The position numbers and the translations under genes are program-made. Shown piece after piece: positions 1 through 64,000 of a stretch of DNA of 64,000 nucleotides. The stretch is from Turbatrix aceti (Eukaryota; Nematoda; Chromadorea; Rhabditida; Panagrolaimidae). The stretch is from NCBI GenBank assembly GCA_963969345.1, contig OZ017770.1, forward strand, positions 5,031,246 through 5,095,245. The letters are read 5' to 3'. Under the pieces are notes generated by a model that worked only from the letters and a program-made list of their open reading frames with translations, searched no databases and was not told where the DNA came from. Position 1 is the first letter of the stretch; the number at the start of each line of letters is the position of its first letter.

Positions 1-1940
1 TGCTTTTTTCGTTCTTGTGACTTTTTTTTCTTCTTGTTTTTGTGTTGTTTTGTTCAGCAACGCGTTCGTTCACTCGATGTCTTATGTCAGTGCATGATCA
101 GCTTTTGGTAAGGCTATTATTTTTCCATTTTTGTTCACTTTGATACTTTCATATGATCCTGTGGTATAAATTTTTTTTTGTCGATGAGTATACAGGAACT
201 GCGGTGCGCTGTAACGCATTTGTCTCTTAACCAAACACTGGCGAACTGTTTTGTGTATAACGTGTAAAGCTTTTTTTAACTCCAAAGTTTTGTTTTTAAC
301 ATAAACAATCGATGTGAAACTTTTTTTGAGGACTGGTAAAATAGCCAGTGGCGGGCGACACAATATAATTAGTTTTTTTGGTCGCACAATGACGCTGACA
401 AAACTGTGATGCTCTCTATCAGCTGATGCATACAGCCCAGCACGGAGACAAAGCCGCTGCGAATTTTGAACTCGACTAGCAGTATTATTTCTCTTTAAAA
501 AGGTCTTGAGCTTTTCTAAATACATTTTTGCAAAGTAGCACGAATGCGAGCTGCTAACCACTTTATTTCTGACCTGCGTTTTGCTTTCCGTGAGTTGCGC
601 AATGTGATGCTGTCTTATCTAGGGCAAAGGTCAAATTATGGTGTATGCGTTAAAAAAATGGCTTCGTTTTGTTTCCCAAAAAATCTGCTCTTGCTCGTTT
701 GTTCTTTGCCTTTGCTCCATGATGATGACCTAGTCGTTGCAGGATGCCTGCTATACGAATTGAGAGAGAGCGGTGTGCGCAGACGGCATGGCACACCAAT
801 GCTCTCGCCCGAGCTGTTGGGTGCAGCATTGTTTTTCAAACAGTGCTTTTTGCTAGACATTGATTTTTTGCAATACGCAATATCGACATTTCAGACAAAG
901 TGTGCAGCGTTGCGGCTGAAATTGTTTTTTTTATGTATTCGAAATTTAATTTCCGTGTTAACAGAACAGCATTCGATAATCGATGATGTCTGGTTTCTCT
1001 ACAGCATGGTCACATTGCCCTTGCGGCTGACTGTGTACGTACTCAGTGAACACAAAACCTTTAAAATGGTTACATAATTTTAACTCGATTGGTTATTTTG
1101 AAAAATAATAGTAGTAGCTGTCTGTCGCTTCCTGTCTGCCCCCCCCCCTCAGCTGACTGTCTTTTTATTGGGACTGGGGTGGTGAAGGAGAGAGCTCTGT
1201 GAACTCGACGTATGCTGCACAAAACTGCCTTTGGCTTACGCGCTTACTACACACAGGACTGCAGGCTGTTAGTCTGCAAGCGACCCATCTGAAAGCTATG
1301 TCTTGCTTTATTCCACGCCTGACTCTGTTCCCCGTTTGTTCTTGCCTCGGCGGGGTGTGTGCCGGGGCTTCACGAGTCTTGGATAATTTTTGGTTTTGGT
1401 TACCCTGGTGTAAAACACTTTTTTTTTGTGCATATTTCATCATAAGTGCACAATTTGTTGTCATGCATGTAAGAACAGGGTGTTTATTGCGCAATATCGC
1501 AGTTCATGTGATATCTGGCTTTGTGCGCGGAGAGATTGATAGCCGATATCTCCATGCATCAGCCTCTTTTCCCCTCCTTTGTTTCACGTCTGAGTCTGGT
1601 CCCTACTGACATTTTTTTTCGAATAATGGCCGCTGTCTGCGATAAATATCGAATGCTCACATGAGTTCCTTTTTACGCTTCAAGGTCACTTTCGATATTT
1701 TTTACTTTGCTATTCTATCTGTTCCTTTCGTAACTCAGAAAGCGTTTATTTGTAGTTATGTTTTTGTGTTTTTTTGTCACATGAAAAATTGGTTTGGCTG
1801 AGAAAAAATGATTACACACTTTGTGCGCACCGTGATTTTTTCATCATTCGAGGTGTTACTTTCGCGTACTTTTTTTGTTCGTTGCTCGGTTTAAAAAGGA
1901 CGTAATTTCTTTCAGGTGTCAAACTTTTGTACATTTTTTT
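1..1940. other. Intergenic, no gene recognised
   Basis: AT-rich sequence upstream of ATG101. The long open frames here (for example 544-1077) have irregular composition, no recognisable domain and no splice context, so I treat them as chance. A pyrimidine-rich AG at 1911-1915, 25 bases before the ATG101 start, may be a spliced-leader or 5'UTR acceptor. Confidence 0.6.
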
Positions 1941-3864
1941 ATGAATGCCCAACACCAATGTATAAATTTAGTGAGTTTTACAGACTTTTGTTTTTTAAAG
2001 ATATAAAAGCGTTTTTTTCAGCGTGTGGAATCCCGTCAAGTTAAAGATGCCATCCTTTGTGTCGTTGATACAGCTCTTTTGCACCGCTCTATAGGCAAAG
2101 TATGTTAAAATAATTAATTTCTTCCCATACACATTCTTACTTATCTTTATTTCAGTATAATTATCCAAATCTTACGGGTGAGCAGTACAGAATCGGTACA
2201 ATCGGCATCGAAGAAGTTGCTTGCAATACTATAAACCTCACTTATGTAAGTTTTTTTCTTTACCTTTCATTCTGCTTTTTCGCTTGCGCTCTAGTATTTC
2301 CCATTCAAATTTATTCCAATGGCTTGGAGGTACACACTTTGTCGTCGTTTCTTTCCAAAATTTTTTTTAACCAAAGTTTGCACTATTGCAAGTCACCTGA
2401 CAATCACATGGGGACGAGCTCGCGGGCGTTTGTCTGGAAGCGTGCTTCCCCTCAGTGTTGTCGGGTTACCCGACCCGAAACCCGACCCGACCCGAACCCG
2501 ACCCGAAAATCCCGGGTTTCGGGTCGGGTTACCCGAATTTTTCGGGTTCAGGTTCGGGTTCGGGTCGGGTAACCCGAAATTTTCGGGTTCGGGTTCGGGT
2601 CGGGTAACCCGAAATTTTCGGGTTTGGGTTCGGGTTCGGGTCGGGTTACCCGAAAATTTCGGGTTCGGTTTCGGGTTCGGGTCGGGTTTTCCAAATTTCG
2701 GGTTTGAGAACCCGACAATAAAAGTCAAAATGAGAAAAAAAGTTGAAAAAAACCGTTAAACATGTCAAAAATTTGCTTCTGAAGACGCAATATTTGTTAT
2801 ATTAGCCTCCACAATGCAAAAATTTAAGTACAATTAAATAAATTTACCGATTTTATGAAAAACAAAATTCGGGTTTCGGGTCGGGTTCTTCAGCTAACCC
2901 GCCCAAAACCCGAAAATTTCGGGTTTCGGGTCGGGTTACCCGAATTTTTCGGGTTCGGGTTCGGGTTCGGGTCGGGTTACCCGAAAATTTCGGGTTCGGG
3001 TTCGGGTTCGGGTCGGGTAACCCGAAATTTTCGGGTTCGGGTTCGGGTTCGGGTCGGGTTACCCGAAAATTTCGGGTTCGGGTTCGGGTTCGGGTCGGGT
3101 TACCCGAAAAATTTCCGAACCCGACAACACTGCTTCCCCTCCTCTCATATTTTATCGTTCTAGATAGAGATAACTTTGAACTTTTCCGACATATCACGTT
3201 TCTGATCGAAAAAAAAATTGTAATCCGTTTTAAATTCGCGTGACTTTCGCACTTTGAGTATAGTAGAATAGTGAATAAATGTTTGACTACCGCAGAAAGG
3301 CCTTATTTATAGCAAGGAATGAACACCCGCATTTGCAGGTACGTGTCAACAGCCCAACGCTGGTAAAACGAATTGAAAGCGAAGTTACTTCGTACGTTCA
3401 GCACATGCAGCATATGCCACATACTATATACGGTGCTGAGTCAAACAAACCAGAGCTGGAACTTGAATTTTACCAGAAAAAACCGCAGCGCATTAATCTG
3501 AGCGACGATTTGCCCTGGGAAATCTGGACCATCACGCTGGATATTGTTGAGGCCCAAAACGATGAGTATGAAACCATGCGCGATGAAGTCAGTGAAAAGC
3601 TCAGCGATGAGGTCCTGAATATCTGTCAAATCGTCAACCAACCAAACATTTACGTGCCTGCAATTTCATCTCGCAGCGATTTACCGCTGATCTTTGATAC
3701 TTCGTTTCCCGATGTCCAGCCGTATCTCTTTCGTCTTGTCTGCAACAAAAGTGAGTCATCTTTGTTTTTCTTTTCTATTGTTCATGGCTTTCGTTCTAGA
3801 CAAAGCGGTATCGGAGAGCATTACCGACAGATTTGGAAGACTCGTCAAACACATTCTCTTCTAG
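1941..3864 (+). CDS. ATG101: Autophagy-related protein 101 (ATG101, EPG-9 type)
   Basis: Five exons: 1941-1970, 2022-2099, 2156-2245, 3339-3750, 3800-3864; 224 aa (human 218). ATG101 is the HORMA-fold partner of ATG13 in the ULK1/ATG1 complex that starts autophagosome formation. Recognised from VESRQVKDAI near the N terminus, LLHRSIGK, YRIGTIG, LEFYQKK, LPWEIWTI and FPDVQPYLF, all collinear with the family. The first 17 residues align without gaps to the human N terminus, which supports the tiny 10-codon first exon. Three introns are about 50 nt; the third is 1.1 kb because of a MITE. The loop that carries the Trp-Phe 'WF finger' in human reads Ile-Asn-Leu here (residues 118-120). A possible poly(A) signal AATAAA lies at 4568-4573. 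Confidence 0.93.
2453..3132. mobile_element. hAT-type MITE with tandem-word interior
   Basis: A 680-bp non-autonomous element inside the third ATG101 intron. Its ends are a 15-bp inverted repeat, CAGTGTTGTCGGGTT. Identical 8-bp target duplications, CTTCCCCT, flank it at 2445-2452 and 3133-3140. The 8-bp duplication and CAG-start terminal repeat fit hAT superfamily elements. The interior is two arrays (about 2463-2714 and 2867-3127) of GGGTT/CGGGT words in both orientations around an AT-rich core of about 150 bp. No transposase is encoded. Open frames on both strands through it are artefacts of the repeat. Confidence 0.88.
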
Positions 3865-5461
3865 TGACCATGTATATTTCTTGCAACCAACTCAATCTCA
3901 GGTGGAATTATGATCATTTTCGAAGGCTGCGCTTCAAGACTGCTTGATCAGTTAGCCCTTTTGTTATATTTTTCTCAAATTTCGTGCCGCGGATTTTTTA
4001 TTTATCTATTTACAAATCAGCGAAGAATAATGTTCAAGATAAAGCAAATTTATTTTTTTTGTTTATGGTCATTGGGGTATGATTGGGCATATCCCAGAGA
4101 TCGTTTTAAGGTACTCGCGTTTTTTGTCAGACAACTTTGAGCTTTTTCGTGTTTTTTCTTTGGCAAAATTGTCTGACAGAAAACGCTAGTGGCTTAAAAC
4201 AATCTTTGGAACACGCTCAATCAATCCCATGTGATCGGCCACAAAAAAATTATCTTCTTTTGAACATGGTTTTTTTTAAAAACAAACTCTTCTGCTCCAT
4301 TGATAAAAATGCGGCGCGCACATGCATTAATTTTCAAAGAATTTGCCGTTTGTGACAACGATTGTTGTTTTTGTTTCGGATCATTGTCTGGTTGTTTTTT
4401 GTACTACTAGTGTCTTTCTTTGAAAGGTTATTGCTAATACTTCTTTTGTAACTTTTTGTACATTTGTAAAGCATTCATATTTTCAAAAGACTCGCACACG
4501 TGTATCTGTTTCTTGTCGCCTGCATGCCAATGGTGCGACATACTGTTTATCTGCCTGATTTGTTCTAAATAAATGACGCAATTATGAACTGCTGAGTGAC
4601 TGGTGGAATCGGTTTACTTTCCTTCTTTACATTTTTTTAATGCTCTTTTGATCGGACATTTTTTCTTTTCAATTCAGCCTTCCTTCAACTGTTGCGGGTT
4701 TGGTTTCCGATTGCACCTGACAAGGTTTTGTTTGAAGAGTCCAACCTCATGCTTCAGTGGAATGAGACCAGCTCGTTCATTCGCATCACCTTTTTGGCCT
4801 TATCTGGCTGTTTCAAGGGGTTGAGCGAGCAAGCGTAAACAATCTTTTCAAGACCTTGAGTCACTGGGGGCCTCATTTACGCGGACTGACAAATTGTTTT
4901 TATTTTTGTTTTTTTCAAAAATCAGAGCCCGATGCTTGTTTACGAGGGAAATGTTTGGTTTTGCACTTGAGTGTGCATACGTACAAAATTCTGAAATAAC
5001 AAAACATTGTTATTAGCCTTGATTACATGAGACTAAGTAAATTTGATCTTATAGATCAGTTATTGTTTTTGAATGCGTACAAAAAATTGTTAACAGGGAA
5101 GTCAAAGGGAAACGGTCTTGCAAACTCAGAAATAACACCTCCATGAAAGACCTTGTTTACCCACTAGCTGTTATTGTTCGTTCACGCCAGCATATTTTTT
5201 TCTTAGTGTACTTTAACTTGCCGGTAGAATTAAAGAAATCACGATACAAAAAGGTACCAATATTTTTCAGTCGAATTCATTTCTGAGTTTTCTTCCACTC
5301 TACTCCGTATTGATTGCGTTCAGCGTTAAAGCGCTGATTCACTTCTTCATCACCTTTTTTCAGGGCTTACGTGTTTTTTCGAGATGTGATGTTTTCTTAG
5401 ACTTTACGTGTTGGCTGGTTGAAAAAATATTTACCCCATTTGTAGTTTTCTACATGAAATG
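3865..5461. other. Intergenic, no gene recognised
   Basis: Holds the ATG101 3' flank (AATAAA at 4568-4573) and the upstream region of the v-SNARE gene. The open frames are short, Phe-rich and unsupported. I see no further gene. Confidence 0.6.
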
Positions 5462-5867
5462 ATGAAGGCCACGCAGAACTCCGACGTTGAGCGTAATGCT
5501 CCGGCGCCGAATCAGAATCTCGAAGATGTCCGCACTCAGGTCGACGATGTCAGAAATGTACGTTGAAATAGATTATATAAGCTTTATGAATAATTTTTTT
5601 TTAAATTTTCAGATCATGGCTGATAACATCACTCGCATAATGGAGCGTGGCAATCGACTGGATGACCTGGACTCCCGCACAGAGGCTCTCCATGCTTCGA
5701 GTCAAAACTTCCAGACGACGGCCCGAACCGTTCAACGCCATATGTGCCGTAAGAATCTCAAATGGACGCTTCTCCTCATTGCCATATTTGCCCTCATTCT
5801 CGCATGCATTCTGATCCTCGTTCTCGATGGCGCTGGCGCTTTCAGCACCTCTTCCTCCAAGAGCTAA
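5462..5867 (+). CDS. Synaptobrevin/VAMP-type v-SNARE
   Basis: Two exons, 5462-5557 and 5613-5867; 116 aa, normal for a synaptobrevin. Order: short acidic N terminus, R-SNARE motif about residues 23-83, short basic linker (CRKNLKW), one membrane span about 87-108 and a 12-residue Ser-rich lumenal tail. The zero-layer arginine is visible in LDSRTEAL (Arg54). As a tail-anchored vesicle SNARE it should pair with syntaxin and SNAP-25 type Q-SNAREs. It is more divergent than neuronal synaptobrevins: the Trp-Trp pair before the membrane span is absent and there is a lumenal extension. It may therefore be a secondary paralogue (snb-2-like) rather than the neuronal snb-1. The 55-nt intron sits just inside the SNARE motif. 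Poly(A) signal at 6050-6055. Confidence 0.9.
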
Positions 5868-6721
5868 TTTTTCGTACTTTTATTGTACATTTGCGACTCT
5901 GTATGCTGGTTTTTGAACAAATTGAATGCGGAAGGGGTCGTGACCAGGCTTTATTACTCATTTGTTTGTGAATATCATTCGCTTTTTTGTTTTTTGTTGA
6001 TGTAATTCATTTAAAACTTTACTGGTTTTGTTTCAAGCATTTTTGTTGCAATAAATCAATTTTTCTTTAAGCAGTCGTTCGCTCGTTTATTCGTTTTACG
6101 TCACTGCATTTTGGTTCTTGCAAATGCGTGAATGATTCTGCAAAGCTAATCCATCCAGCCACATACTGGGTACCGGCATGAAAATAGGACTTTATCTATT
6201 GGAGATATCACATCCGGTTGCCTGGAAGCAAGGCCGTCTGGTGACTTTAAGAGCAAATGCGCATCTCGCTTTCTTGCTTAGTCTCGGATAAGTCCTGTCC
6301 TAAGACGTTACGTCAATGACATTGCAACTAAAATGTCGAACGAATTTTAAAAATATGCCTGTGTATGTATCATAGAAGCCCCACAGTTTTTCTCTCACGT
6401 TGGTGTGTGTATTCACAGAGAATTCGTTATTTCTTGACTCAACAAGCTTTTTATTTATCATAATCAATCGAAAATTCTACAAACAAATAAATGTTTTGCT
6501 ACGATGCTTTCATCGTTATCATTAATAAAATGATGCAAAGAATAGTATTTTTTAAAGTGACAGGCAAAAATGTCTGAAACCAATAGAAGGAAAACAGGAA
6601 GGAGAGCACATTGTCGTTTTTCATGTAGTGATAGTTAGACGCAAGAACTTATGCTAAAGACATCGAAATCAATGAACGTGTGTATGTGCCGATGCATGTT
6701 TTTTTAAAACTCGAAAACCAA
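5868..6721. other. Convergent 3' flanks of v-SNARE and CaMKII genes
   Basis: Contains the v-SNARE poly(A) signal AATAAA (6050-6055). A minus-strand AATAAA (TTTATT at 6450-6455) is a candidate for the CaMKII transcript. Nothing else was recognised. Confidence 0.6.
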
Positions 6722-9700
6722 TTAATGATGATTGTCCATTGCTGCAGTGATTGTCCACGACGGATCTCCACTGCGATGTACGTGTACGCAAACCCAACCG
6801 CGACCGTTGCGCTTTTGCCAAACACGCGTTTCTTGACTCTAAAAAACAAAAAAAAACAGCGTGTTGGCAGGAAAAAAGAACTAAAAAAAGACCTGTCGAG
6901 TGCGAGCTTCTCCGTTTTTGTCAATATATTGAATTAGTCGTACGTAAGCAATGCAAGCTCCTTCTTCGCCCATTAGATGCACGTTGGGATTAAGAACCGT
7001 GGTGTGAATTGGCGGCTTGCGGGCAGAAATGGCATTCATAACTGCTGCTAAAAAACAAATGTAATACGGCTTCGTCTGACGGATGTATGCTAAGAGAGCG
7101 CTGTGCTTGCTCACCGTTGTCAAAGTAGAACTTATGGAAATCGAGGTCCTCTACAAGGTTACCCTGCGCTTCCGGCTCGAAGCATGTCATTGAGGGATCG
7201 CACAACCGCCTGAATAGATATATGGCCTATTTAGCAGTCTGTGTTGGGGGAAGGGCAAAACTTACGAGTATGTGTCAAAATCCTTGCATGCAATGGCATC
7301 CTGAAGCTGCTGGGTAACGCGGACAATTTCTTGCTTTTGAGCTAAAAAAACAGTCAATGATCTATTATTCCGGCGTACGCTTGATTTTTAGTGTTATTTT
7401 TTGTTAATTAAAAAACTTTGCAAAACAGTTAACATTTTTGTCGTGTTGACTGGTTTTCCAATAACAAGGCATTTAGTGCCTCGTACAATGCAAATCTTGT
7501 GGTACAAGAATTCAAAGGTAACTGCAAAAAATTAATATAGTGTGTAATAAATTAAATTTACGTGCACACAACAAAAATTTACATCCTTACATCTGATATA
7601 ATCACTCTTCCTGACTGTAGGCACAGGTTGCTGCGGCATCAGCAGTGTAGATTACCCCTAGGTACCAATAGTACTAGTATTTTCGGAAAGAAGAAGCCAA
7701 ATATACGGGTAAGGCAATGCCAATGGTCAAATATATACACAGAGTGAAAAAAAAACATGTGTACAAGTGTCAAAATATAGACCGTTGCGACATAGAACGT
7801 TACTTAATCCGACTACAAACAATTATAACGGTTTTTAAAGTGACAAACAAAATAAGATATCGGTACCGTTGTGTGTACATAAAAAACCGGGATAATTAAC
7901 ATTTAATTGATTTTATCGCCATCAAAAACATAACTGATGGGTTGTGCCGAACACACTGACAAACGTTTGTTGCCTAGAGTGCATGCAAAGGACTGAAAGC
8001 CGAGTCGTAGGAGTTACGCTCTTGAAAAACAAAGAGTGAGTAAAAAACTCAACATGTCTGTTGTTTAAAAATGTCGATCTCAAAGAAAGTGCCGCTGGCA
8101 AAAAGCATTGACTGCATGCATGCTGCTACTTAAAAACTCGTTGCCAAAGAAGCGAAAAGGGAAAAAATAAAGAAAAGCAGCGCAAGCTGGTCATATTTTT
8201 GCCCGTTGTTGAGACATGAGAGATGGATACTAAATACGTATATTTTAGCTATATATACTTTTTCTTGATTCAACGAATACGTAGAAAACGCGCAGTAAAC
8301 GCAACCAAAACTACGGCAAAAAAATGTAAAACAACTAACGGTAAGTCCATTTTTTTTGAGAAAGCTTTCTGACGCTAACAGACTTGCACTAAAAAAAATA
8401 ATTTTGTTTAATACGTGTTAAATAACGCGCGTGCCGCGCATCGATTTTATATGCATTTAATCCGCGTTGTAAAACGGCACTGAGTGAGTGCTTGAGAATT
8501 AAATATGTATCACCTTGGCTAACTATTATTTTTTGCCACATAAATATTTTTGCTCTCCCTGCCGATCGTAAAAAAACAATAACAGCGTAATGGTTATTGT
8601 TTTGACCAACAAATAAAAAAAGGGGTGCCATTACCAGAGTTGCACGAATTTAAAAATTCATAGAATATTTGCCACGCAATTGTCGTTGACATCAAGTTTG
8701 AAAAAAAGGCATAACGCTTTCCGGCACAAACAATATCCTTATTTAAAAAAAAAATTGGAACAAAGATGAACAAAACTATTGCACGATTAAAATAAGAATC
8801 TAATGTTAGATAAATGAATGAACATATGGAAAACAAATGAAACACCAAATCACAACCAGCTGCCAAATTTTGTACATTTCCAAAAAAATAAATTAATGAG
8901 ACGACATCCACTTTGTAAAAATGTTCAACAGCTTTGACACCAAAACCAAGCCCTTTGTTATATAAAACAAAAAAAAACGTTAGGCAGAGATACGTGCAGT
9001 TGTATAACGTAACTTTTTGGTCGATAAAGCACAAAAAACCGTTATAAATCCAATTTTGTTGTATCTGTTAGAACGAGACACAAGCCAAAGAAAAAAGTTA
9101 ATGACAATACATGTCGTGTAATACCACATTTTGTTTAAATAAAAAAGCTCTTAGTAATTGCGTAATGATGAAACGCATAATCATAAAAGGGTTTAGCATC
9201 CAGGGATTTTTATATCTCACCTGAAATATTGGCAGCTGCAGTTGACAGCGGAGTACGCTGTTGCATATGCGCTGTCACAGCCGTCGCTTGTTGGTGATTA
9301 AAGAAATTTTGACCGTCGGTCGATGTCGCAGGCGCTGCTGGTGATGTGCCAACAGAAGCGGGGCTAGCGTTGTTACTGTTGCTGTGTACCGAAGTGGTTG
9401 TCTTTGCCGCAACCGCAGCGGCTGTGCCGGCGTTTGGATCGACGTGAACGACGGTATTCTCGTGTTTCAAAAGATTTCCGCTGGTTCCAGCTAAGATAAA
9501 ATAAAAGTAAAAGTTCAAGCCGAAAGTTCTGATTAATAATGTGCAAATTTAGTGTGCGTAGAAAAGAAGGAAATTGGAAATGCACGAAACAGTAGCACAG
9601 ATTTTGTTCAAACAAATTTAAATATTTAAATACTGATACTACGACCATTGGAACGCCGAAAATGGACATACGCGCGAAAGCTCCTGGAGGCAGACGAAAA

Positions 9701-12700
9701 CAGATGGGCCCGACGACTGACCTTGTGGATACCACAAGGAAAACGACCCGTGGGACACCCTTCCTTACGATGGGCCGATTCGCTCAACTCGGTGTTCAAC
9801 AAGACGAAAAACAGACCACAACGACGAGGGGAAGAAGAAATCGCGACCAAAACGAATCGAGACATTTACGCCTACGTGGACGTCATTTGTGCCTCCTAAC
9901 ATCTGGTCTAATGATAACTAACCACTGAGTAATGGTGAAATAATAATAATAATAACTACGACCATTTAAAAGTAAATATATTTTCATAGCAATATTAATG
10001 TTGAAAAGAGTGCGATTGTTATTCACAGAGAAGTCATAGATGTCAAAACAAAGTAAAAGTAGAAGCGGTATGGGCAAGCGGGTTTAGGTGGCTACATAAA
10101 TCCAATGAAAGCAAAGTTCGTTAATCTTTATTGTTCCATATTAATCAAAAAGCACTCCATGAAAAAAAAATAAACGTGATGTCAGCGCTCCGAAAAAAAA
10201 ATAAACACATTGAACGGGGTATTTAGAAAACTGTTTGAAGAACACAAAGCGAAAACATCGAAGGTATTGGGTTGACGGATAAGTCCCCGAGACTTTCGGC
10301 TCATTTCTCGGCTTTACACTTTTTCAGTTAATTAAATGACAAATCTTTCCGGCAAAGCTTTCAAAAAGATCCTTCTAAGTAAGAAAACAACGACCAAAGT
10401 CATTCTGAAGCCACGTTGATTACGGAATTTCTTAACAGATAAGGGTAATTCTGTTATGAAGACTAAAATAACCCCCGTCTCAGTTTTTGAATGACAACAA
10501 AAAGTGATGTTTTCTAACGTAGGTAACAACTGCTTATAACGACTTGAAATGCGACGACCGGAAACTTACTTGTGTATAGTGCAAGTCGAAAACCTAATTT
10601 TTTTGCCCAAAGAGTATTTCACATACACAAACTTTTGGAAGTCCGTGTCATCTGAGCTGTTCTGTTAAAAACGCATGCAAAGCAATCCAAAATAACTTTT
10701 CCGTCAACACAATATATCCGCATGCAAAAGATGAGAAATGAGAACAAAAAGTATATTGTCTGTTATTAAAAACCAAATGAACCACAACAAATGAATGATG
10801 CATAAAAGCCATGAATGAGTCCACAGCAGAGTGTATAATTGTCAAACCAAAAATAAATCGGCCCAGTTAACAAGGAGGAGAAGAAGGAGTATGAAAAAAG
10901 AAGCTTGCAGTGAGAGAAAACGGTATTTAAGACGAACAGATCATGCTGCATCTAGATGTATATTAAACAAAAGTACGGTTAATTCAAAAAATCTGAATAG
11001 TTTTAAATTAATTACGGTAATGTAAAGGAGTAGTGCAGAGCTTAGTTTTTAACCGTTGGTTATCGTCTTAATTTTTTCAACCTGAACTGTTTAAAAAATG
11101 ACTCTCGTAAGAAATGTTTTAAATTTGAAGAAATGAAAAAAAATCTTGGATAACTTAGCATCATGAAATGAATTAAGCAGTGAAGTTAAAAATCACCTTT
11201 CTCGGAATCCTGTTCGTCGATGGTTTGCGACGATTCGCTCGATTCTTTAATCGTCGAAGGTGGCGCCTCTTTCTTGTTCAGCAAGTTGCGACCTATAAGA
11301 AGTTAAGACCGCATTAAATAAAAGATTTTTTTAAAGAGGCAGGAAAGCTTTAGGGATAAGAACACTTGTCAATGCATGCACACCTGAATTGAGTATCGTT
11401 TCGCGTAAATTAAAGTGAAAATGAGAAGATGATTCGTGCTCCGCGTTGCTAAGCTTTGGCAGCGATGATGGCAACGAATCGAGTGATACGTCCCTCAGAC
11501 TTGCATGCCCGGAATCATTGTTGACTGAGGAAGAGGTATCGGGAGCACGAATTGCTGACTGCTCCGACAGGCCACTGTACGTGTCCCAGTTTGATATAGA
11601 TTCCGAAGATGCCCAGTGATTTTTAAAAGATTTGAGTAAATTTTTCTTTTTGTCGTGCAAAAACCGCTTGTTTGATGGAACTTCGTAGTCATCGATTGAT
11701 ACAAACCGGCACTTATCAAGACCCAAACTGCTTGGAACACTGTTACCCGTACCATTTTTTACTTCAGGCCGTTGTTCATCAACCGCATCGACATCGACAC
11801 CGGCATCATCGGCATCAAAACTATGCTGCGGGACTACGGGAAGATTGCCAACAAAGAACCAAATTACAGCTGATAAAATCAGCGGCCAAGCGTAATTAGC
11901 AATCGCAATTATTTGGTTGACCAAATCAATTTCATTTGCCATTTTAAGCAACAAGATGTGGCAGCAAACAATAACATTTGCTGCGTGTTGAGTTAAGCCA
12001 AATAATTAATTAGGAGTATGTAGTCGTGTAAACTTTAGCAGCATAATAAACACAAGACATTTGAAAAAGAGTAGCTCGTCAGTAAACGAGAGAGACATCA
12101 CACCGAACTTTCGCGGTAGGCCTTAGTGTGTCTTTCTTTGTAATGACAAAAGCATCTCAAAGCATCTTTCAAAGAAAACAGCCTCTAAACTAGATCTATC
12201 AAAGTCCGCTAAAATGAGTAAAACTCAATAATGCAATTGCTGCGTGCACCAGAAGAGCCAGTCACTTGATACGCATAAAAAATTAATTCCATATTTTTGC
12301 CAAATCTTTGCGATAGCGGCTGCAACCAACAGGTGTATTGCCAGATTTTTATGAACAAATAAATAAATATTTTACTACACTGTTTTCAACAAAGTGCGGA
12401 CCTCAGTGATTTATCAAGCGCGCATAAAACCCGGCAGTGTAATTGTTTTTTTGCAATAAAATGTTTAAAACTATTAAATCTGTAATGCAATTATTATTTT
12501 GAATAATAAAACATGTTGTATTTTTACTCTATGGCTGCCAGCAGACATTTGGCAGGTGAGTTCGACTCCAGTTTCATGCAAATAAAAGCGGCAGAAAAAA
12601 AAACGGAACAAAAATTGCAACAACAAATAAGTGTGCATGCATTGACAATATATGAAAAGCCTCGGAATAAACTTACTTGAAAGATTACGCGTAGCAATCA

Positions 12701-15081
12701 TCGTCGTGAGAATGGCACCCTGAAATATGAATTTGGTTTCAGTGAGAAATTCTATCCCCTTTTCGTGAGTAAAAGCCAAGTTATGGATAAAAAGAAAAAA
12801 GCTCGAGTTGTATAAGTTAAAAAATCCGAGTTAAGTTCAAGCGACGAACGACAAGAGATGATCAATGGGTTTAAACGAAGCAAGTCAGAAGTAATAACCA
12901 AGAAAATTATCAGTGTGTGCAGGCCAAAATAGCTTCCAAAATTGTAAATCGCAAAAAAAAAACGCTACTGAAAAAACCACAGGCGTATAAAAATAAAGAC
13001 AATAGGGCAAATTGCTCTCAGTTAAGAAGTAAGTATCATAGCAGCAAAGGTTTGAATACCGTATTTTTTTGGTTACCGCGTGATCAATGAAGCAATTTCA
13101 TTGGATTCAAAAAATGTGCACATCCGTCAGTCTATTTTAGAAATTCCAAAAAAATCGTGAGTTCAGGCAATCTCGAAAGCTTGATAGCTGTTGAAAGCGA
13201 ACTTAAAAAACTGCAAAAAAAAATTAAAAAAGTAGTGGTGTTGCGTTTCAATTATTTTTTTTACGTTTGGCATGGTCGTACCTCTTCAATGAGTGGTCTC
13301 TTTGGCGGACACGGAGACACGGTGCATGATACAGAAGTATAAGACGCTTCCGCGCTTGTTGACGGTTTATCACTGTTGTTAAATGATTGAAAGTTGTTTT
13401 CTGGAATGCTCTCAGTAGGGGTTTGGGGGCCGCTGTCATTTGATGAAGACGGCTTAGACTGGGCTTCGGACGCCGCAAGTATCTGCTTAATAATGCTCGG
13501 AGATTGAGGCGCTGACCCCGGACCACCCGTGGAGTTGCGGAAGACACCGCTCATTCGATTGACGACGGTAACTGCGGATATAGCCGCCTACGCAAAAAGT
13601 TTTGTTGGTTATTCAAATAAAAAGTCAGTAACAGAAAAGGGTGTCAAATCGGGGAAATAACAAGGAAAACTTGACACATTAGAGCCCAGGGGGTCGAGAC
13701 TGACTGAAAAGCCTATCAGACAATCACCCTTCCCTCTGTCTTTCTTTGGTAGTCAGCATACGACAGTACACCGCTCAAAAAACAGGCGCACAGACAGCTA
13801 CAATCAAGAAGCAATGCCAAACGGTAATATCAGAAGGAAAGATAAAGTAGAAAAAAACAAAACTTAAATGAAAGATAAAAACTTGACTATGACTTTACGA
13901 TGAAGCAAAAGTTACCTTAAGCTTTCGTCGAGCATTGAATTTGCGCAAGCAGTCGACAGTATCTTGACGATGCATCATCGATGCAACACGATCACGGTTC
14001 TAAAAATACAATAAACCACTGCCGCAGCCACAACAACCACTCACGCAAATCCAAGGAACGCGCAGCGCTTGGTCGGCAGTAATGCGTTTTTTTGGATTAA
14101 CAGTCAGCATGCTGTCGATGAGGTGTTTAGCCTCGGGAGTCACGGTATCCCATTCGGGACTTGGATACTGCAAAACTGGATTACCGAAAAGTTGGCAAAG
14201 TCGTGCGACTTACGTCATAGGCACCGGCTTTGATCTGATTGTAGAGCCGGTGCTGATCCTCGTCCCAGAAAGGCGGATAGCCGACAAGCAGGATGTACAG
14301 AATGACTCCGCAAGCCCACAAATCGACAGCACGACCGTAGGGATCCTTCTTGAGCACCTCTGGCGAAAGATATCCTGGAGTACCAGCAAATCCATACCAC
14401 GCTTCAGAGTCGCCCTGTACTTCTATAGCCAGACCAAAGTCGGCGAGTTTGACAGCAGCTCCCTTTGCTCTGCTGGCAAGCAACAAATTTTCTGGTTTCA
14501 GATCGCGATGAACCACATTGTTTGCGTGACAGTATGCAATGGACTCCAAAATTTGCTGAATGCAATGACTGGCATCGGCTTCGCTGTAGAATTCGCGGGC
14601 AACGATGTCTTCAAAAAGCTCACCGCCAGTAACTCTGCAGAAATGCGTGTCAAACATGTGCATTGCGTGTGAAAAAATTTATGATAACTCACAAATCAAA
14701 AACTAGGTAGTGAAAGCCTTCTTCCTGAATGCTATCGTGCAGACGAACAATATTCGGATGCTGTAATTTGCGGCAGATTCGAGCCTCACGCTCTAGCTTT
14801 TGGAAGTCTGAAAAAAATAGCTTTTATCCCCAACTTCTTTTCTGTGGGCATTGATGGCTTACCGCGGGCAGATAACTTGCGAGTATTAATTATCTTAGCC
14901 GCGAATTCCATGCCAGTAGCTTTTTGAATGCATCGTCGAACAACAGAAAAGGCTCCTCTGAATAAGAAAAAAAAATTAATTAAGAGAATAAGAAGACGGA
15001 AGAGAGATAAAAGCCAACTAACTTTCCGAGTTCTTCCTTGATTTCGTAATTATCACTGAATTTTGTCGATAGATTATTCAT
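6722..15081 (-). CDS. unc-43: Ca2+/calmodulin-dependent protein kinase II (UNC-43)
   Basis: Fourteen minus-strand exons: 15081-15023, 14957-14863, 14807-14693, 14634-14214, 14167-14045, 13999-13916, 13587-13282, 12719-12677, 11292-11197, 9490-9221, 7341-7266, 7209-7115, 7047-6893, 6838-6722. All phases agree; 684 aa with every exon. Kinase domain about residues 12-270: glycine loop GKGAFSVV, Lys41, HRD Asp134, DFG Asp155. The autoinhibitory/calmodulin region holds the autonomy threonine in HRQDTVDCL (Thr285). A variable linker follows, then the hub domain from [10 protein letters not shown] to VHVHRSG. Identity to the Caenorhabditis protein is striking in [30 protein letters not shown] and WVCVHVHRS. 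Linker exons 13587-13282 and 9490-9221 look optional; the first can be skipped in frame. A leader acceptor lies 21 nt before the ATG. The long introns hold one retroelement remnant and otherwise AT-rich sequence. Confidence 0.96.
9650..9954 (+). mobile_element. 5'-truncated non-LTR retroelement (RTE/CR1-like tail)
   Basis: A 305-bp insertion in the CaMKII intron between exons 10 and 9, opposite in orientation to the gene. It is bounded by 12-bp target duplications ACTACGACCATT (9638-9649 and 9955-9966) and ends in a short (TAA)n tail. The plus-strand frame reads [11 protein letters not shown] and [16 protein letters not shown], the characteristic C-terminal end of non-LTR retrotransposon ORF2. 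It is far too short to be active. Confidence 0.85.
11384..11942 (-). CDS. unc-43: Alternative CaMKII exon encoding a membrane anchor (alpha-KAP-like)
   Basis: A 559-nt open exon on the same strand, between CaMKII exons 8 and 9. From ATG 11942 it encodes 186 residues. A hydrophobic stretch (residues 11-32, including [13 protein letters not shown]) is followed by an acidic, then Ser-rich, spacer. It ends at a GTGTGC donor in phase 1, which joins exactly to exon 9 (11292), also entered in phase 1. The product would be 455 aa: membrane segment, spacer, the linker from RNLLNKKE onward and the complete hub, with no kinase. Mammalian alpha-KAP has this design and arises from an internal promoter. 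The frame is also open back to a possible weak acceptor near 11980, so inclusion as a cassette exon in full-length CaMKII is an alternative. Exon reality is well supported by length and phase; expression cannot be seen. Confidence 0.62.
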
Positions 15082-17767
15082 ATTTGGAGGCACTACCATA
15101 TCCTGCTTAACAGAAGCTTGCTAACAAAAATCGACCCGATGACCAGGAATATAATTCTCTGCTTCGTATGACTGAGATGGCTTTTGCAAGATTCACAGGT
15201 TTCTGAGCATGTTTTATTCCAAGCAAGAAATCTTAATTAAGCTGCCAGCTTCTGAAAAACGCCGTAATTTGAGTGACTGTCATACAAGATGCCAAAAACA
15301 TAAAAATGTACTTGCGAAAAAACAAAGTACGCGCAAAACGTAACATAAGAGGAAAATTGTTTAACAACCAAATTTCAGGAATTCTCAACGTTGTAATGAG
15401 AAATATTGCGGTTGTTAAGCGAACGTAAAAGTAAGCATACACAAAAACGGATGTCTTCATGTGGATCAATAAGCTCTTTTCAGAGTCCAAAAGCATGGCT
15501 TTTTATTGACATGGCAAAAGTGAGGCAAATGCACGCATCTACATATCTAGTCGTAGTACAAAAACCATTAATCTAAAATATACAGAACTCTGCATTGCAC
15601 AACACATTGCATCCATTAAAAATCCGTTTTTTTCTCATCTAGAGACTGCGAAGAGGGCGTTGGATTCGATGGCAATATTTATAATTAACCACGCACATCG
15701 GCTGCAATAAGAGTCAAATTATTGAAACAACAAAGTGCTTGACTTCTCGCAAAATAATAAAACAGTTGTTTTCACTAATTTTATGGGGTTCTTCCGTCCT
15801 CATAGATACAAGAGGATACAAGAACAAAGTGCGGATTTTAGCATTGCCCTTTTAAAGGACTCTGAAAACTCACGTAACATGCACAAACACAGTAGGACTA
15901 ATTTCAAGATGTATTACAAAAAATACAATAGTTTGCATGCTGCGTGCAATATTTTGGCATCCTCATACGTTAAAGACGCCTTCAACAAAACGCAGCAAAA
16001 CATTCTTATTTTTTTGGAGTAAAAGGTGCTACAAAAGCAAAAAGCTAAGTTAGTTTTCTCCTTATGCATACGAATGCGATATAATGTCTCTAAAAGCCCT
16101 CCGTCTTATGCATAAAAAGCCAAAAGCTTCTTTGGCGAGCAGGTGCGAAGATATGGTGTGTGTGTATGTGCAATCAAGTTGAGTAATTTTACTTACGAAA
16201 ACCTGGAACATTAAAAAAAAGTCAAGTGAGATAGATACTTGGTCGATAATCAATGCGTGGTGCGGAATAAACTGACACTGAAAAATATACAACGCTTATG
16301 TGATGAAAATTAACAAAAAAAGTGCACCAGAAAAGAATTATTTTTTAGGAATGAAAGGAAGAAGAGCCAAGGCAACCAGGCAGGCCGAAGGAAAGCAAAA
16401 AACAACAAACGTGACTGATGCTGTGGTAAAAACAACTAACTAAGCGGTACGTACAGCAAAACTCGGAGACAAATGAAAAAATGAAGAAAAAGATGGATGA
16501 AGTGCGCGTGTGGTGCGTGTATAAATATATTTTTATATTTATACATATATATTGTATGAGTAGCACGTAAAGCACCTCACATACGCAACACAACAACAAC
16601 CAAGCACTGGCACAAATCTCATGCGGAGACGCAATCCTGTGAATTGGTAATTAGAAAATTAAATAATACACTCAACATTTTTATTTGTAGTGATAAAAAC
16701 ATCATGAACAAATTAACAACCGGGTAAGTGTATTTTGAGCGTCAAACTGATGGCTTTAAAAACAAATATCGCGTTTTGTTATGCAAAATGCAAAGAATCA
16801 GGGGGATTGGAAAAGCTATTGAAAATATTTAATACTGAACATAGCACTTTTAAACACCTAGTGCGTTTGACTTTAAAGTGTATTGATTGGTCCCAATGCA
16901 GTCAATCAATAGAGGAATTAAAATAAAAGCACTCTCAACCGCAGGATATGTTTTGTTTTCACATAACTTGTAGGATTTGTCTCAAAAGCACAGCCGACCG
17001 GATGAGCGGCCCAACTACTATTTCAGATTAAAGGTTAAGGGACTTCCTTTTCTTCTAACGTTCAAATTACAATGTCTCAAGTCATTCCTTTTCGTTTGAA
17101 CGAGCGGCGGAAAAGGGTAATCAGGGTGCTATATTTGACAGGCTATGATTTCCAGGTGCGCAAAAAAAGCAAAAAAATGGAGTCATGCATACTGAAACTG
17201 AAAAGCCTGCTGAGTGATTTAATGCAGATGAGAAAAGAGGGTGCGGGAGGAATGACAAAACCTCATAATAATCGGCAACCATGAGAGCCTGATGCATCCC
17301 TCATCTTGAAAATGCAGTTTTTGTTACAAATGACGAAGTGACATAAGTAAAAAAATATTCATAGCAAATAAATGCTGCAGCGCATGAAAATAAATAGGAC
17401 TATGCACCCTACAAAGTGATGTTGCAAAGGTGATGATGATAATTCAACTGACGGTGGATGACGTGACAAGCGGCGTGGTGCTTGCTTGTTCACTCCAACA
17501 TACATATTGTCGGCGAAAAATAACACCCGCGTAAAGAGTCACGCTTTTCTCCACATCTTCCAGAAGAGCAATAAAAAATTGACTTAGAATTTCACTGAAA
17601 GCATATTATTCTTCATACTGTAATTTTTAAATAGTAGTAAAATCGCAGCAATAAATAAAGCATGTTGAGCAGCATGTGGTCATTAAATGGACCATTAACG
17701 AGCAAAAAAAAACTATTTTGTACTAATTTTCTGCGTCTGAAGATAAAAAGTACTGTTAAGGCTACTG
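15082..17767. other. Intergenic between CaMKII and a TIR element, no gene recognised
   Basis: AT-rich region upstream of CaMKII, presumably holding its promoter and any 5' untranslated exons. Open frames such as 17072-17284 lack domain or splice support. A TA-rich patch lies near 16515-16558. Confidence 0.55.
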
Positions 17768-18001
17768 CACTCAAAAAAATTTGATGCGCAAGAAAAATTT
17801 TGTCACGTTTTCGCAAGAACAAATCTCACGAAAACGCAAGAATCACATTCTTGCTCATAATCGCAAGTAAAAATCTTGCGTTTTTGGGCGTTTTTCAGGT
17901 TTTTCAGTCAAGTAACCATTTTGGGTGCTCTTATAGCGAAAATAATTTGAAAGTGAATTCACGCTTCCTCCTGCTGCTGCTGCTGCTCGAGCTGGTCGAA
18001 T

Positions 18002-19065
18002 TAATTGCATAAAAAAAGATTTTGGGCCAAATTTTAACATTTTTTGATTTTTTGATTTTGATTTGTAAATGCGGTAATATTTCAAGCATTTCGGTGGGTT
18101 TTTTAAATAAATCGAACAATTTTTGATTGAAATCGAGTAGGGTTCGGAAGAAAAAATCCACAGATCTTCAAAATGTAGACAAAAATCTGAAAATTTCAGT
18201 ACAGACTAAAAACTAAATTTCCTTTCGAATGACATACTCAGTTTTTTGATAACGAATTGATAAATGTCCAAAAAAACGGTTTTTTTCGGAAATTTGAAAA
18301 TTTCGGAACTTTTTCGAACTTTGATCAAAATGTGAATATCATCAATCGATAGAGCGGTATCTTTTTTATCTAGTACCAACATTTCAGATAATTATCGAAT
18401 CGCATGGGCATACGGTAGCGATTCTCCCGAACCCTACTTGTTTAAGCGCCTGAGGCTATGAGGTAAAACACTGCTTAGCAAAACGAGATAAAACATTTTG
18501 TTAGAAATTTTTCGGTCTACAAAACGGTGTAACTCTTGAATTTCTATCTATTTTTTTGGCTTCACCAGATTAATTCGCGCAACATACACTCATTTTTGGT
18601 ACCAATTTTCCGACAATCGAGATCAAAAAAGGGGGGTCGGGGGAAAAATCACCATTGGCTCAGCTTTGAAACGTTATGGCAAGAATCTTGACACCGGACG
18701 TAAAAAACCCCGTAGAATTCAAAAATTTTACTATTTTGTTCCTAAAAGTTCGAAAAAGTTCCAAAATTTTCAAATTTCCGAAAAAAACCGTTTTTTTTTG
18801 ACATTTATCAATTCGTTATCAAAAAACTGAGTATGTCATTCGAAAGGAAATTTAGTTTTTAGTCTGTACTGAAATTTTCAGATTTTTGTCTACATGTTGA
18901 AGACCTGTGGATTTTTTCTTCCGAACCCTACTCGATTTCAATCAAAAATTGTCCGATTTATTCAAAAAATGCACCAAAATGCTTGAAATATTATCAAATT
19001 TACTAATCGAACCCAAAAAAAAGTAAAACAAATCTAAATTTGGCCCAATTATTTTTTTGCAATTA
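18002..19065. repeat. Foldback with 320-bp inverted arms
   Basis: Left arm about 18002-18322 and right arm about 18744-19065 are reverse complements with few differences. Shared landmarks are GGGCCAAATTT, AGGGTTCGGAAGAAAAAATC, CAGTACAGACTAAAAACTAA and AACGAATTGATAAATGTC. The spacer is about 420 bp. The transcript of either strand could fold into a long hairpin. It is probably a non-autonomous foldback or MITE nested in the larger TIR element. Confidence 0.85.
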
Positions 19066-19284
19066 TCTCGACAAGCGCGCTTGCAAGCGTGCTCGGGCAG
19101 AAAGGGAAGACAAAGAGTTGTACGACTTTTTTAATTTCGAGGAGTCTCAACGCGAATATTGCGATCGCTTTTGCAGCGAGCTTGTCATTGTTCCAGACTT
19201 TGCTCTTTTTTTTGTTCGTGTTATTTTTTGTCGATTTGTTGTCATTGCTGTTTATTAGCGTGAATTGTTTTACTTTTGTTTCAG

Positions 19285-19879
19285 ATAACTCCGGCGACAC
19301 CATCCGAGCAAACTCATACGATCGGCGACTCCATTCAACTGTGATGCCGCTGCCAACGTATGTTTTTGAGCTTTTCAAAAGTTTGGGGGCGTAATCACGA
19401 CTTTTTTGAACACCAACCAAGTTTTACCCTGTTTTTTTACCTTTTTTGCGATTGCTCGATGAGTTTTTTGCGATTTATTAGGTAGGATTGCGCTGCTTCA
19501 GATGGGACGCCAAGATTGGCTCCGCGATCGCAGAAAAGGTAAAAAATAGGTTGAAAGGCAGTTGGTATGAAATTTTGGGGCATAACTAACTTTCGGGCTT
19601 AATTTTTTATCCATTTACGCACTAATACTTTTAGATGACTTCAAAGAACCTGCGATCGAGCCATGTTTTGTACTCGAAGTAAGTTTTTGGGAAAACTTGT
19701 GGATTGTTGTAATTGCTTGGAGTTTTTAGGCCCAATCGGCTTCTATGAGGCGGCATATATCGGCGACCGTGCAGGGCAGTCGAAATGCTACGAGATCGTC
19801 GATCACAGCAACGACCTTCACAGAAACGGCGACTGCACAGCAGAAGAAACAGCAACACGGCAACTCCATCTATTCTTAG
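19285..19879 (+). CDS. Four 3' exons of an unidentified protein inside the TIR element
   Basis: Exons 19285-19357, 19486-19538, 19635-19678 and 19730-19879 have proper GT/AG borders. Joined in phase they give one open frame of about 106 codons ending at TAG 19877-19879. The peptide includes SGDTIRANSYDRRLHS, QDWLRDRRKDDFKEP and a Ser/Thr/Gln-rich C terminus ending GNSIYS. No domain recognised. The first exon is entered in phase 1, so a 5' part must exist; I could not place it with confidence. The position inside a TIR-bounded repeat suggests either a captured host gene fragment or the end of a host gene invaded by repeats. Confidence 0.45.
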
Positions 19880-20194
19880 CAGTGATTTTTGTTTTTTATT
19901 ATTATTTTTATAGTAATATTGTTTGTAATGAATGTTTTTTATATGCCGTGCTAAGGGGTGGGGGGTATGGGGAAGGGGGTCGGTTTAGGCAAAAAACGGG
20001 TACTCCCGCACGGAAAATATTGGGAACGCTTTGCCAGGCAAAATTCAAGCTCTTTCTTGCAACCAAAAACGCAAGATTATTCTCACGTTTTCCTTCGCTA
20101 AATCGCAAGAATAGTCCTGCGTTTCATCACGCACGAACGTCAATGCGATTTCGTGAGATTTTTTTTGCGAAAACGTGATTTTTTTTTTTGAGTG

Positions 20195-23100
20195 TGGCAA
20201 CAATATTACATCGATAGATGTATTCGACAACAATGTCTAATTTTGCTAAAAGCAGGCAAAACCCTTTTCTGATATCTGTCAGCTGCACTTAGCGTTTATC
20301 GAAAGTCATTATTTGTTAGGGAAGTTGCCAACAAAACCGGTGGCAAAGCAACATCACGGGTATCAGTCGTTCGGGCATTTTTTTTGAAACGCAATTTTCG
20401 TATCATGTAGTGCACAATAACTCAAGGCAATAGAGTGCAGTATGTGCATAATTACAAAAACAATAGTGCTGTAAAAAACGGAAGCGAAATTCGACAGCAT
20501 CCAAAAAAACCGTTTCAAAACAGAAAAAACGCTGGATGGGAGAGCAAAGTAACACGATAGTAAAAAATGCACACGTATGAACAAGACACCAGGCCCTCTA
20601 GTTGCCTGTCAAAGAGCCATTTGAATGAGACCGCTCTTACCAGCTCGTGATATGTAATGTTTCTGCAAGGCAAGAACAAAAAATGAGGCGCACCAATGCA
20701 GCTCAGAGCGTATGTATTCCGCACATGTGCCCAATATTGCATTCTTAAGTCTCAGATATACTCAATTTTTGCTTTCTATTATAGGAAGAGTACGCAACTA
20801 AATTTTTAAACAGAGCTCCTTTTCTATGCTATAAATTACGATCTCAGGCGCATCTACTACGCTATGTGCATTTCATGTATATAACCTTTTTGTAGTGTGT
20901 ATTGGAAATCGAAAAAAATGGCAAAACCCTCTGTGGTAGTAATTGCTCACACTTTCCTCCCTGATGATAAAGAACCTTTCACTTTCAACCCTTGCCCACT
21001 CTGTTTGAGATTTCCGTGCCAAATTGGCAGCTCTTTGCGGCTTTCGCCAAAAAAACGCTAAATGTATCTCTTTCGTTTTTTTGCCTGTTTGCGGTGTAAA
21101 AAAAAGAAAAGGAAAACAACAGAATAACAGTGAACAGAAAAAAAGGAAGAAAAGATAATTAAAAATATTGCACAGAAAGAGCAACGGACGCAGAGCAGAC
21201 GCCGATGCCATGCTAACCCATCTATACAAATCCTGTGTTATGAATATTTACAAAGATTATAGAAATACAATATTGTTGTTTGTCCTTTTCTTGGTTTAAA
21301 GATGAATTACACCAGACACTTTGCAAATTGGTAGAAAGTCCGAAGACTGTGATTTGAGACAACTGTCGACAATTCAAAAGATGACCAATAAAGCTGAATG
21401 AATTTTCTATGCATGAAAACAACAATGCCAATGAAATAAGCAGTTTCCGTTAACATTGTATATTTTTTTCCAACACACGTAAAAAATGAAAACAAATTAA
21501 AAAAACATTTTGTTGGCTGTCACTTGACATTTTTTATACAAACATCCTATTTTTGAACAATCGTAAAGCGAGGAGTCACGCCAAGCCGTACTCAAAGGGC
21601 ATGCCTTTGAGTAAAAGCGGACTTTGTACCTGCACGCAAAAACACAAATTTTGTTTATGTATTTATTTTTGCATACAAACAATAGCTAGAATTTTTCTGA
21701 ATTATTCAAATTAGCCAAACCTGAAGTCTTGAGGGTTACGAAAAATCCAAACTTCAGACTGACACTTTGATTCATTCATTTACTAAACTGAAGCCTTAAA
21801 AATTACACCTTGCCAGTGCATACACTTATTTTTAGATTTATCATTGTCCAGGTCCAGATTTCAGCAAAATCAGAAAACCTGTCAGTGCGCACAACTTCCT
21901 TGTTGTATCCCAGACAGTAGAAAAATTTTCGTGATCAAACACCGAATTTGAAATTGGTCATTTCAAATATTCGAGGACATTTTGATCAAATATGAATACG
22001 ATTTTTGAAAATTATATGCGCTGAAAAACGCCAAATTTCCTTTTGATTGACAGCATTTCTTTCCGCTTCAAAATAAAAACAAAACAAAAAAGTGCCGTTT
22101 TATGTGTGTTGTTAAAAAAAGTAATTTTATGTGAAAGTAGACCGTGTTTTGCATGCTTAGCTCTGTTTGTACAGACTCTAACTTCACAGTGATATATTAC
22201 TTTATTGGCCAGATTACGTGCCCTGTTGCAATGCATTACGGCGTAGGAGCCGCGTAATTGAGTATACCTACAATAAAATGATATTTTACACCTAAGCAAA
22301 AAGAACTTCCTACTTTTTTTTTGAAAAAAAAACAAAGCGAAGGGTATCAAAAAAAAGTAATTTATTTTGACATAATGAAAACGAAGGCAAACTGAGGAAT
22401 TACACCCAAGCAGGTCCAGTGCGTAAAAAACAAAACAAACCAACTGTTAGGAAGATGACATGCAGCTCATGTTGGTGACATCGATGATGAAGAATAGCGT
22501 TTAACAGTGGCGAGCTAACTGTACACCATCAGAAGCTGTAAGCGAAAAAACGCAGTATAATTATTTATACTGTTCGAATGAGAAAAAACCATCTCAACGC
22601 CATTCTCAACAATGGGAATGGGCCTACTTTTTTCCATAGGATTGGTATGGCTTGAGAAAAAAAATTGTAACTATCTTCGTGTTGTCATAACAACAGATAC
22701 AATGGTAACTGTAAGCAAAAATTCCGAAGACAGCGCAAGACGAAACGGAATATAAAATATACTGCCAAGGTGAAAAAAAACGGAAAGATGAGGAGCGAGG
22801 TTAGACAACAGTGTATTCCATCTTGCCGAGTTTCTGGGTAATAGAATTTCAAATACACTTGTTTGTTAGAGCTAATTATACCGCTTCAAAAGACCTATTG
22901 TTTTCCAAGTACGACAAGCCATAATAGCAAAATTCATAGCTTGAAACATGACCACAAAAATGCGGACAAGTAATTGAAGTCGTCAAAAACTAATTTTACA
23001 AAAACCAACGACTTAACCACAACTGCACATCCAGTCGACCCAAAGCTTGTATACTGTCGGTCGTCGCTGTAAATTATTACGCGCCGCTTCTTAGCCCGGA

Positions 23101-24067
23101 GTACAATTGCTTAATTAAGTTCAAACACTAAAACGGACAACGTGAATATAAGAGCATGCAGCATGCCATGGCTTGGCACGGAGAAGCACTAGCAGTTTTT
23201 CAAAAATTGCTAGGTTGAATCGCATGGAAGCAATTTTGCCGCGCCGTAAAAATTAAAACAAATTTTTCATCTACGATAGAAAAAAAAGATGCAGCAAGGC
23301 AGCATGTGTTGGATAGATGCAATTTGACATCGTTCACGGTTTTATTAAAATCTGTACAAAAAGCATTGACAAATGTATGCGGAATTGGACGGAGATAAAT
23401 AAAACAGTCAAAAAAACATTGCCCGTTGCTGTTAACAAAAACAGAAAGGCTAACAAAACCGTACGAATATTAATAGTGGCATAAATTTCGCAAAACCCGG
23501 AAGATACCCTAGGCAAATTCCATACCAGTCGACTTGGCGTCAAAGACTCATGTGTTATCGTTAATCAATACTATTTTAATTGTGTAAGCAGTCATTCCTC
23601 ACACAAACGCAGATGGATAACAAAGTCGACATGATGCAAAACCAGCAAGAAACAACACTACCAAAATCGATCCACAAATCGTTATCAACAAGCCAGCTTT
23701 TGGGAAGACACGCCACGCCACTGACTCGGTTGTTGGAGTCCAACGAGAAGCAAGCAGCTAGCCATGCCGCCGCGACGCCGTAGTTTTTTCAACCTCTAGG
23801 CACAGAAAACCGACACACAGGGCTGACACGTCAGCAAGCCTTATGGCACAAATATATATTCGGCCGCCAGTCATCGCGCGAAGAAGGAAATTTTAGAGTT
23901 ACCACTAATAGGTATGAAATTCGAGTTTTTTATATAAAATTGCGTACGATCGTCTTGCATTTACTATCGCGTTATGTTGACGCGTTGTACCTCGGTTAAC
24001 AAGCCACTTCTGAAACGCTGTAGGATTTCAGATCTCAAATTCAAATAAGCGGTCGCTTGAAACAACA
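20195..24067. other. Intergenic, no firm gene
   Basis: AT-rich DNA between the TIR element and the SGSM3-like gene. Only one small open frame (23613-23783) has gene-like composition, and it is listed separately. The other frames are low-complexity. Confidence 0.5.
23613..23783 (+). CDS. Small putative ORF, 56 aa
   Basis: ATG directly after an AG (ACAAACGCAG), then 56 codons to TAG. The composition is balanced, unlike the surrounding AT-rich sequence, and reads like an unstructured Ser/Gln/Lys-rich peptide (for example SIHKSLSTSQLLGRHATPLT). No donor follows and no family is recognised. It could be a small gene, an upstream alternative exon of the next gene, or chance. Confidence 0.25.
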   Translation: MDNKVDMMQNQQETTLPKSIHKSLSTSQLLGRHATPLTRLLESNEKQAASHAAATP

Positions 24068-26922
24068 ATGGCAAAATATAAAAAAGGTTCTACGACTTCC
24101 TGGGTAAACATAATAATTTTCTTTCAATTTCAGGTCTTGGCGCTAACCATTCCGAAAGTGTATTTGACAACGAGGACGACCTGCCCCCGCTTCCTGATCA
24201 CATTAATGAAGGTGATTTGGCGGTAACGACATCGATATTTAACCTGAACGGCAAACCGTTTTCTGCCGTGCACAGAGAAACCTTACCCCGGTATTTTGTC
24301 GAACCGGTCGAAAAGTAAACGAACTTGTAAATCAGCAAAACTGTTAACTTTCCATTTTTCGTTTCAGATACGATGAATTTGGATTTGAGCTCACAAGCAC
24401 AACCGAGATCGATTACAGTCCAGAACTGGAACCATCACAACAGAGGTAATTATTGCACATCTTTTTCATTGATGCTAAGTACTACTTCTTGCAGAATGCG
24501 TTGGCTAGCGCACATTCAATTTACTCATGACTCAGAGGACGAGCTATGCTGGAAAAACGTCGACGTTGAGCGGCTAAGAGGCGAAAAACTCGATGAAATG
24601 CTGCGCGCAAACGGCATTCCGCATTCATTCAGACCGTTTCTCTGGGCAAGATTTTCGGGGGCTGTCAAAAAAAAAGCAGCTGCAGGTTGTTCCTATGAGA
24701 AAATTAACAACAGATGCGAGCGAGAAGCAGCGGCAACAACGAACTGTCAGATTGAAAAAGACTTGCTCAGAACAATGCCTAAGAACCTGTGTTTTTCGAG
24801 AGAAGACTGCCCAGCAATTGGAGCACTCAGGAGAATACTCAGAACCGTGGCATTCATGTATCCTGATTTTGGGTACTGTCAGGTAGTGTTTTTGAACCCT
24901 TCCAATGTTCAGGGAATGGATCAAGTCTTCAGGGAATGGGAACAGTCGTCAGCACGCTTTTGCTTGTCTGCGACGAAGAGACAACGTTTTGGACAGTTTG
25001 CGCGCTGATCGAGGACATACTGCCTTCGAATTTTTATAGTCACTCGCTCTTGGGCGTTCAGGCTGATGAAAGGGTCGTGAAGCATCTCATGTGCATACAT
25101 ACCCCTAAGCTGGTTAACGCCATCAAAAGCAACGACGTCGATATAACCATGATCACGATTAACTGGCTGCTGACCATATTTGCCAACGCGTACCCCACAA
25201 GAACAGTGTGCCGTTTGTGGGATTACATATTCGTTCACGGAAGTGTGGTGACCTTGCGAACGGTCATAGCAATGTTCAAAATGTGTGAAACAGAGCTGCT
25301 GACCGACAATGAGGAGAGCAATTGCCAGGCTGAGCTCTTCAACGCAATCGCGAAGCTACCGTCTTCAATAAAAGACTGTGACACACTCATAGATGAAATC
25401 TGTAGCCTCGCTTCCGACATAACATCGGAACAAGTCACAGAACTCAGAAAAAAATACCAAGTATGACTATTTCTTACTCATAGAGCATACAAACAACCGA
25501 GTCATGTTGTAGGGCATGCTGATGACTCACAGCGGGATGCTCTTCGAAGTGTCAGCAAACGCAAATCTTCCAAAGCAGACGGTTACAAAACGAAAGTCGT
25601 CACGGCCTCACAATTATCTCATGCACTTTTTTTCATCGCATGACAGCGAAAATGACCCCAAAACAAAAAATATAAGACATACAGAAATGATTGTAGATCT
25701 CAGAAATGCAATACATCAAATTTGCAACCATTTTTCGCTATGTCCCGAAAAATACCACAAACCAATCAACACACAGGTGAAAACAAACGTCTCAGCACGC
25801 ATCTGAATTAAAATTTGACATTTCAGACAGATTATCGAGAAGAAAGTCACTTTAATGACTTTCAACAATTTGTATCTGCCAGACGGGAAGGAAGAAAACG
25901 GGCGCGTGCTCTGCTGGACTTTCAACGACAAGAAGAAGACGAACTTGGTTTTCAGAAAAACGAACTAATAACAATATTATCAGAAAAAGACGAGCACTGC
26001 TGGATTGGTGAAGTCAACGGCCAAGTTGGATGGTTTCCGGCCAAATTTGTCGAAATAATAGACGAAAGAGGAAAAAACTATTGCATCTTTGGCGACGAAG
26101 CTGTAACGCCTGCCATCGGTGACATCGTGAGAGGCCCTCTCTCGCACGCTATCTTAAACATACTCAATCATGGTTTTCATAGCGCGCACGTCGCCAATTT
26201 TGTCACACATCCTTGGCTGTTTTTTGGTAAGCAAAGGCACTAATTACAAAAAAATATTCATTTCTGTAATATTTCAGAAATGATAGTTGAAGCTATGCAG
26301 AATCAGACAAAGGTCGTGAACTCCAAGGTAATGCTATGCGATACGTTCAAGCTTGATCAAGATGGCAAAATACTCACACCTGAAGAGCTTCTCTATAGAG
26401 CTGTACATGAAATAAATCAATCGCATAAAGGAGTAGCGGCGCAATTTGACATAAAATTGCGTTCGCTCATAGCCTACGGATTGAACGAACAGGTATTTCG
26501 CCCCACGGAGACAGTTGTAATGTTTTTTTTCACTTTCAGTGTCTTCATTTGTGGCTCGAAATTCTCTGCACGAATTCAAGCTTGGCAAACCTGAGAGAAA
26601 GGCATTATTCATCGGAATCCTTTATTAGAACCCCAGCTTGGAAACAGGTATACACAAAATCACGGTTTTATTCAATCAACAAGTCCACAAATTTTAGATT
26701 AAATGCGAACTCCGAGTGTTAGCTCAGTTCGCCTTCAACCTGTCAATTGAGCGCGAAATTCAGGATCAAGCGCTAACTGTCTCTAAAACCCAGTCAGCAA
26801 AAAATTTGAGCAAAATAAAAAAAAGTGTATCGCTCGACATATCCAGCAAGAATGGCGAGCCTCTAAAAAATGGTGTCCAAGACATGTTAATCAAGCATCA
26901 TCTATTCAGTTGGGATTTGTAA
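24068..26922 (+). CDS. SGSM3: SGSM3/RUTBC3-like Rab GAP (TBC-SH3-RUN)
   Basis: Exons 24068-24086, 24134-24314, 24368-24445, 24495-24882, 24933-25460, 25513-25776, 25827-26226, 26278-26492, 26540-26647, 26698-26922; 801 aa (human 749). TBC domain about residues 130-340 with both catalytic fingers: Arg in [10 protein letters not shown] and Gln in YCQGMG. SH3 about 510-565 ([18 protein letters not shown] to GWFPAKFVE). C-terminal RUN domain ends [12 protein letters not shown], as in the mammalian protein. The family accelerates GTP hydrolysis on Rab proteins and links small G proteins in endosomal traffic. The first 19-nt exon is the least certain; it is preceded by an acceptor at 24029-24031, and its phase and 47-nt intron fit. 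The stop codon overlaps an AATAAA at 26921-26926. Confidence 0.92.
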
Positions 26923-27349
26923 TAAACGGCATATGAACACTTGAATGCAAAGAATGAGTGTCCAGTGTTAAAAAAACACATATATAACAAGGTTGTTAAC
27001 ACAACCCCTTAACACATCACAAGACACACCTGAGAGGTTGAAAGAATATGTGTGTGTGTTTATGAAAACCGGTAAACCGAAAAACAAAGGGGGCCAGACG
27101 TTCTCTTCTATCCGGAAAAAGAAGCACGAATTGTCTTGGCGCGAAATGTGTACTCCGCATACTTCGCATATTCCGCATTTTCGCCGAATGCAGCTTTAGT
27201 CTCTCTAATAACTTGAAAACATTCCACATTTGCATTATACTTTTGATTTTATACTTTTGATACTTTCACAATGGTTGAACAAATCTCACAACAGTGTAAG
27301 AAAACACTTTTGTTAAGAATTTACCTGCATACCATCATTTTTAGACAAA
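26923..27349. other. Short intergenic spacer SGSM3-WDR82
   Basis: The 427-bp spacer carries the poly(A) signal at its very start and a TTTTTAG acceptor at 27339-27344, five bases before the WDR82 start codon. No gene. Confidence 0.6.
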
Positions 27350-28509
27350 ATGAAGCTCGATGAAGCAAATCTTCGCAAGTTTGCGCCTGTCCGAACTTTT
27401 ATGGATTTTAAGCAAGAAGTTTTTTCTATGGATTTTCATCGGGATGGTAAGATGCTCGTTGTATCCTGGACTGACGACTCCATGACGCTGTACAATTGCG
27501 AAGAAGGCACGAACATGCGAACGGTGAACTCAATTCAATCATTGAACGAGTTTTATTACAGCTTAATTTTTTTTAGGTGAACAGCAAGAAGTACGGCGTA
27601 GGTGAAATTCGATTTGACCACGACTCAAATGCTGTTCTGCACAGTTCTACCAAAATCGACAACACCATTCGATATTTGTCGCTCAACGAAAACAAATACG
27701 TTCGATACTTCTTAGGCCACTCGGCAAGGTATTGAAGTGGTTTATATGACGTTTGTATACAAGAAACTTTTTTTTCAGAGTTAGTTCAATCAACGTGTCG
27801 CCCAGAAGCCATCATTTCGTGTCGTCTGGCCAGGATGAGACAACGCGGTTGTGGGATATGCGGCTCAACAGCTGCCTGGGGGTAATCAAAAGCTCCGAAG
27901 ACACACTTTCATCGTTCGACCCCGAAGGCCTGATCATCGCCACGGCATCCGCTACGGAACAAGCAGTCTCGCTCTACGACATGCGATCCTTCGACAAAGG
28001 CCCCTTCGAGAAACTTGAAGTTGCAAATCCTAAGCCTGAAGCGAAATGGTGCAGCTTCAGGTTCGGCACGGACGGCATTAACGCTCTCATCTCGACTGAT
28101 TCAAACTTTTCCTTGGTCTTTGGCACTCTTGACAACGGTCCCATCCAGCAGTATGTGATCGATCAGGCCCCTGCTGTAAGTTCTGCTTTTTTATATGTAT
28201 TCACGAACAAAAAATGGCAAATTTTTCTTTTTTCAGAACACGCCTATTGGCGCATCGTTTACGCCTTGCGGCCAGTACCTGGTTGTTGGATCCACGGAAA
28301 ACAAGATTTATTTCTTCGACATTCCCCGCGAAACTGAATCCGCTCCTCAGACCGAACTGCAACCGATTTCCCCTCGATTTTACGTTCAATCAGACATTCA
28401 CCAGAACAAAGCTCTGTCTAACGTGCTTTTTAACCCCCAATTTGCCCACATTGCCGTGGGTTCACATGTTATTGAATTCTGGGTTCCAGAAATTGCTGAA
28501 TCCGAATAA
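27350..28509 (+). CDS. WDR82: WDR82 (Swd2) WD-repeat subunit of Set1/COMPASS
   Basis: Four exons: 27350-27523, 27577-27728, 27779-28175, 28237-28509; 331 aa (human 313). A seven-bladed WD propeller that tethers the Set1 H3K4 methyltransferase, and a PP1/PNUTS termination complex, to phosphorylated RNA polymerase II. Diagnostic stretches: MKL at the start, [48 protein letters not shown] and [11 protein letters not shown]. The second half is more divergent than in other animals, but length and blade order are preserved. An AG lies five bases before the ATG, typical of trans-splicing. AATAAA at 28505-28510 overlaps the stop codon. Confidence 0.92.
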
Positions 28510-28510
28510 A
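28505..28510 (+). terminator. Poly(A) signal overlapping WDR82 stop codon
   Basis: AATAAA contains the TAA stop (28507-28509), implying an extremely short 3'UTR if it is used. Confidence 0.5.
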
Positions 28511-28838
28511 GTGTGACTGTTCGGAAATTTTTTTGCTTATGTTGGATAACGCTTTTGACTGGTAGGGGGGTTCCTCGTTGTTTCGTCTTGAAAGCACTGT
28601 GCAATGCGCGCATGGTTTGCTTGTTCGCTTTCTGGCTGACTGGCAGTGCAATTTTGCATTCACCAGCGTTCTCGTATTTCTGCGCAAACCATTGTAGTGT
28701 CCGAACAATTTTCGCCTTGATGCATTCATTATTCACTACTTTTCATTTTATACGACCAGTCATCTACGCCTAAACTGGTTGTATACTTATATTGTTGAAC
28801 AACGCGGAATATTATAAGTCTAGTTTTTATACTACGCC

Positions 28839-29744
28839 ATGGTTCAAAATCCCACGTTGCAACAACTAGTTGCCACCGCAAATCTCGATGAACCGCTCTC
28901 CAATAATTGCTTGAATCTCGTATCAAAGGTCGAGGTGACGAAGAATTATGCCGAACTACGGGTTTGTGCGCTCGTTTGATCTTTGCCCTAACATATCCGT
29001 GTTTTTTGCAGACCCACAAAGCATTTTACTTTCTCGCAAAACCACCGAGTGGAAATGGAGTCAAAGCTAATATAATTTTTTTGCACGACCAAACCAATTC
29101 TGCAGTCGTATGGGTAGATTGCGATATCCTTCAAGTGAGTAGTGTCTGTTTTGCTTTCGCATACAATCGTTTTTTGCACCCCGAGCCGCATAAATAAAAA
29201 TCGATGGGTGGATAGGTCAGATAAATCATGACGGTTTCAGACGTTTGCTGCGTTTGGCTACAACTGCATCGCTCTCGATCTGCCGGGTATGGGCCGGACT
29301 GGCGGCGCGTCAGTCGAGGAAGCCGATCGACCCGGATTCCTCTGTGAATTTGTAGAGTCCCTCGGCCTACGGGAAGTGATCATCGTTGGATCCAGTCAGG
29401 CAGGGCAGTATATCATTCCCCTGCTCGCTGAGCCTCCTCCGAAGTTCTTCATCACCTGTGTCATTGCCATCGCTCTCTCCGATACCAACAAGTTATCACC
29501 GGATACAGCCGGGCAAATTACCACGCCATGCCTTGTAATCAGGGGTTCCCAGGATACGAGTCTCGGTCTCAACTCGGAGAACAACCTCCGTCACCTGCTC
29601 AATGGACGTCTTGAAATCATTCCAGAAGCCAAGCATCTGTGCCATCGATCTAATCCGTTGTATTTCAACCGTATTGCACTCAACTTTCTTGACCTTGTGT
29701 TGAAAAACGTAATTCAAAAGTCGACTTTTGTCACAAATCTCTGA
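28839..29744 (+). CDS. ABHD14-type alpha/beta hydrolase
   Basis: Three exons: 28839-28961, 29012-29134, 29241-29744; 249 aa. Alpha/beta-hydrolase fold close to ABHD14A/B (ABHD14B has been reported to act on acetyl-lysine). Oxyanion region IIFLHDQTNSAVVW. Strand LDLPGMGRT. Nucleophile elbow VGSSQAG with Ser134 matching the family Ser-X-Ser-X-X-Gly pattern. Acid Asp187 in RGSQDTSLG and His214 in KHLCHRSNP complete the triad. The start lies 330 bp after WDR82 on the same strand. Poly(A) signal AATAAA at 29849-29854. The N-terminal 40 residues are not conserved and the substrate is unknown. Confidence 0.85.
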
Positions 29745-30359
29745 AGTTGAGTAACTTCTAGCCCGTTCTTGTCACTGCTAATTCACCATTTTTTGTTCAT
29801 ATTTTTTTAATTTGCAACTTCTGGTATTGATTTTTGCAACGTTAGTGTAATAAACCATCGTTATGAAATTATTCAATCCTTGGAAATTAGTATTTGGGTT
29901 TTTTATTCATTCGCGCAACAATGGGAGGCGCATTTTGACGTTATATTACATTCGAAGAGGCTGTAAGAAGTTGTCCGTCAGCAAAGGCAGAGTCGACAAA
30001 GAACTGAATGAACACAGAATGATTGAATTTGTGTACATCGTAGAAAAGTAGATCTGGTGTTAATGTGAAGCCGCAGCAACCTCCATGTTTTGTCTTGGGA
30101 TTATCTGACGGCTTCGAAGCGAGTAATCCCGGCTCGCGCCCCCTGTGACAGCAGTAGCACGGTCACTTGCGATGACCAGTTGACCACAGAAAGAAAACAA
30201 TCACTAACTCGTAAGCTAACGTAAATCCTAAGTTCTGAAAACCGTTTTCTCTTGCGACTAAATGAATTTTCTTATTTTTCGTTTCTGTCTTTTTTTTATA
30301 AATTTATTTAATTTTTTCGATTACAGATGTCACTCTTTCGTATGGTTTGATTAATTTTT
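29745..30359. other. Intergenic spacer
   Basis: Holds the ABHD14-type poly(A) signal (29849-29854) and the upstream region of the cadherin gene, with an acceptor-like TTCGATTACAG shortly before its start. A 62-codon frame at 29863-30051 has no support. Confidence 0.55.
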
Positions 30360-33300
30360 ATGGCTCAACCAGTAACGAATGCTTTCAACTTCATGCGTTT
30401 CGCTGTTCTTTTTCTACTTTTTGTTGAGTGCTTTCAGTTATGTTACGGTAAGTTACTTTTTCACATTTCAACATTTTTCATCCCGTTTTTTTAGCTCGTG
30501 GCATCAAAATTGATCCCGAATTTTTATTCATCGATGAAGATTTCTCAGTGGACCAAAAACTTCCGGTGTCTGTATGCTCAGAAAATGTTTCCAAGTTAAA
30601 AATTATAAGTGGCGATGATGACAGATTTTTTGTCCTCGTGCCCACAGATGGCCGATGTGCGGACCTGATTCTCACCAAGCCTTTGGATGCCGACGTAGGT
30701 TTTTTTGATTCACTTCAAAAAGCTTTTCAACGAATTTTTCAGCAATTACATGGTGACGGATCCAGGTACCAATCTTTCTACCTCGTTTTTCAAGGAACGT
30801 CCAAAAACGGTGTTGCCAGTCTTGAAATTCAAGTAGCCGACATCAATGACAATGCCCCCGAATTCAGAAACTTCAATCCAACTGTTAACATTTCAAAGGC
30901 AATTTTTTCCTGCTCCCAGAGTGCTTTAAACAAAAAATGCTTTCAGAACACTGCCGGAGGAACAACCATTACAAAACTCGAAACATTCGATCCGGATACT
31001 GGAATCGGAGGAATCGTAAAATTTTTCATTGATAACGAAAAGTTTGAAATAGCCAATGAAAAGTGTCAGAACCACATTTGCTCGGCTGACGTTGTTCTCC
31101 GAAATCCATTAAGACACAACTCCAACGCTGTGGAGCACATAATGGTTGTTGCGAAGGATGGCGCGAGTTTGACGTCAAAAGTAAACGTCGTAACGGCAAA
31201 TTTAACGGTGAATGTTGCTGGCAAATCGGAATCGCCTTCTCCTGCTTGTACAAAAACAGATATCGCTGTCAAAGTTTTGGAAAATCTACCCATCGGCAGC
31301 AAAGTTTACGGTCTGAAATCCGAAGACTATGAAAGCGTCGATCTTGTCGACCCGAGCGATTTCATCGAATTGGAGAGCGAAAGTGGAATTTTAAAGACAT
31401 CAAAAATAATCAACTACGAAGAGGTTACCAATTTCAACGTGTCTCTTGTCGCAACGCTAAAGCAAGGAACATGCGAGAACCTGAATTTTAATTTTGTGGT
31501 TGTTAACGAGGATGACAATCTGCCAATGTGCGTGCCGGCAAATCTGATAGCTACATGGAATCCAGAATTGTATTCCTACAATTTTGTTTCTGAGGATACA
31601 AATTTTGAAGCAGAGGAAATTATGCTACACGTAGTTGACCTTGACAAGGTATTTTTTGTTCTTTTGAATTATTCTTTTTTGAAATGCAATTTGCAGGATG
31701 ACTACAACGATTTTGATGTCAGCATTGCTGGAAGTTTATCAGAATTGTTCACAGTTGATCCTAAATACGCTAAAGAAGCTGCCGATATTACGATTAATCC
31801 TGTTAACAAAGAATCATTAGAAAACGAACAGAACGTCAGTTTAACGGTAATAACTTATTTTTGATCTTTGCAAAACCATATTATCATTTTTTCATAATTT
31901 AGGTTGTTTTAACTCCAAAAAACAAAAAGCAAGACAGAACATTGTGCAGCGTGAACATCGTTATCCCAAAATCCAAACGGCCTGATTTTCCTATCGATCA
32001 CGTATTTATAGCATCGAACTTTACATTCAACTTGACAGAAGAAACCGAAGGAAGCTTCATGCTTTTGGTAATTTTTTTTATCGACAGAACAAATTTTTTT
32101 ACGAATATATTATTTTAGAACGCCAGTATGAGCCCTAATGAATTGAAAGAAGTTGAGTTGTTGATATCAGCTGAAGAAACCGACATCACCAACTTTTTCA
32201 TCACTGAAGAAAAGAGGCTCGTGATTCAACCCCTTGACTTGGAAGAAGTTGAATCTGCGGTACTTCCCCTCAACATCACGGCGTACTACAAAAGCAATCC
32301 CACTGAGAAACGTTTCGCAGAGGTTGTTATTAACCTTTTGGTATGTTTTTTTGCATTGGAGGACATATATGAAATTTAAAAATATGAATTGCAGGATACC
32401 AATGAATTTACTCCCAAGTTTTCGAATTCATCATACTCTGCTACTATTTCATGCAGCGCCCTTAAGGATAATCCGAGCGTTAAAATCAGTGCCGTGGATG
32501 ATGATTTTTCGACAGAAAATATCACATATACGCTGTCTGACAACGCTCAGGAAAACTTTGTCATCGACCAAAATGGTCTCATTACTATCAAAACTTTGCC
32601 AGAAAATATTCAAAATGGCACCTATTTGTTTACGGTTTTTGCAACTGACAATGGAATACCTCCAAAAATGTCTAATGCTACCGTGGTCATCGTCATTGAA
32701 ACGTGTAACACAACAAGTGATGAGGTATTGTTAAGCAAACCACTGACGCCTAAAGCGGCTGAAAAACCACAGTCAAATCGAACTTCGACATCGTTACCTA
32801 CAACTTTAACAACAACTACTACAACGACTTTTGTTTCTAAACAAAGTATGTCGCTTTTTGACCAGTTCAGCGGGAAAATGACTTTTAATTTTAGCACGAC
32901 AACCGCTAGTTGCTAAAGAAATCAAACTCAAAATATCAGAAAATCTACCAGTTGGCACAAAAATCACAGATATTGGTGCAGAAGCAGGTCAAAATGAATA
33001 TGAATTCTACCTTACTCTGAAAAACTTTACGCTGAAAAATTTCTTGCAATTGACAAAGTCCGGCGAGCTCTTCATAGCCAAGTCTATTGATTTCGAATTC
33101 ATTCAAAAAATCGAGGGAAACATTTACACCAAGTTCGATAACAAAAACATGCTTTATGCTTCCTTGGAAATCGAAATTTTGGATTTGAACGACAACGGGT
33201 GAGTCGAGTTGTCTATGCGTATTTGCAAAAATATGCAAATATTTTCAGACCAATATTTAATCTGCAGCCAAATACAAAGGTGACCCTGCTTGGAAACGCA

Positions 33301-35810
33301 TCAGTGGGTACGATATTGAATTTGACTTATCCCTTGGCGTCAGATGCGGATTTGTCTTACAACTTTTCTTCGATTGAATACTCGTTGAAGCCGAATGACT
33401 GTTTTCAAATCGATAGCGCAAGCTCTGTCATACAGCTTATTCGACCCCTTTCGGAGTGTTTGGGGGATTCGCTTACGCTTACCGTCATCGCGATTGATAA
33501 TGCGGCCAATCCCCAAAATCCCCGCAACTTTGCTCGACACAACGTGAGTCACGTTATTTTGCCTCAATCCCTGACTTTGACCTTTTTAGATCACGGTTAA
33601 TGTAAAGCAACTGGAAATGAAACAGAATAAGCTTCACGAAATGCTTGAGTCCATTCCGTCGGAAATTACAGTTTTTGATGACGCTTTGGTGGGCAATGTG
33701 CTTTTTGCTCTCGATCTCAGCAAACCGGCAAACGCTTCTAAATCTTACCAAATCAAACCGCTGAACTCCGATATATTTCAAATTAATCAGAATGGCGAGT
33801 TTTATCTGCAGAAACCGTTGAAGAGATATGTGCTGCAAAAATTGTGTACCCAGGTTGAATTCGTTATCGATCTTGAAAACAATGTAGTAGTGAACAAGAC
33901 AGTTTGCTTCACTATCAAGCCGCGACCGAGATCTCCAACTGTGTTTTGGCCTCTGCCAAACTCTGTTCATAAATTCAAGGAGGTTAGTAAATTTTAAATG
34001 CGAATCAATAAATAATCGTTAATTTCAGAACGTAAAATACGACATTTTGCTATTAGTCAATGCAACTTCTTCAACACTGTCCGCAATCGCCAGCAATCTG
34101 ACCTATCACCTGGTGAACACAACTACTGAAGACGAAAAATACTTTTCAGTTGACTCAAACGGCGCGCTTCGAGCAAAGCAGCAATTTGATTTTGAATTCA
34201 AAAGAAATTATCTATTAATATTTCAAGTCTGCGATACTTCTTGCACGAATGTTTCAATACGAATCGAAATTGAAGACGTCAATGATCACTGGCCTATGTT
34301 CGTAGAACGCGAAGAACAATTCTCAGTACCCGAAAATCAAGAAATTGGAGCCAAAGGAGGTCTAATCGCTCAATTTTCGCCCGCAGAAGATGGCGACGGA
34401 ACGCCGGAAAAACGATCCATTTGCTACAAGTTGGAGACCGAAACCGACGTTTTTTACCTCCCTGACCAAAGAAATGCTACTCTCTATGTTCGCAAATCTC
34501 TTGACAGAGAGGAACGTGAATCTTACGTCGTCGTGGTTTCCGCCATTGACTGCTACCTCAAGGAATCAGACCTGTTACTCATGGAGTTTAATTTCCAGAA
34601 TGCGGATGAAAATAACAAAAAATCCATCATCATTAACGTCACTGACGTAAATGACAACTTTCCGCGATTTGTTCAAAAAGAATATTACGGCCAGATTATC
34701 GAAGGCAGAACCCGATTTGGAGCTAAGATTCTTCGTGTGGAAGCAGTGGACCCTGACTTGGAGGCTCAAGGATTGCGTTACTACCTGAGCAGTGCAGTCA
34801 GAACTGAATCCGACGTCATTCCGAAAGAAGAAGCTCCTTTCCACGTCGAAAGCACGACAGGAAATATAATCAGTCGAATAGCCAATACCGGCACGATGCC
34901 GAGATCTTACAACTTCAGAGTCGTTGTATGCGATAATGCAAATCATGAGGACGAAACCAGTGTAACGGTATGATTTTTATTAATTACGCAAGAAGGTACC
35001 ATGCATGTTTTTTTGTTTTTCAGATCACTGTCATAAATTACAGTGAACAAATTGAGCTGACCTTCGACCAGCCGATGGACCTCATTGAATCCAATCAGAA
35101 GCACATAACCAAGCTCATGAATGACATAACGACGCTCTACATGGTGGTCAATGATATCCGAGGTCACGGCAACGTCACCATCGTGACCGCTCACTTTTTA
35201 GAAAAAGATAAACTCCTGGCGACTTCTTCCAAAGCAATTGCGTAAGTTTTTTTTCCAATGCAACCGGTACAACCATCATTTCAGAACCTACGAAAATGGG
35301 CAATCAAAGAAAACACAAAAAGCACGTCAAGAGTTACGTCGTGCCTATGCTTTGCGATCGGTGTCGTCGAGTACCCATGAAACGAGCTTGTTTGAATCAT
35401 CTTTTATTTCCAACATCGATAGCTACACCCTGGCAATAGGTTTTATCGTGATCACACTGGTCATTATATTGATAGGTTTTTCAATCTACGTTTGTCGCCA
35501 TCGCCGAAGACCCTCGTCCAAGCTGGCGGCGTACTTGCAGAAAGATCTATTTTACAACAACGGTGATATCATGATTAATACACACAAACCACCTGATATG
35601 CACACCATGCACAAACCACTGCACACCTCGTCTTTTACCCACTCACAGAGGTATCCCTATTACTTTGTACGAAACAGCTAAAGTCTGGTTCATCTTAATT
35701 GTAGATTACGTCCTAACAATACCTCTACCACCACTGGCACAGCCTGCAACAGGCGTAGTTCTTCCAATGATCCTACGTCGTTTGAAACGTTGCAATCGAC
35801 TGAGCTCTAA
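30360..35810 (+). CDS. Non-classical cadherin, single-pass adhesion receptor
   Basis: Fourteen exons: 30360-30447, 30495-30694, 30743-31648, 31697-31846, 31903-32067, 32119-32340, 32395-32845, 32895-33198, 33249-33543, 33590-33982, 34029-34967, 35024-35241, 35285-35650, 35705-35810; 1600 aa. Signal peptide, then a long run of degenerate cadherin repeats with calcium motifs ADINDNAPEF, LDLNDNGPIF, EDVNDHWPMF and TDVNDNFPRF. A Thr-rich linker (LPTTLTTTTTTTF) interrupts the repeats near residue 725. One membrane span (LAIGFIVITLVIILIGFSIYVC), then a short basic cytoplasmic tail without a recognisable catenin-binding site, so it is not a classical cadherin. Spliced to exon 14 the protein ends STEL, a class I PDZ-ligand form. 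Retention of intron 13 gives a different, shorter end (stop at 35679-35681). Subfamily (protocadherin- or CDHR-like) not resolved. Confidence 0.9.
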
Positions 35811-36660
35811 TTTCACTACTAGATAGCCGTGTTCATGATCTCATTTTTTGTAATTATTTTTTTTGTCTCAAGCTTTTGTCGACGTTGATTTGTGTGCCAA
35901 AATACTATAAAGCCTTTGTTATGACACTGCGTAGGGTACGAATCTTTTTTACCTCAGCAACAAATTCAAAAATCAATCGAAAAAAATCAGCCTGATGACG
36001 CAGTTGCTATGCACACAACTTTTTAGCTTGTCATTAGGGAACTTGCATTTTTGATACTAAAAACGTGCAATTTTTGGTCAATTAAATAGCAGATGATCAT
36101 GTGCGCAATTCAGAAATGAAAAACAATCAAAAATGTGATACGTAAAAGTGCAGGGTTGGCCTATTCGGTAATTCCCGTGATACGAACGTGACCAACGAGA
36201 GGTAAGTTGAATGCAGGAAAAGCAAGTGACGGAAAAACGACTGCACCCTCGGCCGAACAACAGCTGCTCGTACATTAGTTAGTGCGCATTCTTGAACAAC
36301 CTGGGACGAAATCATCCTTCCGCCAACAAACTTGTCTAAAAGCGAAACGGCAGCAGCGAGAAGAAAAAGTGAAAAAAAGAAAAAAACGAAGAGAAAAACG
36401 ACAGCCAGCAGTAATGTAAAAAGCTACGAGTTCGACGCCAGAGCTCGTACGACGAGACTCATGTGTTGGTTCTGTGAATTTGCGTCGTTTGTGCAGCAAA
36501 CGCTGTGTGTCTGTTTTTTTTTCAAGCGGCGAGTACGAGAGGCGAATGAGCCAGTCTAGCGACGCGCTTTGTTAATACATGTTTAAAAGACTTGGAAGAG
36601 TTTTGCGAGGAATTGACGTGGATTTTTGACGTTTCATTTGTCGTCGATTTCAGGTAGATA
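35811..36660. other. Intergenic, phosphate carrier upstream region
   Basis: No gene recognised. The cadherin 3'UTR and the promoter of the highly biased phosphate carrier gene should lie here. A GATTTCAG acceptor ends at 36653, seven bases before its ATG. Confidence 0.55.
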
Positions 36661-38124
36661 ATGAGCATCACGAGCCAAATTTGCGAAGTTGTGAAAAACA
36701 ATCCATTTAACTCGCCTGTTCGCACAGCTAACTGTGCTGCGGTTACAAAACGTAAGGCATTCTTTGCTTTTTTTATAAAATCCGAGAGTTCGCTAACCAT
36801 CACTCGATTTAGTTCCTCACGTTTGTTGTGTGTTGTGAATGAATTGACGGCGTGACGCTTTTTTTTCGTTTCTTGTCGTATTGTGGCGCTGATTCTTTTC
36901 TGACTATCTTCAGCTAACAATGACTTCGGAAACCCTTGAAAAACGACCATTAATAATTTCCGCACGACTCGGAGGATCAAATAGTTCATGGACGGGTGTC
37001 GTCGTTGTGTGTGCTACATGGGTATATCTTTACTTCAGTGTTTTTACATCCTTGTATGATGGTGTTATGTCTTTTCTTGGCTACGATTACATACAATATT
37101 CAATGACAGGCGGCGATCCTCATGTTTCAGCAGCTGGCGATGACACTGTTGAGTTTGGATCTCTAAAGTATTTCGCGCTTTGCGGCCTAGGCGGTATTGC
37201 GTCTTGCGGAACTACGCACACTGCTATCGTTTCGCTGGATTTGGTCAAATGCCGTATTCAAGTTGGTTTTTATATCGATTGATGAAAAATGCTTACTTTT
37301 CTGATGTTTAGGTGAATCCCGAAAAATACCGCGGTATTGTCGGCGGTTTCCGCACGACGGTCGCTGAGGAAGGCGCCCGCGGTCTCGTCAAGGGCTGGGC
37401 CCCGACCCTCGTCGGCTACTCGCTGCAAGGCCTCGGCAAGTTCGGCTTGTACGAAGTCTTCAAGGTGCTCTACGCCAACGCTTTGGGTGAAGAACTCTCG
37501 TACACCTACCGCACGGGACTCTACCTCGTCTCTTCTGCATCGGCTGAATTCTTTGCCGACATCATGCTTGCTCCGATGGAAGCCACGAAGGTTCGCATCC
37601 AAACGCAGCCTACTGCTCCTTCGACGCTCCGAAAGTGCTTGCCTTTCATCTACAAATCCGAGGGTCTGAGTGGCTTCTACAAGGGCCTGCCTCCGCTCTG
37701 GATGCGTCAAATCCCCTACACCATGATGAAGTTCGCCTGCTTCGAGCGCACCGTTGAGCTGCTCTACAAGTACGTCGTGCCGAAGCCTCGCGCTGAGTGC
37801 TCGAAGAGCGAACAGCTCGTTGTCACCTTCGTTGCCGGCTACATCGCTGGCGTCTTCTGCGCCATCGTCTCTCACCCCGCTGACACCGTCGTCTCCAAGC
37901 TTAACCAGGACGCCGGAGCCTCGGCTGGCCAGATTCTCAAGAAGCTCGGTCCTCTCGGCGTCTGGAAGGGTCTTGTGCCGCGTATTATCATGATCGGCAC
38001 GCTCACAGCTCTCCAGTGGTTCATCTACGACTCGTTCAAGGTTGTCTTCAACCTCCCTCGCCCGCCGCCACCAGAAATGCCCGAATCGCTTAAGCTTAAG
38101 CTCCAAGCCGCTGGACAACTCTAG
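36661..38124 (+). CDS. SLC25A3: Mitochondrial phosphate carrier (SLC25A3)
   Basis: Exons 36661-36751, 37131-37261, 37312-38124; 344 aa. Inner-membrane H+/phosphate symporter that supplies phosphate for ATP synthesis. The first exon encodes the family N terminus (VKNNPFNSPVRTA). The rest is nearly collinear with nematode carriers: FALCGLGGIASCGTTHTA, KGWAPTLVGYSLQGLGKFG, GLPPLWMRQIPYTMMKFACF, SHPADTVVSKLN and LPRPPPPEMPESLK. Three carrier repeats. The second and third signatures are intact (APMEATKVRIQ, HPADTVVSK), but the first reads SLDLVKCR with Ser in place of the usual Pro. The last exon is strongly biased to C/G at third positions, as expected for high expression. A frame from ATG 36920 runs into exon 2 and could be an alternative start. 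Poly(A) signal 38202-38207. Confidence 0.95.
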
Positions 38125-38201
38125 ATGTAATGAAAAGTAGTTCACCTTTCTCATGTTTTCCATAATTACGATTATTGTAGTCGTTTCTCGAAGTTTTTTT
38201 T

Positions 38202-38207
38202 AATAAA
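38202..38207 (+). terminator. Poly(A) signal of the phosphate carrier
   Basis: AATAAA 78 bases after the stop codon and about 155 bases before the next start codon, in a compact same-strand pair. Confidence 0.6.
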
Positions 38208-38363
38208 CCATTTATTAGCCTGTGTTTTTGGGTTGCAATAGGTATTGTTTTGTCGTTACATCTAATACTTTTTTCTGTTCTCACGGTGAAGTTCTTTTTG
38301 GTATGCTGCATGTTGCTTCTGTAGGCGAAGATGACCTCGTTGTTTAGTTGCCGCACTTTTGCA

Positions 38364-39532
38364 ATGATCAAGGATAAATTCCAAAAGGATAGGTAAGCTA
38401 GATATTTTACCTGTTATCAGCCTGCAAATTCTGCTTGGGATTTAGCAAGACATTTCACGTCGCAGATTTTCTCCTCGGACTTTCGGTATTTTTCCTGATG
38501 GTTTCTTTCGACTGGGAGAGTTACTGCTGGTCTGTAATCTACAAACTCCTGGAGCACATGAAGGCATACATCACGTGCATTCAAAGTATGCCTGTGGGAC
38601 TCAAGCTCAACGCTGAACTCAATGATGTCTTGGCTACGTTTTTTACATATCACATAACTCTCTGCCAGTGTGAGTCAACAGCCAAGAGTAAAAAATGTTT
38701 TAATGCGTTTTTTTGTAGTGTACCTGTCAAACTGGAAAGATTTTTCGTTTCGGTATCTTCCATATCTTGCGCCTTTCACTGGCGGGACCGTCTTCATAGG
38801 CATTCTGCTTGACGTCATCAGCATTGTTACTATCCATATTCGCTGTTTTGATCTTTACAGTCGCAGGTAACGAAATATTTTTTATGACATCCAATCCGAA
38901 ACAAAATTAATTTGGATGTAGGACCAAAATATTTTTTTTGAAATTTAGAGTTCAGCTTTTAAAAAATTCACTTTTTGACTCATTTATTAATTCACAAATT
39001 AAACATTCAAAACGTGTTTAAATTTTGTTGAGCTTTGATAAAATGACGTCAGCAATATATCTGTCTAAATTGATTCCAAATCGTTGAAAATATGTCAAAA
39101 AATATAAAAAAAATATTTTTGACAAAAAAAAAGTGAGTCTACAGAGTAATTTGGAGGCAATGGCGTTATTAAATTAAGATAAACAAGTTTGACGATTTGC
39201 AATTTGCAGAATCTCTCAGTTGTCTCGACAATGGCTTGTGGCTACGTTTTATGCATTTCGAGGCAAGAAATGGAATCCCTTGCGTAACCGTGTGGATTTC
39301 GTCGACCTTGACTTCAGACAGCGTCTGCTAACGACCGTCGAATTCCTTCTCATCGTGGCTCTTCTGCCGACCACACTGGTTTACTGTGTCGGATTTTTGC
39401 TGGTGAGTTATTGGTAGATCTGACAGATAAAGGCTCAACTCAATGCAATTAGTTTAGATGTATTCCGTTGTTACGCTCAGTAGCCTAACGCTGTTATACA
39501 TTTGCAACCAATTTAAGTATCTGATGCACTGA
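38364..39532 (+). CDS. PIGQ: Compact PIG-Q/Gpi1 homologue (GPI-GlcNAc transferase subunit)
   Basis: Exons 38364-38392, 38446-38669, 38719-38866, 39210-39402, 39458-39532; 222 aa. PIG-Q stabilises the ER complex that adds GlcNAc to phosphatidylinositol, the first step of GPI anchor synthesis. Recognised from MPVGLKLNAELNDVLATFF, IHIRCFDLYS, YAFRGKKWNPLRNRVD and LLPTTLVYC. Several membrane segments are visible. Only the conserved C-terminal Gpi1 core is present; mammalian proteins are more than twice as long. The nine-codon first exon is supported by phase and a 53-nt intron, but an upstream alternative start is possible. It begins 239 bp after the phosphate carrier stop, so an operon is plausible. 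Poly(A) signal 39648-39653. Confidence 0.85.
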
Positions 39533-42500
39533 CCAGCATCTACGGAACGCCTGATTGAAGACCCATACTAATTTATTATTGTATCAATGTGGTAGGGACG
39601 GGAACAGTGATTGTTACGAGTAAATCTCATGCATAACGCTCATGCTCAATAAATGTTCAAATTAAAATTAAAGGAACTACCGAGGCCAAACCGTGTTTGT
39701 TAATTTCTAAAATAAATGAATATTTTATTGGTGCAGACTTTGAAGGTCTGCCTGGCTCGCATTCGTTGAACGAGGCTGTTTTACTTAAGGCTTTCTCATC
39801 AATGTCACCGAAATCAACTTTTCAATTATTGTGTCAGGCTGCTTTTTTTTTGCTGTGGGTAGTATCATACATTTTAGCCATTTTGTCATTCTTGTTCTTC
39901 TTTTCTTGTTGTCGTCTTTTTAGCCACATACTCGTACGACCTTCGGCTTTTTCCAATGTATTCGGTGTGGTTGACTCAAGGCAGCATTTCCTGCTAGTTT
40001 CGAACAACAGCATAAAGAGAGAAGACAAGCGAGTCAAACTTGGTTATTTGTCCGCCTGCTCTGGCAGTCTCATTTCATTTTGTTTCAAGACATTTTTAGT
40101 TCGTATTGTTGTTGTACACGTTAAAATTAAATCCAGCCCAGAATATCCGTTATTCCATTTGTTCTTATTCTTTTGCGGTTGCGTTATTCTAATTAGACGG
40201 CAAAGTTGTACCCTTTCGCATTCATTTTTTTCTGGGTATTAGTTGTATTTTTGACGGATTTTCGGCTTTATGATTGATGTTTTTTCTTTCATTTTTTCTT
40301 TGCATGCATGCAATATGAAATTACAGCATGTCGTGCATTTTCTATCAAAATTGGAATTGCAGGTTTCTATTTGGGCAGTCGCCGGTCCTGGTAAGTTGTC
40401 TTCCAGGCAGAAGAAGATTCGCCTGCGATTTGTATGAACGATAAAAAGCGGGCTTTCTTTGCATTTTCATGTTGATAATGACTTCATCTTGGCGGGGAAT
40501 AATGAATTATTCCTGGTTGTACGGTTTTAACACGTCGTCATAGAACGGCACAATTTGTTTTCCTGTGGCGTTTATTGCATTGTTTGGCACAAGGGCATTT
40601 GAGGTTGACCCCGTTCATTGAGTGCCGGCAATTTGTATTTATTGTCACATGCGCTTTTGTTTAATTCGTCATTTAATCGTTTCTCGAACATTTAAAATTT
40701 TCAGTTCAAATTTTTTTTTGCCTTTTTTGTTTTCATAGCAAATTTTTTAATAACGAAAAAAGCTATGCGCAAACATTTTAGTAATATGCTCAAGGCAAAT
40801 AAATCCGGATAATTGGTATCTTTCAATAATTTGTGTTTACCGTATTTTGTTATTGCTGGAATATATTAAATATCTAGCCCCAGGAAAAAATGCTGCGTCC
40901 AGTCGGAGCAGCGATTCGTTATTATCGTTTACGCTGGTAAATACAGGCGGCTCATAGTGCTTGACGGCGATTTATTAACTTCCTACGAGCATGGCTGAAC
41001 AAATGAGGGCTGCTGCTGAGTAAAATTTTTGTTTTCGCCAAACCCGCATTGCTTCCGAAAAAAAGCCCTTCAGAAATGGGATCTTTATACTGTGGAAAAA
41101 AAATTTTGTGAGGGATGTTAAACTGTTTTGACGGGCTTTTTAGGACTACTGACAGCGAGTTTTCCTGCCTTTAAGAGAGCAATTATCTTTCTACCAAGTA
41201 CTTGGCTTTGCATTTTTTGTCACAGTACCGCTTTTGGCTTTTCAGCGGCTGTGCTGTAATTTTTTATTCATATACGATAGGATAGGTAGCCTCATTTTGG
41301 AGTGCTTTTGCATCTGACTTCGTGTTAGGCGCAATGCCGGTTTTTTTCTCGCTTGTAGAGCTTGTTGCTATACTTTTCGACTCCGACAAACATAATGATG
41401 AATTTTTATGATACGCGTTTCCTAGTAACATGTGCGGAAATTTTGTTTGATTGTTGTGATTTGAGAAGGAATAGTGCAAGTCGCGGTTGAAATGGCGCAG
41501 TTGTTTCTCGCACGTTTTTTTGAGCCCCTGGAAGAAAATCGGCGATTGAAAGAAAGTCTTTGCTCTGATTTAGTCTGATTTTAGTGCAAAAATGACCCAT
41601 TGTTGTTCCGACAAATTAGTTTGATTTGATGAATTTAATAATGCATGTTTGCATGATAAATGACAACTTGCAAGGGCTTTTTGACGTATCGTAATTAAGG
41701 CTGAGGGGGGTTTGAGAGATGAAAAAAATATAGTGCTAACTTACATGCACAAGTTTAATAATAATAACATTTCTACGTGCCGTATAAAATGCATATGTCG
41801 AATACAAAAATAGTAAAAAAAAATTCGTTGTCCCGTATTTCAGCTGTAAAAATTTTGGTTATCAGTATCCCCCTGTTGGTGGCGGTGCCGAGAGCCTGGA
41901 AACCAAGCCTTGCATTGCAACATGTAAAGCTTGTTGCCTGACAACGGAAAAAAGTAGTGTGACTTTACATTTTTTATTGGCGGCAAGGAGTGATGAGAAT
42001 TGAATGAGAACGCCTAGTTTTTTTTCATTTTTAAAACTGCTAACTTTTATATTGTCTGGTTCATTTGACAGCTTGGAACAAGTCCAAACCACAAGCATTT
42101 GCCCTTGCTCTCGGGTCTTGTGTAATAGACGCTTTTTTGCATCACAGATGAAAGTCTCGGAAATTGGGAGGAGCTACGCAACAAAAGCAAGGCGCGACTC
42201 GACTGTTTCGCTTTCCTGCCTTCGAGGCACCCGCTTGGTTTTTCTGTTACGGCAGCTTAGACAAATCTAGTTGTCTTTTTTGTCATCACCAAACTTGGCA
42301 ACATCACATCACAGCTCCGTCACATTGTCATTCAATTGACTTTTCACCGTGGTTCCGTTTTGTTACAGTTTTAGCACATATGCTTCCGGCACCAGTCCCC
42401 GACAATGCGCATTGCTTGTTGTGTTTGCCTCATTGTTATGAATGTTTTCCGCCAACAACAAGCATTTGTACAGCACTTTTGGGGAAACCCAAATTGTCGT

Positions 42501-42735
42501 TCGACATTTTGATGTTCATTTAGATGCCCCGCTTTGTGCGTTCTAATTTTTGAGTGCCTTCTTCCTCGGTCTGTCTATTCGAGGCAAAAGGATGTCGCGC
42601 TTACCGAAAATTTATTCACATAGCATTTTTAGGTCATCCCCACAGGCCTGCTTCGATTCGATGCGACGGCACATACCTCGGATACAGCGTGTATAACCGC
42701 ATTTGTACTCTTCACTGCGGTACTGCTGTTTTTCA
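39533..42735. other. Intergenic, no gene recognised
   Basis: Contains the PIG-Q poly(A) signal (39648-39653). The T-rich frame 39697-40242 looks hydrophobic only because of base composition. A splice-bounded fragment near 40363-40390 is too short to interpret. Nothing else was found. Confidence 0.5.
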
Positions 42736-43378
42736 ATGTTTAGCTGGCAACTCTGTAGATGGATCTATGGCACGTTTATTATCAATCTCCTCTCGTCTGC
42801 CTTGATCAGTGTAGAGGCCATCCGATGTTACTGTACGGATGAGCACTGCGTGCCATACGGCGTCTGCGAGAGCAACGTCTGTCTTGTCGGTTTACTCAAA
42901 TCAAGCAATGCCGTCATTCGAACATGTGGAGACGAACCGGTGGGCTGCCAACGGGATGTGGGAAAATGGGCTGATCTCTGCGTATGCGATAAGCAATTTT
43001 GCAATACGTTTTCCTATCTCCGGGCTAATACTCGGCGAGACAGGCATACCGGCCATGATGAGAGAGCCCTCGCACCACCTCTCTTGCCAGACGACGTGGA
43101 AGACGATCCACCGGTTATCTTTCAACGGGTTGACTCACCAAATGGAGAATTTTCGGGTTACGACAGACCACCAAGTAAGTACGACCAAAGACAAGACACT
43201 GCCATGTCCCTGTCCATGAACGAGAGTTTTGATTTATGTAACTTTATACGTTATTTCAGTGAACACATTTCCGTCCCAAGGGAGTACCAATACTTTGGTA
43301 TTTGTTTTGGTGCCATTTTCCGTAGGATGCGTGATCGTCATCATCGTATGGATCAATTACTACCGAAATCTGTGTTAA
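42736..43378 (+). CDS. Three-finger (Ly6/activin-receptor-like) single-pass membrane protein
   Basis: Two exons: 42736-43174 and 43260-43378; 185 aa. Signal peptide about residues 1-28 (GTFIINLLSSALISVEA). Then a Cys-rich ectodomain that starts IRCYCTDEHC and closes DLCVCDKQFCN, the cysteine pattern of three-finger folds such as Ly6/uPAR or TGF-beta-family receptor ectodomains. An acidic/Pro stalk follows. Splicing out 85 nt (43175-43259) adds a membrane span (TLVFVLVPFSVGCVIVIIVW) and a seven-residue tail. Without splicing the frame continues without a membrane span. There is no kinase domain, so it could be a co-receptor, decoy or GPI-free Ly6 protein. An in-frame ATG at 42703 gives a poorer signal peptide. 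Confidence 0.75.
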
Positions 43379-45252
43379 ATTAACCGAAACGACAATATTT
43401 TGTCTGAAGTAACAACTCCTAACAATGCCTTATGATCGGTGATTTTTGTATGTACAGACTGCGAATGAATCGTTTTGTATCTAGAAATCTGAGCCAATAC
43501 AGGTAATTTGCTTTTTTTGGATGTTGACTACAAGTTCCCAAAAATATTAGTAAAACCCCAAAAGTAAAAATAGCGATACACCCATTTGCCGTTGAGAATT
43601 GGGGTGCACTTTTCAATTTTAACATGGCATGTATTACGTCGTTGGCTGTCATGATAACGTACTTTAACTTAGTTACCCGGGACTCAAATTACATGGGCTG
43701 AAACAAAGTGTAGCTTGTTTTCAAAAAGTCAACAGTTTTGGTGAAAGTGACACGATTACTATTGATTTTGAGCAATTGGTTCGCTAGGCATGTTGCTCAG
43801 GAGATGTGTAAGATGATAGGTGTAACATGTGCCAAAATCATACGACAAATGCATAAGCGTCTAGGCTGACGTCTTGTCTTTTACTTAAGTAAAAAAAATA
43901 CCTGAGATGAGTTGCAACAAAAAAATAGTGACACTTTTATCCCTTACTTCCGTTTTTTCTCTCTTTCTTTTTTTATTGTTCGGCTATGTTTTTAGCTTTA
44001 TTCAAAAAAGAGCCAGATGCTGCCGGATGCGCCCCAAATCAAAGTATTTATCTAGAAAAAGTACTAGCTGGGGTAACCGAAAAGTCGTTCTCCCGTTTGA
44101 CATATCCACATTGAATGGAGAAAAGATAGGCACAAAGTTGTATCATTGCATTGCAAGGAAAGGAAGATGAGTATTGAGTGGGATGCCCTCAGTAACTTGT
44201 GCGTGGCCAAAGGCACTAAAGGGAATTGCATCCGTCGTACTAAACAACAATGTTTTGAATCCTGTGTTATCTTGCAGAATGCTAAAAATCACATTTACTT
44301 TTTTTTACTGCTCACCGCAACATCAATGAGTGCTTTTTTATTATTGCAACCGAAAAGTCGATTTTTTGAAAATTATATGCTGATTTAATTATACACTTTT
44401 TTCACTGAGGCGAAAAGCCGCATCACGCAGAACAACAAGAGCCAAGACACGGCAAAACTTACTCCCTTTCTGCCTTTGTTAGACGGGCTTCTTCGGAGAG
44501 CCTATTCTTTTGTCAATATTTTTAATAAGAAAATTTTCCCAATTTTGAGTCTGACAGCCGTGGGCTTTCATATTCGAGAACAATAATAAATAAACTTTTG
44601 ATTATATAAATATATATAAAAATCGCAATAGTACAAGGGCATTTCAATTTATGTTATTTGTTTCAGCTTTTTGTCCTGCCGACGTTCACTATAATTCCAC
44701 TTACCGTTTCGACTTCTTCTACGAATGGATTGGTGAAACAGAATTTGTGAGATTATTAAAGCAATCTTCAAAAAGCGTTCTTTCAAAGACATCTAATTTA
44801 TTTGTTTTTATTTTTGTTGAATAAAAATGAATCATTGTTCCCACAAGACAAAGGAAGGACCAAAACTGAATTTTGAATAAATGACTGCCAGGACAGAGAA
44901 GACACAGCTGAACGAAAAAAAAGGTGTATCACTGAATCAAATCAAAAAACGCATAATTGAGCATATTTGTCTTCTGGAGCCGTCAATGTGTGATAAATCT
45001 TGCAACAACGGAACGAAGAAAGAAAAATAATGGCATAAAATATACGCGCAGTCATTTGTACCAAGCAGCAATGTTGTTCGAGGTGATCGACATCGCGTTC
45101 CGCACTGTGTGTTCGCTGGTGCGCGTTTGTCTGACAAACCAAAGATATGGCGGGAAACCTTGATTGGTGGCAGCAGCGTTGGTGCTTCGATTTGTAAAAA
45201 CCCCCTTACTCTTTTTTTTGTTGTTCTTCTTCATCCAGCCTTTGCCATTAGA
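43379..45252. other. Intergenic with one exon-like fragment
   Basis: Mostly AT-rich. At 44667-44821 an AG acceptor (ATTTGTTTCAG) opens a 51-codon frame including YRFDFFYEWIGETEFVR, followed at once by an AATAAA-like sequence. It could be an orphan terminal exon but has no partner I can identify. No other candidate. Confidence 0.35.
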
Positions 45253-48103
45253 ATGTCAACCACATCCAAAAAACATGGATTTTACCTGTCTGATAATAAC
45301 TTTCTCTATGAACAGTACGCCTTCAAATCTGACTTGGGTAGCGGGGCTTTCGGAAAAGTTCGTTTGGCAACGCATGTTCTCACAGGGGATTCCGTCGCAA
45401 TCAAAATTATCGACAAAAAAGCGGTTAAAGTAAGTAAGAGTATCCCTTTTGCTTTGATTTTACCGTTATTTCTGTAGGAAGATATCAAACGCGTTCACAC
45501 AGAAGTCGAGGTACTCAAAAAGCTTGCTCACTCTAACATATGCCGAATCTACCAATATTACGAGGACTCAACGCATTGCTACATCGTCATGGAGGTGATA
45601 TTTTTGACTGCCTTACCGTTGTGTTTTTATTACCAGCTATCCGTTTTTTAGTATTGCAACGGCGGCGAGATGTTTGACTACATAGTCAGCAAGGAGCGCC
45701 TTGAGGAAAGCGAAGCTCGTTTCTTCTTCCGGCAAGTGCTTCAGGCCGTTGCATATGCCCATTCTGTCGGAGTCTGTCATCGTGACCTGAAGCCGGAGAA
45801 TTTGATGCTTACTGGGGACCTCACCGTCAAACTCATCGATTTCGGGCTGTCACTGAATCCCGCAGGTGGTTTGGAATCTGTCCTGAAGACAGGGTGCGGC
45901 AGCCCGGCTTTTGCAGCACCGGAGATTTTTGAGCAAAATTACTATGGACACGAAGTTGACGTGTGGTCCATGGGTGTGTTGTTATACGTGCTGCTATGTG
46001 GCAAGTATCCCTTCAGCGGAGACACGCTTCCACTGTTGTACAAAAAAATCAAGGTTTGCCACTTTTTCTTACAAATTGTTCTTCAAGCTGTTTTTTTATA
46101 GACTGGAGCCTACGTTGAACCCGACTACCTCTCGATGCAGAGCCGCGACATTCTCCGTGCCATGCTTCAAGTCAATCCTAGGCACAGAATCACGATTAAA
46201 GATTTGCTGGAGAATAAGTGGGTCACGAAGGGCAGCACAAAGCCCGTGTTTTGGCGTTCTACCTACGACAAGACCGTTATCGATGTCGACATTGCCGTTG
46301 AGCTTGCATTTTTCTTTGGCGTGTCTACCAATCGCATGGTCAATAGCCTCAAATCATGGAAATACGACTATCTTACCTCTTCGTACTTGCTCTTGTTGCA
46401 ACGCAAAAACAACGGTCTGAGTTATGCTCTGCCAATGTTCAGAAACGCTGTGAGTTTTTATGACAGTCTTCGTTTTCTATTGGACAGACGATTGTCAACT
46501 AAATTCGGTCGGGTACAGAGCCAATGTTTTGAAGGGTCAGGGCATGTTATTTTGAGGCTTTTGCTTGGGTCTGTCTGATAATTTTTTTCTTTCGTTATTA
46601 TCTAGACTCTGCTTTTGCTTCGCTTGGCCGATTGCACAGACAAATTCCGTTCCCACGGAGTACCTCTTTCGATCGAGGTCGTGCTTTGAACGGTCAGGGC
46701 ATGTTTTTTATAAAACATGTGCTCGCTTCTGCTTTATCGTATGTTTTTCTGGTTTTGTTATTCAGACTCAACGCATGTCTCTGCTTTGCTTTTGGTGCCA
46801 TTGTTCAGAAATGCTTTCTGAAATATGGTCGTAATTCTGTCGTGTTTCATTTTTCTTCTTTATTTTGCACACATGACGTTCCGTATTGTTTTGCTCCTGG
46901 CACGATAGAAGCTTTAGGGGGTTTTTTGAGGTGTGAGGGCTCGAAATCAGTGCACCTAGCCTCTTATTTTGCTGTTTACATCATCATTGATCGATGCCAT
47001 TTTTCAGGCAAAGGCTGAGCATGTTCTGCATTCGCCAACCATCCACAAGTCGCTTGAAAACGATCTGGATCGCCTCGATATCAACGATTGTAAACGCGAC
47101 GTTCAGCTTGATAGCACCGCTGCTGTGGCTTGTGCTCCTCCAACTCGCTTTCTTCGATCGCCGTTTTTGCAACAACAGCATCGTGAGCCAGCTAGCAATG
47201 CAACGCCGGTTCTGTCATCTCGTCACCGAGGAAAGGCGCTCAAAGACATCTTTCCCGACAACAAGGAGAACTTCGTCACCCCACCGCGCACTCCGGCCGC
47301 CGTCGAGCAACAACCCAAGGATATCAGCGGCATGACAACTCCTCGACGACGCGAACCACCCCGGATGGGGGCTCAGACCGCTCCTCGACCGAGGTCTCAG
47401 TCTAACGAACGGACTCCCTACGACGGGGAGCCGAGTACACCGATTCGCGAATCATCGTCGACAGCTACTCCACGTAGTCGTCGTGTCCGGGACTTTGACA
47501 AGAAGACCTCACCCTTCTCTCGACGCGTGTTTACCTCACTGGAACGAGGCAGTGCCAAGTTGAAGAATCTGCTGACCCCGAAACGCATGAACTCGTCGAA
47601 GGACGAGTTGCAAATTTTGACGTTCGAAAATGTAAGTTTTTTTGTATCACGTGTGAAACTGTCGGAGGTGGGAGCGTAATGATTGCTGGTTTTTCGCCGA
47701 ACAAACAATGCGCTTGCTGCTATCGACCAACACGAATTTACTTTTTTATTTGAAAAAAAAATTTCAGTGCTCGAAGTACGCCAATTTGTCTGTAACTTCC
47801 TCAAATGACTGCAACAAGGTCAGAGAGCGGCTTATTCAGGTACTTCTGGAACACAATATCACTGTTACCGCAAACAAGTATGTTAATTTCATTTTTTTCT
47901 CAGTTTTTGATTTTTTAATTTTTTATAGGTGGAAAATCTCGGGTAAAAAATCGACTGCAAACAACATGGACACTACGATCGAACTTGAGGTCGTTTGGCT
48001 AGAAACACTGAAGCTGGTCGGCGTCCGTCGACGTCGCGTTACTGGTGATGCGCTAATCTACAAAGAAGTTTGCGAGCAAATCCTTGCCTTGGCTGACGTC
48101 TAA
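45253..48103 (+). CDS. MELK: MELK family protein kinase (PIG-1 type)
   Basis: Seven exons: 45253-45429, 45478-45594, 45652-46053, 46102-46449, 47008-47631, 47768-47877, 47929-48103; 650 aa, against 651 in human. AMPK-related Ser/Thr kinase; the nematode orthologue PIG-1 controls asymmetric neuroblast division and cell extrusion downstream of LKB1/PAR-4. Kinase domain: GSGAFGKV loop, VAIKIIDKK lysine, [14 protein letters not shown], activation segment LKTGCGSPAFAAPE with the LKB1-type threonine. A UBA-like segment follows (to YLTSSYLLLLQ), then a disordered Ser/Thr-Pro-rich region. The C-terminal KA1 domain runs from VFTSLERGSAKLKNLLTPKR to the stop. An AG lies 14 bases before the ATG. The fourth intron (558 nt) is ten times longer than most others and holds degenerate duplications. 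Confidence 0.94.
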
Positions 48104-48582
48104 TATGCATCTGTCGCACATAAAATTTCGTCCTTACTCAAGTTGTATGTTTTTGATCCAGTTTCTCGTTTTTAACGCGTTTTTGTCGACGTATTTTAAC
48201 CAAACGAGTTGGAATTTCTTTGGAGGATTGTTGAGGGCTGAGGTTTATATTGACCTGTTGAATACTTCTTTTTTTACGGATGTGGCTTGTAAATAGTTGC
48301 GGAATATTTCAGTTATTTTTATTTCTTACTTTGACCTGGTGGCTGACCTGTGCAATTATTAATGTCCTCTAATATTTTCTAATTTACTAGTGGCCGATCG
48401 GTTATTTTTTTCTATTTTTGAACTGGTGGCGGAGAGGAGCGGTGTACGTTAATGATCGGTGAGTTTTCTATTTCTTTTTTTGGAAAATATTTATTGGAGT
48501 GCAAAAGTCCCGTTAATTTTTATTATTTTTTTAATGGTAGCGTGATATATTTATTACCAAAATTGGATTTATGTAACAAAAA
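48104..48582. other. Convergent spacer MELK / LHFPL-type gene
   Basis: Contains a minus-strand poly(A) signal (TTTATT at 48490-48495), 88 bases beyond the LHFPL-type stop codon. No gene. Confidence 0.6.
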
Positions 48583-49485
48583 TTATGACAGATATGTTCT
48601 TTTTTGAACTGGTTTAGGATAGTAGTTGTAGTTTCGGTTGAGCCGTGTCTGAGGAGGCGGCTTTGATCTTGATTTTGCAAATTTTGGCTGGAGGCTGGGA
48701 AACCATCGCGAAAGAGTTCCAAATTTATATTGAATTTCCGGTATATGCGGGGGTTTTTTGCTGGCCAAAACAAAACCCAGGATTGCGAGGACGATTTGAT
48801 CAACCACCAAAATTATGGCCGTTATATAGGCCCACTTGAATTTGCATACTCCGATGTTGTATTTTTCGGATTCACAGATTTCCCTGACATTTGCATGGTT
48901 CCAGCCTGCGGGATAAATGAGGCAACTGGCTAACATACTCATGACTGAAAATTGACACTAAATTTTATTTTTTTTTACAGAAATGAAGGCTCACAAGAGA
49001 ACATGTGCATCCAAGAACTTATCAGGAATACATTGCGGTCCCGAAGAAGCACCAATAGCTAAAAGATTGCGGTCAGTTTGCGTTTTTTAAAACCATTTTT
49101 AAATTTACCAATATGGACAGCAAGGAAAATAAATTGAGTATCGTTGCTGTGATTACTAGAAAAAAAGCTATTTTGAACGGGACCGATAGTTGTTTGATTT
49201 TTATTGTATCCCATGCACAGTTCTTTTTTTGTGTCTCAATGTCGTTGTCTGCAGCGACACAGTAGTTGTACAGTCCAAAGGATTCATTTCGATCGTTTCC
49301 GATCCACTCAGGCATGATGAGGACAAAGAAACTGAGAGCTGCTGAAAGTTTGTTTTTCTCTGAACCATTTCCTATCAGTTAACGATTGCTTCCTCACCGG
49401 TACAGAACGTAAATAATACCCAAACAGCCCCTAGCGTTCTCCAATGACGGACGTATTCTTTATGATAGTCTACCAAATAAGGCAT
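48583..49485 (-). CDS. LHFPL-type tetraspan membrane protein
   Basis: Four minus-strand exons: 49485-49398, 49341-49109, 49058-48995, 48944-48583; 248 aa. Four membrane spans with the LHFPL signature order: YHKEYVRHWRTLGAVWVLFT in span 1, PEWIG and GLYNYC in the first loop, span 2 (FFLVITATILNLFSLLSI), SSWM ... SCLIYPAGW in span 3 with spacing identical to vertebrate LHFPL3/4, then ANVREIC ... CKFKWAYITAIILVVD leading through span 4. Family members are auxiliary subunits of receptors and channels: LHFPL4 for GABA-A receptors and LHFPL5 for hair-cell mechanotransduction with PCDH15. The C-terminal tail is long, basic and Pro/Tyr-rich. The start was chosen by homology to the LHFPL N terminus; the frame extends further upstream but without an ATG. 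Confidence 0.87.
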
Positions 49486-52400
49486 TCGAGCATCTGTCCA
49501 TAAAAAGTAGTCAAAATAGTTCAATTGATTGCTTGCGTTGTTGACAGGGGTAAAAAATTGATATTTAAGTGAGTCCAATTAAAAATCAGACGATTGTGGA
49601 CAACAAATTTGGGGGAATAGATGTCCGAAGGTAATATAATGTCGGACAATTGGTTTAAGACGAGATTGGAGGGATGGGGTCGAATCATTAAATGACTCAT
49701 TGAATTTCTGTTCAATTTGATTTCTTTATTCTGTCTCCGCTTAGTTTTGACGTCGTTGTCGTCGCTGTGACCGATGGCGACTGTGGCGGAGCTTTCTGTT
49801 GTCTTGCGCAAACACAGTCTTGGTTTAACTGTCATTGTCACATTCGTTACCTTTTTAACGCTTGCTTTTCCTCTGGCAAATAAGCTTCATTACTAATCCG
49901 AGGACAAATGAGGAAGAAGAGACGACGTCTGCATCGGGAACAAGCGACACACTTTTTTTCTCTATAATCTGATACGTAAAATGGAGTAAAATTTTCATGA
50001 TGTGAGCAAAACACTTGGAGAATTTAAATTAGAAAATATTATTCTTTTATTATTCAGCATTTGGTTTTGGGACTGTTGCCAATGGTTTGCAGTACTTTTT
50101 TTTCGGTCTCTATGCACACAATGATTTTCTTCTGTACGAATCTATTATTTAATGTGTTGAGGGTTTAAAACTTTCTCTCTTTTTTTTCCAATGCTTATAA
50201 CTCGACTGAATAACAGCGCAGCAGAGCCGTGTCTTCTTCGCGCAAGCAAGAAAAAAGAACCGGATAGATAGATGACTCCGTGTCTCTTCCTCCGGCTTGG
50301 CTTCATAACGCACATTTGTCAAAGCTGTCACAAAATCGTAAATATACGGATTTTGTGTCCCTCTTGCTTTCTACGGCTTATTTCTGTATCCGGGTGTGAT
50401 AGATAATACTTACACCTGTGAAGACCCCTTGGGGCTTTGGATGTGGTCGCCGGCCGCCTTTGACATGCCTTTTTAGAGGTATACAGCCGCGATTGCAATG
50501 TACTACGTGTTGACCGGCAGCTGCATAAACTCCGCAATATTTTTTTGGAGGCAATGCTTTGTAAAAAAAGGAACTGAAAGCGCTTGTATTTACCAGAAAT
50601 AAAAAGTGTTTCAAAATTATCGTTTTTCGGTGCAAAATAATAAAAGGCGTCATCAAAATAAATACACATAAGTGTATTGCGGTTGCGGTTTTTTTTGGCA
50701 TTTTTGAATGAGAATTTTTTTTCATATGCGCACGCGATCACAATTATTATTATTTTTAAGAGGATTTTTTTTGCGTTTCATTTTATTTACCCCATGGATG
50801 GTTTACCGAAGACCAGTCAGTCTACAGAGCAACAAAGCGACAGACTGAGCGAAAGTTGCAAAAATAGTAGACTTCAATTCTTTTTTTAGGGATAACATCA
50901 TCTGGTAGGGTAACATGCGTGCTCTTACCTGTTTTCTCGGTACAATTAGTTACACTTATTTTGTATTTTTCTCGCTATACGTTTTGGCTAACAAAATAAC
51001 CGTAAAGCTTTTTACGTGTTTGCCATAACATTCGCCGGTATTTTTTCATACAATTTTTTCATATTAATGATGTTTGTACATTACAACGACCTAAAGTGCA
51101 ATTTTTTTTTGTACTCCCATGTAAAGCATCTGTTCCGCCTGTGCGACGCGACGTTGATAACTTAGAAAATTAGCTTTCAAGATTACTTCGACGGGTGCAC
51201 AATTAAAGTTATTAGTTCTATGGGGCATGCGGAAGTGGTGGCTTTTTACGTCCTATGTTTGTGATATGGAATTAATCTGTAGAATATAAAAAAAGTTGAG
51301 CGTTGTCGTTCTTTTTTTATGGCACACGCAAATTGTGGGATTCAAAAACAAAGAAGGCTTTTGTCATTGTTTCTAGTCGACTACGTACGTATTTTTGTGT
51401 TTGCCAAGCATTGGCTCACAAATATCTGGCCGACGACAGGTCCGTTTTGGTTAATGCGCTAGATGCCAGATGTATTGGAATCCTGTATTTTCATCTTGCA
51501 ATAATACCGGTATATAGTAATGAGATAAAAGGTCACCGACTCACTTGTTTATGCGTATCAAAAGTCTTATGTGGCGCAGTTGCCTTGCGCTACTCGTCCG
51601 TAAACATTCCTTGCTACTTGTTCATTCTAGCGTGGGGTAAGAAGATGGATTTAGGAGCATATTCAGTACTCTAGCCAATGGCTAAACTGTTTTTGCTTTT
51701 TATGTAACACTTTTCAATGGCTGTCGTCTACAATGCAGTGCTGCTGTTCCATGTATTTTTTTTTCGAGTTGCTTAGCCATATTGGCAACTTGCAGTGTCT
51801 GTATTGCTCCCAAATTTGTATTAAAAAAATTGCATGTTGGCTCTCATGCGGTTGTGCTTTTGCATCAGCATTTGTCTAACAAGCTACATATCTTTCAATT
51901 TTTAAAGCTCGGGGATGTAGTATACATGGTTCATGTTTCGGATTTTTTTTAATGCGAATGTTTTATTTAGATTGAGATAAACTGTCTTGATTTCTCCGCG
52001 GCATCTTGGCTTTTACCCAAACGACAGACTACCGGCAATTTAGTAGTTTTTTGAGGGGAAGGGGCTTAAAATAAACTATTATGTTGCCAGAAAGAGAGGG
52101 CAAATGGCCAAAATTTTGGGGGGACGGAAGAAGTATTTTATACGAAGAGTAGGAGGACTTGGACTAGCACGAAAATGAGCAATTCTGTTAAATGTTGTTT
52201 TTTTTATAGCGAAAAAAGTGTTTTATGCATCAAAATTTTTTTTTTCATTTGATAGCTGCATTTTTTTCTTCAAACGGCAACACTATGTTCCCAAGTTTTT
52301 TCTTTGCTTCAAAGAATCCATCAATGCTCAAAGTTCGTAGTGCTAGTTGCATGCAATATGCGTTGGAAAATTTTAAACCCTCGATGACGGCATTTTTTGT

Positions 52401-54269
52401 TTTAATATAATTCTCCCGTTTCCTTGGTTACCATTCCCGGAAGAAAAAAATGTGTCGTGCGCAGACAATGCATGTGCTATCTTTCGCGGGTTATTGATTT
52501 GGTGTGATTCTGGTTGACCTTGAATTGAACGCCTGCCTGTTCTAACACAAAAAAGACCGACAATTGTGGTTTGAGCAATTGAATGAAATTTAAGACCAAG
52601 TATAGGTTTTGTGAGAAATAAAATATTACGTCTGAATAGCAGCAGTAACGTTGACGTCTGGAGGCCATTGTGATACAATATATCCGGCGTAGGCAAAATC
52701 TAGACGAACGAAGCCGGGTGGTGATCAATTGTTACGCGGTACTCTGGCGAATGAGGAAACGAAGAGCAAACTAACCGGCTTTAGAGACTTTTTGCGATGC
52801 GATATGGAGAATTGATAACTCGGGCTTCGCAATTACACGAAGGGGTTTTTTTCTCGTGTGACGGTATCAAGCGACTCAGCCAGGCTTACACGCGCGTAGG
52901 AGGTCTGACGACTACAAAAAACAGAAGGCCGTTGACGAAAGGCAGTACTTATTGTGTCATTCGGTCAATGGACTCCCGGTCGTCGGCACTTGCGACCTTT
53001 TCGCACTGCTTGCAGAGGAGCTCCATTGTTTGGTCGTTTTTGGGGTGTTTGAAAGGTTCAAAATCAATAGGCCAAGTGAAAGTTGAATGTCGTTTCTTCA
53101 AAGTCAAGTATAGTAACGCTGATATATTTTTGCCATTTGGGTTTGTAACTGTTCCGCGATATGTTTGTCGGAAGTTGTGCAGCTAACAAAGGTAATATAA
53201 GCTAAATAGACTTCGGGGAGGTCGTCGAGGTGTTCAAAGTTCGCTCGCGTCCTGAAATACATCCCGAACATAGTGCTGCTGCTTGTTTATAAACTTTGGA
53301 CTTGTGCTGACCAAAGTTTGGGTTGAAATTCTTTGTTGGGTTGTAATTCTATAACTCCCAAATTATTGATGTCGAAAAATTTGTAAATCATCTTAAATTA
53401 CACAGTGTAGCTAGTGATTATTTTTTTTGTAAACTTTTTGTAGCTGTCCTTTTTTACTTGAGTAAAAAAACTTTTTACGGATGCAGCGTCCTTCTGCCAT
53501 CTCGGGAAGTCAGGCGCATTTATAATTTTCTATCGATTGAATTTTTTTGTATTTTTGCCAAAACGCAACATGGCATTGAGCTTTGAGCATAAACGCTTAC
53601 GAACCGAAGTAGTCTTCCACGCCAATGAGATATACTTTGTCTTGCATGGGGCTGACACCAATTCAGCGAACCACTTGTTTGTACATACACAAATAACAAC
53701 CTCTTCTGAATGCCGTTATTGTATCCCTGCTTCTTCATCGCTCCCTCTAAGCAAGCAAAGCAAGAAGTCCAGTATGTTAATTTGGCGTTTATGTATTCTT
53801 TTTTTTCTAGCGTCTTCACATTCTTTTATTTATTATTATCAGACAAAAAAAAGCTCAACGGTTACTGTCTTTTACAATAAGCAATAAGCATCAAAACTTT
53901 GCATTAGCATTCAGGAGGGAACGGTGTAATACTATCGTTATTCCTTACTTCCGTTTTCTGTCATCCGTTAGGCTATCATGTTAACAACTAATTAATCATG
54001 TTTAACGGTGCCGCACGTACACCTTTATGCATCCGTCTGGTTTTATACAAAATGTATGGCTGCTTGCTTCTGCGAAGGTTTATCATTTTTAGTATCAATT
54101 TTTCAATTTGGGTAATGCAAAAATAATGCAATGTTGACTTTTTCTTATGTCCTAACACGTTAAACACATGTTTTATTTTTTGGTGACTTCGCTTGAAAGC
54201 TCTGAAATCCCTGGTTTTTTTTATTCTGTCTTGCGCTCTTTTTTCTCTTTCATACTGGGCAATGCGTGC
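49486..54269. other. Intergenic, no gene recognised
   Basis: 4.8 kb of AT-rich DNA with only short low-complexity frames. The frame 52797-53186 has slightly more balanced composition but no domain, acceptor or donor that fits. I see no gene. Confidence 0.5.
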
Positions 54270-55796
54270 GCACAGCGTATCGCTCAGTTCGCGCAAACTG
54301 TGAAAAAAAGTGGCCACTCGGCTGAGGAAAATTTTTGCCTGCGCGCGCACTCTTGTTTTTCTTGAAAGTGCACCCCAGATAATCGCAAAACAAAAATATA
54401 AAGATGCAAGTGTTTGTTTAGATTGATATTGTCATCGATTAAGCACATTTTTGCGAACATTTTGATGCCATTTTTGAAAAAAAATATTTATTGTGAGTCT
54501 CGCTGCATATTTCCAAAAACAGACATTTTTAAAAACGTTTGTGATAATTTCACAAAAAGTGTTCTGTACAGAGTTCTGAAATTTTTATGACAGATGCATA
54601 AGGTGTTGAAGAAGGTATCCTGAAAATTTGGTGCAATTTCGCCTTGAGATATTAAAGTTAGCTGCTGATAACTGTTTTTCTTTGTAAAATTGCGCGCAAG
54701 CACACCCCTCTGTTCCTACTCATGGTACTCTAAAAACATTTTTTGGTTAGAAAAATGTTCGACCCCTTCACTATTGGAATATTAAAGCAATCGGAACTTC
54801 AATACACAATTCGGGCGAGTGTCGTCGTCGAGTCGAGGAAGCACGGCGATGCGCACGAAGTTGCGGCAACAAGAAACGAGTGCCGCCGTCGATTGACCCT
54901 TCAGGGATGTACCTGAGTACGGCCATCGTGCTCTGGTACATCCCTGAATGCACGACTATCATGAGCAAGGCTAATAAGTTTTAAACATTCGGAACTTTAA
55001 ACCACTATTAGGGCGGGTGCCATGGACATGTTGTACTACTATACAAAATCACTAACAAGTTGTGAGTTGTTTGACCAGAAACAGAACAACTTCTTTGCCT
55101 TGCACATGATAGTCGTTCACTGCACACGATAGTCGTACTCAGGTACATCCCTGAAGGGTCAATCGACGGCGGCACTCGTTTCTTGTTGCCGCAACTTCGT
55201 GCGCATCGCCGTGCTTCCTCGACTCGACGACGACACTCGCCCGAATTGTGTATTGAAGTTCCGATTGCTTTAATATTCCAATAGTGAAGGGGTCGAACAT
55301 TTTTCTAACCAAAAAATGTTTTTAGAGTACCATGAGTAGGAACAGAGGGGTGTGCTTGCGCGCAATTTTACAAGGAAAAACAGTTATCAGCAGCTAACTT
55401 TAATATTTCAAGGCGAAATTGCACCAAAATTTCAGGATATCTTCTTCAACACCGTATGCAACTGTCATAAAAATTTCAGAACTCTGTACAGAACACTTTT
55501 TGTGAAATTATCACAAACGTTTTTAAAAATGTCTGTTTTTGGAAATATGCAGCGAGACTCACAATAAATATTTTTTTTCAAAAATGGCATCAAAATGTTC
55601 GCAAAAATGTGCTTAATCGATGACAATATCAATCTAAACAAACACTTGCATCTTAATATTTTTGTTTTGCGATTATCTGGGGTGCACTTTCAAGAAAAAC
55701 AAGAGTGCGCGCGCAGGCAAAAATTTTCCTCAGCCGAGTGGCCACTTTTTTTCACAGTTTGCGCGAACTAAAAATAGGCTTACCGATACGCTGTGC
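54270..55796. repeat. 1.5-kb inverted repeat (foldback)
   Basis: Arms about 54270-54969 and 55118-55796 are reverse complements at roughly 95 percent by eye, around a spacer of about 150 bp. The outermost matching word is GCACAGCGTATCG. The right arm carries an extra 20-bp insertion near its outer end. Each arm encodes the same chance 71-codon frame (54488-54703 minus, 55352-55567 plus). No target duplication was found. Confidence 0.9.
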
Positions 55797-56539
55797 GTGC
55801 GTGCGTAAATGCTACTAATGGCATGACGTAAAAGTTTTTGCCATGGAATATCTGATAGGCTTCATAGAGATGGCTTACGCGCATGTGCTCGTGGCAAAAG
55901 CGGAAAGAAAAGCGATGACAGTCAGAAGGTGACAATTTTCTTAGCTTTTTAAGATGCTGCCGTCTTCCCTAAGGCTTAAAATGAGAGATAAGACGTGCAT
56001 CTAATGTTTTTTACAATTACGGTGTGGTGTGCCGGGTGAGACAGATATATAAACTTGATAAGTGTTTCTATGCATCTATAAAACGTTAAAAAACTGTTTC
56101 ATGTTTTTTTGCCGTTTATCATGTGCTGCTTTGTTTTGTTTATTTTAACTTGTTTAGCTCGCATTCTAAACGTATTTTTGCCCTCCGGCTTCAAGTTGTT
56201 TTGCATTTTTTTCTGGTATATACGCTGTTTCCTCTTTTTTCAAAATTTACGATTTGTAAAATTGATACAAAATAAACTACGTGGTGTTATGTGTCGCAGA
56301 AGAAATTTGCGTTTAAATATTTTAAACAAAACGCTGTATATTCACGTGCATGTTGGGCGGGGTTGATAATAATTTTAAACCATTGTTTCATACGTTACAG
56401 CATACATCTGCGAAATTTAAGTACTTTTACCACCTACAACGATTAACAACTTCATGTTTTTTTTTGAACAAACGACCACAACTACATTTTTCTAATTCAA
56501 TAATATAAATTTTTTACATATACATCGCAAAAGGGTGCA
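55797..56539. other. Intergenic upstream of unidentified gene
   Basis: T-rich, no recognisable gene. The frame 56109-56366 is Phe/Leu-rich and unsupported. Confidence 0.5.
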
Positions 56540-59455
56540 ATGATTGATGTGCTTTCCCAACACATCGATGTACAAATGACCGAAGTTTCCTTATCCGAAG
56601 AAGTTGTTAAACCGTCAAGTTGTACACGCCAACTGTGTATGTAAAATTCTTATTTTTTTGGTGTTGTGGTGTTGTTGATACTGTGCAGTTGTTGGCCTTC
56701 ATCACAGTGATATATACAATGTCAACGGATTTTAGTGTCATCATCTGTTGAGTCTAACGGCACTCAGACATCGTCAGACACACTAAAGCGTTCTCTAACG
56801 GACTCAAGTGGGGTTCATGCTATGTCGGTCCAATCTCTTCTACTTGCTGACAAACCGAATCTGACAAAATTGAACAAATTGCCTAGCGATGATTCTCTGA
56901 GGTGAGTTTTGTCGATACGCATGTTCGTTCACAAGATAGGAGTTAGTATTTGTAGCTGCTAGACTAGCTAGCGGACTAGTGTGCACAGATATAATAATAA
57001 TAATGATACCACACTTTCACTTCCGTCTAACGGTCTTATGCGTGTGGCCTCGGTGTCTTGCTTATTTTTTTTCTACTACCACTGTCATCCAGACTCGATG
57101 GTAATAGTGTTAATTTTTTTAACGCTATTTGATTGACGACATGATGTCATGTGAAAACTTACAGTTTAACTTTAGTTTTGTACTTTTTTAAGCAGCTATT
57201 TCTTTCCTCTGGTCTGCCGGCTCTGAAGCCTTCCTTCATTTCACTCCAAGTTCCTCCAATAATCAGTGGAGCGTGAGGATTTTTGTTTTTGTTTTTATTT
57301 TAGAAAGCCACAATGATGCAGGATACGGCTGGAGAATTTTGTTGCGATATCTGGCTAGATTTAACTGCGAATGGACGTCATTTATTCAAGCTCGTGCTTT
57401 CTTCATTACTGTCTGTCTCGGAATTTGTCTTTATTGATATTGACCAAGAGCCCGGAATTGCACTTGATATCACAGCTTGACGTCGATACCTGCTTTACTG
57501 TAGCCTTGAAGTTGTTTTTTTGACACCAGGAAACAATTGCATTAAAAAAGTTTTGAGGTTACATTTCTGCACGGAATATATTTTTGCCTCGGTGTATTCT
57601 TAGCATGAGAATGAATAAATACAAGTCTCTCAACATCCTCATTTGTTAGCATTTTTCGATAGATACGAGTGCTCCTTGCTTTCATTCTACAATTTTTTTG
57701 CCTTAGATTGGCGCATGACTAAAAAAAAAGAGTGGCTGGTCAGTTACACGCGTCGAAAGGGCTGCGTATATCACTCAGCTTAAATATTTTTCCTATTCAT
57801 TGCCCACTATACCGGAGCAAGCAGGGTTTCGAAAGAAACTATCGACGGCCACGCAGATCCACGCGCTCAACATGATGGCCGAAAAGTGCGGAGAATATCA
57901 ACTCCCGCTATACGCCGTATTCGTCGACTCAAAGCCAAGCGACCGCCTGGACGACCTCGTATGCGCTGGACCGACGCCCTCGCCAACGAGTATTACAAGG
58001 CCCCGGCAAAAGACTTTGACTATAGACGAGTGATTTTCCTTTGATGTGCCCCTCTTCGTAATCCCAGTGATACTTTGTTATCCCGTGTGTACGAGTAAGA
58101 GATATAAATTGAAAAAAAATTGAAATTGAAATTGAAATTCATTGCCCACTAGATGACAATGTCCGATAAACACGTTTTCTTGTTTCGTTTGATGTTCGTG
58201 AATCACGGGATGAGTGTCATTCAAGGTACGCAATAGGCATGCTCATTTGTTATTACCTCACTGGTTCGAGGTGAAGCGCTTCTTTTTCTGGTATAGCATT
58301 TATAAAATTTGTGCAAATATTAAAGACAATCCTCAAAGTATAATTTTATATATGCGTTCGTTGGCTTTTGGATGGATGGTTCGACCATGTTCCTCCTCCT
58401 CTTGCGCTATAATTTGTCAAATGCAGGGCATTAGTTTTAGTTTCTTCTTATTTTAAAGTCGTGTCTACTACATACAAGCACTGCCTTTGTGGCCCTCTGG
58501 TAGCGTGGTTGCGAGTTTGCATGATTCACTCTTTGAATTGGGTTTTTCTTCGATGCTTTGCGAGCAAAACATTTGTTCATGAAATTGGGAGGAAATATGT
58601 TGGAGTACTTAACGCTGTCATTAGGTTTTCTTCGTTCTTTTCAGCTGAACGACTAGTCTTTTTTTTCTAGAAATGAAATATTGTATCTGAAAATTATTGC
58701 GTTTCTTTGGTAACAACTGCTCTTGACGTAGGGTCTACTATTTTTTTTTGAATTTTGATCATCAAATTTCATTTCATTTCATTTCATTTATTCTCTAACT
58801 CGTACGCACCATATCATACATACAACACTACAATGAACAGTCAGAAGGTGATGAAGATGATGATGGCGTCTCGTACGTAGAGGGGCCCATCCGGAACGGA
58901 TGTCTTTGCGATACGTGCACCCTGAGTTCGCAGCTCTTACAGGGGACGGGACGTGTTTTTGGTGTGGTGTGTTTTTCGATTGGATGATGACGAATGAGAT
59001 TGGAACACATGAACAACTGCACTTAGCTAACAAAATTGGTATACTACGTGCGTATTAAATATTACCAGAATCACAGTGGTGATGCGAGAATCAAGTTAAA
59101 TTCCGGTCTCAAACTTGATTTTCATTTACAAATAAAAACGACTGCGTAAATTTTTTTTCTGGGTTGCAATCTGTTTCAAGTTTCTGCTTTCGGATGAGAG
59201 ACGATGCGCTGGCAAGAGCAACGGAACGGGTTCAAAGCACTCCATGTTGAATATTTTTAACGCTGGTGGTCAGATAATCCTGCCTGATGCGTTGCGAATT
59301 GCAGTAGGAAAATCAAAAACGGACCGCCTGACAAATGCGATCGAAGCCGACCATCACCGGACTTCGCAGAGTCATGTCTGTATAGTAGTTGTTCTTGTTC
59401 ATGCCGCATCTGTTACACGGATTTCGTTGACAGACATGGCCAGTGTGTTAACGCT
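56540..59455 (+). CDS. Unidentified multi-exon gene, 5' part (incomplete model)
   Basis: Exon 1 56540-56636 (ATG start, phase 1 donor GTATGT) joins exon 2 56736-56901 (acceptor ATTTTAG, donor GTGAGT, phase 2) with no stop. The product is a Ser/Thr-rich N terminus (VLSQHIDVQMTEVSLSEE, SDTLKRSLTDSSG). A third exon at 59305-59455 (acceptor TTGCAG) is phase-compatible and Cys-rich (DFAESCLYSSCSCSCRICY, HGQC). The 2.4-kb intron between them would contain two retroelement remnants. If instead the acceptor near 57301 is used, the protein stops after three codons. Further exons may follow beyond 60.6 kb. No family recognised; exons 1-2 are solid by splice logic, exon 3 is tentative. Confidence 0.45.
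57810..58136 (+). mobile_element. Internally deleted non-LTR retroelement fragment
   Basis: A 327-bp insertion flanked by 15-bp target duplications ATTCATTGCCCACTA (57795-57809 and 58137-58151) and ending in a (TTGAAA)n-like tail. The frame begins with a reverse transcriptase piece (EQAGFRKKLSTATQIHAL, LPLYAVFVDS). It passes with a frame change directly into the ORF2 C terminus (RMRWTDALANEYYKAPAKD ... stop), so most of the coding region is missing. It is inactive. Confidence 0.85.
58762..59033 (-). mobile_element. Probable 3' end of a minus-strand non-LTR retroelement
   Basis: Read on the minus strand, about 230 bp of non-coding sequence ends in AGAATAAATG followed by four or five ATGAA-type units (58762-58791), the usual simple-repeat tail of such elements. 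No coding remnant or target duplication was recognised, so the 5' limit is a guess. Confidence 0.4.
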
Positions 59456-62400
59456 GTAATTGACATGTCTTTCCATTTTTGTTTTTTTTTGCAATTGCTC
59501 GGGGGCACTGTCTTTGCCATGGCTGGCTGGCAGATCGAGGCATTTACGAAACAATTGGTTTTTGCGCTGTCTTCAACACTTCTACCGTCATCGATCTTTT
59601 AGTTTGCGTGGGCTCTAAGGCAGGGTAGCTACTGAGAAAGCTGCCTGCGTGAGTTGTGTATGAATTAACGGAATTAGTGATACCTAACGGAAGAAGAAAT
59701 ATTCTGTATGCAGGACAATATTAATAAATTAGTTGTATATATGCGGCTTTTGACCGTATACGTCAATCTAGACTTAATGTGTTTTTCCTCGTCTTTAATA
59801 CTCGTAAGAGATGGTGTGCTGTCTTCTGGGTGGCTGCCCCAGGTGATAAAGGATATATTGATTTTGCGCAGGCAGCGCCACCCATCTATTCTCACCTGTA
59901 ATGGTTTTTTCGTAACCAACGGACAAGACACTGTCTCTTAGAAAATTTGTCACTGGGTCAGCCGTGGTTTTGCACTACTCGTGATATTTTAATCAAAAAT
60001 ATTGCTTTGCTGTTATTTATAAGAAAAAAATTCAAGCTAGTGTCTGTCTGATAGCATAACAGTTTTTGTTCTATTCTTAGCTCTGATAACAACGGCATTC
60101 ATGGGCACTTTCTTGGAAAATTATATTTTTCTTAAATCATTTCGTCATTGAAGTGATAATTTTAAAACTAAAGCTGTGGCAAATGAAAATCGAAATAGTT
60201 TTGATAATTTTTCATGCTTTTTAATAATTTTTGGGTACGTTACGCTAATTGATGCCGAAGACGGGTACATTGCGTAAACAGAAGTCAATCTATAGGCGTT
60301 TGAATACAGGCTTACTACGACTTCTTCTTTTTTTTAAGTTGAGTACGAAAATATTGTTTTTTTGAGACCTTTGAGGCTTCATTCGTTACGGCATATTTAA
60401 AGTATGCAAAGCGCAGCAATGCCCAATATGGTTTGCTTCTTTCTTATTCAACCGATGTTTTTGATGCTTCTATAAAAAACAGCAAAACAAACTACAAATC
60501 ATTTTTCCCCTGTCCGGTTCTATTTTTATTGTCGATTTTGTATATTGTTTTTTTTTGTGTTCGACTGACTACGGTTGTGATTTTCTATGATGCTATGTAA
60601 TTTCCTGTGTTCTTTGTTTATGGGGCGTAGGTGATGAGTCAACTGACTGGGAGCACCGCTTTCGACCACTCATATGCTTTCCATGTCAGTTTTGAGCTTG
60701 GCACGGTTTTGTTTGTTGCGGAAAGTGAAACCGTCCGTCATTGCCGAAAAGAACTTGGACGAGGGCAAAAAACTTTCACCAAAGCGGAAAGATGTTAATT
60801 AGAAAGCCATTCAGGCCTCTTCTTCTTCTGTTTCCTCGATCGATGACTACGACAACCGGCCTGTGGCCTCGGAAGCGAATACGGGCGCTGTGTACGCTGC
60901 TGTCTCTATGTTTTTTTTATTAAGAATTCAGCCGTTAGCACTTACTAAATGCCATCAAAAGGGGGTAAAAAGTTGGCGTATTAATTTTATTTACCCAGAG
61001 CGTTCGTTTGTCGACTTCGGCGTTAAAAAGTACCAACAAACCAGCCAGAGCCACCAACGGCTTTGTTTTTTTAGCTTTCTAAAACCCACCAGGCGCCATG
61101 CTGTAATCGCATTTTCTAAAAACGAGAATTGCAATTAGGCGTTTTGCGGTGCTAGAATATGTGTCAGCATTTTCTTTTCCTAAAAAAAGAACTTACAATC
61201 TTTTTGAAGAAAGCGGATTGTCATAAAATGATGTTTTAGTTTTACTTATTTGTGTTTTAATTACAACGTTCTGATGACTAATTTTTCTCTAAAATTATTC
61301 TGCCGCTTTCATGATTTCTTTTTTTTTGCAGCTTACTAGAATAAAGTCTGAACAGAATAGTTAGAAATTATTCATAATGAACTAGAATTTGTCTAATGAT
61401 TCTGAGAGGGCCTGTTTTTGCTTGATGCGAGTATGCTATCGATTTGACTGCACGCTGTTGACAATCATAGGTGGCGGAAAAAATCATGGTACAGTCACAA
61501 TTGAGGCCGCACCGAGCTTCTTTCACTTTTATCAACTCTGAAGGCTATTTTTAATTTGTGTTTCTGGTGCGCTCACTATCAAAGCCTAATTGTGTCATAC
61601 ATACACGATTCCGTATATTTTTTTTATTACTCTTCCAGCCTTTTAAGTGTAAAGTATGTCCTTGTTTTACTTCAAACCGTAAGACTCAAACTACTTTGTT
61701 TTTTTTCGGACAAATGCGAGATGACCGTCGTGAAGTTCAGTTGTGGCTGGCGGTGACTGTTGTTTCGAAGCAGTACCCTCCTGCTGTGACGGTCTCAATG
61801 ACTTGTTCGTGCATATGCAGTATGGAGTGCGCAAGAAAGAAAAATGGAGGGAGAGGTGAAATCGATGCTCTATGGTACCAACGTTGAGCGCGCGGACGAG
61901 GACTGCCCTCTGCCTCGGCTGGTAGTGGTCGCTCTGCTGGGAAGGCTTGCTTAGTCGTCGGTCAGGCTTTTGGCCTTGCCTGCACACTCTACTGACCATT
62001 TTAAGAGTCGACGCGTGATGCTATAGTCGTGAGTATTGCGCTTGTACCGTCCGTGGTCTACGGAAAATCTCAAATAGACACAATACAACCAATAAACGAA
62101 CGCGGTTGGTAGTAGTAATGGTGGTCGCGTGGTCTCGATGGTCAAGTCAAAAGTGAAAGTAGTGCCTGGTGGTCACAACTACTCTTTTTTTATCCCCTTG
62201 TCCTCCCATTTTCTAGGTTATTCTCTGCTCACACGTTTTAATTTTTGAGAATAAGGTGTCACTTGTCGCTGGGGTCCATCTCCTCAGTGTTCACTTTGAG
62301 TATTTTTTTTACCTGCTGTACGAGCGAATAGGTTGACCTTTAATGATGAATCAGTAGTGCTCGGCTCCCTGCTAGTCTCCTCGATGTCTGTCGTTTTTGC

Positions 62401-62877
62401 CAGTTGTCGTCTGCGTGTTTAACAGGTACTTTAGCGCTTACGCATGTAACACCTTTGATTGCGATTCCTTTTCTTGCAGTTTTAGTACAAGAGTGATAAG
62501 AGTTGGGGTGTGAGCGTTCGAACCCGAACTCATTTAATTATTATAATCTAAGCGGTTTAGACAAACTTGTTTGCCTGCCAGCTGCCGTCTATTCTTTGCA
62601 TAATGCCCGGCAGTACCATGACTTGTGTATTATACATTTAGAATATAATGGCGAAGGTTGTCGAATGATTTTTAGGATGAATTTTGCGCAAAGAAAGGAG
62701 AACACATTTTGCATCGCACAGACAAACGAGGAGAGGGTGGCTACTCCCCTTCTGTCCAGCATCAATCGATGGCGATTTTTATAGTGCGAGTAACGCTCAT
62801 CCGGGTCCTCCCTTGGTTTGCTCTTCGTATGTCGTCTTCGGCATTGCAGCTGCTCTGTTTGCTCCTCCTGTTTTTCC
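59456..62877. other. No firm gene; exon-like pieces
   Basis: Around 60632-60905 short stretches read like protein (VKPSVIAEKNLDEGKKLSPK ending at TAG 60801-60803, and SSVSSIDDYDNRPVASEAN after an ATTCAG). They could be 3' exons of the gene starting at 56540, but I cannot join them in phase convincingly. The rest (to 62877) is AT-rich without recognised features. Confidence 0.3.
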
Positions 62878-63416
62878 CAGAGTTGTTCAATTCGACAATT
62901 TTCAGTGCTCGCTCTGCTCGCGCTCTTTGAGCAATTCAATTTTCCGTGCTCGCTCTGCTCATGCTCTTTGAGTTCCTAAAATTTTCGCGCTCGCTCTGCT
63001 CGCGCTCTTTTATTCTCAGATCCTCTGCTCTTGCTCTGCTCACGCTCGTGAGTTGAGCAGGAGCGAGCAATGAGCAAACATGGCTCACACAAAAAAAGTG
63101 AATTTTAAGACACAAATTCAGTCCTTTGCTAAAAGAAATACCGCATATTGCTTGGAGATACCTCCAACATCGTGTTTTTGGTCGAAATTACCAGTATTTT
63201 AGTATTTGTAGCACTAAATTTATAGTGAGCAGTGCTCATTTTAAAAATTTCTCTTGCTCGCTCTGCTCACGCTCTTTGAGCAATTCAATTTTTCGTGCTC
63301 GCTCTGCTCATGCTCATTGAGCACTCCAATTTTTCGCGCTCGCTCCGCTCGCGCTCGTGAGCTGAGCAGGAGCGAGCAGTGAGCAGGAGCAATTTGGTGA
63401 GCATCGAACAACTCTG
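62878..63416. mobile_element. hAT-type MITE with tandem GCTC-word interior
   Basis: A 539-bp element with terminal inverted repeat CAGAGTTGTTC. Perfect 8-bp target duplications GTTTTTCC lie at 62870-62877 and 63417-63424. Two internal arrays (about 62905-63080 and 63235-63395) are built of GCTCGCTCTGCTCRYGCTC-type units in both orientations around an AT-rich centre. No coding capacity. The design matches the MITE at 2453-3132, but the sequence is different. Confidence 0.88.
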
Positions 63417-63424
63417 GTTTTTCC

Positions 63425-64000
63425 ATTTCTTGACGGTGCCGTTTTGTGGTTGACTTTCCGAGTAAAAACACTGCTTGTTTATGCAATTTAAGAATGTAGA
63501 TTTCTTAATCTCTTCAATTCTTTTTTTTATAATTAAAACATTATTTAAATGGCTTCTTGCCCCATTTTAGCCGCATCCTAAAGTATACTTTTTTTTACAC
63601 AAAACGTTTAGTTTCGTTTCATCCTTCCTTCATTGTTTAATTTTCACGACAAATTTATCACTTGTATCGTACGGACAGGACACGTTGCCTGTTAAATTTG
63701 CGTTCAATAATTTTACCAAATGTCGGTGTAGCAGGTGACACAGCAAATGTATGCAAAGGATTTGCGATCGTAGTTGTAGGTAAAGAGCAGTAGTAGCAGG
63801 GGTCAAATTTTTTGCTTTGTCCACCTCAATCCCCGATGTGCAACCGCATAGCCGTTTTGATCTACACGGACGTACAATAAAGGTTGTAGTCAGAGTGATG
63901 ATGATGAGGATGACGATGGCGACTTTTGGCTATGTTAGAGTTGGGATTAGTTTAAAATTTTTCAGAAACCCCTTGTTGTATATTGTGATTAAGAGCGCAT
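63425..64000. other. Window end, nothing recognised
   Basis: AT-rich sequence with no supported gene or repeat. Confidence 0.5.

What the first reader, a model, noticed from the sequence alone, without database searches (positions are those of the whole stretch)
11384..11942. Nematode alpha-KAP analogue: membrane-anchor exon inside the CaMKII gene
A 186-codon open exon with an N-terminal hydrophobic segment lies between the calmodulin-region exons and the hub exons. Its phase-1 donor fits exon 9 exactly. A transcript starting here would encode a kinase-less, membrane-anchored hub able to co-assemble with CaMKII and tether it. Mammals make such a protein (alpha-KAP) from an internal promoter, so this would be either an ancient design or a convergent one. 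I do not know whether it has been described in nematodes.
Basis: partly seen in the sequence, partly recalled or inferred. Interest (0 to 1): 0.88.

Follow-up and report, generated by a model that had tools for sequence, protein, structure and literature searches.

The report
Membrane-anchored kinase-less CaMKII form in nematodes
A nematode CaMKII gene hides an extra starting exon that would make a version without the kinase but with a membrane anchor, and related worms carry the same arrangement, so worms probably tether this memory-related enzyme to membranes much as vertebrate muscle does.

Summary
On the minus strand, inside the CaMKII (unc-43-type) gene, 11942-11384 is an open 186-codon stretch with a good start context, an N-terminal hydrophobic helix and a phase-1 donor that fits exon 9 (11292-11197). 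ORF length alone is weak evidence (about 0.7% by chance in the gene's long introns). The decisive evidence is comparative. Annotated Panagrellus proteins carry a homologous leader (tblastn E 1.6e-10) spliced to the same junction, [GS]RNLLNKKE, and run into the hub with no kinase. Hydrophobic leaders at that junction also occur in Steinernema, Bursaphelenchus, filarial worms, Nippostrongylus and Caenorhabditis auriculariae. Profile comparison supports common descent of the panagrolaimid, Steinernema and filarial leaders (0 of 150 shuffles), not of the rhabditine ones. Best reading: an alternative first exon that makes a kinase-less, membrane-anchored hub, working like vertebrate alphaKAP. Its leader shows no similarity to a fish alphaKAP leader, so it is an analogue at the corresponding junction, not a demonstrated orthologue. 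Kinase-less C. elegans isoforms are already in databases, but the two I saw lack a membrane-like leader on the octanol scale. I found no paper describing the anchored form. Transcripts, topology and co-assembly are untested.

The parts
11384..11942 (-). Alternative first coding exon (leader): ATG at 11942, 186 codons + 1 base, hydrophobic N-terminus, disordered middle, phase-1 donor at 11384
   Evidence: homologous leader in Panagrellus P0002/P0003 (tblastn E 1.6e-10)
11844..11912 (-). Codons of the hydrophobic helix, residues 11-33 ([23 protein letters not shown])
   Evidence: Hydropathy 1.86 over residues 11-29; helix 2-33 with block pLDDT 77-94
11490..11519 (-). Codons of [10 protein letters not shown], residues 142-151; DSGH[VA]SL is shared with Panagrellus and Bursaphelenchus leaders (DSGxxS is the form of a beta-TrCP degron, recalled)
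   Evidence: of 2000 shuffled Bursaphelenchus leaders 29 reach 6 of 7 with the window, 24 with Panagrellus, 0 with both
11197..11292 (-). Exon 9 ([31 protein letters not shown]), shared acceptor for the kinase form and the leader form
9221..9490 (-). Exon 10, linker
7266..7341 (-). Exon 11, start of hub (association domain)
7115..7209 (-). Exon 12, hub
6893..7047 (-). Exon 13, hub
6722..6838 (-). Exon 14, end of hub and stop codon
   Evidence: CaMKII_AD E 6.9e-53 over the whole profile
12677..12719 (-). Exon 8, calmodulin-binding end ([14 protein letters not shown]), spliced to exon 9 in the kinase form; absent from the leader form
13916..15099 (-). Kinase-domain exons 1-6 of the same gene (15023-15099, 14863-14957, 14693-14807, 14214-14634, 14045-14167, 13916-13999)
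7591..7639 (-). Second candidate alternative first exon ([17 protein letters not shown]) joining exon 11: a hub-only form without linker or anchor
   Evidence: Frame and donor; tail resembles Panagrellus P0003 KKSDYVR|SQKQEIV (tblastn E 0.097) and P0134

Best explanation
11942-11384 is an alternative first coding exon of the CaMKII gene. Transcription from an internal start (promoter not located), or an outron trimmed by SL trans-splicing, gives an mRNA in which this exon is spliced to exon 9. The protein has no kinase or calmodulin-binding segment. It has an N-terminal membrane helix, a long disordered linker and the complete hub. Hubs of this form would mix with full-length subunits in the CaMKII ring and hold the holoenzyme at a membrane, as alphaKAP is thought to do in vertebrate muscle. 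Shown by sequence: exon, frame, junction, helix (predicted), hub, and conservation in other nematodes. Inferred: transcript in this species, hub facing the cytosol, co-assembly, tethering.
For: Leader homologous to that of Panagrellus P0002/P0003 (window residues 7-158, 30%; tblastn E 1.6e-10 against the whole window without composition correction, blastp E 1.9e-10 against 46 leaders with it; first 45 residues z 12.7 against block shuffles). Those proteins continue at GRNLLNKKE into linker and hub without a kinase. Same architecture and junction in Steinernema P0007/P0020, Bursaphelenchus P0018, Onchocerca P0022, Loa P0029, P0006 (species cut off in the listing), C. auriculariae P0033, Nippostrongylus P0068. 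Panagrolaimid pair against a profile of two Steinernema, two filarial and P0006 leaders: hhalign score 24.2 against 10.6 +/- 2.6, 0 of 150 shuffles reach it. Of 31 kinase-containing proteins whose exon 8 - exon 9 junction could be read, 29 have at most 16 residues there. Start context AAAATGG and best donor of 76 in the intron. Hub intact: CaMKII_AD 6.9e-53; C. elegans hub 2f86 E 1.3e-59. In the own genome the leader was found only at this place. Canonical SL1 sequence in 8 of the 15 loci then held, so trans-splicing is available. C. elegans has annotated kinase-less forms with other leaders at the same junction (P0130, named; P0047, species name cut off in the listing but on a contig of the same length as the C. 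elegans rows).
Against: No transcript data. The related proteins are annotation products of unknown evidence. The leader-only protein search found no hit at E <= 1. Window against single leaders of other families is not significant (blastp E >= 1.5; p 0.036-0.78); the link is through Panagrellus and through profiles. C. auriculariae, Nippostrongylus and Bursaphelenchus hydrophobic segments do not clearly match the joint profile above shuffles (22, 29 and 11 of 100 reach the score). Flanking charges predict hub-in-cytosol for 5 of 11 nematode leaders, tie for 2, and the opposite for 4, including the window. Codon signal is weak. The hydropathy cuts also pass a buried kinase helix of UNC-43. Three of 39 kinase-containing proteins (P0048, P0050, P0062) have a hydrophobic stretch in their linker, so a hydrophobic stretch near here is not unique to kinase-less forms. 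An out-of-frame ATG lies at 11977.
Confidence: 0.77

Rival explanations
1. In-frame cassette exon: the stretch is spliced from exon 8 through an acceptor at 11981 and inserts 199 residues, with the hydrophobic segment, into the linker of full-length CaMKII.
For: With the acceptor at 11981 the exon is 597 nt, phase 1 on both sides and open. Two of the 31 readable junctions, Caenorhabditis gene models P0048 and P0050, insert 169 and 122 residues at exactly this junction, and both give hydrophobic linkers (hydropathy 2.5 and 1.97).
Against: The acceptor scores 1.2, near the bottom of the gene's own 13 (0.5-11.6), and two upstream AGs score 5.7 and 6.6. The 63 nt upstream of the ATG have no codon signal (-0.38). 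The inserts in P0048/P0050 contain the first-exon leader of kinase-less P0047 (KKIANAI..LV.RR.SPSIRR) behind extra read-through residues, so they look like merged models. In the anchored relatives listed the leader starts at a Met, though P0206 and the catfish model P0143 run on upstream.
Confidence: 0.12
2. A separate gene nested in the intron: the frame runs on unspliced to the stop at 11333-11331 and encodes a 203-residue membrane protein unrelated to CaMKII.
For: The frame is open for 50 nt beyond the donor.
Against: The Panagrellus homologue is fused to the hub at the same junction. The tail after the donor has no codon signal (-0.28). No Pfam family matches the leader.
Confidence: 0.05
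3. The anchored hub is made but acts chiefly as a dominant modifier or scaffold (for example clustering receptors or diluting kinase subunits in the ring) rather than as a tether for CaMKII activity.
For: Kinase-less subunits would lower the number of kinases per ring (established hub assembly; inference).
Against: Nothing here separates the two functions; the membrane helix makes tethering the simpler reading.
Confidence: 0.2
4. The open frame is a chance stretch of intron.
For: A run this long occurs in 0.67% of simulated 6.56-kb intron sets; codon signal is weak.
Against: Conservation of sequence and junction in Panagrellus.
Confidence: 0.01

Closest known systems
Vertebrate alphaKAP (kinase-less product of CAMK2A)
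   Same: No kinase or regulatory domain; N-terminal hydrophobic segment; complete association domain; leader joined just after the RN[LF]S end of the calmodulin region (catfish P0143 joins at GGKSG, window joins at GRNLL). PMC5882894 (passages) states that alphaKAP comes from an alternative promoter, has the complete association domain and is thought to target CaMKII to the sarcoplasmic reticulum.
   Different: No similarity of leader sequence (all 100 shuffles of the catfish leader score as high or higher). The nematode leader is 148-200 aa in the tylenchine proteins and window, 96-105 in Onchocerca, Loa and P0006, 63-75 in the two rhabditine ones, with a disordered part; alphaKAP's leader is short (about 25 residues in rat, recalled; 26 in the catfish model counted from its MPF). 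No KKRK-type nuclear signal (recalled from alphaKAP) in the window linker.
Kinase-less UNC-43 isoforms of C. elegans (P0047, 298 aa; P0130, 230 aa)
   Same: Alternative leader joined at the same exon-9 boundary, then linker and hub.
   Different: By the octanol scale their leaders are not membrane-like (+1.7 and +2.2 against -12.3 in the window); by hydropathy alone P0047 reaches 1.79, P0130 0.28. Neither matches the window leader at E <= 10.
Basic leaders in Caenorhabditis, Auanema, Necator, Mesorhabditis (MDGLLARLKLGSKKKKK type)
   Same: Kinase-less hub forms at the same junction.
   Different: Polybasic start and no hydrophobic segment; may bind membranes by charge or enter nuclei (inference).

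Membership tests
CaMKII hub (association-domain) proteins | Complete CaMKII_AD domain | tested here: met
   PF08332 E 6.9e-53, profile 1-128 of 128; hub of C. elegans 2f86 E 1.3e-59
alphaKAP-type proteins | Kinase and calmodulin-binding segments absent from the product | tested here: met
   Only hub-type families found in the 455-aa product; the anchored relatives carry no kinase domain in the listings
alphaKAP-type proteins | N-terminal membrane-spanning segment | tested here: met
   By prediction only: hydropathy 1.86, octanol -12.3, confident helix 2-33
alphaKAP-type proteins | Leader exon spliced at the junction just after the calmodulin-binding exon | tested here: met
   Window E8|E9 boundary; fish product P0143 joins at the corresponding residue; vertebrate intron position and phase not seen
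alphaKAP-type proteins | Transcription from an internal promoter | not testable with these tools
   No cDNA or 5'-end data
alphaKAP-type proteins | Leader sequence homologous to vertebrate alphaKAP | tested here: not met
   Score 7.3 against joint nematode profile, 100 of 100 shuffles score as high; z -0.6 pairwise; one fish leader tested
alphaKAP-type proteins | Hub on the cytosolic side | tested here: inconclusive
   Charge difference: 5 of 11 nematode leaders C-in, 2 ties, 4 N-in, window among the last
alphaKAP-type proteins | Co-assembles with CaMKII and targets it to a membrane | not testable with these tools
   Needs biochemistry

The most novel reading that the evidence does not exclude
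A membrane-anchored, kinase-less CaMKII hub was already present in the common ancestor of three suborders of Rhabditida (Spirurina, Tylenchina, Rhabditina), arose independently of vertebrate alphaKAP at the corresponding junction, and was replaced in the C. elegans lineage by soluble or basic leaders. That would explain why the main worm model never showed it and would make CaMKII membrane anchoring by kinase-less hubs a repeated invention.
Probability: 0.4. Interest if true: 0.75.

Novelty: new variant of a known kind. Interest (0 to 1): 0.64.

Why it matters
CaMKII placement decides what it phosphorylates, and alphaKAP is known from vertebrates. An anchored kinase-less hub across nematodes, including parasites, gives a second, apparently independent case and a cheap genetic system to ask what such a subunit does. 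It also bears on worm genetics: alleles that remove the first exon or kinase exons (as the conditional deletion in PMC10015018, passages) would leave hub-only products from internal starts intact (inference), so 'null' phenotypes may not be null for the hub.

Tried and rejected
A leader-only search of the protein database found nothing at E <= 1 among 863 candidates; this first looked like lack of conservation, but the linker-hub search brought up the relatives: the leader diverges fast. Pfam on the leader alone: no family at E <= 1. Rfam SL1 model: 50 hits, none over its cut-off, and hits in 4 of 14 control genomes, all bacterial or archaeal, so not used; the exact SL1 22-mer was used instead. 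Upstream AGs as trans-splice sites: best of 29 is 12209 (6.6), 267 nt before the ATG; 11981 is weak (1.2), so the 5' end stays open. AlphaFold2 with 10 sequences: mean pLDDT 46, good only for the N-terminal helix, so no fold search was run. Pairwise leader comparisons outside Panagrellus are not significant. A join of exon 7alt to exon 9 tried breaks the frame; 7alt fits exon 8 instead. Wrong exon edges were corrected; the leader-hub product was not affected.

Literature: ten searches of open-access PMC full text. I saw listings, and passages in PMC5882894, PMC8155201, PMC10015018, PMC5963920 and PMC2265522. Nothing in those listings and passages describes a membrane-anchored kinase-less CaMKII in a nematode. 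The alphaKAP paper of 1998 is not held.

Full report
WHAT IS THERE. The window lies in a 59.9-Mb genome that holds exact copies of the canonical nematode SL1 sequence (22-mer recalled; in 8 of the 15 loci then held). On its minus strand is one CaMKII gene; the best hits of its linker-hub part are an unnamed JGI protein (81% identity) and Panagrellus proteins, so the animal is probably a panagrolaimid (inference). Exons 1-6 encode the kinase, exon 8 the calmodulin-binding end, exons 9-10 the linker and 11-14 the hub, all joined in frame. A 306-nt exon at 13282-13587 is the counterpart of the AAISAV... cassette in C. elegans P0049.

THE EXON. Between exon 8 and exon 9, 11942-11384 is open in one frame: ATG in context AAAATGG, 186 codons, then one base and a gt donor. 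Joined to exon 9 it continues through the linker to the end of the hub, 455 residues. The donor is the best of 76 GT sites in that intron by a matrix from the gene's own 13 donors. Residues 11-29 reach a hydropathy of 1.86 and the octanol minimum is -12.3 kcal/mol; the rest of the product reaches only 0.62 and +5.2. The same test passes one buried helix of the C. elegans kinase (1.68, -12.28), so hydropathy alone is not proof of a membrane span. AlphaFold2 gives one helix at 2-33 (block pLDDT 77-94) and low confidence without secondary structure through the rest of the leader; the whole model is poor (mean 46).

CHANCE. Stops are rather rare in these introns. A 224-codon run appears in 0.67% of 1500 simulated 6.56-kb intron sets and in 0.1% of 3000 simulated 1384-nt introns. 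The codon score favours the claimed frame over the other five, but weakly, and fades toward the donor (0.05, 0.34, -0.03, -0.16 in four successive parts). Sequence statistics alone would leave doubt.

CONSERVATION. The linker-hub search (best 120 of 5848 listed) and a second search with the Onchocerca product (best 120 of 957 listed) returned kinase-less proteins from many nematodes. Among 32 leaders of 19 residues or more that end at the exon-9 junction, 10 pass both hydrophobicity cuts and two more (P0006, P0068) fall just under the hydropathy cut. The 32 include isoforms of one gene, two leaders without a hub (P0138, P0206) and truncated kinase models (P0001, P0038, P0040, P0123). Panagrellus P0002 aligns with the window exon over residues 7-158 (30%, tblastn E 1.6e-10 against the whole window) and goes on ...[18 protein letters not shown]. 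The first 45 residues share WPL.LS.VIW...G.LP and score z 12.7 against shuffles that keep the hydrophobic block. Bursaphelenchus shares DSGHxSL with both: of 2000 shuffled leaders 29 reached 6 of 7 with the window, 24 with Panagrellus, none with both. The panagrolaimid pair against a profile of two Steinernema, two filarial and the P0006 leaders gives hhalign P 4e-05, and 0 of 150 block shuffles reach its score. Against the window alone those leaders are not significant, except Wuchereria at p 0.036. The rhabditine leaders (C. auriculariae, Nippostrongylus) sit at the same junction and are hydrophobic, but do not match the joint profile above shuffles (22 and 29 of 100), and Bursaphelenchus hardly (11 of 100). 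Nippostrongylus P0068 also departs from the hub before its end. Taxonomy of five compared species: Tylenchina (three), Spirurina and Rhabditina within Rhabditida. So the arrangement is seen in three suborders; common descent of the leader is supported for Tylenchina and Spirurina and open for Rhabditina.

HOW IT MOST LIKELY WORKS. The exon serves as an alternative first exon. The product lacks kinase and calmodulin binding, keeps the whole hub and starts with a predicted membrane helix. CaMKII hubs form rings of mixed subunits (established knowledge), so the product should enter rings with full-length subunits and hold them at a membrane. The disordered part of about 150 residues would act as a spacer; its DSGHxS motif fits the form of a beta-TrCP degron (recalled), which would allow phosphorylation-dependent removal (speculative). 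The hub must face the cytosol; flanking charges do not decide this (5 of 11 leaders for, 2 tied, 4 against including the window).

RIVALS. A symmetric cassette reading through acceptor 11981 is formally open (597 nt, phase 1-1) but uses a weak acceptor (1.2). Among 39 kinase-containing proteins with the NLLNKK motif, the exon 8 - exon 9 junction could be read in 31; 29 have at most 16 residues there, and P0048 and P0050 have 169 and 122, with hydrophobic stretches. These two favour the cassette, but their inserts contain the P0047 first-exon leader behind extra residues and look like merged models. P0062 has a hydrophobic stretch elsewhere in its linker. A nested unrelated gene is contradicted by the fused Panagrellus homologue.

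COMPARISON WITH THE KNOWN. Vertebrate alphaKAP has the same architecture and joins at the corresponding residue (P0143). PMC5882894 (passages) gives its alternative promoter, complete association domain and proposed role at the sarcoplasmic reticulum. The one fish leader tested shows no similarity. C. elegans has annotated kinase-less forms (P0047, P0130), and other rhabditines have basic leaders. So kinase-less nematode hubs are already in databases; the membrane-anchored, conserved version is what I did not find described in ten open-access searches. Filed as a new variant of a known kind: it works like alphaKAP, and membership by descent fails the leader test.

LIMITS. The related proteins are annotated or predicted products whose transcript support I could not see. 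No other nematode genome could be searched here, so exon positions in relatives are inferred from protein junctions.

Noticed in passing
window 7591-7639 (-), intron between exons 10 and 11: A second candidate alternative first exon, [23 protein letters not shown], would give a hub-only form without linker or anchor; several nematode-type proteins (P0129, P0131, P0134, P0135, P0136) have short leaders at this junction.
   Followed up: partly
window 5616-5867 (+), just downstream of the CaMKII gene on the other strand: Synaptobrevin/VAMP-type exon (PF00957 E 1.5e-21), tail to tail with CaMKII.
   Followed up: partly
window 6893-7047, hub exon 13: The hub carries five more residues (around [16 protein letters not shown]) than a mammalian alpha hub; Panagrellus has the same length and other nematodes vary here.
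   Followed up: no
P0047/P0042 (Caenorhabditis) and P0013 (Steinernema): Kinase-less forms with similar basic leaders (SR+.SPS..RR...RK.S.P) in two suborders, perhaps a second conserved leader type (by eye); no counterpart found in this window.
   Followed up: partly
window 2468-3115: Minisatellite of about 41-nt units rich in TTCGGG.
   Followed up: no
window 18012-19058: Foldback element with 267-nt arms, 89% complementary, upstream of the CaMKII coding exons.
   Followed up: no
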